A stretch of DNA of 32,103 bases from Candidatus Chromulinivoraceae bacterium (GTDB lineage: Bacteria; Patescibacteriota; Saccharimonadia; Saccharimonadales; Saccharimonadaceae): the NCBI GenBank assembly GCA_035478595.1, contig DATIJL010000010.1, forward strand, positions 99,733-131,835, in the 5' to 3' direction. The position numbers and the translations under genes were made by a program. Every line of letters begins with the position of its first letter. Positions within the stretch are counted from its first letter, which is position 1. The notes below the pieces were generated by a model, which was given only the letters and a program-made list of their open reading frames with translations, was not told where the DNA came from and did not search any database. Shown here in pieces: positions 1-32,103 of the stretch.

Positions 1-2
1 TG

Positions 3-1763
3 CGAAAAAACCTCTCAGAAGAGGCTGTAAAAAACGTGACAGCTTGGCTGGAAGAGTCTAAATATGAAGAATACCGCAATGAGCTTGTGGAGCTCATCGA
101 GGCCGAACAATGGAAGGCTCTCGAAGATGCTTTTTTCAAAGTTATTGAGTTTGGAACGGGCGGACGACGCGGTACGACCGGTATCGGTTCTAATAGAATT
201 AATCGTGTTACGATTGGCGAGTCTGCACAGGCCTTATGTATTTATGCTCGTTCGTTTGATGAGGAGGCGGCCGAAAAGGGCATCGTTATTGCTTGTGATA
301 CGCGGCTAAGCTCACCTGAGCTTAGTAAATATACTGCGCAGGTGTGTGCCGCAAATGGATTTAGGACATATCTTTTTGATGATTTTCGCTCTACTCCTGA
401 ATTGAGTTTTGCGGTTCGTCATCTTAAGGCGGCAGCTGGTATTGTTATTAGCGCTAGCCATAACCCACCACTCGATAATGGCTTTAAGGCCTATTGGGCT
501 GATGGTGGTCAATTAGTTACTCCACATGATAAGGGAGTTCTAGCGGTTGCCGAGGAAATAACGGAAATTCATGCTGTTGACTTTGACGAAGCAGTAAATG
601 AAGGCAAAATTATCATTATTGGTAAAGAGGTTGACAGTATTTACGTGCAAGCTGTGGTCGACCAGGCTGAGGGTATCGAGCGTGACGTGAAAATCGTTTA
701 TTCACCCTTGCACGGCGCTGGCCAAACTAACACACTTCCTGTATTACGTGCGGCTGGATTTAAGAATATATCTGTTGTTGAAGACCAGATGGTCCCAGAC
801 GGTAATTTTCCTACTATCGAAAATGGAAAGCCAAACCCAGAGGAAAAAACGGCGAACGAACGTGCCGTTGCTCAGATGCTCGCTGAGAATGCTGATATTG
901 CCATAACAAATGATCCAGATGCGGATCGTATAGGTGTTATGGTCCGGAATAATGATGAAGCGATCTATCTTAATGGTAACCAGTCGGCTGTTCTTGCTGC
1001 AGACTATGCTCTTGGGAAGCTTCAAGAGCGAGGTGAACTAACCCCAAGGCATTACATCGCAAAAACAATAGTCACTACTGATATGCTAACGGCTTTGGCG
1101 CATCATTATAATGTGACGATGTATACAAATATGCTTATTGGTTTTAAATACATTGGCGAACTGATCCTTAAAAAAGAAAAGACAGATGAAATTTTCGTCA
1201 TTGGTGGCGAGGAGAGTTATGGTCTTCTGAAGGGCGATTATGCCCGCGATAAGGACGGTGCCGTCGGAGCTCTTCCGCTTGCTGAATACGCCGCTGAACT
1301 TAAAAAGAAGGGTATGACGCTCTATGATCGTATGCTCGACTTGTACGTCGACTATGGTGTATATATGGAACGTTTGGCCAGTGCATACTTCTTAGGTGCT
1401 AGCGGTTTTGAGACAATGCAGTCGGTAATGGCTGAACTTAGGTCTCAGCCTCCAAAAATGTTAAGTCATCACGAAATTACAGCTATTCAAGATTATAAAA
1501 CACTAGAACGCAAGGACCTTAAGACGGGAAAGACGACAAAAATCGATTGCCTCTCAGGTAATGTTGTTGTTCTGGAATTAAACGGTGACGCACGTTGTAG
1601 GGTAACCATCCGCCCTAGCGGTACAGAGCCTAAGTTGAAGTTCTATGTTCAGTGGTGGGAAGAGGCAAGTTCTCGTCAGAATATGCGCAATCAATGCGAT
1701 GCGTTGAGCGAGAGGCTTGAGATGCTTTCCAAGACGCTAGAGGGTATGCTGCTCGATAATTAA
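3..1763 (+). CDS. Phosphoglucomutase/phosphomannomutase family protein, 5'-truncated by the window edge
   Basis: Alpha-D-phosphohexomutase that interconverts sugar 1- and 6-phosphates (glucose or mannose), feeding cell-envelope sugar nucleotides and glycolysis. All four family signatures are visible. Counting from the GTG at 36, they are the phosphoserine loop ISASHNP with catalytic Ser141, the metal loop DPDADR at 293-298, the sugar-specificity loop GGEES at 390-394, and the phosphate-binding loop RPSGTEPK at 526-533. The frame stays open upstream of the GTG at 36 to the window edge and reads as charged helix-like sequence (RKNLSEEAVKN...). The true start is therefore probably outside the window and the GTG is internal. 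The next gene begins 5 nt after the stop, suggesting co-transcription. Family assignment is firm; glucose versus mannose preference cannot be told. Confidence 0.93.
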   Translation, partial: RKNLSEEAVKNVTAWLEESKYEEYRNELVELIEAEQWKALEDAFFKVIEFGTGGRRGTTGIGSNRINRVTIGESAQALCIYARSFDEEAAEKGIVIACDTRLSSPELSKYTAQVCAANGFRTYLFDDFRSTPELSFAVRHLKAAAGIVISASHNPPLDNGFKAYWADGGQLVTPHDKGVLAVAEEITEIHAVDFDEAVNEGKIIIIGKEVDSIYVQAVVDQAEGIERDVKIVYSPLHGAGQTNTLPVLRAAGFKNISVVEDQMVPDGNFPTIENGKPNPEEKTANERAVAQMLAENADIAITNDPDADRIGVMVRNNDEAIYLNGNQSAVLAADYALGKLQERGELTPRHYIAKTIVTTDMLTALAHHYNVTMYTNMLIGFKYIGELILKKEKTDEIFVIGGEESYGLLKGDYARDKDGAVGALPLAEYAAELKKKGMTLYDRMLDLYVDYGVYMERLASAYFLGASGFETMQSVMAELRSQPPKMLSHHEITAIQDYKTLERKDLKTGKTTKIDCLSGNVVVLELNGDARCRVTIRPSGTEPKLKFYVQWWEEASSRQNMRNQCDALSERLEMLSKTLEGMLLDN

Positions 1764-1768
1764 TTCCA

Positions 1769-2410
1769 ATGAGCGAACTCTATACCATCTTCTCTGAGAG
1801 TGCATTGCTTCTCGAAAAAGCCTTGCACGAAAAGGAAAATCATAAGTATGATGTAGATTTGCAGCTCCAAGGATCAGTATGTGGACTGGCTACGGCTGCG
1901 CTGCAACTCTATATGCGTGAGATGCACGATATGGATCTTGACCGTCGAATCGCGACTCCTAGAAAGGCGCCATGTGGTCTCAACTCACGTGCTCTCCAGC
2001 ACGTGAGTTTGTTCCAAGGTGGGCAGATGATTGACCCTTCTTATAGACAATTTTTTACTTATGTAGGATTAAGTCAGGATGCAGCTAAAGCACAGCCTGC
2101 CTTAAAGGAGCTGTTTCCTTCCGATAAGATAGCAGTGATCAGAGCGGATAAGGCTGGGTCGTTTGCTGATAGGATGGCGGTACATATGCATACAATCGAA
2201 TCGGAAGTAGCGCGTCGTCGTCCTGTTGGTCTATCTTCCTATCCTCCTGAAAACAGCCTCGTAGGTACGACTTTAGGAGAAAAAGAAGAAGTACTTCGTG
2301 ATATTTGGAATCCGACAAGCTATAGCACACCATTTCCGTTAGAAGACCAGTCGAGCTCGTTCAGACAGCGCGCGCTACAACTTGCAGTACGAATGCATGA
2401 ACTAGAATAG
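1769..2410 (+). CDS. Hypothetical protein, 213 aa
   Basis: I do not recognise a family. The protein is soluble, with no signal peptide or membrane segment. It has a mostly helical-looking N-terminal half (residues 1-60, with two cysteines), a middle part containing SRALQHVSLFQGGQ, and a charged C-terminal helix. The ATG at 1769 lies 5 nt after the mutase stop with no convincing Shine-Dalgarno site, so translation is probably coupled to the upstream gene. It ends 49 nt before recG, and an independent recG promoter lies in that gap. Base composition matches the core genes, so it looks like a lineage gene rather than a recent import. Confidence 0.7.
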   Translation: MSELYTIFSESALLLEKALHEKENHKYDVDLQLQGSVCGLATAALQLYMREMHDMDLDRRIATPRKAPCGLNSRALQHVSLFQGGQMIDPSYRQFFTYVGLSQDAAKAQPALKELFPSDKIAVIRADKAGSFADRMAVHMHTIESEVARRRPVGLSSYPPENSLVGTTLGEKEEVLRDIWNPTSYSTPFPLEDQSSSFRQRALQLAVRMHELE

Positions 2411-2441
2411 GCTAGGTTGAACGGAGAGGCAGAGGTATAAC

Positions 2442-2450
2442 TGATATACT
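2442..2450 (+). promoter_or_regulatory. Extended -10 promoter of recG
   Basis: TGATATACT matches the extended -10 form TGnTATAAT. Its 3' end is 9 nt before the recG ATG, so transcription should start 0-3 nt before the start codon, giving an essentially leaderless mRNA. No good -35 box is seen at 17 nt, which is usual for extended -10 promoters. Confidence 0.55.
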
Positions 2451-2459
2451 AGAAAACAG

Positions 2460-4493
2460 ATGAATCTGCAGACATCGCTGGAAAAGGTTAAAGGAGTCGG
2501 CACTAAGACTGCCGAACAATTTAGTGTGGCCGGAATCGAGACGGTTAGTGATCTCGTAAGTTTTCTACCAAGAAAACATGAAGATTTTACTGAAGTTTCC
2601 AAGATCGCCGATATTCACCCGGGCAAGGCAACGATAAGGGCGCGCTGTGAAAAAGTTACCACACGGCCTGTTCGTCGCGGTTTGCGCATAACGACGGCTG
2701 TTCTTGTGGATGACACGGGTAAGCTGCAGGCGGTATGGTTTAATCAGCCATATCGCGAAGCACAGCTTAAAACAGGTGAGGAGTTCTTTTTCTCGGGTGA
2801 ATTCGAGTTTAACTACAACAAATATCAACTTACCAATCCAAGTGCTGAAAAAGTAGGTGATATAGCACCCGTCCAGACGGAACGACTGCTTCCTGTGTAT
2901 CGGGTTGTAAAGGGATTAAAAGGCCAAGTTGTTCGTAAGATACTCAACGAATTGCGACCACTCATGTCGATGCTTCCAGAAACGCTACCTGCGAGCGTGG
3001 TGCAGTCCGAAAAGCTTGTCCCGCGTTCGGCTGCGATTTTAGAGATGCACTTCCCGAAAGATCAGAAAGAGATCGCTGAGGCTCGGGAGCGTCTGGCGTT
3101 TGAAGAACTATTCCAGTTACTGCTTGCAAGTCAGCTCAATCGTCAGGAAAATGCCAAACTTATTGGTTGGCATATCCCGTTTGACCAACATGTGGTGGCC
3201 GAATTTGTAAAGCAGCTACCCTTCGAGCTTACCGGTGCGCAACGTCGAGCCGCCTGGGATATTATTCAAGATTTTGAACGTAAAACGCCGATGAACCGTT
3301 TACTGCAAGGTGACGTAGGTTCTGGTAAGACTGTCGTTGCGGGTCTTGCTGCTCGGCAAGCAGCACATGCGGGATTCCAATCTGCTCTTATGGCGCCAAC
3401 TGAGATCTTGGCTAATCAACATGCTGAAACATTAGCAAGGTTGTTAATGCCGTTTGGGGTATCGGTAGGCCTTTTAACAGGTAGTGTAAAGGGTGTGTCG
3501 CGCAAGACGTTGTACGAGCAGATTGCTGCAGGCACAGTAGATGTAGTCGTCGGAACGCATGCGCTTATTCAGAGTCCGGTTAAGTTTCATAAACTTGGAT
3601 TTGTGGTCATTGACGAACAACATCGTTTTGGAGTTAAGCAGCGTCAGGAGCTATTAGATAAGTCAGTTCATATGCCGCATCTTTTGGCTATGACTGCGAC
3701 GCCCATTCCGCGTAGTTTAGCGCTGACGGTTTACGGTGAACTTGACGTGAGCATCTTAAATGAACTGCCCAAGGGTAGAAAACCAATCAAAACTAAGATC
3801 TGGTCGCCGAATAGTCGTGAGCAGCTGTATCAACTGGTGGATACGGAGCTCTCCGCTGGACGCCAGGCGTATGTCATCTGCAGTTTGATAGATGAAAACC
3901 CGGATAACGAAATCAAAAGTGTTGAGACTGAATATAAAAAACTTCAAAACTCTATTTTTAAACACCGTAGAATTGGTCTACTGCATGGCAAGATGAAAAG
4001 CGATGAAAAAGATGCAGTCATGACCAAGTTCGCCATCGGTGAGTACGACATTCTAGTAAGCACGACAGTTGTTGAAGTTGGTGTGGATGTACCAAATTCA
4101 ACAGTTATGGTGATCGAAAATGCCGATAGGTTTGGTTTGAGCCAGCTTCACCAGCTACGTGGTCGCGTGGGACGTTCGAGCCACCAAAGCTACTGCTACT
4201 TAGTTATGTCAGATAGCAGTAAACCGAGCCAGCGATTAAAGGAGATTGAAAAATCTAGCGATGGTTTTTATTTGGCTGAAGTTGATCTAAAACTCAGGGG
4301 TCCTGGTGAAATTTATGGGCGCGCACAACATGGTGCGCTTAACCTGCAGATCGCCACATTGTCTGATACAAAACTAATCGCTAGGGCGCAGCGGCAAGCC
4401 AAGTCGTTCGTCGAAAGAGGCGAGGATCTGCTACAATATAAACAATTGGCCGCTGAAGTAGAACATTATCAGCGGTTAACCACGTTAAATTAG
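2460..4493 (+). CDS. recG: ATP-dependent DNA helicase RecG
   Basis: Branch-migrating superfamily 2 helicase that rescues stalled replication forks and processes recombination intermediates. The order is an N-terminal helix-hairpin-helix-like segment (KVKGVGTKTAEQ, about 9-20), an OB-fold wedge domain (about 50-140), Walker A GDVGSGKT at 284-291, DEQH box VIDEQHRFG at about 383-391, motif III TATPIPRS, and C-terminal helicase motifs including RGRVGRS. At 677 aa it has the usual RecG length. No Shine-Dalgarno site precedes the ATG; an extended -10 box ends 9 nt upstream. The following gene begins 4 nt after the stop, implying co-transcription with it and with rsmD. Confidence 0.96.
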   Translation: MNLQTSLEKVKGVGTKTAEQFSVAGIETVSDLVSFLPRKHEDFTEVSKIADIHPGKATIRARCEKVTTRPVRRGLRITTAVLVDDTGKLQAVWFNQPYREAQLKTGEEFFFSGEFEFNYNKYQLTNPSAEKVGDIAPVQTERLLPVYRVVKGLKGQVVRKILNELRPLMSMLPETLPASVVQSEKLVPRSAAILEMHFPKDQKEIAEARERLAFEELFQLLLASQLNRQENAKLIGWHIPFDQHVVAEFVKQLPFELTGAQRRAAWDIIQDFERKTPMNRLLQGDVGSGKTVVAGLAARQAAHAGFQSALMAPTEILANQHAETLARLLMPFGVSVGLLTGSVKGVSRKTLYEQIAAGTVDVVVGTHALIQSPVKFHKLGFVVIDEQHRFGVKQRQELLDKSVHMPHLLAMTATPIPRSLALTVYGELDVSILNELPKGRKPIKTKIWSPNSREQLYQLVDTELSAGRQAYVICSLIDENPDNEIKSVETEYKKLQNSIFKHRRIGLLHGKMKSDEKDAVMTKFAIGEYDILVSTTVVEVGVDVPNSTVMVIENADRFGLSQLHQLRGRVGRSSHQSYCYLVMSDSSKPSQRLKEIEKSSDGFYLAEVDLKLRGPGEIYGRAQHGALNLQIATLSDTKLIARAQRQAKSFVERGEDLLQYKQLAAEVEHYQRLTTLN

Positions 4494-4497
4494 TTAT

Positions 4498-5301
4498 ATG
4501 TATTCTGGAACGACATTTCGAACAAAATCCGGTCGTGTGATGGGTGTCCATCAGAAGATTGATCGTGTTGCACGACGACTGATTACTCCTAAGCTTGCGA
4601 AACAATTAGGTTTTCCTACTGCACACGAAATTCTCCACTTCGAGGGTCTCAATGGCCCTGATGGTATCAAGCGCAAAAGTCCCGCTAAAGACGAGCCGTG
4701 GCACTATATCGATCCTACTAACTCCGATGATAGAGCGATTGTAGACATGATTAATGATCATATTATGAACATGTCGATCGCCCTAAAGAACAAAAACCGT
4801 GAGCGAGCGGCATTCGAGGCTGCATGGCTTGCTCATGCTATTGTAGATGGTCTCACACCAGCGCATCACTATCCACTAGAGGAGAAGCTTGAAGAGCTAC
4901 GAGGAGAAGGCCTTGAAACCCGTCTCACGACTAAAGATAAGCTATTACTGCCAGGTAAAAACCGTCGCATACAACTCCGTAATAACTGGGAGTTTTGGGG
5001 CGCAAAAGGGGTAATGACGACGCATCTTAGTTTTGAACTTGGGATCGCAACTTCGATTGCACCTTTGCGTTTCGAGGGTACAGAACCAAGCTATGAAGAG
5101 TATGCCCGCATGGAGCGGGAGTCTTTCGAGGTGTACTTTTTCGAGGTTCTTCAGGAAGTCAGCGAAATGAAAATGTATGAAGAATTCGCTCGAGGTGGTT
5201 GGACGCGACTATTGGCGCGTGAGACACGAGATGTCCTCGTTCCTCATATCATCCGTGCGGTAATGTTGGCCTGGTACCAGGCAATGATAAGGGCGGAGTG
5301 A
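4498..5301 (+). CDS. Putative zinc-dependent phospholipase C / S1-P1 nuclease-like protein
   Basis: The protein (267 aa) lacks an obvious signal peptide. It contains a spaced histidine/aspartate pattern typical of the all-helical phospholipase C/P1 nuclease fold: HEILH (His43, His47), PWHYIDP (His69), NDHI (His88) and AHAIVDGLTPAHHYP (His113, Asp117, His123, His124). In that superfamily, equivalent residues bind a three-zinc cluster that hydrolyses phosphodiesters. The similarity is to the motif pattern only, so the substrate (lipid, nucleic acid or other) is unknown. It starts 4 nt after recG and ends 1 nt before rsmD, so the three genes form a tight operon. Absence of an export signal suggests a cytoplasmic role, unlike secreted phospholipases. 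Confidence is good that it is a gene and moderate for the fold. Confidence 0.6.
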   Translation: MYSGTTFRTKSGRVMGVHQKIDRVARRLITPKLAKQLGFPTAHEILHFEGLNGPDGIKRKSPAKDEPWHYIDPTNSDDRAIVDMINDHIMNMSIALKNKNRERAAFEAAWLAHAIVDGLTPAHHYPLEEKLEELRGEGLETRLTTKDKLLLPGKNRRIQLRNNWEFWGAKGVMTTHLSFELGIATSIAPLRFEGTEPSYEEYARMERESFEVYFFEVLQEVSEMKMYEEFARGGWTRLLARETRDVLVPHIIRAVMLAWYQAMIRAE

Positions 5302-5302
5302 A

Positions 5303-5851
5303 ATGAATATTCGTCTCATCAGCGGCGAGTTCGGCGGTCGTAAAATAGAAGCACCTGATACAAAACAAACGCACCCTATGAGCGAACGTGTTCGCAATGC
5401 TATGTTTAACAGTCTTGGTGTGGAGCGACTTGCTGGTGCTGAAGTACTAGATGCTTTTGCTGGGACGGGTTCAATCGGTCTTGAAGCCCTTAGTCGAGGT
5501 GCACATCATGTCACGTTTATTGAGCGAGATAGAATTGCTCAAAAAGTGCTTGCAAAAAATATTATAGCGCTTAGTGTTGAAATGCGAACGACTCTTATCC
5601 GTACGACAGTTAATAATTGGCTTGAAACACAAGCAGAAAATCCGTATGACATTATTTTTGCCGATCCCCCTTATGCCGATCCGCAGTTTTCCACAGTCTC
5701 GCGGTTGATGGGGCTATTAAAACCGGGTGGTTTTATGGTATTATCACATCCAGGTAGGGGTGAGGGACTTACCAAAACTGGAGTTGTTGTGGTGGATAAC
5801 CGTAGTTATGGAAATGCATACCTCACCTTCTACCGCCGTGAAGACGCTTAA
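5303..5851 (+). CDS. rsmD: 16S rRNA (guanine(966)-N2)-methyltransferase RsmD
   Basis: SAM-dependent methyltransferase that modifies G966 of 16S rRNA in the assembled 30S subunit. The 182-aa length is typical. The N-terminus MNIRLISGEFGGR matches the family opening (R.I.G..GGR). The SAM-binding motif I LDAFAGTGSIGLEALSRGA is at 49-67 and the catalytic DPPY motif at 121-124. The ATG is one base after the upstream TGA and preceded by GGGCGGAG, a good Shine-Dalgarno site lying inside the upstream gene. A weak hairpin plus T-run overlaps the stop codon. The family usually sits beside coaD; here its neighbour is the histidine-rich gene instead. Confidence 0.93.
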   Translation: MNIRLISGEFGGRKIEAPDTKQTHPMSERVRNAMFNSLGVERLAGAEVLDAFAGTGSIGLEALSRGAHHVTFIERDRIAQKVLAKNIIALSVEMRTTLIRTTVNNWLETQAENPYDIIFADPPYADPQFSTVSRLMGLLKPGGFMVLSHPGRGEGLTKTGVVVVDNRSYGNAYLTFYRREDA

Positions 5852-5867
5852 ATGCGTTTTTTATTTT
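5842..5867 (+). terminator. Weak intrinsic terminator of the recG-rsmD operon
   Basis: AGACGC / GCGTTT (one G-T pair) with a 6-nt loop, followed by a T-rich run. The stem includes the rsmD stop codon. Confidence 0.45.
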
Positions 5868-5883
5868 GTTAATTTGTTTACAT

Positions 5884-5913
5884 AAAAAAGCAGCCCCAAG
5901 ATTTCTCTTGGGG
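5884..5913 (-). terminator. Minus-strand intrinsic terminator
   Basis: CCCCAAGA / TCTTGGGG (8 bp, 4-nt loop) with a run of A on the plus-strand 5' side, which reads as a T-run on the minus strand. It is a second-line terminator for the minus-strand tRNA-Leu. Confidence 0.6.
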
Positions 5914-5973
5914 TGCGATCATAACGTAGGACAGTTATATGATAAGTATATCAGTCTTTTAAGATAAATGCAA

Positions 5974-6017
5974 ACCAAATGAAAAAGCAGACCAGCCGAT
6001 CTGCTTTTTCATTTGGT
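5974..6017 (-). terminator. Long perfect hairpin / bidirectional terminator that includes the tRNA 3' ACCA
   Basis: An 18-bp perfect inverted repeat (5974-5991 with 6000-6017, 8-nt loop). Its core GCAGA/TCTGC is flanked by A5 and T5, so it can terminate in both directions. The outermost four bases of one arm are the discriminator and CCA of the adjacent tRNA-Leu, so the tRNA 3' end is built into the terminator stem. Confidence 0.75.
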
Positions 6018-6098
6018 GCGCGAGAAAGGACTTGAACCTTCACGCCCGAGGGCACTAGCTCCTAAGGCTAGCGTGTCTACCAATTCCACCACTCGCGC
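6014..6098 (-). tRNA. tRNA-Leu (anticodon UAG)
   Basis: Class II cloverleaf. The acceptor stem GCGCGAG pairs with CTCGCGC, and the discriminator A and CCA are encoded. The anticodon loop CTTAGGA sits between CTAGC and GCTAG, giving anticodon TAG. There is a long variable arm, and GGTTCAAGTCC forms the T arm. A -10 box TATAGT lies 12 nt upstream on the minus strand. The gene is very similar to the tRNA-Leu(CAG) about 1.8 kb away, suggesting descent by duplication. Confidence 0.95.
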
Positions 6099-6110
6099 AT
6101 TTGTTTTATT

Positions 6111-6139
6111 ACTATAGCAGATATTATTTGATAGATAAA
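6111..6139 (-). promoter_or_regulatory. Promoter of tRNA-Leu(UAG)
   Basis: On the minus strand, TTTATC (6139-6134), a 17-nt spacer, then TATAGT (6116-6111), ending 12 nt before the mature tRNA 5' end. The geometry matches the promoter of the second tRNA-Leu. Confidence 0.5.
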
Positions 6140-6140
6140 G

Positions 6141-6169
6141 CTGAAAAATAAACGAGCTTATGCTATCAT
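6141..6169 (+). promoter_or_regulatory. Promoter of the FAD oxidase gene
   Basis: CTGAAA, 17 nt, TATCAT with an upstream TG (extended -10). The predicted leader is about 36 nt and contains AAGGGGT before the ATG at 6212. Confidence 0.45.
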
Positions 6170-6211
6170 GAAGAAAATGACAACGAGGGTGACAAAGGAA
6201 TAAGGGGTCGT

Positions 6212-7846
6212 ATGAGTAAAGTTGCTACGTATCTGCAGGAACATATCTTAGGTGAGGTCACGACCAACTCAGCTATCTTGGCGGCAATGAGCCATGACCT
6301 AAGCGTATTGGAGATGACGCCAGAGATGGTGGTATATCCTCGTGTCACGAACGATATTCGCAAGATTGCTCGTTTTTCATGGCAGCTTGCTGAGAAAGGT
6401 CATGTACTTGGTCTTACGACTCGTGGCGGTGGAACGGACGAAACCGGCGGCGCAATTGGTAAAGGTATAACAGTAGTTACACCAGCGCATCTTAACCGGA
6501 TATTTGAGTTTGATGTCAAGCAAAAGCTCATCCGTCTTCAACCAGGTGTTATGTCCGCCACACTCAATGAGGCACTTGCAATGCAAGGTATGTTTGTTCC
6601 AGCGCTACCTGATTCCGGTGCGTACAGTACGGTCGGTGGCGCTATAGCTAAAAATAATAATGGTACACTGGCCGGTAAGTACGGCGATATGAACGACTGG
6701 GTTTCACAGCTTGAAGTAGTGCTTGCAAATGGTGATGTGCTACAAACTGAGCGACTTTCAAAGCGCGATCTTAATAAAAAGAAAGGTCAGCAAAACTTTG
6801 AGGGTGAGATTTATCGGAGCCTCGATAACCTCATAGAAGATAATAAACAGCTCATTGAACAGCAGCTTGGTTCGATGGTCCGCGACAATGCGGGATACTC
6901 GACACTCTCTAAAGTAAAGCACCATGATGGCTCGTTCGATTTGACGCCACTTCTTATTGGGAGCCAGGGGACGCTTGGTATTATCTCTGAAATGATAATG
7001 AAAACAGAGTTTAAGAGTGCTAATATGGCGGCTGCGGTTATAGGGTTCGTGAGTGGTGAGGCGGCACGTGATGCACTCGACCAAGTAATTGATGGCATGG
7101 AACCGACCTTTGTTGAATTCTATGACGGTGATTTCTTTACGGTAGCTGCCGCTCGTGGTAAAACCTATAGCTTTATTAAAAATGCTGGCGATAAAACGGG
7201 TGCGATAGTAGTTGTTGGGTTTGACGATTTTAGTGACCATGTACGTACTAAAAAGTTGAAGCGCCTTATTAAGCAGTTAAGCAAAACTGATGCCTATGTT
7301 GAGGCGGCCGATGACGAGACTGTAGTGGAACTATTGGCGATCCGTGAAGTTACAGCATTTGTAGTTACGCCAGGTGAAAAAGCAGTTTCAGCGCCACCTA
7401 TTGTAGATGGGGCGTATGTACCACGTGAACGTACCGAAGAATTTATGGCTGCGGTTAAAGTTATGGCTACTAAGTACGATGTTGTTATGCCAATTCATGC
7501 GCGTGTCCTCGACAATACGTTTTATGCGCGTCCACTTTTGCAGTTACATAAGATCGGTGACAAGCAAAAAATCTTTAAACTCTTAGATGAATATGCGGGT
7601 CTTGTGGCGCATCTTGGCGGTCATCTCATTGGTAACGGTGCCGAAGGTCGGGTAAAAGCGTTGTTTGCTTATAAGCAACTCGACCCTGAGGTTATTGCAT
7701 TGTTCGAGGCCGTTCGGGCAATCTTCGATCCACACGGTATTCTTAACCCGGGCGTTAAGCAATCGACGGAGATTCGTCAACTTGTATCGCACCTTCGAAG
7801 CGGTTACGACACGGCAGCTATTGCATCGTTTGTACCGTTTAACTAA
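6212..7846 (+). CDS. FAD-linked oxidase / D-2-hydroxyacid dehydrogenase (GlcD/D-LDH type)
   Basis: Flavoprotein of the vanillyl-alcohol-oxidase fold that oxidises D-2-hydroxyacids such as D-lactate or glycolate. The PCMH-type FAD-binding domain runs from about residue 37 to 270. It has LTTRGGGTDETGG (68-80) for pyrophosphate binding, DSGAYSTVGGAIAKNNNG in the flavin-contact region, and GSQGTLGIISE (250-260), the family counterpart of GSEGTLGI. The C-terminal cap domain ends with GGHLIGNGAEGR and FDPHGILNPGVK, the family's substrate-site and C-terminal signatures. There is no membrane segment or Fe-S cysteine motif. The ATG at 6212 has AAGGGGT upstream. It stands alone between two tRNA-Leu genes. 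In a fermentative epibiont it could act on host-derived lactate, but this is inference. Confidence 0.82.
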   Translation: MSKVATYLQEHILGEVTTNSAILAAMSHDLSVLEMTPEMVVYPRVTNDIRKIARFSWQLAEKGHVLGLTTRGGGTDETGGAIGKGITVVTPAHLNRIFEFDVKQKLIRLQPGVMSATLNEALAMQGMFVPALPDSGAYSTVGGAIAKNNNGTLAGKYGDMNDWVSQLEVVLANGDVLQTERLSKRDLNKKKGQQNFEGEIYRSLDNLIEDNKQLIEQQLGSMVRDNAGYSTLSKVKHHDGSFDLTPLLIGSQGTLGIISEMIMKTEFKSANMAAAVIGFVSGEAARDALDQVIDGMEPTFVEFYDGDFFTVAAARGKTYSFIKNAGDKTGAIVVVGFDDFSDHVRTKKLKRLIKQLSKTDAYVEAADDETVVELLAIREVTAFVVTPGEKAVSAPPIVDGAYVPRERTEEFMAAVKVMATKYDVVMPIHARVLDNTFYARPLLQLHKIGDKQKIFKLLDEYAGLVAHLGGHLIGNGAEGRVKALFAYKQLDPEVIALFEAVRAIFDPHGILNPGVKQSTEIRQLVSHLRSGYDTAAIASFVPFN

Positions 7847-7852
7847 TAGAGC

Positions 7853-7881
7853 TTGAATTATCTGCAGCGGACGGGTATCAT
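7853..7881 (+). promoter_or_regulatory. Promoter of tRNA-Leu(CAG)
   Basis: TTGAAT (7853-7858), 17-nt spacer, TATCAT (7876-7881), ending 11 nt before the tRNA 5' end. This is the cleanest tRNA promoter in the window. Confidence 0.7.
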
Positions 7882-7892
7882 AGCAAAAGCAT

Positions 7893-7979
7893 GCGCGAGT
7901 GGCGGAATTGGTAGACGCGCTAGCTTCAGGTGCTAGTGTCTTTCGAGACGTGGAGGTTCAAGTCCTCTTTCGCGCACCA
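7893..7979 (+). tRNA. tRNA-Leu (anticodon CAG)
   Basis: Class II tRNA. The acceptor GCGCGAG pairs with TTCGCGC (one G-T pair) and CCA is encoded. The anticodon loop TTCAGGT between CTAGC and GCTAG gives anticodon CAG. The long variable arm is GTCTTTCGAGAC. Most of the body is identical to the minus-strand tRNA-Leu(UAG). Confidence 0.95.
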
Positions 7980-8001
7980 AGAATACGATATCAAGATCAG
8001 A

Positions 8002-8032
8002 AAAGCACCCCTGTAAATGGGGTGCTTTAGTT
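8002..8032. terminator. Bidirectional terminator between tRNA-Leu and the VOC gene
   Basis: A 10-bp perfect stem AAAGCACCCC / GGGGTGCTTT with a 7-nt loop. The A- and T-rich outer ends let it serve the plus-strand tRNA and the minus-strand VOC gene. Confidence 0.75.
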
Positions 8033-8099
8033 TAGCTGGCTATTTAAGGATGAGAAAGTTCGGTAGGGTTACTAAGGATTCATCGTCATTTTGCCGTAA

Positions 8100-8465
8100 T
8101 CATTTACTGCTTAACACTATTAGGTTACCTTCGCTATCCCGGAATTCAGCTACAGTGCATCCGGGCTTATAAGGAGCTTCCTGGGGCTCGGTGACGATCT
8201 CCACACTTCGCGATTTCAGGGTTTTAGCAGTCATTTCCACATCATCATCCACGAGTACAAGGACAGGGCCCTCCGATGGTTTGTCATCTTTGCGCTTGAG
8301 GAAATGCAACGTTGTTTCTGAACCTTTGAATGCAAGCTCTATCCATCGCCAATCGTCCATACCCATCGTAGTTTCGGCGGCAATTTCGCAATCGAAGTTA
8401 TCTATATAAAACTTTTTAGCCCGCTCCTGATTGAGTACTGGCAACTCGGCAAACTGTATGTGCAT
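8100..8465 (-). CDS. VOC (glyoxalase/bleomycin-resistance) family protein
   Basis: A 121-aa protein with the beta-alpha-beta-beta-beta layout of the vicinal oxygen chelate family. It opens MHIQFAELPVLNQERAKKFYIDNFDCEI, a typical first repeat with pairing helix, and closes CTVAEFRDSEGNLIVLSS, matching the family C-terminal strand (F.DPeGN...l). Members are metal-dependent lyases, dioxygenases or drug-binding proteins; the substrate cannot be assigned. A GGAGG Shine-Dalgarno site lies just upstream of its ATG. It is transcribed divergently from a MarR regulator. Its TTGACA -35 box overlaps one of two 16-bp dyads, so MarR repression is likely. Such pairs commonly respond to electrophiles or toxic phenolics, which is inference here. 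Confidence 0.82.
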   Translation of the reverse strand: MHIQFAELPVLNQERAKKFYIDNFDCEIAAETTMGMDDWRWIELAFKGSETTLHFLKRKDDKPSEGPVLVLVDDDVEMTAKTLKSRSVEIVTEPQEAPYKPGCTVAEFRDSEGNLIVLSSK

Positions 8466-8511
8466 GACTAACGCCTCCGACTCTTGTTTATTAAAATGAC
8501 TTTACCATCAG

Positions 8512-8540
8512 AGCTTAACAAATCGACAGCGTGCTGTCAA
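8512..8540 (-). promoter_or_regulatory. Promoter of the VOC gene
   Basis: On the minus strand, TTGACA (8540-8535), 17 nt, TAAGCT (8517-8512). The -35 box lies within operator copy 1. Confidence 0.6.
8524..8539. promoter_or_regulatory. MarR-type operator, copy 1
   Basis: The 16-bp dyad CGACAGCGTGCTGTCA, with arms GACAGC/GCTGTC. It shares most positions with copy 2, 49 bp away, and overlaps the -35 region of the VOC promoter. Confidence 0.6.
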
Positions 8541-8571
8541 GTTACTAGAACATTGTGGGTTTCACTGTTAT

Positions 8572-8600
8572 TTGACAGGATGTTGTCATACTATTAATCT
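8572..8600 (+). promoter_or_regulatory. Promoter of the MarR gene
   Basis: TTGACA (8572-8577), 17 nt, TAATCT (8595-8600). The predicted start of transcription is only a few bases before the ATG at 8611. An alternative extended -10 (TGTCATACT, 8584-8592) overlaps it. Confidence 0.5.
8573..8588. promoter_or_regulatory. MarR-type operator, copy 2
   Basis: TGACAGGATGTTGTCA, arms TGACA/TGTCA. It overlaps the -35 box and spacer of the MarR promoter, consistent with autorepression. Confidence 0.6.
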
Positions 8601-8610
8601 TATTAAAGAG

Positions 8611-9063
8611 ATGATTACGATCAATACGCCTCAAGATCCACTAAGTAGGCTTGCTATAGCTATATTCCATGCGCATGGCCTACTTCTCCGTAACGGAGAC
8701 CGGTTAACAAAAGAGCTTGGACAAAGCAGCGCTAGATGGCAGATACTCGGAAGTATTAGTCAGGAATCACAGACGGTTGCGAGTATTGCGAAGAGAATCG
8801 GACATGCTCGTCAGAGCGTCCAACGAATCGCCGACGTTTTGGTTAAGGATAACTTAGCAACGTATGCAATAAATCCAGCACATAAAAGGGCGCGCTTGCT
8901 TGTGTTAACGCCGCAAGGTGTTTTGGTACTTAATGACATCTATACCCAAAATGCGGCCTGGACAAAACGTATGCTGACTAAACTGGATGAACAACAAGTT
9001 GCCGAACTCGCCTATCAGCTTGAACTAGCTACAGCGATTTTAGAGAAAGATGAACAGCATTAA
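8611..9063 (+). CDS. MarR family transcriptional regulator
   Basis: A 150-aa winged-helix repressor, counted from the ATG at 8611. The helix-turn-helix is at about 55-79 (TVASIAKRIGHARQSVQRIADVL) and the wing at about 84-101, with HKRARLLVLTPQG matching the MarR wing signature. N- and C-terminal helices form the usual dimer interface. A 5' extension of the frame to 8572 is possible, but that region holds the promoter and operator, so 8611 is preferred. There is no Shine-Dalgarno site and the leader is predicted to be only a few bases. It is divergent from the VOC gene, with two matching dyads between them placed to block both promoters. Confidence 0.85.
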   Translation: MITINTPQDPLSRLAIAIFHAHGLLLRNGDRLTKELGQSSARWQILGSISQESQTVASIAKRIGHARQSVQRIADVLVKDNLATYAINPAHKRARLLVLTPQGVLVLNDIYTQNAAWTKRMLTKLDEQQVAELAYQLELATAILEKDEQH

Positions 9064-9075
9064 AAGAGGACAGTA

Positions 9076-9300
9076 GTGATCATTAACAAAACATTCACGG
9101 CAACAATCGGAAATGGTTAACGGGTTGAATTGTATCATGTGTCGGAATCGGTATCTTTTTTCGGTTCAGCGCGTTCAGTGAAGGTTAAAGGCACTATAAA
9201 CGATGTTGTTTTCCAGACCGCCTTCACGCTTTGGGGTGATGGAAAGCAGTTCTCGCCCATGAGTACACTAACACTTTTGAGTTCAGCTAAAGTTCTATAA
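9076..9300 (+). pseudogene. DUF1905-like gene interrupted by an in-frame stop
   Basis: A GTG at 9076 follows AAGAGGA and opens VIINKTFTATIGNG, then TAA at 9118-9120. The same frame continues uninterrupted for 59 codons as RVELYHVSESVSFFG...SVKVKGTINDVVFQTAF...WGDGKQ. The combined pattern (FTATI, an expected Trp where the stop lies, FG, VKVKGTI, F.T.F, GDG) matches small DUF1905 proteins. The C-terminus after GDGK does not fit the family well, suggesting further decay. It directly follows the MarR gene and ends before a 22-bp hairpin, so it was probably the last gene of the MarR unit. Confidence 0.6.
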
Positions 9301-9314
9301 TTGTCCTTTATGCT

Positions 9315-9362
9315 GCACCAAAGTAAAATGACCAGCGCAAGCTGGTCATTTTACTTTGGTGC
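9315..9362. terminator. Very long perfect hairpin, bidirectional terminator
   Basis: A 22-bp perfect stem (9315-9336 with 9341-9362) and loop GCAA. It contains TAAAATGACC/GGTCATTTTA, so T-rich sequence lies on both 3' arms. Its left arm shares CTGCACYAAAGTAAAA with the terminator at 10227. Confidence 0.7.
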
Positions 9363-9440
9363 GTTAATCTCCCTACAGACGGACTAGAACGACCGTCGCG
9401 ACTCGCAAAGTGATTTTTATAGAAATAATAACTGTTTTAA

Positions 9441-9453
9441 CGCATAAGACAAG
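9441..9453 (+). repeat. 13-bp inverted repeat flanking cassette A, left copy
   Basis: CGCATAAGACAAG. The exact inverted copy is at 10088-10100, so the pair brackets the GC-rich orphan gene. Confidence 0.7.
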
Positions 9454-9464
9454 ATGATGGCTTT

Positions 9465-9498
9465 GCGCTCGCATGACCAGAAGTGGCCATGCGAGCGC
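9465..9498 (-). terminator. 3' hairpin of cassette A
   Basis: GCGCTCGCATG / CATGCGAGCGC, 11 bp perfect, with CCA/TGG continuing inside. It lies just after the minus-strand stop codon. It lacks a clear T-run, so it may act as a 3' stabiliser or a factor-dependent terminator. Confidence 0.6.
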
Positions 9499-9506
9499 CG
9501 TGAAGC

Positions 9507-10058
9507 CTAGAACTCGATGACCATAGGCATGATCCGGGCGGCCAGCAGCGTAAAGGCTGCGGAGTCGACCGGGCGCCCAACGTTGCCGTCGAACAACATG
9601 CCGCCGACCGGTGATGAGCTGCTATTGCGCAGTTCGTCGATCGTCCGACGGTGGTAGACCGACGCGGTCACGCTACCAGTGTGGACATTGATGTTCTCCA
9701 GAGTGGGAGTCGGCACCGCTTGCTCCCATCTGGGCTGGACGGCGATCGAGTTACCGTCCAGAGTGACCTTGTAGGCCGACACCGAAGCATGGTCTCCGAA
9801 GACCGAGCGCCATCTGATGAGGAGCTGGATGGCCAGCTCGGTCTCACTCAGGATGGCAACGCGGAGTCGCGAGTGTGTCTCGACCCGACGATGTGGCTGG
9901 ACCACCATCTGGTCCGGAACACTCACGTCGAGGATGAAGTCTTCGCCGTGAGTTCCTGCTCCGATGATGGTGTCGGCACGATCGGCACCGCCACGTCGAA
10001 CCTTCGTCTGAAGGGCGCGGAACGCATCTGGTGCGGTAAGCGCTGGAGTGATTGACAC
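9507..10058 (-). CDS. Orphan GC-rich protein, 183 aa (cassette A)
   Basis: I do not recognise a family. Most codons end in C or G, which marks this frame as the real one among several overlapping open frames and sets it apart from the AT-richer neighbours. The GTG start at 10056-10058 has AAAGGAG six bases upstream. The protein is soluble, has no cysteine, and looks rich in beta strands. It includes repeated hydrophobic/charged stretches such as EDFILDVSVPDQMVV and SVSAYKVTLDGNSIAVQ, and ends with FTLLAARIMPMVIEF. It stands alone with its own promoter, a hairpin at the predicted 5' end of the mRNA, and a hairpin after the stop. It is bracketed by 13-bp inverted repeats. The composition suggests transfer from a high-GC organism, possibly an actinobacterial host (inference). 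Confidence 0.75.
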   Translation of the reverse strand: MSITPALTAPDAFRALQTKVRRGGADRADTIIGAGTHGEDFILDVSVPDQMVVQPHRRVETHSRLRVAILSETELAIQLLIRWRSVFGDHASVSAYKVTLDGNSIAVQPRWEQAVPTPTLENINVHTGSVTASVYHRRTIDELRNSSSSPVGGMLFDGNVGRPVDSAAFTLLAARIMPMVIEF

Positions 10059-10087
10059 GGCTGTCTCCTTTGTCCAAATCGAATCGC

Positions 10088-10100
10088 CTTGTCTTATGCG
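10088..10100 (-). repeat. 13-bp inverted repeat flanking cassette A, right copy
   Basis: CTTGTCTTATGCG, the exact reverse complement of 9441-9453. It lies in the 5' untranslated region of the orphan gene. Confidence 0.7.
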
Positions 10101-10132
10101 GTACGAGACCGCAAGTGCGAGCGGTCTCGTGC
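10101..10132 (-). promoter_or_regulatory. 5'-terminal mRNA hairpin of cassette A
   Basis: A 12-bp stem (10101-10112 with 10121-10132, one G-T pair) and 8-nt loop. Its first base coincides with the start of transcription predicted from the promoter at 10138-10166. Confidence 0.6.
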
Positions 10133-10137
10133 ATATA

Positions 10138-10166
10138 CTAATACCACTTTATGTAAGTTTTAGCAA
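10138..10166 (-). promoter_or_regulatory. Promoter of cassette A
   Basis: On the minus strand, TTGCTA (10166-10161), 17 nt, TATTAG (10143-10138) preceded by TGG (extended -10). Confidence 0.55.
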
Positions 10167-10233
10167 CACAGAGCCTTGATGGGTGCGGATATTTATTTCT
10201 TTTTGTGAACTACTTGCTGTTTCGCTCTGCACT

Positions 10234-10276
10234 AAAGTAAAACCCCGGAAATAACTCCAGGGGTTTTACTTTTTTG
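10234..10276. terminator. Intrinsic terminator between cassettes A and B
   Basis: AAAGTAAAACCCC / GGGGTTTTACTTT, 13 bp perfect, followed by TTTT. It is preceded by CTGCACTAAAGTAAAA, a 15/16 match to the left arm of the hairpin at 9313. Confidence 0.7.
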
Positions 10277-10299
10277 GTTAAATAAATCTGTAAGGCGGC

Positions 10300-10330
10300 G
10301 GCCCACTGGTCGGACGAGGAGCAGTGGGCC
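10300..10330 (-). terminator. 3' hairpin of cassette B
   Basis: GGCCCACTG / CAGTGGGCC, 9 bp perfect, 13-nt loop, downstream of the second minus-strand gene of the pair. Confidence 0.55.
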
Positions 10331-10375
10331 CTAAGCAGATACGCTGCATCGGCTGAGTTATAGGCGGAGCTTGCC

Positions 10376-10588
10376 TTATTGCTTGGGACGAAGTGCTGCG
10401 AGGCGTCGGTCTTCTGCTGTTGGTTCACCCTTGCAGCCTAGAGGTTCTGGTCGGTTGGGACTGTGTGCACGTGACCAGATGACGCCGCACTTTCCGCGGA
10501 CACAATACTTGTACGGATTGCCGTCTACGTCTGTGTCCATTTTCCAGGAGTGTGGAGGCCTAGGATCTTTCGGAGCGGTGATGCTCAT
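10376..10588 (-). CDS. Small CCHC-type protein, 70 aa (cassette B, gene 2)
   Basis: The core W-x(6)-DG-x(2)-YKYC-x4-CGVIWS-x2-H ... PLGC contains Cys-x4-Cys-x7-His-x9-Cys, a plausible zinc knuckle. The same core recurs in the 50-aa product encoded 15 nt upstream, so the two are tandem paralogues. It has an extra charged C-terminal tail (AEDRRLAALRPK). The ATG is preceded by AAGGACGG. GC-rich codons match the other orphan cassettes. I know no named family for it; nucleic-acid or protein binding by a treble-clef-like fold would be a guess. Confidence 0.75.
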   Translation of the reverse strand: MSITAPKDPRPPHSWKMDTDVDGNPYKYCVRGKCGVIWSRAHSPNRPEPLGCKGEPTAEDRRLAALRPKQ

Positions 10589-10603
10589 GGCCTACCGTCC
10601 TTG

Positions 10604-10756
10604 TTAGTCCTGTCCGCTGCAGCCGACTGGCTCTGAGCGATCATGCATGGGAGACCAGATGATGCCGCAATTCTTTCGCCGGCACGTCTTGTACGTATCC
10701 CCATCGGCATCCTTTTGGCCAGAGTCCCACTTGTGCTTACGTCGTGAATCTGTCAT
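10604..10756 (-). CDS. Small CCHC-type protein, 50 aa (cassette B, gene 1)
   Basis: A 50-codon gene starting MTDSRRKHKWDSGQKDADG and ending with TAA at 10604. Its core DADGDTYKTC-RRKN-CGIIWS-PMH ... EPVGC aligns with the 70-aa gene that follows: shared W, DG, YK, both Cys, IWS, His, EP and GC. The putative metal ligands are Cys-x4-Cys-x7-His-x7-Cys. GAAAGGA upstream serves as ribosome-binding site. Retention of the same core and ligand spacing in two copies argues that this short frame is a real gene. Function unknown. Confidence 0.75.
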   Translation of the reverse strand: MTDSRRKHKWDSGQKDADGDTYKTCRRKNCGIIWSPMHDRSEPVGCSGQD

Positions 10757-10790
10757 CGTTTCGGATTCCTTTCAAGAACCCTAGCAATTT

Positions 10791-10816
10791 TGTTCTTTAC
10801 CTCATTGTAAAGAACA
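10791..10816 (-). promoter_or_regulatory. 5'-terminal mRNA hairpin of cassette B
   Basis: TGTTCTTTAC / GTAAAGAACA, 10 bp perfect, 6-nt loop. It begins at the predicted start of transcription of the promoter at 10822-10850. An operator role is also possible. Confidence 0.6.
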
Positions 10817-10821
10817 GTGAA

Positions 10822-10850
10822 ATCATAGGATACTTATTTATAAAAAACAA
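10822..10850 (-). promoter_or_regulatory. Promoter of cassette B
   Basis: On the minus strand, TTGTTT (10850-10845), 17 nt, TATGAT (10827-10822). Confidence 0.55.
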
Positions 10851-10869
10851 TAGCACCATACTTTGAGGA

Positions 10870-10898
10870 TGACCACCTATTCCAAGATGAGTTACAAT
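10870..10898 (+). promoter_or_regulatory. Promoter of the SpoU methyltransferase gene
   Basis: TGACCA, 17 nt, TACAAT (10893-10898), ending 9 nt before the ATG at 10908. A leaderless or nearly leaderless mRNA is expected. Confidence 0.5.
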
Positions 10899-10907
10899 AG
10901 TGTCACT

Positions 10908-11507
10908 ATGAATGAAGCAAACATTGGCGTTGGCCCATATCCTCAGCCTTGGCCAGATGACCCACGACTTGATCCCGAACTACTGATAAACGGTGACAAG
11001 CGTAATGTGGAAGATAAGTATCGCTATTGGACAGTAGAGGCTATTAAAGCTGATTTAAAGGCTAGTCGTCACACATTTCATGTCGCAATAGAAAATTGGC
11101 AGCACGATTTAAATATCGGTACGATTGTTCGTGGTGCGAATGCTTTTAATGCTGGTGCAGTGCATATTATTGGCAAACGTCATTGGAACAGGCGTGGTGC
11201 GATGGTGACGGATAGGTATATCGAGATTATCCAGCATCCAACTGTTGACGATTTCATAAAGAATATCGGTACACGTCAGATTGTAGCCGTTGATAACCTT
11301 CCTGGTGCAATACCCCTATCACAAACAACTTTGCCAAAAGAGTGTGTATTAGTTTTTGGTGGAGAAGGTCCAGGTTTGAGTGAAGAGATGCAGAAAGTGG
11401 CAAATATTATGGTGATGATTGAACAGTTTGGCAGTACGCGTTCAGTTAATGTAGGCGTAGCGGCAGGAATTGTGATGTACGAGTGGCTTAGAGAGTATGC
11501 TTTATAA
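10908..11507 (+). CDS. TrmH/SpoU family RNA 2'-O-methyltransferase
   Basis: A knotted (SPOUT) SAM-dependent methyltransferase of 199 aa acting on rRNA or tRNA ribose. The three SpoU motifs are present: motif 1 LNIGTIVRGANAF (68-80) with Asn69 and Arg75, motif 2 LVFGGEGPGLSEE (148-160), and motif 3 STRSVNVGVAAGIVMYE (176-192), the SAM-binding knot. The N-terminal 55 residues carry no RNA-binding domain I recognise. The ATG at 10908 is chosen over the upstream in-frame ATGs because a -10 box lies at 10893-10898, inside the longer frame, and because similarity begins downstream. The target nucleotide is not predictable. Confidence 0.88.
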   Translation: MNEANIGVGPYPQPWPDDPRLDPELLINGDKRNVEDKYRYWTVEAIKADLKASRHTFHVAIENWQHDLNIGTIVRGANAFNAGAVHIIGKRHWNRRGAMVTDRYIEIIQHPTVDDFIKNIGTRQIVAVDNLPGAIPLSQTTLPKECVLVFGGEGPGLSEEMQKVANIMVMIEQFGSTRSVNVGVAAGIVMYEWLREYAL

Positions 11508-11513
11508 GAGTGC

Positions 11514-11542
11514 TTGGCAAAGTGTCGAGTGCATGTCATACT
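11514..11542 (+). promoter_or_regulatory. Promoter of the gene at 11549
   Basis: TTGGCA (11514-11519), 17 nt, CATACT (11537-11542) with TG at the extended -10 position. It ends 6 nt before the ATG, so a leaderless mRNA is predicted. Confidence 0.65.
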
Positions 11543-11548
11543 TACGGT

Positions 11549-12142
11549 ATGAGCGAACGGCGACTACAACCGGTGACGCGCGTACGGGGTGAGCTACAGC
11601 CCTCTCCGGCGGTCGTTCGCGCGGTAAATCGCTTTCTTGAAAAACCAATGGATGAACGTTCCGCGAGGATGTATACGACAGCGCAGACAGTCGTAACCCA
11701 GGGCGAACATCGCACACGTCACGCACTTGAGCTTGCTGATATTGAACGAGAAATGCGAAAGCGATCACTTGCGCAGCGTGCGTTTGTTCTAGCGCAGCCA
11801 CTTGGACTGCAAGAGCATCAAGACGGCAGTGGCCGTCTGTTTTTTAATGTTGCATCTAAAAACACACGCGATCTTCGGTGGGTCGGCGAACAGTTGAACG
11901 CTATTGAAGGACTTGAAGAACCAGACGAAAACGATTTACTCTATGTCGAGATTGCCAAGGGCGGCCTAGCTCACGAGCGCAGACGGCGTCGAGAGCAGGT
12001 GATGGAGGGACGTGATTTGATAGGGGCGGAGTTGCGGCATCCCTCCGCACAATATCGTATGACGGCAATCGGACTACATATCGTCACGAGAGATATGATG
12101 TATTCCGTTGCTGAACGCGAAGGTTTGCCACTTGCAGAATAA
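11549..12142 (+). CDS. Hypothetical protein, 197 aa
   Basis: I do not recognise a family. The ATG at 11549 is chosen because a complete promoter ends 6 nt before it; the longer frame from GTG 11510 would overlap that promoter. The protein is soluble and very rich in Arg and Glu. A long helical segment lies around residues 50-80 (HALELADIEREMRKRSLAQRA region), with an Arg cluster HERRRRREQ near 142-150. It could be a nucleic-acid- or ribosome-associated protein, but nothing specific supports that. It lies between the SpoU gene and the His-leader unit. Confidence 0.72.
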   Translation: MSERRLQPVTRVRGELQPSPAVVRAVNRFLEKPMDERSARMYTTAQTVVTQGEHRTRHALELADIEREMRKRSLAQRAFVLAQPLGLQEHQDGSGRLFFNVASKNTRDLRWVGEQLNAIEGLEEPDENDLLYVEIAKGGLAHERRRRREQVMEGRDLIGAELRHPSAQYRMTAIGLHIVTRDMMYSVAEREGLPLAE

Positions 12143-12152
12143 ATGATATAAT
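12125..12152 (+). promoter_or_regulatory. Promoter of the His-leader / hisS operon
   Basis: TTGCCA (12125-12130), 16 nt, TATAAT (12147-12152) with TGA directly upstream (extended -10). It is the closest match to consensus in the window. It overlaps the end of the preceding gene and ends 6 nt before the leader-peptide ATG. Confidence 0.75.
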
Positions 12153-12158
12153 TATTAC

Positions 12159-12215
12159 ATGAACTACATTGCTATCCATCATTCATTCCATCATTCACAT
12201 ATATTGCCGAAGTGA
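12159..12215 (+). CDS. His-rich leader peptide (18 aa)
   Basis: MNYIAIHHSFHHSHILPK, with five His in eight residues (codons 7, 8, 11, 12, 14; all CAT), then TGA at 12213-12215. The start codon is 6 nt after a consensus -10, so the ribosome would load on a leaderless transcript. The end of the frame overlaps a set of alternative hairpins finishing in an intrinsic terminator (12253-12277), and hisS is in the downstream operon. This is the layout of classical ribosome-mediated attenuation: stalling at His codons when charged tRNA-His is short should favour antitermination. The peptide itself is expected to have no other role. Confidence 0.8.
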   Translation: MNYIAIHHSFHHSHILPK

Positions 12216-12277
12216 TCCGGATAGTTTTCTATAACCCTTATTTATATAAATACGCCGGATATCGCTTCGGCGTTTTT
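12206..12277 (+). promoter_or_regulatory. Candidate His-responsive transcription attenuator
   Basis: The terminator is CGCCGGA (12253-12259) with TTCGGCG (12266-12272), 6-nt loop, then TTTTT. The antiterminator is ATCCGG (12215-12220) with CCGGAT (12255-12260), which captures the terminator 5' arm. A further arm GCCGAAG (12206-12212) pairs with CTTCGGC (12265-12271). A ribosome at the UGA (12213) would cover ATCCGG and allow termination. One stalled at His codons (12177-12200) would leave it free. With no ribosome the arms merge into one long hairpin. Confidence 0.7.
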
Positions 12278-12307
12278 ATGTTGTGAAAAATAACCAAGGA
12301 GAATTAA

Positions 12308-13007
12308 ATGAATAAACTTGAAATTACAAATAAAAGAACTAAACGCGAACTGAACGATATGCTTGATAATCGTGAGTCTGTAGATCTTCGACTACCTTCG
12401 GGTGCTCTGTGCTGGCTTCATCGACCGTAATTTTGAAGAAGTAGCTGAAGAGGCCGAGGCACTTGACGAACGCATTGTACCCATAGCACTTCAAAAACTT
12501 GCGCTCACGACGCTATCTCTATGTGAAAAGCGCAAGCAACTCATTTCAGTCGGCAATAGCGCAGGAGATATTACACAATTCTGGCCCCGCAGCTTGGCTA
12601 TTACGGAGTTACGAATGCGTACGGTCGATGACAATCGAGTAAGAGAGCTTCGCCGACTCGAAGCCGGGGATACAACTGTAGCAAACGGACCTTTCTGCTT
12701 TGTTGATGATGTGGCGGTAAGTGGCCTGACGCTTGCCGTAGCGCGCGAAGCTTTCGATGCTGACGACACATCAATAGCAGCTGTGGGTATGGCTATGGCC
12801 TCAAAGCGTCTTGAAAAACGAGCTGGCATGAAAGTGTACAGCGCTATTCAGTATCAGCAGGAGGGAGGAGGGCGTCCCGCCGTCAATACTCTGGCTACCC
12901 TCGCGGAACGCTCGGATATACGGCGTCAGTATGCGGTTGCAAAGTTTGGTAATGAGAAAGCCATGGAGAGCATTATAAAAACCTACGAACGAGGAGTTCT
13001 TTTATGA
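12308..13007 (+). CDS. Phosphoribosyltransferase-like protein with apparent frameshift
   Basis: An ATG at 12308 follows AAGGAG and opens MNKLEITNKRTKRELNDMLDNRESV, but this frame stops at 12428-12430. The +1 frame continues as IFDYLRVLCAGFIDRNFEEV from about 12384 and runs to the TGA at 13005-13007. Joining them near GTAG at 12378-12384 gives a natural protein of about 232 aa. The C-terminal half holds a type I phosphoribosyltransferase PRPP loop, FCFVDDVAVSGLT (98-110 from the GTG at 12402). The specific substrate is unknown. The next gene overlaps its stop (ATGA). The shift could be mutation, an assembly error or recoding. If real, translation of the long part would start at GTG 12402, which has no ribosome-binding site. 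It is the first gene after the His attenuator. Confidence 0.6.
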
Positions 13008-13630
13008 AAAAACTACAGATTGCCGTTATTGGATCGGCCGGACCTGAGGAATATGCCTATGATAAACCAATTAAAGCTATGTACGCTGCTGCCGAAACGA
13101 TAGGTCGACTCCTAGCGCAGAAAGAATGCATTATCGTTAATGGCGGTAAGGACGGTGTTATGGAGGCGGTTTGTCGAGGCGCTAAAAGTGCAGGTGGTCT
13201 CACTGTTGCCGAAATATCTGGTGATGGTCGCGGAGAGGGTAATGACTATGTTGATATAGAGATCGTAACTACTGATAGCGGTTTTCGTGGTCCATCTCTG
13301 CTTGTTGGTATGAGTGACGCGGTTATTTCTCTAGGCGGTGGTGCGGGAACACTTCAAGAGTTGTCAGTAGCTTATCGTATGCGCAAACCGATAGTTCTCT
13401 ATACGGGCTTTGGCGGTTGGACTGACCGTGTTGCAAAACTTGACTATCTCGATGAGCGTCAACTTGTGCAATTTGTTCAAGTAAATACCGAAGAATTAGC
13501 AGTCATTAAGGCCATCCAATTGGCAAAAAAGGAGAAAAATAATGTCGGCAGAAAACCGCTCAACCTTGCTTTCCGAGGAAAAAAATGCAACAATAACCCC
13601 AATGAGTACGTTGTCATCACAGCCATATAA
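13004..13630 (+). CDS. LOG-like Rossmann protein (TIGR00725 type, lysine-decarboxylase-like fold)
   Basis: Rossmann-fold protein with the NGGKDGVM loop at 46-53 and SLGGGAGTLQEL at 109-120, the counterpart of the PGGxGTxxE signature. Relatives include nucleoside 5'-monophosphate phosphoribohydrolases (LOG) and the TIGR00725 group of putative nucleotide- or cofactor-binding proteins; activity here is unproven. The ATG overlaps the upstream TGA, so translation is coupled. The family part appears to end near residue 175. The last 33 residues are Asn/Lys-rich, unlike the family, and run 89 nt into hisS, suggesting loss of an earlier stop. Its place beside a phosphoribosyltransferase-like gene and hisS hints at nucleotide metabolism co-regulated with histidine charging (inference). 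Confidence 0.75.
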   Translation: MKKLQIAVIGSAGPEEYAYDKPIKAMYAAAETIGRLLAQKECIIVNGGKDGVMEAVCRGAKSAGGLTVAEISGDGRGEGNDYVDIEIVTTDSGFRGPSLLVGMSDAVISLGGGAGTLQELSVAYRMRKPIVLYTGFGGWTDRVAKLDYLDERQLVQFVQVNTEELAVIKAIQLAKKEKNNVGRKPLNLAFRGKKCNNNPNEYVVITAI

Positions 13631-14939
13631 AGGCACCCGAGATTTCTATCCTGCTGAAAAGCGTGTGCAAAATTATATCTTTTCCAACTGGAAACAAATT
13701 GCGATAAGTTTTGGGTATGAAGAGTACGGTGCACCGCTTTTGGAGCCGCTTGAAGTCTATGCGGCTAAATCAGGCCAAGAGCTAGCCAATGAACAAACCT
13801 ATGCTTTTTCTGACCGTGGAGAGCGAACGGTTGCTATTCGTCCAGAAATGACACCAAGTATTAGCCGTATGGTTGCTGCTCGTCGTCAAGAGATGGCGTA
13901 TCCAGCTCGCTTGTTTAGCATTGCCAATTTTATGCGCTATGAACGCCCTCAGCGTGGTCGTGAGCGCGAGTTTTGGCAACTGAATGTCGATATCTTTGGC
14001 GTGGATGGTGCTTTGCCTGAGGCGGAGATCATTACAATGGGTGCAACTTTTATGAAACGTTTTGGCGCGACTGATGATATGTTTATCATCAAGATTAATA
14101 ACCGCAAGGTTATTAACTATATGATGAGTGAATATCTTGGTCTTGATGCGGTTCAGTCGCAGCTTATGATTAAACTATTTGACCGAAAAAATAAAATCTC
14201 AAACGAAGATTTCCGTGATCAAGCGATCGAAATCTTTGGAGATGATAAAGCTCCTGAGGGTCTTTCTAAGATCGCCAAGCTACTTAGCGCTAAGGCAATG
14301 GCGGAGCTGCCGGATAGCATTCGTGAAAACGAAGCTGTTAAAGAAGTTCAACAACTTTTTAAACTTCTAGAGCGCTCAGGCGTTAAGAATGCGACGTTTG
14401 ATATTACTCTTATGCGTGGCCTCGACTATTATACTGGTACGGTATTTGAGTTTTTTGATACTGACCCCGAAAATAATCGTTCACTCTTTGGTGGAGGCCG
14501 TTACGATGGTTTAGTCGGTTTATTTGGTGCTGAACCTATCTCGGCTGTTGGCATGGCGCCGGGCTACACGATGACTGAACTATTCTTGCAAACACACAAT
14601 TTGTTGCCTAAGCTACCTTCAACGACTGAGGTCTATATGGTTGTCCTGGGTGATGCGCTCGAAGGCGGAATGAAGCTTGCTGACGAACTGCGAAGCGAGG
14701 GTGTGATGGTTGAAGTGGATATTACTGGTCGCAAACTCGACAAGCAACTTAAGACAGCGGTTAAAAAAGAGATTCCATTCATTGTATTCGTAGGTGAAAA
14801 AGAATTGCAATCAGAGATTTACCCGTTTAAGGATACTGCTTCAAGTGAAGAGCAAAAGTTTGCGTTTGAGCGTATCGTGAGCAGCGTTAAGGATCGTCGT
14901 CGCAAATCGCAAGATGATCTTTCAGATCTTTTTGAGTAG
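13542..14939 (+). CDS. hisS: Histidyl-tRNA synthetase
   Basis: Class II synthetase that charges tRNA-His. The N-terminal KGTRDFYP (30-37) is the family opening. Motif 2 with its loop, SIANFMRYERPQRGREREFWQLNVDIFG, is at 126-153. The histidine-specific motif RGLDYYTGTVFEF is at 292-304, and GGGRYDGL begins at 317. The C-terminal alpha/beta anticodon-binding domain spans about 370-455. The ATG at 13542 has AAGGAG seven bases upstream; a second ATG at 13602 lacks one, so the longer start is preferred despite an 89-nt overlap with the previous gene. The extra N-terminal 25 residues look disordered. It is the last gene of the operon preceded by the His-leader attenuator, which would raise its expression when tRNA-His is uncharged. 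Confidence 0.95.
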   Translation: MSAENRSTLLSEEKNATITPMSTLSSQPYKGTRDFYPAEKRVQNYIFSNWKQIAISFGYEEYGAPLLEPLEVYAAKSGQELANEQTYAFSDRGERTVAIRPEMTPSISRMVAARRQEMAYPARLFSIANFMRYERPQRGREREFWQLNVDIFGVDGALPEAEIITMGATFMKRFGATDDMFIIKINNRKVINYMMSEYLGLDAVQSQLMIKLFDRKNKISNEDFRDQAIEIFGDDKAPEGLSKIAKLLSAKAMAELPDSIRENEAVKEVQQLFKLLERSGVKNATFDITLMRGLDYYTGTVFEFFDTDPENNRSLFGGGRYDGLVGLFGAEPISAVGMAPGYTMTELFLQTHNLLPKLPSTTEVYMVVLGDALEGGMKLADELRSEGVMVEVDITGRKLDKQLKTAVKKEIPFIVFVGEKELQSEIYPFKDTASSEEQKFAFERIVSSVKDRRRKSQDDLSDLFE

Positions 14940-14964
14940 AACGTAGCCGATACTAGTCGATGTG

Positions 14965-14998
14965 TGTTATAGTTTTTCTCTAGTGGCACTTCTGCCAC
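14965..14998 (+). promoter_or_regulatory. Extended -10 promoter and 5'-terminal hairpin of cassette C
   Basis: TGTTATAGT (14965-14973) is an extended -10. The hairpin GTGGCA-CTTC-TGCCAC (14983-14998) begins about 3 nt after the predicted start of transcription. Confidence 0.5.
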
Positions 14999-15022
14999 CC
15001 CCGACAACAGATGGAGCGTTTC

Positions 15023-15439
15023 ATGGGGATTAGTATCGTGTCTGGTGTTAACTGGACGGTTGAAGGTGGTATGTTCACCATCTTCGATCAGAAGGGGTTT
15101 GTCAGAGAGAGCAAGTGGGTTGTATCCGTCGACTTTCTCGGCGGTGCACTGTCGTCGATCAACCCGTCGCCGATCAAGCGAGACGTCGAGGGAGTCATCG
15201 CTGGCGACATCCGTGATGGCAACGGTGACAAGATCGCCTATGTCGGTGTGGGTCCGTTCCAGGGACTGCTACTGGCTCTGGAGGGTGTCATCACCCTGCA
15301 GATGCTGCGTGCTTCGACTGAGACGCCCGACCGCATCATCATGGACGCCAATCTCGGTGGCGTCGAGCGCAAACTTGTCGTTCTGAAGGAGACCGCCTAT
15401 ACCTGGGCGACCTTCGACGGAAACGACGAGGTCGTCTGA
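15023..15439 (+). CDS. Orphan GC-rich protein, 138 aa (cassette C)
   Basis: No family recognised. The ATG at 15023 is chosen because GGAG lies 6 nt upstream; the frame also has an ATG at 15011, but that one overlaps this ribosome-binding site. Codons end overwhelmingly in C or G, unlike hisS and tig on either side. The protein has no cysteine, is Gly- and Val-rich, and looks mostly beta: short hydrophobic strands alternate with turns such as EGGMFTIFDQKG and DIRDGNGDKIAYVGVG, followed by one probable helix (QGLLLALEGVITLQML). It is a single-gene unit with a hairpin at the predicted mRNA 5' end and a GC-rich terminator after the TGA. It was probably acquired. Confidence 0.75.
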   Translation: MGISIVSGVNWTVEGGMFTIFDQKGFVRESKWVVSVDFLGGALSSINPSPIKRDVEGVIAGDIRDGNGDKIAYVGVGPFQGLLLALEGVITLQMLRASTETPDRIIMDANLGGVERKLVVLKETAYTWATFDGNDEVV

Positions 15440-15444
15440 AGTAC

Positions 15445-15487
15445 GGGGCTCCGCGGCCTATCAGGTCGCGGAGAATCCCCACGTTTT
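15445..15487 (+). terminator. Terminator of cassette C
   Basis: CTCCGCGGCC / GGTCGCGGAG (10 bp, one G-T pair, 5-nt loop) with outer GGGG/CCCC and a TTTT run after it. Confidence 0.75.
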
Positions 15488-15492
15488 GTTGA

Positions 15493-15517
15493 GTCCACAT
15501 TGTCGGTGGGCTTTTTT
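15493..15517 (+). terminator. Second terminator upstream of tig
   Basis: GTCCAC / GTGGGC (one G-T pair), 7-nt loop, then TTTTTT. It insulates tig from cassette C. Confidence 0.55.
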
Positions 15518-15531
15518 GATCTCTTTATATC

Positions 15532-15540
15532 TGTTATACT
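15532..15540 (+). promoter_or_regulatory. Extended -10 promoter of tig
   Basis: TGTTATACT, ending 10 nt before the tig ATG. The expected leader is 2-4 nt, with no Shine-Dalgarno site. Confidence 0.55.
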
Positions 15541-15550
15541 TGAACACTGT

Positions 15551-16840
15551 ATGAAGACATCGGTTAAACATTTATCTGACACAAAGGTCGAGCTGACCAT
15601 TTTGCTCGACAAAGACGACCTTAAGGCTGCGGAACAAGTCGCACTGACAAAACTCGCTAAATCCGTGAAAGCACCAGGCTTTCGCAAAGGTAAGGTGCCT
15701 GTAGGCGTAGCTGCAAAACACGTAGACCCAGAAGTGCTGGCTCAACAGACGCTAGAGGATGCGCTGTCTAAGGCAGTGGCTGAAAGCTACATGCAAGAAG
15801 ACATCCAGGCACTTGAGCGTCCTGCGGTTGAAATTAAGAAATACGTTCCAGGTAGCGAAGTAGAATTTACAGCTGAAGCTGAGATTCTTCCTAAGGTTGC
15901 ACTTGGCGACTATAAGAAGCTTAAAGCTACTGAGAAAAAGGCGACAGTAACGGCAAAAGAGATTGATGAGATTATCGACCGTATGCGTCAAGGTTTTGCC
16001 GAGAAGAAAGATGTTACTCGCGAAGCTAAAACAGGTGATGAGGCAACCATCGACTTTGTCGGTAAAAAAGATGACGTTCCTTTTGAAGGCGGAACAGCTG
16101 AAGGTTACGATCTTGTAATTGGTAGCCATTCTTTTATTCCAGGTTTTGAAGAAGGAATTGTTGGTAAAAAACTAGGTGAGACATTTGATCTTAAACTCAA
16201 GTTCCCAGATGATTACCACGTAGCCGATCTTAAGGGCGCAGATGTCGTGTTCACGACGACTCTCAAGGGCCTAAAGGAAGTTGTACTTCCTGAAGTTAAC
16301 GATGAATTCGCTGCAAAAGCTGGTCCATTCAAGACGGTAGAAGAGCTTAAGGTTGACGTTAAGCGTGAACTGACTGCTCAAAAAGAGCGTGAAGCTCGTG
16401 AAAACATGAAAGATGACCTTGTAAAACAACTCGTTGAAGCAAGTAATGTGCCTGTACCAGAAGTGTTGCTCCACGATCAAGCTGAATCCATCGAGCGGGA
16501 TATGACCCAGAACCTCATGTACCAAGGTCTTACGCTTGACCAGTATCTTGAAAACAAAGGCTTTGAAGACAAGGACAAATGGCTTGAAACTGAAGTCAAC
16601 GAAGCTGCTAAAAAACGTGTCCAAGCTGGACTTGTACTTGCAGAACTCAGCAAGGCCGAAAAAATTGAAGCTACTAACGAAGAGCTCGAGAATCACGTTA
16701 ACTTATATAAGCAACAATATGCTAATAATCCACGTATGGTTGAACAGTTCGATACACCGGAGTCGCGTCGCGACATCGCTAATCGTCTGTTGACAGAAAA
16801 GACGGTAGACCGCCTTGTTGAGCTTAACGCGAAAAGCTAA
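15551..16840 (+). CDS. tig: Trigger factor (ribosome-associated chaperone/prolyl isomerase)
   Basis: Binds L23 at the ribosome exit tunnel and assists folding of nascent chains. It has 429 aa, the usual length. The ribosome-binding signature GFRKGKVP (43-50) is intact. An FKBP-type isomerase domain lies at about 155-240 (GDEATIDFVGKKD ... FIPGFEEGIVGKKLGE), followed by the long helical C-terminal chaperone domain rich in Lys and Glu. The ATG at 15551 is used rather than the upstream TTG because the family N-terminus starts here and an extended -10 box lies 10 nt before it. A 12-bp stem terminator follows. It lies close to clpP, a frequent neighbour, although cassette D has been placed between them. 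Confidence 0.95.
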   Translation: MKTSVKHLSDTKVELTILLDKDDLKAAEQVALTKLAKSVKAPGFRKGKVPVGVAAKHVDPEVLAQQTLEDALSKAVAESYMQEDIQALERPAVEIKKYVPGSEVEFTAEAEILPKVALGDYKKLKATEKKATVTAKEIDEIIDRMRQGFAEKKDVTREAKTGDEATIDFVGKKDDVPFEGGTAEGYDLVIGSHSFIPGFEEGIVGKKLGETFDLKLKFPDDYHVADLKGADVVFTTTLKGLKEVVLPEVNDEFAAKAGPFKTVEELKVDVKRELTAQKEREARENMKDDLVKQLVEASNVPVPEVLLHDQAESIERDMTQNLMYQGLTLDQYLENKGFEDKDKWLETEVNEAAKKRVQAGLVLAELSKAEKIEATNEELENHVNLYKQQYANNPRMVEQFDTPESRRDIANRLLTEKTVDRLVELNAKS

Positions 16841-16864
16841 TCTTTAAAAAGATGTCTATACGTT

Positions 16865-16894
16865 GAAACTCCGCCCCATGTAGGGCGGAGTTTC
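16865..16894. terminator. Terminator shared by tig and cassette D
   Basis: GAAACTCCGCCC / GGGCGGAGTTTC, 12 bp perfect, 6-nt loop. It lies between the convergent ends of tig and the minus-strand orphan gene. Confidence 0.75.
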
Positions 16895-16905
16895 ACTTTC
16901 GTGAC

Positions 16906-17412
16906 TCACGTCCAGGGGCGGAGAGTCTCTTCTCGGGAGGTGGTGATGTTGCCGAAAGTCACGGCACCCTTGGTCGAGATGGTGAGGTCCGTCGCGAGGG
17001 AGAACTCACCCTGGCCTCGACTCCGACTGACCGAAATCAGGTGGACGTAGACCCGGGGGAAGACCAATCGGTGCTCGCGGCGAAGCGTGTCGACGTAGAT
17101 CTGGGTTTCGGGGTACTCGCAGCCACCCTCGATGAGCTGCAGGGCGTTGCCTGCGAGCTGATCGAGCGTCTCGTTGCCAGTGGTGAACTTCTTGCCCTGC
17201 GCGGAGCGGGGTGTGATCTTGAAGCCCATGCGCTGCTTGCCACCGTCTCGAGACATGGTCTCCAGGATCTGCGGAAAGAGCTGGCTCGCGAAGGCGCCGT
17301 GGTCGAGGGCGATCATCGTCTGGCCACCCTTGTCGAACGTGTAGTTGATCTCGATGCGTCCAGACCGAAGGAGGTCCGTGAGCACGTTGGTGGGACCGGA
17401 TGAAAAGAGCAT
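16906..17412 (-). CDS. Orphan GC-rich protein, 168 aa (cassette D)
   Basis: No family recognised. The ATG at 17410-17412 has GAGAGG upstream. A promoter (TTGATT, 17 nt, TATAGT) precedes it on the minus strand. Codons are strongly C/G-ending in this frame. The protein has one cysteine (GGCEYPE), a helix-rich N-terminal half (FASQLFPQILETMSRDGG; ETLDQLAGNALQLIEGG) and a beta-rich C-terminal half (RLVFPRVYVHLISVSRS ... EFSLATDLTISTKGAVTFGNITTS). It sits between tig and clpP, genes that are often adjacent, so it looks inserted. Overlapping open frames on both strands are by-products of its GC-rich third positions. Confidence 0.75.
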   Translation of the reverse strand: MLFSSGPTNVLTDLLRSGRIEINYTFDKGGQTMIALDHGAFASQLFPQILETMSRDGGKQRMGFKITPRSAQGKKFTTGNETLDQLAGNALQLIEGGCEYPETQIYVDTLRREHRLVFPRVYVHLISVSRSRGQGEFSLATDLTISTKGAVTFGNITTSREETLRPWT

Positions 17413-17447
17413 GTCAGGCCTCTCGTGTAGAAAAAAGACTGCATAAA

Positions 17448-17476
17448 ACTATAGCATAAAAAGTAAATAAAATCAA
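17448..17476 (-). promoter_or_regulatory. Promoter of cassette D
   Basis: On the minus strand, TTGATT (17476-17471), 17 nt, TATAGT (17453-17448). Confidence 0.55.
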
Positions 17477-17496
17477 TTGAAGGGCTATTAAAGAAT

Positions 17497-17523
17497 CTAG
17501 CACTCTATTGCATCGAGTGCTAG
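17497..17523. promoter_or_regulatory. CIRCE element (HrcA operator) upstream of clpP
   Basis: CTAGCACTC-N9-GAGTGCTAG, against the CIRCE consensus TTAGCACTC-N9-GAGTGCTAA. The spacer is exactly 9 nt and the arms extend perfectly to 17495-17525. It covers the -35 box (TTGCAT, 17508-17513) of clpP, so HrcA binding would block the promoter. Confidence 0.88.
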
Positions 17524-17537
17524 ATTTTGTGTATACT
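17508..17537 (+). promoter_or_regulatory. Promoter of clpP
   Basis: TTGCAT (17508-17513), 18 nt, TATACT (17532-17537), ending 6 nt before the ATG. A leaderless clpP mRNA is predicted. Confidence 0.65.
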
Positions 17538-17543
17538 AAGTAT

Positions 17544-18140
17544 ATGAATAAGCCAACAAGTTATCTCGTACCAACGGTTATCGAAAAAACGCACGATGGC
17601 GAACGAGCATTTGATATTTACTCTCGCCTTTTAAATGAGCGCATCATCTTTTTAGGAGATGAAGTGAATGAAGCAACGGCAAATGTTGTTGTGGCGCAGC
17701 TCCTTCACCTTGCGCATACCGACCCAAAGAAGGACATTAAATTGTACATCAATAGTCCTGGTGGAACGGTTTATGATGGTCTAGCAATCTTCGATACGAT
17801 CCAATACATTAGTCCGGATGTTATGACGATAGGCATCGGTCTTCAGGCTAGTATGGGCTCTTTTCTCCTATCGAGTGGAACCAAGGGTAAGCGGTTCGCT
17901 CTTCCTAATAGTCGTATCATGATGCACCAACCATCGAGCGGTACTCAGGGTAAGGTTACAGACCAAGAAATTACACTTCGTGAAAGTATTTATCTCAAGC
18001 AGAAACTCAATGAGATTCTTGCCAAGAATACTGGCCAGAAGATTGCAAAGATTGAAAAAGATGCCGACCGTGACTTTTGGATGAGCGCCGATGAAGCGGT
18101 GAAGTATGGCCTTATCGACGAAGTCATCACTAAAGCATAA
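17544..18140 (+). CDS. clpP: ATP-dependent Clp protease proteolytic subunit
   Basis: Serine protease that forms the double-heptamer chamber fed by Clp ATPases. Its 198 aa match the family length. The catalytic triad is visible: Ser103 in QASMGSF, His128 in MMHQPSSG, and Asp177 in [11 protein letters not shown]. The ATG at 17544 is chosen over an upstream TTG because the promoter (TATACT) ends 6 nt before it and a CIRCE operator covers the longer frame. HrcA-type control of clpP by CIRCE implies heat-shock induction. No clpX is in the window. Confidence 0.96.
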
Positions 18141-18216
18141 ATCCTCGCACGATAAAGAGCATTCTTGAATTGTATTAGTGGTCTATCGAAAAGCCGGAAT
18201 GGTGCGTATTTTACTC

Positions 18217-18245
18217 TTGACGATTTGCTCTATTTGCTTCACAAT
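18217..18245 (+). promoter_or_regulatory. Promoter of rpoBC
   Basis: TTGACG (18217-18222), 17 nt, CACAAT (18240-18245). This leaves a leader of about 130 nt before rpoB. Confidence 0.55.
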
Positions 18246-18380
18246 GAGTACTAAGAAGTAGTGTAGTTGTGGTTAAATATGTTTCCGAGCGGGTGGCAGC
18301 GAACGGAGACAACCATATCTTAGGAATCTTCGGCGCCGATTCTATCCACTAAACAATTAAACCCAAGCGAGGAGCTATAC
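18246..18380 (+). other. Structured rpoBC leader
   Basis: Untranslated leader with a foldable element: TGGTT (18270-18274) and GTTTCCG (18281-18287) pair with CGGAGAC (18304-18310) and AACCA (18311-18315). GAGGAG precedes the GTG. No T-run follows the hairpin, so control, if any, would not be simple termination. No other gene is seen in 18141-18380. Confidence 0.35.
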
Positions 18381-21300
18381 GTGTCAAAAACACAGCCTGC
18401 AGCGACAGGGCGTGTCTTTTTTACTGGAAAAGACAGCGCCTTAGAGCTACCTAACCTCATCGCTCACCAGGAAGACTCTTGGCGTGAATTCGTCGAGACT
18501 GGTTTGAGCGAGATCTTTGCAGAACTTAATCCAATCGAGGACTATACCGGCCAAAAGCTGGAACTTCGTTTTAAGAAGTACGAGTTCCAAGATCCTAAGA
18601 CAAGCGAAAAAGACGCAAAAGAAAATAACCTAACTTTTGATGCGCCACTCCATGCGACCGTTGAACTTACGAACAAGGTCACAGGCGAGGTTAAGGAACA
18701 AGAGATCTATCTTGGTGATTACCCATGGATGACCGAGCGCGGCACGTTCATCATTAATGGCACTGAGCGTGTTGTTGTCTCTCAGCTCATTCGTTCAGCG
18801 GGTGTGTTCTTTACTGCAGATGTTGTAAACGGCCGTAACTTCTACGGTGCGAAACTTATTCCAGGCCGTGGTGCATGGCTCGAGTTTGAGACCGCATCTA
18901 ACGGTGCAATTTATGTTAAGATCGATCGTCGCCGCAAACTACCTGTCACGACTCTACTGCGCGCCCTCGGCCATAACAAGACGAGCGAGATTAAGAGCTT
19001 GTTTGAAGACACCGACACTGGTGAAGCTAAGTACATTGACGCTACCCTTGAAAAAGATCCAGCACGCGGCTCAAACGAGGCGCTTATTGAAGTTTACCGC
19101 CGCCTTCGCCCAGGTGACCTAGCAACCGTTGATAACGCTCGCAGTATGATCGAGCGCATGTTCTTTGATTTCAAGCGCTTTGACTACAGCCGTGTTGGCC
19201 GTTACAAGCTAAACCAACGCCTCGGTCTTGAAGTCGCAAATGTTGCTGAAAACCGTGTTTTCCAGATGAGCGATCTTATCGCAATCATCAAGGAAATTAT
19301 CCGACTTAATAATACACAAGCCCCATCTGACGATATTGACGCTCTTTCAAACCGCCGCGTTAAATTGGTTGGTGAACTTGTTGCCCGTCAGTTCCGCGTT
19401 GGTATGCTCCGTATGCAGCGTAATGCCATGGACCGTATGTCAATGTCTGACATCGAATCTGTCACTCCTGGTCAGTTAATTAACGCCCGTCCAGTTGTTG
19501 CAGCTGTTCGCGAGTTCTTTGCCAGCTCGCAGCTTTCACAGCTTATGGATGAAGTTAACCCACTATCAGAGCTTTCACATAAGCGTCGCCTTAGCTCAAT
19601 GGGTCCTGGTGGTCTTTCACGCGAACGTGCCGGTTTTGACGTTCGTGATGCTCACCCAACTCACTACGGTCGTATCTGTTCTGTTGAGACACCAGAAGGC
19701 GCCAACATTGGGCTAGTGCTTAACCTTGCGACCTACGCTCGTGTTAACGAATACGGCTTTATCGAGACTCCTTATCTTAAGGTAGCTGAGGGCAAAGTAA
19801 CTGATGAAGTTATTTACCTCGACGCCTCACAGGAGATCAACGAAGTTATCGCCGATGCTGGTGCGACACTAAACGACGACGGTACGTTCGCCGCAGAGCG
19901 TGTGAGTGCCCGCAAGCACCTTAAGCCAGAGCAGGTAGATGTTTCAGAGGTTACCTATATGGACGCCGCTCACAAGCAGATCCTTGGTTCTACTGCATCT
20001 CTTGTGCCGTTTATTGAAAAAAACCGTGTTGACCGATCGTTGACCGGTTCAAACATGCAGAAGCAAGCAGTTCCTCTTCTTACCCCAGAATCTCCAACGG
20101 TTGGTACGGGTATCGAAGCGGAAATCGCCCGTAATACAAGCCAGCTTGTTGTTGCTGAGGGTGATGGTGAAGTTGTTCGTGCTGACGGCAAACTTGTTGA
20201 AGTTAAATACAAAGATGGCGTTAAGACATACGAGCTTATCCACTTTGCTAAATCGAACGATGACCGCTCAATCAACCAAAAAACCCGCGTTACCCGTGGT
20301 CAAAAAGTTAAAAAGGGTGACATTCTGATTGAGGGTGCTTCTATTGCTGATGGTGAACTAGCTCTTGGCCGCGACCTGACGGTTGCCTTTATGCCATGGG
20401 GTGGTTACAACATGGACGACGCAATCGTGCTTTCTGACCGCATCGTTAAAGAAGATGCTCTTACAAGCATCAACATCAAAGACTACACGGTTGAAGTCCG
20501 TGAGACTAAGCTTGGCCCAGAAATCGTTACCCGCGACATTCCAAATGTTAGCGAAGACTCACTTCGCCATCTCGACGAAAACGGTATCGTACAAATCGGT
20601 AGCGAAGTTAAAGCCGGCGACGTGCTCGTAGGTAAGATTACTCCTAAGGGTGAGCAGGAGCTCAGCTCTGAAGAGCGACTTCTTCGCGCTATCTTTGGCG
20701 AAAAAGCTAAGGATGTCCGCGATACTTCACAGCGCATGAACAATGCTGGTGGTGGTAAGGTTGTTGGCGTCAAGATCTTTAGCCGCGAAAACGGTCACGA
20801 ACTTAAGGCTGGCGTTCTAATGCAGATCCAGATCTTCGTTGCACAACTCCGAAAAATTAGCGTTGGTGACAAGCTTGCTGGTCGTCACGGTAACAAGGGT
20901 GTTGTAGCTCGTATTCTTCCTGTAGAGGATATGCCATTCATGGAAGACGGTACTGCAGTTGACGTGGTCTTGAACCCACTTGGTGTGCCAAGTCGTATGA
21001 ACATTGGTCAGCTGTTTGAAACTCACCTTGGTATGGCTGCTCGTGCCCTTGGTTACAAGGTAGCAACGCCTCCATTCGATGGTGTGACGAATGAAACTAT
21101 CTCAAGCGAGCTTGAAAAAGCTGGTTACGCACCTGACGGTAAGAGCCAACTCTTTGACGGCCGCACCGGTGAGCCGTTTGAAGAGCGCACAACTGTTGGT
21201 GTGATGCACATGATTAAGCTTCACCACATGGTAAGCGACAAGATCCACGCCCGCTCGACTGGTCCATACACTATGGTTACCCAGCAACCACTTGGTGGTA

Positions 21301-21740
21301 AAGCGCAAAACGGTGGTCAGCGCTTTGGTGAGATGGAGGTTTGGGCACTTGAAGCATACGGTGCTGCAGCAACTCTGCAGGAAATGTTGACGATCAAGTC
21401 GGACGACACCTATGGTCGTGCAAAAGCCTACGAATCTATCATTAAGGATGAGCCAATTGTCGGTCCTAAGCTTCCTGAGTCGTTCAACGTGCTCGTAAAG
21501 GAGCTTCAGGGTCTTGGTCTTCGTGTTGATCTTTTAGATGAGTCTGAAGACGCTGCTATTGACGCCGAAAACGTTATTGCAAGTGCTGGCCCAGAAGACA
21601 AGACAGTTCCAGCTGATGGACTTCTTGACGACGACGTTGTCGAAACTGTTCTTGATGAAGCTGATGAAATTGGTGACATTGAAGATGGAATGAGTATTCA
21701 AGACATTGATGAAATAGATGAAGAAAGGAAGGAGGCGTAA
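18381..21740 (+). CDS. rpoB: DNA-directed RNA polymerase subunit beta
   Basis: Catalytic-core subunit of RNA polymerase, 1119 aa. The GTG start has GAGGAG upstream. The rifampicin-pocket region SSQLSQLMDEVNPLSELSHKRR is recognisable. It keeps the Asp, His and Ser usually mutated in resistant strains, but differs at neighbouring sites (Leu for Phe514, Glu-Val for Gln517-Asn518 in E. coli numbering). The active-site segments AFMPWGGYNMDDAI and GDKLAGRHGNKGVV are intact. The C-terminus adds an acidic tail of about 60 residues rich in Asp and Glu after the last conserved region. The gene is not preceded by rplJ-rplL as in many bacteria; clpP is upstream. rpoC follows after a single base, with its ribosome-binding site inside the rpoB end. 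Confidence 0.97.
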   Translation: MSKTQPAATGRVFFTGKDSALELPNLIAHQEDSWREFVETGLSEIFAELNPIEDYTGQKLELRFKKYEFQDPKTSEKDAKENNLTFDAPLHATVELTNKVTGEVKEQEIYLGDYPWMTERGTFIINGTERVVVSQLIRSAGVFFTADVVNGRNFYGAKLIPGRGAWLEFETASNGAIYVKIDRRRKLPVTTLLRALGHNKTSEIKSLFEDTDTGEAKYIDATLEKDPARGSNEALIEVYRRLRPGDLATVDNARSMIERMFFDFKRFDYSRVGRYKLNQRLGLEVANVAENRVFQMSDLIAIIKEIIRLNNTQAPSDDIDALSNRRVKLVGELVARQFRVGMLRMQRNAMDRMSMSDIESVTPGQLINARPVVAAVREFFASSQLSQLMDEVNPLSELSHKRRLSSMGPGGLSRERAGFDVRDAHPTHYGRICSVETPEGANIGLVLNLATYARVNEYGFIETPYLKVAEGKVTDEVIYLDASQEINEVIADAGATLNDDGTFAAERVSARKHLKPEQVDVSEVTYMDAAHKQILGSTASLVPFIEKNRVDRSLTGSNMQKQAVPLLTPESPTVGTGIEAEIARNTSQLVVAEGDGEVVRADGKLVEVKYKDGVKTYELIHFAKSNDDRSINQKTRVTRGQKVKKGDILIEGASIADGELALGRDLTVAFMPWGGYNMDDAIVLSDRIVKEDALTSINIKDYTVEVRETKLGPEIVTRDIPNVSEDSLRHLDENGIVQIGSEVKAGDVLVGKITPKGEQELSSEERLLRAIFGEKAKDVRDTSQRMNNAGGGKVVGVKIFSRENGHELKAGVLMQIQIFVAQLRKISVGDKLAGRHGNKGVVARILPVEDMPFMEDGTAVDVVLNPLGVPSRMNIGQLFETHLGMAARALGYKVATPPFDGVTNETISSELEKAGYAPDGKSQLFDGRTGEPFEERTTVGVMHMIKLHHMVSDKIHARSTGPYTMVTQQPLGGKAQNGGQRFGEMEVWALEAYGAAATLQEMLTIKSDDTYGRAKAYESIIKDEPIVGPKLPESFNVLVKELQGLGLRVDLLDESEDAAIDAENVIASAGPEDKTVPADGLLDDDVVETVLDEADEIGDIEDGMSIQDIDEIDEERKEA

Positions 21741-21741
21741 T

Positions 21742-24700
21742 ATGAGCCGAGTTGTTGCATCGAACGGTATTGCTGACTTTGACGCCGTGCGTCTCGCAGT
21801 CGCTAGCCCAGAAGACATCCTCAAGTGGAGCTACGGTGAGGTTACTAAGCCAGAAACCATCAACTACCGTACACAAAAGCCTGAACGCGATGGTTTGTTC
21901 TGTGAGCGTATTTTCGGACCAGTAAAAGATATCAACCCACACGATAACAAGCTCAAGGGTGTTCGTTCTCGTGAAGCAGCTGTAGATAAGAACGGTGAAC
22001 TTGTTACTAAGTCTATCGTTCGTCGTGAGCGCATGGGTCACATCCAGCTTGCCGCACCTGTTGCGCATATCTGGTTCATGCGTGGTACGCCAAGTGCCAT
22101 GAGTCTGCTCATTGGTATTACGGTTCGTAACCTTGAACGCATCGCTTACTTTGCAACCTACGTTGTATTGAAGGTAAACGAAGAAAAGCGCGATCAAATG
22201 CTTGCTGATCTTGATGCCGAAACTGAAGCCGGCCGTGCAGCGATTAAAATCCGCTATGAGCGCGAAGCTTCTGTTGAAAATGCTGATGTTAAGGCACTTG
22301 CTGAACAGCAATCACGTGAAGTTGAAGAACTCAACGACATGTATACAGTTAAAAAGGGTCAACTTGAGAGCCTCGTAAAGGGCGCTCTCATCAGCGAAAC
22401 TGATTTCCGTAACCTTCCTGAAGAGTACGAAGAACTTGCCGAAGTTGGCATGGGTGGTACTGCACTAAAGGCACTCCTTGACGAGATCGATCTGCCTGTT
22501 CTTATCAAACAGCTCAGCGAAGAAGTCGAAAGCGCTAAGGGTCAGCGTGAAAAGAAACTGCTTAAGCGTCTTAAGGTGCTTGAGGGTATGCTTGCCGCTG
22601 GTATTAGGCCAAACAGCCTCACGCTTACCGTTCTTCCTGTTATTCCTCCGGACCTTCGTCCAATGGTGCAACTTACCGGTGGTCGTTTTGCTACAAGCGA
22701 CCTCAACGACCTTTACCGTCGTGTAATTAACCGTAACAACCGTCTTAAGAAGCTGATTGATCTCAACGCGCCTGAAGTAATTCGTCGCAACGAGATGCGC
22801 ATGCTCCAAGAGGCTGTTGACGCATTGATCGATAACAGCGCAGCCCGTGGTGGTCGTGCCGTTAACGCTACCGGCGGTCGCCGTCGTCTTAAGAGCATCA
22901 GTGACATGCTTAAGGGCAAGCAGGGTCGTTTCCGTCAGAACCTTCTGGGTAAGCGTGTTGACTACTCTGGACGTTCTGTCATTGTTGTTGGTCCTAAGCT
23001 TAAGATCAACCAGTGTGGTCTTCCTAAGCAAATGGCACTCGAGCTCTTTAAGCCGTTCATCATTAGCTGGCTTATCCGTGGCGAACACGCTCACAACATT
23101 CGCTCAGCAACTCGTTTAATCGAGGCTGGCGACGCACTTGTATGGGACGCACTTGATGCTGTGATTGAAGGTAAGTACGTTCTTTTGAACCGTGCTCCAT
23201 CTCTTCACCGTCTTTCAATCCAAGCTTTCCAGCCTAAGTTGGTTGAAGGCAAAGCAATCCAGCTACACCCACTCGTCGCAAACGGATTTAACGCCGACTA
23301 CGATGGCGACCAGATGGCTGTACACCTTCCACTGTCTAAAGAAGCTCAGGCTGAGGCTCGTGACCTCATGAGCGCAACCAACAACCTTCTAAAGCCAGCT
23401 GATGGTGCACCAGTGCTTAACATCGGTCAGGACGTTGTACTTGGTAACTACTACCTTACATATGAAAAACCAAGCGCCCAAACTGACACCGTTAAGGCGT
23501 ATAGCTCAATCTACGAAGCTGAAATGGCTTACGATAACGGTAAACTCCAGCTTCAGACTCCAATTCGCGTTGTTACAAAGGGTCAAGCTCGTAACACGAC
23601 GCTTGGTCGAGTGTTCTTTAACGACATCCTGCCAGCTGATTTTCCATACGATAACAACATCCAAAGCAAGAAGCAGCTTAAGAAGGTTCTTGCTAAGATC
23701 TTTAACACGTATGGTGCTGAAGAAACTGCTAAGACCGCTGACCGAATGAAGGGTCTGGCATTCCGTTTTGCCACTATCGCTGCTGTATCTACTGGTAAGG
23801 ACGACTACATCCACTTTGACGAGATTGGTGAATTTGTTGCAGAAGGTGACGCTAAGACTGCGCTCATTTCTGAACAATTCGACCAGGGTCTTATCACCGA
23901 GGAAGAGCGTTATAACCTGACTGTTGCCGCATGGCGTGGTGTTGACCGTCAAGTAACTGAGTTCTTGCAGTCACAGCTAAAGAACATGGATACTAGCATT
24001 AGTGTCATGGTGAACTCTGGTGCACGTGGTGATATTTCAAACGTTAAGCTTGCAAGCGCTATGGTTGGTATCATGGTGGACGCGACTAACCGCGAAATTG
24101 AGCTACCTATTCGCTCAAGCTATAAAGCAGGTCTTTCATCACTTGAGTCGTTCGTGGCTACCCGTGGTGCTCGTAAGGGTCTGATTGACACCGCTCTTAA
24201 GACAGCTGACTCGGGTTACTTGACTCGTCGTCTTGTGGACGTGAGCCAAGATGTCTTTACTGCTAAAGACGATGTCGCTGAGGAGGATGAAGGCTTCGCT
24301 ATCTACCGTGCAGAGTCTGCACTGACTATGATTGACTTTGGTAACCGTCTCTATGGTCGTTACACTGCTGAGGAAATCCCTGGCATCGTTGGTAAAGACG
24401 AGCTCATTACTCGTGAAGTTGCCGATGCTATTGAAGCAGATGCTACTATCGAAAACGTCAAGATCCAGAGCGTCCTCTCTACAAAGAGCCTTCGTGGTAT
24501 TCCACAAAAGAGTTACGGTATCGATATGGCAACCGGTACACTTGTTGCAGCCGCTCAGCCTGTCGGTGTCATTGCCGCTCAGTCAGTCGGTGAACCTGGA
24601 ACGCAGCTTACGCTTCGTACCTTCCACGCCGGTGGTGTGGCTGGTGGAGACATTACACAGGGTCTGCCTCGTGTTGAAGAGCTCTTCGAAGCTCGTACAC

Positions 24701-25575
24701 CTAAGGGACAAGCGCATGTTACTGAAACTGCTGGTGTTGTTGATCTCTGGGAAGATGGCAAGAAGTACATCGTTCAAGTTACTCCTTCAGCTGGTCATGT
24801 TGAGCGCATTGCGCTTGAAGGCCGCAAGATGGCCGTTAAAGCTGGTAGCAACGTAAAGGTTGGTGATGTTCTGGCAACTGCCGAGGGCGAAGCTAAACCA
24901 CTCGTTGCACCATTCGACGGTGTCGTAGAGGTTGCCGAAGACACGATGGTGATTGCCGCAAACGCGAGCTCACCGGTTCGTTACGAGATTCCTGGCAGTA
25001 CGCAGCTTGTTGTAAAGGCTGGTGATGTCGTTGAAGCAGGTGACCGTCTTACTATCGGTTCGCTCAATCTCCACGACCTCATGCGTCTTAAGGGTACGGA
25101 AGCAACACAGCGTTATATCATTAACGAGGTGCTTCGTATTTATGCTGCACAGGGTCAAGATGTTGCTGACAAGCACCTTGAGATCATCGTTCGTCAGATG
25201 TTCTCTCGTGTTCAGGTCGAAGACCCAGGTGACAGCGCCTTTGTCATGGGTGATATTGTTTCTAAGGCTGCGGTCTACGAAGCGAATGTCCTACTCGCCA
25301 GCGAAGGTAAAGAGCTTGCTCAGTACAACCAATTGCTCCTTGGTATTACCAAGGTGTCAATCTGGAGCGATAGCTGGCTATCTGCTGCATCATTCCAAGA
25401 CACGACTCGCGTGCTCATCAATGCTGCTACTAGTGGCCGAGCTGACCGCCTGAATGGTCTTAAGGAAAACGTCATCATTGGTCGCAAGATTCCTGTTGGA
25501 ACCGGTGCTCGTGTTGATGAACCTGACGAGGCTCTTGTGAGCGAAATCGTCGAAGATATCGAACTCGCTGAGTAG
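21742..25575 (+). CDS. rpoC: DNA-directed RNA polymerase subunit beta' lacking both zinc sites
   Basis: Beta' subunit, 1277 aa. The ATG at 21742 has AAGGAGG six bases upstream; an in-frame ATG at 21718 lies inside rpoB and is less likely. The catalytic NADYDGDQMAVH motif, which holds the Mg-binding aspartates, is intact, as are VRRERMGHI and GVIAAQSVGEPGTQLTLRTFH. The N-terminal zinc ribbon aligns without gaps to the E. coli segment starting VKDYECLCGK, but its four cysteines are Pro66, Asp68, Val81 and Asn84. The second zinc site is likewise replaced by Val845, Thr914, Pro921 and Ser924. All eight ligands are therefore absent, while the surrounding sequence is conserved. A strong terminator follows at 25592. 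Confidence 0.97.
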   Translation: MSRVVASNGIADFDAVRLAVASPEDILKWSYGEVTKPETINYRTQKPERDGLFCERIFGPVKDINPHDNKLKGVRSREAAVDKNGELVTKSIVRRERMGHIQLAAPVAHIWFMRGTPSAMSLLIGITVRNLERIAYFATYVVLKVNEEKRDQMLADLDAETEAGRAAIKIRYEREASVENADVKALAEQQSREVEELNDMYTVKKGQLESLVKGALISETDFRNLPEEYEELAEVGMGGTALKALLDEIDLPVLIKQLSEEVESAKGQREKKLLKRLKVLEGMLAAGIRPNSLTLTVLPVIPPDLRPMVQLTGGRFATSDLNDLYRRVINRNNRLKKLIDLNAPEVIRRNEMRMLQEAVDALIDNSAARGGRAVNATGGRRRLKSISDMLKGKQGRFRQNLLGKRVDYSGRSVIVVGPKLKINQCGLPKQMALELFKPFIISWLIRGEHAHNIRSATRLIEAGDALVWDALDAVIEGKYVLLNRAPSLHRLSIQAFQPKLVEGKAIQLHPLVANGFNADYDGDQMAVHLPLSKEAQAEARDLMSATNNLLKPADGAPVLNIGQDVVLGNYYLTYEKPSAQTDTVKAYSSIYEAEMAYDNGKLQLQTPIRVVTKGQARNTTLGRVFFNDILPADFPYDNNIQSKKQLKKVLAKIFNTYGAEETAKTADRMKGLAFRFATIAAVSTGKDDYIHFDEIGEFVAEGDAKTALISEQFDQGLITEEERYNLTVAAWRGVDRQVTEFLQSQLKNMDTSISVMVNSGARGDISNVKLASAMVGIMVDATNREIELPIRSSYKAGLSSLESFVATRGARKGLIDTALKTADSGYLTRRLVDVSQDVFTAKDDVAEEDEGFAIYRAESALTMIDFGNRLYGRYTAEEIPGIVGKDELITREVADAIEADATIENVKIQSVLSTKSLRGIPQKSYGIDMATGTLVAAAQPVGVIAAQSVGEPGTQLTLRTFHAGGVAGGDITQGLPRVEELFEARTPKGQAHVTETAGVVDLWEDGKKYIVQVTPSAGHVERIALEGRKMAVKAGSNVKVGDVLATAEGEAKPLVAPFDGVVEVAEDTMVIAANASSPVRYEIPGSTQLVVKAGDVVEAGDRLTIGSLNLHDLMRLKGTEATQRYIINEVLRIYAAQGQDVADKHLEIIVRQMFSRVQVEDPGDSAFVMGDIVSKAAVYEANVLLASEGKELAQYNQLLLGITKVSIWSDSWLSAASFQDTTRVLINAATSGRADRLNGLKENVIIGRKIPVGTGARVDEPDEALVSEIVEDIELAE

Positions 25576-25591
25576 ATATCGGTCCTATTGT

Positions 25592-25626
25592 AAAAATAAC
25601 CCCTTCATTTGTAAGGGGTTATTTTT
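25592..25626. terminator. Terminator of rpoBC
   Basis: A 14-bp perfect stem (25592-25605 with 25613-25626), loop CATTTGT, with A5 and T5 ends. It can act in both directions. Confidence 0.85.
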
Positions 25627-25647
25627 CATGTTTACGGAGGTGAACGT

Positions 25648-25676
25648 TTGACATTATTAATTAGAGGTCGTATCGT
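25648..25676 (+). promoter_or_regulatory. Promoter of cassette E
   Basis: TTGACA (25648-25653), 17 nt, TATCGT (25671-25676). A small dyad CGTAT/ATACG (25669-25684) overlaps the -10. Confidence 0.55.
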
Positions 25677-25700
25677 AATATACGCATCTAATACACCTAG

Positions 25701-25720
25701 GATCATCGGAGGAGATGGTC
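25701..25720 (+). promoter_or_regulatory. Hairpin presenting the Shine-Dalgarno site of cassette E
   Basis: GATCATC and GATGGTC (7 bp, one G-T pair) enclose GGAGGA as the entire 6-nt loop. The ATG at 25724 follows 3 nt after the stem. Confidence 0.45.
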
Positions 25721-25723
25721 AGG

Positions 25724-25990
25724 ATGGCAGTAACGACTGGCGATTCGACGACGGGCACCGCTCGTTCTTCGGAGTTGCCGCCGCAGCCCACGGGCTTGAC
25801 CGACTTCGAGCGTGACTTGTTCACGACGAATGGCGGCCGGATCGACGAGGACGCGCTTCGCGTTTCCGTAGTCGGCGCTCTTGATGTGATGCACCCGGAA
25901 GGGCCGAGGCAATGGTACGTCCTCACAAGACGCACCGCCCCGGCCTTCCGGGCTTATTTTTACCTTGAAATAATACAGTATCTCTGTTAA
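25724..25990 (+). CDS. Orphan GC-rich protein, 88 aa (cassette E)
   Basis: No family recognised. The ATG at 25724 is preferred because GGAGGA lies 10 nt upstream; the ATG at 25715 overlaps that site's hairpin. Up to about residue 75 nearly every codon ends in C or G. After that the frame enters AT-rich sequence (YFYLEIIQYLC) and runs past a hairpin and T-rich stretch that looks like a terminator (25937-25961). The original stop was therefore probably lost, and the last dozen residues may be accidental. The N-terminal 25 residues are Ser/Thr/Pro-rich, followed by GLTDFERDLFTTNGGRIDEDALRVSVVGALDV, probably helical. It lies between rpoC and rpsL. It could also be a decaying gene. Confidence 0.55.
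   Translation: MAVTTGDSTTGTARSSELPPQPTGLTDFERDLFTTNGGRIDEDALRVSVVGALDVMHPEGPRQWYVLTRRTAPAFRAYFYLEIIQYLC
25937..25961 (+). terminator. Terminator-like hairpin inside the 3' end of cassette E
   Basis: GCCC(C)GG / CCGGGC with loop CCTT, then TTATTTTT. CCTTCCGGG here (25944-25952) is also an exact inverted copy of CCCGGAAGG at 25894-25902, so two foldings compete. Confidence 0.5.
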
Positions 25991-25993
25991 GCT
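25965..25993 (+). promoter_or_regulatory. Promoter of rpsL-rpsG
   Basis: TTGAAA (25965-25970), 17 nt, TAAGCT (25988-25993). The leader before rpsL is about 150 nt and contains a short hairpin AGAGCA-TTC-TGCTCT at 26107-26121 and an 8-codon frame at 25999-26025; no other gene is seen there. Confidence 0.55.
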
Positions 25994-26148
25994 AATACAT
26001 GAGTTTCCTCTTTTTAGACTCTTAGACGAAAAGAATGTGTACACGTCACGAGAGAACGCTAAAAAGTATGACACGAAGCGGATATGCTGAATCCAAATCG
26101 TAAATCAGAGCATTCTGCTCTTCAAATAAGTGAATAACAGGAGTTTTC

Positions 26149-26562
26149 ATGCCTACTATTAACCAGTTGGTGCGCAAGCCTCGTAAGACTGCGATTAAAA
26201 AATCAAAGTCTCCAGCGCTTGGCCGCATTCATAACGCGCTTAAAACGCGTTACTACGACCAGGATGCCCCACTAAAACGTGGTGTTTGTATCAAGGTGAC
26301 AACAAAAACCCCTAAAAAGCCAAACTCAGCGCTTCGTAAAGTTGCTCGTGTTCGTTTGACGAACCAGCAAGAAGTCTGGGCATACATTGGTGGTGAAGGT
26401 CACAACCTCCAGGAGCACGCCGTTGTGCTTGTCCGTGGTGGTCGTGTTCCAGACCTTCCAGGTGTTCGTTACCACATCGTTCGTGGTGCTCTTGACCTTC
26501 AGGGTGTTGCAAAGCGTAAGCAGGGCCGTTCTAAATACGGTGCCAAAAAGGATGACAAGTAA
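26149..26562 (+). CDS. rpsL: 30S ribosomal protein S12
   Basis: Decoding-centre protein of the small subunit, 137 aa. It opens [12 protein letters not shown], with the core [11 protein letters not shown] (54-64), [10 protein letters not shown] (81-90) and DLPGVRYH (102-109). The N-terminal region is about a dozen residues longer than in E. coli between positions 20 and 43. In the normally invariant [11 protein letters not shown] the lysine (E. coli Lys87) is Pro101. Changes at this site confer streptomycin resistance in other bacteria; Lys42 is kept. The ATG has AGGAG upstream, and rpsG overlaps the stop by one base. Confidence 0.97.
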
Positions 26563-27041
26563 TGCCTCGTAAAGTAACCAAAAAACTACAACGCGAACTT
26601 AAGCCTGACCGCAAGTACCAGAGCGTACTCGTTCAGCGCCTTATTAACAAATCTATTCTTGATGGTAAAAAATCTATCGCTGAAAAAGCTGTGTACGCTG
26701 CCCTTGAGCAAGCTGCTAAAAAGCTTGATAGCGAAGACCCACTTGCTATTTTTGAAAAGGCTCTAAGGAACGTTTCACCAAACTTCGAGGTTAAATCTCG
26801 CCGTGTTGGTGGTGCTAACTACCAGATTCCTTTCCCTGTACAGGGTCACCGTCAGCTTCACTATGCGTTTAGCTGGCTTGTACAATCAGCTCGTTCACGT
26901 AACGGTATTCCTTACTCTCAGCGTCTTGCGCTCGAGATTGTAGATGCCTACAACGAAGCTGGTGCTGCGTACAAAAAGAAAGAAGACACGCACAAGATGG
27001 CTGAGGCCAACCGCGCCTTCGCTCACTTCGCTCGCAGCTAA
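26562..27041 (+). CDS. rpsG: 30S ribosomal protein S7
   Basis: Primary 16S rRNA-binding protein that organises the 3' major domain of the 30S head; 159 aa, normal length. It opens [21 protein letters not shown]. The conserved segments [48 protein letters not shown] and [23 protein letters not shown]-type C-terminus are present. Its start codon shares a base with the rpsL stop (TAATG), so translation is coupled. In E. coli S7 represses the str operon; no matching control site could be identified here. A strong terminator follows, so fusA is a separate unit. Confidence 0.97.
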   Translation: [159 protein letters not shown]

Positions 27042-27054
27042 TCTGCATTTGGGC

Positions 27055-27089
27055 AAAAAAAGAACTCCTTATACGGGAGTTCTTTTTTT
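27055..27089. terminator. Terminator of rpsL-rpsG
   Basis: AGAACTCC / GGAGTTCT with A7 and T7 flanks and a short loop. Confidence 0.85.
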
Positions 27090-27177
27090 GAGCGTTAGTT
27101 TGCTGCTTGTTAATAATGCAACAAAAAGAATGTTTTAAACATAGATTAAGAGAGCATGTGTGCACAGTTAACAGGGG

Positions 27178-27206
27178 GTGACATTTATAGACACTTCTGG
27201 TAAAAT
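27178..27206 (+). promoter_or_regulatory. Promoter of fusA
   Basis: GTGACA (27178-27183), 17 nt, TAAAAT (27201-27206) with TGG directly upstream (extended -10). The leader is about 65 nt. Confidence 0.65.
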
Positions 27207-27276
27207 GGTAAGGAAGCGCTATTTTTGATGGCAAAAATTCATATTTAACGAAGAAAGAAGAAAGAGCAGCAACGCT

Positions 27277-29373
27277 ATGGCCCAGAAAAACGTCCCACTC
27301 AAGGACTTTCGTAACATCGGTATTATTGCCCATATTGATGCAGGCAAAACGACCACTACTGAAGGTATTTTGTATCGCACAGGAATTAACCACAAGATTG
27401 GTGAAGTTCGAGGTGCTGATGGCGATAGCGCCACGACTGACTGGATGGCACAGGAAAAAGAGCGAGGTATTACTATTACCTCTGCTGCTGTGACCTGTTT
27501 TTGGAAAGGTCACAAGATCAACATTATTGATACCCCAGGACACATCGACTTTACGGCCGAAGTTGAGCGTTCTCTTCGCGTGCTCGACGGTGCTGTAACA
27601 GTGTTCGACGGTAAAATGGGCGTAGAAGCTCAGACTGAGACTGTATGGCGCCAGGCTAATAAGTATGGCGTTCCTCGTATCTGCTTTATTAACAAGATCA
27701 ACCAAATTGGTGGTGACTTTTATAAATCACTGGGTACTATTCACAATCGTCTTTCTAAGAATGCTCTCCCTATCCACCTTCCAATTGGTTTTGAAAAGGA
27801 GATCAACGGTGTTGTTGACCTCGTTGATATGAAAGCTTACACCTACGGTGATTACACCGACCACGAGCTTGCTCCAGGCGAAATTCCAGCAGACATGCTT
27901 GAAAAAGCTAAAAACGCGCGCAGTCTTCTGGTTGAAGCTGCTGTTGAAGCTGACGATGAACTGTTTGAGCGTTTTCTTGAGCAGGGTGAAGAGTCGATCT
28001 CTATCGATGAACTTAAGGTTGCTCTCCGTAAGCGTGTGCTTGCTGGTGACTTCTTCCTCGTAACTGGTGGTGACGGCCGTGGTGTGATTGTTGAAAAGGT
28101 CCTCGACCTTGTTGCTGATTACCTTCCATCTCCACTTGATGTTGACGCTATTAAAGGTATCAATCCAAAGACAGGCGACACAATTGAGCGCCAGCCAGAC
28201 GAGTCTGAGCCTCTTGCCGCTTTGGCCTTTAAAATTGCAACCGACCCATTTGTTGGTAAATTGATCTTTATCCGTGTTTATAGTGGTAAATTGACCGCTG
28301 GTAGCTACGTACTTAATACCACGACAGGTAACAAAGAGCGTATCGGCCGTATCGTTCGTATGCACGCCGACAAGCGTGAAGATATCGATGTTATCGGTGC
28401 AGGTGACATTGCAGCTGTTGTTGGTCTCAAGGATACCTTTACTGGTGCAACTATCTGTGACCCAACTCACCCAATTCAGCTTGAATCTATCGATTTCCCA
28501 GAACCACCAGTATCAATCGCTGTTGAGCCTAAAACTAAGGCCGACCAAGAAAAGATGGGTGTTGCTTTGCAACGTCTTGCCGAAGAAGATCCAACTTTCC
28601 GCGTTCACACCGACGAAGAGACTGGTCAGACCATTATGTCTGGAATGGGCGAGCTTCACCTTGACATCCTTATCGATCGTATGAAGCGTGAGTTTAAGGT
28701 TGAGGCAAACATCGGTGAGCCACAAGTTGCCTTCCGTGAGTCTATCAAAGGTACCTCAGACGTACAGGGTAAGCATGCTAAGCAATCTGGTGGTCGTGGC
28801 CAATACGGTGACGTATGGATTCGCTTTGAGCCGAATGAAACGGGTAAAGGCTTTGAGTTCTTTGACGCTATTAAAGGCGGTGTTGTTCCTCAGGAATATC
28901 GCAAACCTGTTGAACAAGGTGTGCGCGAAACTCTCGAAGGTGGTGTTATCGCTGGCTACCCAGTAGTAGATGTTAAAGCGACACTTTACGATGGTAGCTA
29001 CCACGATGTCGACTCGAGCGAACTTGCCTTTAAGCTCGCTGGTCACATTGCAACCCGCGCGGGTATTAAAGCTGCAAAACCTATTCTTCTCGAACCTATT
29101 ATGAAGGTGGAAGTTAGTACGCCAGAAGAGTTCATGGGTGACGTCATTGGCGACCTTAACGCTCGTCGTGGTCGCATTGACGCTATGGAAGACATTCCTG
29201 GTGGTGCGAAGCTTGTTAAGGCATTTGTGCCACTTGCAAGTATGTTTGGTTACACAAGTGATCTTCGTTCAATGAGCCAAGGTCGTGCAGCCAGCACTAT
29301 GGAGCTTGCGCAGTACGAGGAAGTACCACCTAACGTTGCACAGGAAATCATCGAGAAGCGCGCTAGTAAATAG
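27277..29373 (+). CDS. fusA: Elongation factor G
   Basis: Translocase GTPase, 698 aa, with all five EF-G domains in normal order. G1 AHIDAGKTT (18-26), G2 RGITIT (63-68) and G3 DTPGH (85-89) are intact. G4, normally NKxD, reads NKIN (139-142). The G5 region, normally GSAFKNKGV, reads VTGGDGRGV (262-270). Both segments contact the guanine base, so base recognition may differ. Domain IV and its tip region are present and the C-terminus is typical. The ATG at 27277 fits the family start ([21 protein letters not shown]), with only a purine-rich stretch upstream and no strong Shine-Dalgarno site. Its own promoter and terminators on both sides make it a single-gene unit after rpsL-rpsG. Confidence 0.97.
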
Positions 29374-29388
29374 TCGCTAATCGAAATA

Positions 29389-29425
29389 AATACACCGCTC
29401 ATAAGATTGAGCGGTGTATTTTTAT
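29389..29425. terminator. Bidirectional terminator between fusA and the FKBP gene
   Basis: AATACACCGCTCA / TGAGCGGTGTATT, 13 bp perfect, 6-nt loop, followed by TTTATT. It separates convergent genes. Confidence 0.85.
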
Positions 29426-29438
29426 TGGTGAACGTTGC

Positions 29439-29819
29439 TTATAACGATACGAGCTCAATATCGAACACGAGGTCAGAGTTTGGTGGAATGTTTGCGGCTG
29501 CGCGGACTGATCCGTAGGCAAGTGCAGATGGAATGACAAGGCGTCTTGTACCGCCCACCTTCATGCCTGGAACACCTTGTGTCCATCCCTTTATAACTTG
29601 GTTTAGTCCGAAGGTGATTGGCTTTCCAAAGTCGTGCGAGCTTTGAAAAATAGTTCCATCCTTGCAGAGTGCGCCGGTGTAATGCGCGGTAATAGTAGCG
29701 TTTTCGGGAACAACCTCTCCAGTGCCTTCGACGACATCAATAATCTCTAGCTGTGGAACAGTTGGTAGTGGTGTGAAATTAGCGAGCTTAGTGCCCTCAA
29801 GTTGTGTGGGTTCAGTCAT
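29439..29819 (-). CDS. FKBP-type peptidyl-prolyl cis-trans isomerase
   Basis: A 126-aa cytoplasmic FKBP domain without signal peptide. The family pattern is complete: VVEGTGE (31-37), ITAHYTGALCKDGTIFQSS with the active-site Tyr and Phe, QVIKGWTQGVPGMKVGGTRRLVIPSALAYG, and the closing strand SDLVFDIELVSL. It accelerates proline isomerisation in folding proteins. A TAAAAT box ends 6 nt before the ATG on the minus strand, so its mRNA should be leaderless. It is convergent with fusA, sharing a terminator, and divergent from the membrane-protein gene. Confidence 0.93.
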   Translation of the reverse strand: MTEPTQLEGTKLANFTPLPTVPQLEIIDVVEGTGEVVPENATITAHYTGALCKDGTIFQSSHDFGKPITFGLNQVIKGWTQGVPGMKVGGTRRLVIPSALAYGSVRAAANIPPNSDLVFDIELVSL

Positions 29820-29825
29820 ACGTCT

Positions 29826-29831
29826 ATTTTA
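29826..29831 (-). promoter_or_regulatory. -10 box of the FKBP gene
   Basis: TAAAAT on the minus strand, ending 6 nt before the ATG at 29819. Confidence 0.5.
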
Positions 29832-29875
29832 CTATGATCTTGCTTTTTTATCGTAGTTAAATAATTTACGGTATG

Positions 29876-29904
29876 TTGCTTACGCTCTTATGATCTAGTA
29901 TCCT
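29876..29904 (+). promoter_or_regulatory. Promoter of the membrane-protein gene
   Basis: TTGCTT (29876-29881), 17 nt, TATCCT (29899-29904), ending 6 nt before the ATG. A leaderless mRNA is predicted. Confidence 0.65.
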
Positions 29905-29910
29905 TAGCTC

Positions 29911-30513
29911 ATGGAGCAAAAGTCGAAACGAAACCCTAAAAGGGGCATTGCCAATTTCTTTGGTGCCTTAGGGTACTTTTTTGGGTTTTTGCAGTGGTTT
30001 TGGGCAGTTTTGCTTTACTTTAGTGTTATCCAATCAGTAACCTTATTTGTGTCACCTAATGCCGACAAGCCTGTTGTGTCATCGCCCGTACCTGCGTTTA
30101 CACTTCCTAACTCTGTCGAGATGATTATCTTAGGTGTTACAGTGGTTGTTATGGTCGCCGTGACGATCTATGCACTCATAAAAATACCGGTGAGTATTGT
30201 TAAAACGGGTAATAAAGTAGTGCATAAAACGGCTCAGACTATGACGCCGATAGTTATGAAGACACAACATAAAAAAGACACTAAAAAGTTCCGCGACAAG
30301 TTGACGACAAGACTTATCTTTGCTATCAAGCTCCTATTAATTATTATCCCTGTCATTTTAACGTCCGCTTCTGGATGGTTAGAAAAGCAATCTGTCGATT
30401 ATTCAATTGCTCTTGTTGTAGGCTGTGGGCTGGCTGCTCTGAGCATAGTATTCTTTACTTTGCAGTATGCAGTAGCTGGTGTGCTTCGAGTTAAGATTCG
30501 CGATCTCTGGTAG
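29911..30513 (+). CDS. Hypothetical four-helix membrane protein, 200 aa
   Basis: No family recognised. A basic N-terminus (EQKSKRNPKRG) precedes aromatic hydrophobic stretches. Predicted membrane segments are at about 25-48 (FLQWFWAVLLYFSVIQSVTLF), 70-91 (MIILGVTVVVMVAVTIYAL), 134-153 (LIFAIKLLLIIIPVILTS) and 165-192 (IALVVGCGLAALSIVFFTLQYAV). A basic, Lys-rich loop (about 97-128) lies between helices 2 and 3 and is probably cytoplasmic. A promoter ends 6 nt before the ATG, so it is read from a leaderless mRNA. Composition matches core genes. Function unknown. Confidence 0.75.
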   Translation: MEQKSKRNPKRGIANFFGALGYFFGFLQWFWAVLLYFSVIQSVTLFVSPNADKPVVSSPVPAFTLPNSVEMIILGVTVVVMVAVTIYALIKIPVSIVKTGNKVVHKTAQTMTPIVMKTQHKKDTKKFRDKLTTRLIFAIKLLLIIIPVILTSASGWLEKQSVDYSIALVVGCGLAALSIVFFTLQYAVAGVLRVKIRDLW

Positions 30514-30540
30514 GACGAAGCGATCTGGATTGTTTTCGTA

Positions 30541-30593
30541 TTGCTTACTATACACATAAGATGGTACATTTATCTTTAGCCCCAAGGTGGGGC
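30541..30593 (+). promoter_or_regulatory. Promoter and 5'-terminal hairpin of cassette F
   Basis: TTGCTT (30541-30546), 18 nt, TACATT (30565-30570) with upstream TG. The hairpin GCCCCA-AGG-TGGGGC (30579-30593) begins about 1 nt after the predicted start of transcription. Confidence 0.5.
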
Positions 30594-30623
30594 AGCACAA
30601 GCAGACAGAGGAGGTGAAGGGTC

Positions 30624-31289
30624 GTGCCTACGACGATTATCCCGCGTAATCAGATCCTGAACACTACGCCCTACAGCCCGTACCACCTACCGCCGCTTGT
30701 TCCAGGAACGGCGGGAACGGCTCAGCCCAAGCCCACGGCGCGTGCCGTCATGTGTATTGCGCCTGGCGACGCCAAGGCGCATAACCGTCACTGGCAGCAA
30801 GAACTAGACATTCATCGAGGCGACCCGCATCAAGCGATCGCAGCCGACGACACTTACCCGAACCAGGTATTTGCGCGTGACTACACGGTGTACGGCGCGG
30901 TGACGCTTAGCGATCCGCTCGCCGTGACACTGAAGGAATTCTGGCTGTCTCGTGGCTTTAACGAGACAGCCCTCAAGGAAGCGTGGCGCGCATACCTGGC
31001 AACGTTCAAAAAGCGTAAGCCGCCATGGTGGAAACGGACTAGCCAGGCTGTCGATGGCGGTGCCGTGTTCTTCGAAGCCAAGAAGGACCGCGAAGTCATC
31101 GTCATGGGGGTAGTTGATCTCCGGATCACAACCTCCGAAGGGCCGACGACGCTCGAACATGGGTCGGTTTTGCTTCAGCATCCCGACGATGCGTCCAATC
31201 AGTGGCTTGCACGGGCTGAAAAGTTCGCCGAGCGTTATGAGTGGGCGCGTGTTCCGAAGAGCGGACTACTGATCCCGCAAACGCGGTAG
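30624..31289 (+). CDS. Orphan GC-rich protein, 221 aa (cassette F)
   Basis: No family recognised. The GTG start has a near-perfect AGGAGGTG upstream, the strongest ribosome-binding site in the window. The N-terminal 40 residues are Pro/Thr-rich and probably disordered. The rest has a tryptophan-rich basic patch KKRKPPWWKR (about 131-140) and a predicted beta segment (GGAVFFEAKKDREVIVMGVVDLRITTSEG). It ends with a helix (NQWLARAEKFAERYEWA). Codons are C/G-ending, unlike the membrane-protein gene before it. A basic, aromatic patch could contact nucleic acid or membrane, but this is only a possibility. No clear hairpin follows the stop; 31290-31385 holds nothing recognisable. Confidence 0.72.
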   Translation: MPTTIIPRNQILNTTPYSPYHLPPLVPGTAGTAQPKPTARAVMCIAPGDAKAHNRHWQQELDIHRGDPHQAIAADDTYPNQVFARDYTVYGAVTLSDPLAVTLKEFWLSRGFNETALKEAWRAYLATFKKRKPPWWKRTSQAVDGGAVFFEAKKDREVIVMGVVDLRITTSEGPTTLEHGSVLLQHPDDASNQWLARAEKFAERYEWARVPKSGLLIPQTR

Positions 31290-31396
31290 ATCATTTACTA
31301 TCATGAGCCTAGGAGATCGAACGATGAACTCTCTGTCTGCTTGTGGTAGTAAAGCAATTATCTAAGGTTTTTATAACAAATAAGTTCAGGGGATGA

Positions 31397-31434
31397 GCCC
31401 GTGACTCCAGCCTTCGCCTGGAGGAGTCACGGGC
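31397..31434 (-). terminator. 3' hairpin of cassette G
   Basis: GCCCGTGACTCC / GGAGTCACGGGC, 12 bp perfect, 14-nt loop, just after the minus-strand stop. Confidence 0.65.
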
Positions 31435-31435
31435 G

Positions 31436-31461
31436 GGGTGACGCCTAGAACGGCGTCACCC
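31436..31461 (-). other. Hairpin enclosing the cassette G stop codon
   Basis: GGGTGACGCC / GGCGTCACCC, 10 bp perfect, 6-nt loop. The TAG stop (31447-31445) spans the loop and the last stem base. With the next hairpin it forms a tandem 3' structure. Confidence 0.55.
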
Positions 31462-31948
31462 ATTGGAACAAGTCGTGAAGCGTCTGCGCCTTGATGTACT
31501 GACGACCCATTACACGTCGTTGTCGCGGACCCATGGGGACGATCTGTCCACCTTGGATTTTCTTCTCCTCGACAGGGAGGACTTTGGCCTGTACCCACCC
31601 ACTGACAGTGGCACGACCAACGCCGAACACGTCGGCAACCTGTGTAGGCGTGTGTTCGGCGCGTGAGTTGATAACTGCCGCCAGGGCGATCCGCGTCTCA
31701 CGGTAGAGTTGCGGTGTACCGTCGACAGCGTTGAACATACGTACCAGTTGGAGTGTGGCGCTGCGTCCATCCAGGAACTCAGCGAGTCCTTTGAGATAGC
31801 AGGCCAGGAAGAACCGTGTTTGACGCTTCGCGAAATAAACATGAGGAATGAACGGAAACAGATTTTGCATTTGACTGCGGCTGCTCAAGTTGAGCAGCTT
31901 TTGCGCTTCTCCTAGGGGAAGAAACATCGACTGTGTCAACGTACACAT
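31445..31948 (-). CDS. Putative HTH DNA-binding protein, 167 aa (cassette G)
   Basis: The C-terminal third contains a helix-turn-helix-like segment, TPTQVADVFGVGRATVSGWVQ (100-120). The N-terminus (PLGEAQKLLNLSSRSQMQNL, 11-30) resembles the opening of MerR/excisionase-type helices. A basic tail (PRQRRVMGRQY) follows. This suggests a DNA-binding regulator or recombination accessory factor. The start is uncertain: ATG at 31948 has no spaced ribosome-binding site, while an in-frame TTG at 31939-31937 lies about 8 nt after AAAAGGA. It ends in two tandem hairpins and is divergent from the IS30-type transposase, about 70 nt away. It may be the GC-rich passenger of that element or an independent cassette. 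Confidence 0.65.
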   Translation of the reverse strand: MCTLTQSMFLPLGEAQKLLNLSSRSQMQNLFPFIPHVYFAKRQTRFFLACYLKGLAEFLDGRSATLQLVRMFNAVDGTPQLYRETRIALAAVINSRAEHTPTQVADVFGVGRATVSGWVQAKVLPVEEKKIQGGQIVPMGPRQRRVMGRQYIKAQTLHDLFQWVTPF

Positions 31949-31985
31949 CCTTTTTGCCTGTGCCTAAACTTAACTCTGAAGTGCG

Positions 31986-32002
31986 AAAGTGCGTAGCACT
32001 TT
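31986..32002. repeat. Dyad near the presumed left end of the IS30-type element
   Basis: AAAGTGC-GTA-GCACTTT, 7 bp perfect with outer GC matches nearby. It lies between cassette G and the transposase start, overlapping the likely transposase promoter. It could be a transposase or regulator binding site. Confidence 0.45.
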
Positions 32003-32005
32003 TGC

Positions 32006-32011
32006 TACTCT
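32006..32011 (+). promoter_or_regulatory. -10 box of the IS30-type transposase
   Basis: TGC directly precedes TACTCT (extended -10), which ends 8 nt before the ATG at 32020. Confidence 0.4.
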
Positions 32012-32019
32012 GGTGGAGC

Positions 32020-32103
32020 ATGAGCAGCTACAAACACCTCACCAAAGTAGAGCGTGCCGAGATTGGAATATTACTTCGTAAAGGCTACTCCGCTGGGGAT
32101 ATC
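32020..32103 (+). mobile_element. IS30-family transposase, N-terminal 28 codons (cut by the window end)
   Basis: The frame opens MSSYKHLTKVERAEIGILLR and continues with KGYSAGDI. This matches the IS30 transposase N-terminal pattern (Y.HLt..ER..I..ll..G.s...IA), a helix-turn-helix that binds the element ends. The DDE catalytic domain lies beyond the window. It is the only recognisable mobile element here. The ATG at 32020 is 8 nt after an extended -10. Confidence 0.75.

Follow-up and report, generated by a model that had tools for sequence, protein, structure and literature searches.

What controls hisS in a small bacterial genome when a short frame rich in His codons stands before its operon? 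The window, that is, the whole stretch of DNA analysed (32,103 nt; Candidatus Chromulinivoraceae bacterium, contig DATIJL010000010.1), comes from a genome of 1.14 Mb. The hisS comparison placed its nearest hisS relatives in the Saccharibacteria, which agrees with the epibiont-type bacterium supposed in a preliminary description of this DNA. Leader-peptide attenuation is a classical mechanism. In this study, we believe that a ribosome-mediated transcription attenuator on a leaderless transcript, which would sense charged tRNA-His, very probably controls hisS; this reading is drawn from sequence comparison. The features are collected in Table 1.

Table 1. Predicted features of the leader and the operon (positions in the window)
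Feature	Positions	Strand	Details
Promoter	12125..12152	+	-35 TTGCCA 12125-12130, 16-nt spacer, -10 TATAAT 12147-12152; 11/12 matches
Leader peptide frame, leaderless layout	12159..12215	+	MNYIAIHHSFHHSHILPK*, 18 codons, five CAT codons
Antiterminator 5' arm	12206..12220	+	GCCGAAGTGATCCGG; overlaps final leader codons and stop; fold, covariation
Antiterminator 3' arm	12255..12271	+	common to terminator; fold, covariation
Intrinsic terminator	12253..12277	+	7-bp hairpin CGCCGGA/TTCGGCG, then TTTTT; fold, covariation
First operon gene, phosphoribosyltransferase-like by eye	12308..13007	+	SD AAGGAG at 12296
Second operon gene, SLOG/TIGR00725 family	13004..13630	+	ATGA overlap with first gene
hisS, histidine--tRNA ligase	13602..14939	+	TIGR00442, 342.9 bits (cut-off 286.75)

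A site scan of positions 11400-15500 ranked the leader promoter as the top promoter-like site (11/12 matches) and rated the leader terminator as a strong terminator-like site. The promoter overlaps the 3' end of the upstream gene, and the leader ATG at 12159 lies 6 nt 3' of the -10 box. Transcription by RNA polymerase begins about 7 nt 3' of a -10 box. RNA folding gave the antiterminator helix (12206-12220/12255-12271) an energy of -27 kcal/mol (z -3.9 to -5.5), and none of the dinucleotide shuffles folded as well. When the 5' arm was deleted from the fold, the terminator (12253-12259/12266-12272) formed. The frame given in the preliminary description, with 18 codons, five CAT and an ATG 6 nt after TATAAT, was borne out by the sequence of 12125-12277, and its mutually exclusive pairings ending in a hairpin and TTTTT were recovered by folding and covariation. 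The 5' arm overlaps the leader stop codon (12213-12215), and the arm has the same placement in relatives. This position would fit masking of the arm by a ribosome at the stop codon, as in a leader-peptide attenuator; the footprint size used for the masking is general knowledge. The TGA of the window leader is CGA, an Arg codon, in relatives, and the frame ends three codons early. Despite the early TGA, the usual ribosome footprint would cover the arm. Directly after the stop, a TAGTTTTCTTTTG-like stretch (12216-12232) is conserved, also in relatives. It may be a site where RNA polymerase pauses, which would keep polymerase and ribosome in step.

A His-rich frame is not rare, since the source genome, over 361 kb, has 27 frames with at least five His codons among 12,680 short ones, and the claim therefore rests on comparison and not on the frame by itself. 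Together with the overlap of the promoter and the upstream gene end, this frequency would suit a His-rich frame that arose by chance beside a normal terminator of the upstream gene. That explanation is almost certainly wrong and was already refuted by the comparative data: conservation, covariation and a fixed promoter spacing were found in 51 leaders whose neighbour genes differ. A His-blind scan, which asked for a leaderless short frame, a terminator and a complementary arm, was run on 1.18 Mb of DNA largely collected around hisS. Its output consisted chiefly of these His leaders, with about a dozen frames that seem due to chance, and in this DNA no leader biased to another amino acid was found. 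A crude scan, again without regard to His, covered 361 kb or about a third of the source genome and gave no other amino-acid-biased leaderless attenuators. Recovery by a scan blind to His and recurrence with covariation indicate that the whole assembly of promoter, frame and helices is not due to chance.

Homologues of the leader segment are present upstream of hisS in more than 20 distinct relatives, and the aligned leaders read M...HxH[ILM]xPERxG* (asterisk, stop). A covariance model (R1) built from 22 aligned leaders, which contains the His columns and favours matches keeping His, matched 52 of 295 family genomes and 47 of 245 class genomes at E up to 0.1. The matches were spread across many families of the order. 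Many loci were first collected via the hisS query, and the whole-genome model search was independent of that query. Outside the class, a phylum sample of 287 genomes gave one weak match (E 0.006), which is within chance. The matches L163-L165, with E above 0.007 and without His codons, were rejected as leaders and treated as chance terminators.

For the covariation counts, we used the MAFFT alignment A2; its members were chosen by sequence similarity and not by structure. Pairing in this alignment reached 88% in the antiterminator, where 7 pairs had changes on both sides, and 99% in the terminator, where 3 pairs did. For both helices, the covariation score was above all slid controls and all 500 shuffles, the shuffle test being weakened by the kinship of the leaders. 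Upstream and downstream genes differ among the 51 distinct short saccharibacterial leaders compared. Many relatives, close ones included, are without the element. In the close relatives L005, L006, L009 and L010, neither the arms nor the His frame was found in the 330 nt before hisS, and a -10-like box was seen by eye about 6-7 nt before the hisS ATG. The module seems to be gained or lost as a whole. The alignment of relatives proposed in the preliminary description yielded conserved His-codon frames and covarying arms. Relatives that retain the operon and lack the His codons or the arms had been named there as counter-evidence; in the relatives, the module was either whole or wholly absent. 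A start site well away from 12159 was the other counter-evidence named; on this point, the leaders show a conserved spacing of the -10 box.

His is the commonest leader residue (14.7% without the start codon, 51 leaders), and the final His lies exactly 3 codons before the helix-opening Pro codon in 48 of the 51. The leaders use 105 CAT vs 17 CAC codons, and the genome ORFs 1269 vs 1045 (Fisher p 8e-13). Two further features are those of an attenuator: codons for the amino acid of the regulated gene are present (five His before hisS), and prediction and covariation point to two exclusive helices, one of them an intrinsic terminator. It is very unlikely that the leader is instead an arrest peptide (H-x-H-x-x-P-E) that stalls on some other signal and works the same RNA switch. 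HxH and the next P-E/P-A are well conserved across leaders, and a few leaders, some of them distant, have a single His codon. However, P-E-R is within the helix, where pairing explains its conservation; relatives show P-A-R or a shortened P-E-R while His persists; and the targets are hisS and his biosynthesis.

For the attenuator sensing charged tRNA-His, the following order of events is proposed. Transcription would start at the leader ATG or a few bases away, and ribosomes would bind at the 5'-terminal AUG. Under scarcity of His-tRNA, the ribosome would stall at the CAT codons that lie directly before the helix; the 5' arm and the 3' arm would pair, the terminator would be blocked, and hisS would be transcribed. 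With ample His-tRNA, the ribosome would get to the stop codon and its footprint would lie over the 5' arm; with this arm masked, the terminator would form and transcription would end before the operon. Here, we infer the start site, the stalling, the termination and the direction of control. For a ribosome whose A site holds an upstream His codon, the predicted energy of the window antiterminator was -27.0 kcal/mol. For one at the stop, the window terminator fold was predicted at -16.5 kcal/mol, and the other leaders were alike. The antiterminator is the predicted default fold when translation is absent, so control would depend on fast leaderless initiation. At the usual footprint, a ribosome stalled at the final His codon would mask some 4 bp in the 5' arm, and an upstream His codon may therefore be more effective. 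Conservation, covariation and the His-related targets argue for the earlier proposal that tRNA-His charging is sensed by a leader peptide with a 5'-terminal AUG.

A structured RNA with an alternative terminator before an aminoacyl-tRNA synthetase gene could also be a riboswitch that binds histidine or tRNA, or a T-box, the short frame being incidental. This is extremely unlikely. Neither the Rfam histidine operon leader nor the Rfam T-box matched the element at the gathering threshold or at E up to 10. The frame and a short stretch after its stop are the only conserved unpaired parts; the frame, the -10 spacing and the position of His are all conserved; and in relatives, a genuine gene ends in this frame. 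Phage records gave no match to the element. It is also very unlikely that the main product is the short RNA left by termination, or the peptide encoded in it, acting in trans like rnTrpL/peTrpL, with attenuation secondary. There is a precedent, since peTrpL of Sinorhizobium meliloti stems from a leaderless, terminated short transcript (PMC7298713), but the N-terminal half of the saccharibacterial leader peptide is not conserved, whereas the location upstream of his genes is.

The leaderless layout recurs among the leaders. In 27 of the 51, the distance from the end of the -10 box (5 or 6 of 6 matches) to the start codon is 6 nt, and in 9 it is 7 nt. Boxes at 5-7 nt were found in 37 of 51 leaders vs 5.4% of shuffled upstreams. 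Before the ATGs of long ORFs in 361 kb of the source genome, -10-like boxes peak at 6 nt (32 vs about 3), and a scrambled hexamer, used as the control in the same DNA, gave no peak. The loci of relatives likewise show a 6-nt peak of -10-like boxes. Leaderless starts are likely common in the source genome. Leaderless genes may make up a sizeable share of it, perhaps a fifth (L196-L213 and the window).

Behind the leader, the reading frame of the first operon gene is broken near 12395-12402: the frame of ATG 12308 stops near 12428, and the conserved frame is open from 12402. A sequencing error and a decayed start are candidate readings of this break. The gene matched no Pfam/NCBIfam family and was found in 2 of 394 family genomes; being nearly unique, it was rejected as an anchor or part of the system. 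It is a rare insert between the leader and hisS. The third place of hisS in the operon, as first described, was borne out by the TIGR00442 match, and the second and third genes both overlap their predecessors, hisS by 29 nt.

hisS lies downstream in 43 short-leader loci, at 0 to 2.5 kb and with variable intervening genes; the hisS behind the leader of L146 is a distant one (30% identity). Other leaders precede hisG-hisE fusions, hisD, hisI and hisB. No hisD and no hisR homologue was found in the source genome, which is consistent with hisS being what remains to regulate there. A GNAT acetyltransferase is behind the His leaders or hisR tails of L138, L140, L154 and L160, and in L140 a CntK-like histidine-racemase-like domain, below the family cut-off, follows it. 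These genes may possibly have unknown histidine salvage or racemization functions. A conserved family without a Pfam/NCBIfam match (the L120 copy was checked) is behind the leader in L120, L144, L155, L162, L167, L172 and L174, often followed by an aspartoacylase-like gene. These are candidate histidine-related genes.

About sixteen model matches have no short leader. In these, a YerC/TrpR-family protein that matches TIGR02531 and PF01371 ends in HHxH..PARA*. In 16 of 17 hisR-like homologues from 235 class genomes, the tail contains His and a terminator-like hairpin comes after it; the remaining one, which is divergent, lacks both. The tail is outside the family profile and outside the aligned parts of PDB homologues. 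The tail-type loci with shared arms are L179-L191, L193 and L194. Their arm resembles GCCAGCTCGTGCTGA with the partner GCCAGCACG..GCTGGC in 15 of 16, and the short-leader arms have GCCGGAGCGA.TCGG instead. The matched changes in both arms indicate that the two types are one design. L192 comes from another family in the class; it has a His-containing tail and a terminator, with unrelated arms and sequence. Behind the hisR tails lie hisG-hisE, hisI, hisD or hisS in many cases, and other genes in the rest. The hisR-tail attenuator of L159 (3710-3804, minus strand) precedes an M20-family peptidase/deacylase gene. On balance, we think that completing the hisR/yerC-like repressor would decide the transcription of downstream his genes, and that the free hisS leader would be this module cut loose, or the reverse. 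Two kinds of histidine control that are known separately, by leader peptide and by TrpR-family repressor, would meet in one gene in the hisR-tail version. In the available part of PMC9413887, HisR (YerC) is the predicted DNA-binding histidine repressor of the TrpR family in Firmicutes; it is homologous to the saccharibacterial protein, but the His tail here is beyond the family model, and that part of the source describes no attenuator at the 3' end.

These data suggest that reduced auxotrophic bacteria still tie an aminoacyl-tRNA synthetase gene to the histidine supply, which for such bacteria is probably the supply by the host. The leaders also form a clean set for comparison of putatively leaderless leader peptides, whose initiation, stalling and termination would take place within about 120 nt. 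A literature search, with subscription papers mostly outside it, found no described amino-acid-specific attenuator in Patescibacteria or Saccharibacteria. The novelty is lower than the preliminary description claimed, since leaderless leader-peptide attenuators are already known outside the phylum (PMC8079986, PMC7298713).

Among the known systems, the hisL attenuator of the enterobacterial his operon responds to charged tRNA-His (PMC9413887 and established knowledge). It shares with the saccharibacterial leader the His codons in a short leader and the exclusive antiterminator and terminator. Unlike hisL, the saccharibacterial leader is without a long unbroken His run or a first pausing hairpin, is leaderless in layout, would control hisS and has no Rfam match. 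In Bacillus, predicted His leader peptides precede hisS* and hisZ (PMC2965389); in some Firmicutes, they precede his operons (PMC9413887). They are of the same kind for hisS-family or his genes, but have runs of His codons, and the available parts of these sources neither describe them as leaderless nor link them to hisR. In Streptomyces lividans, leader peptides on leaderless transcripts precede leuS, trpS and thrS (PMC8079986), likewise aminoacyl-tRNA synthetase genes; the amino acids and the phylum are other ones and the sequence is unrelated. The attenuator RNA of S. meliloti trpL begins at the leader ATG (PMC7298713), as is proposed here, and differs in its Trp codons, its biosynthetic target trpE(G) and its place in the Alphaproteobacteria. 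Compared with these systems, the combination of a leaderless layout, His codons, hisS as target, class-wide recurrence and a repressor-fused version is apparently new for Patescibacteria.
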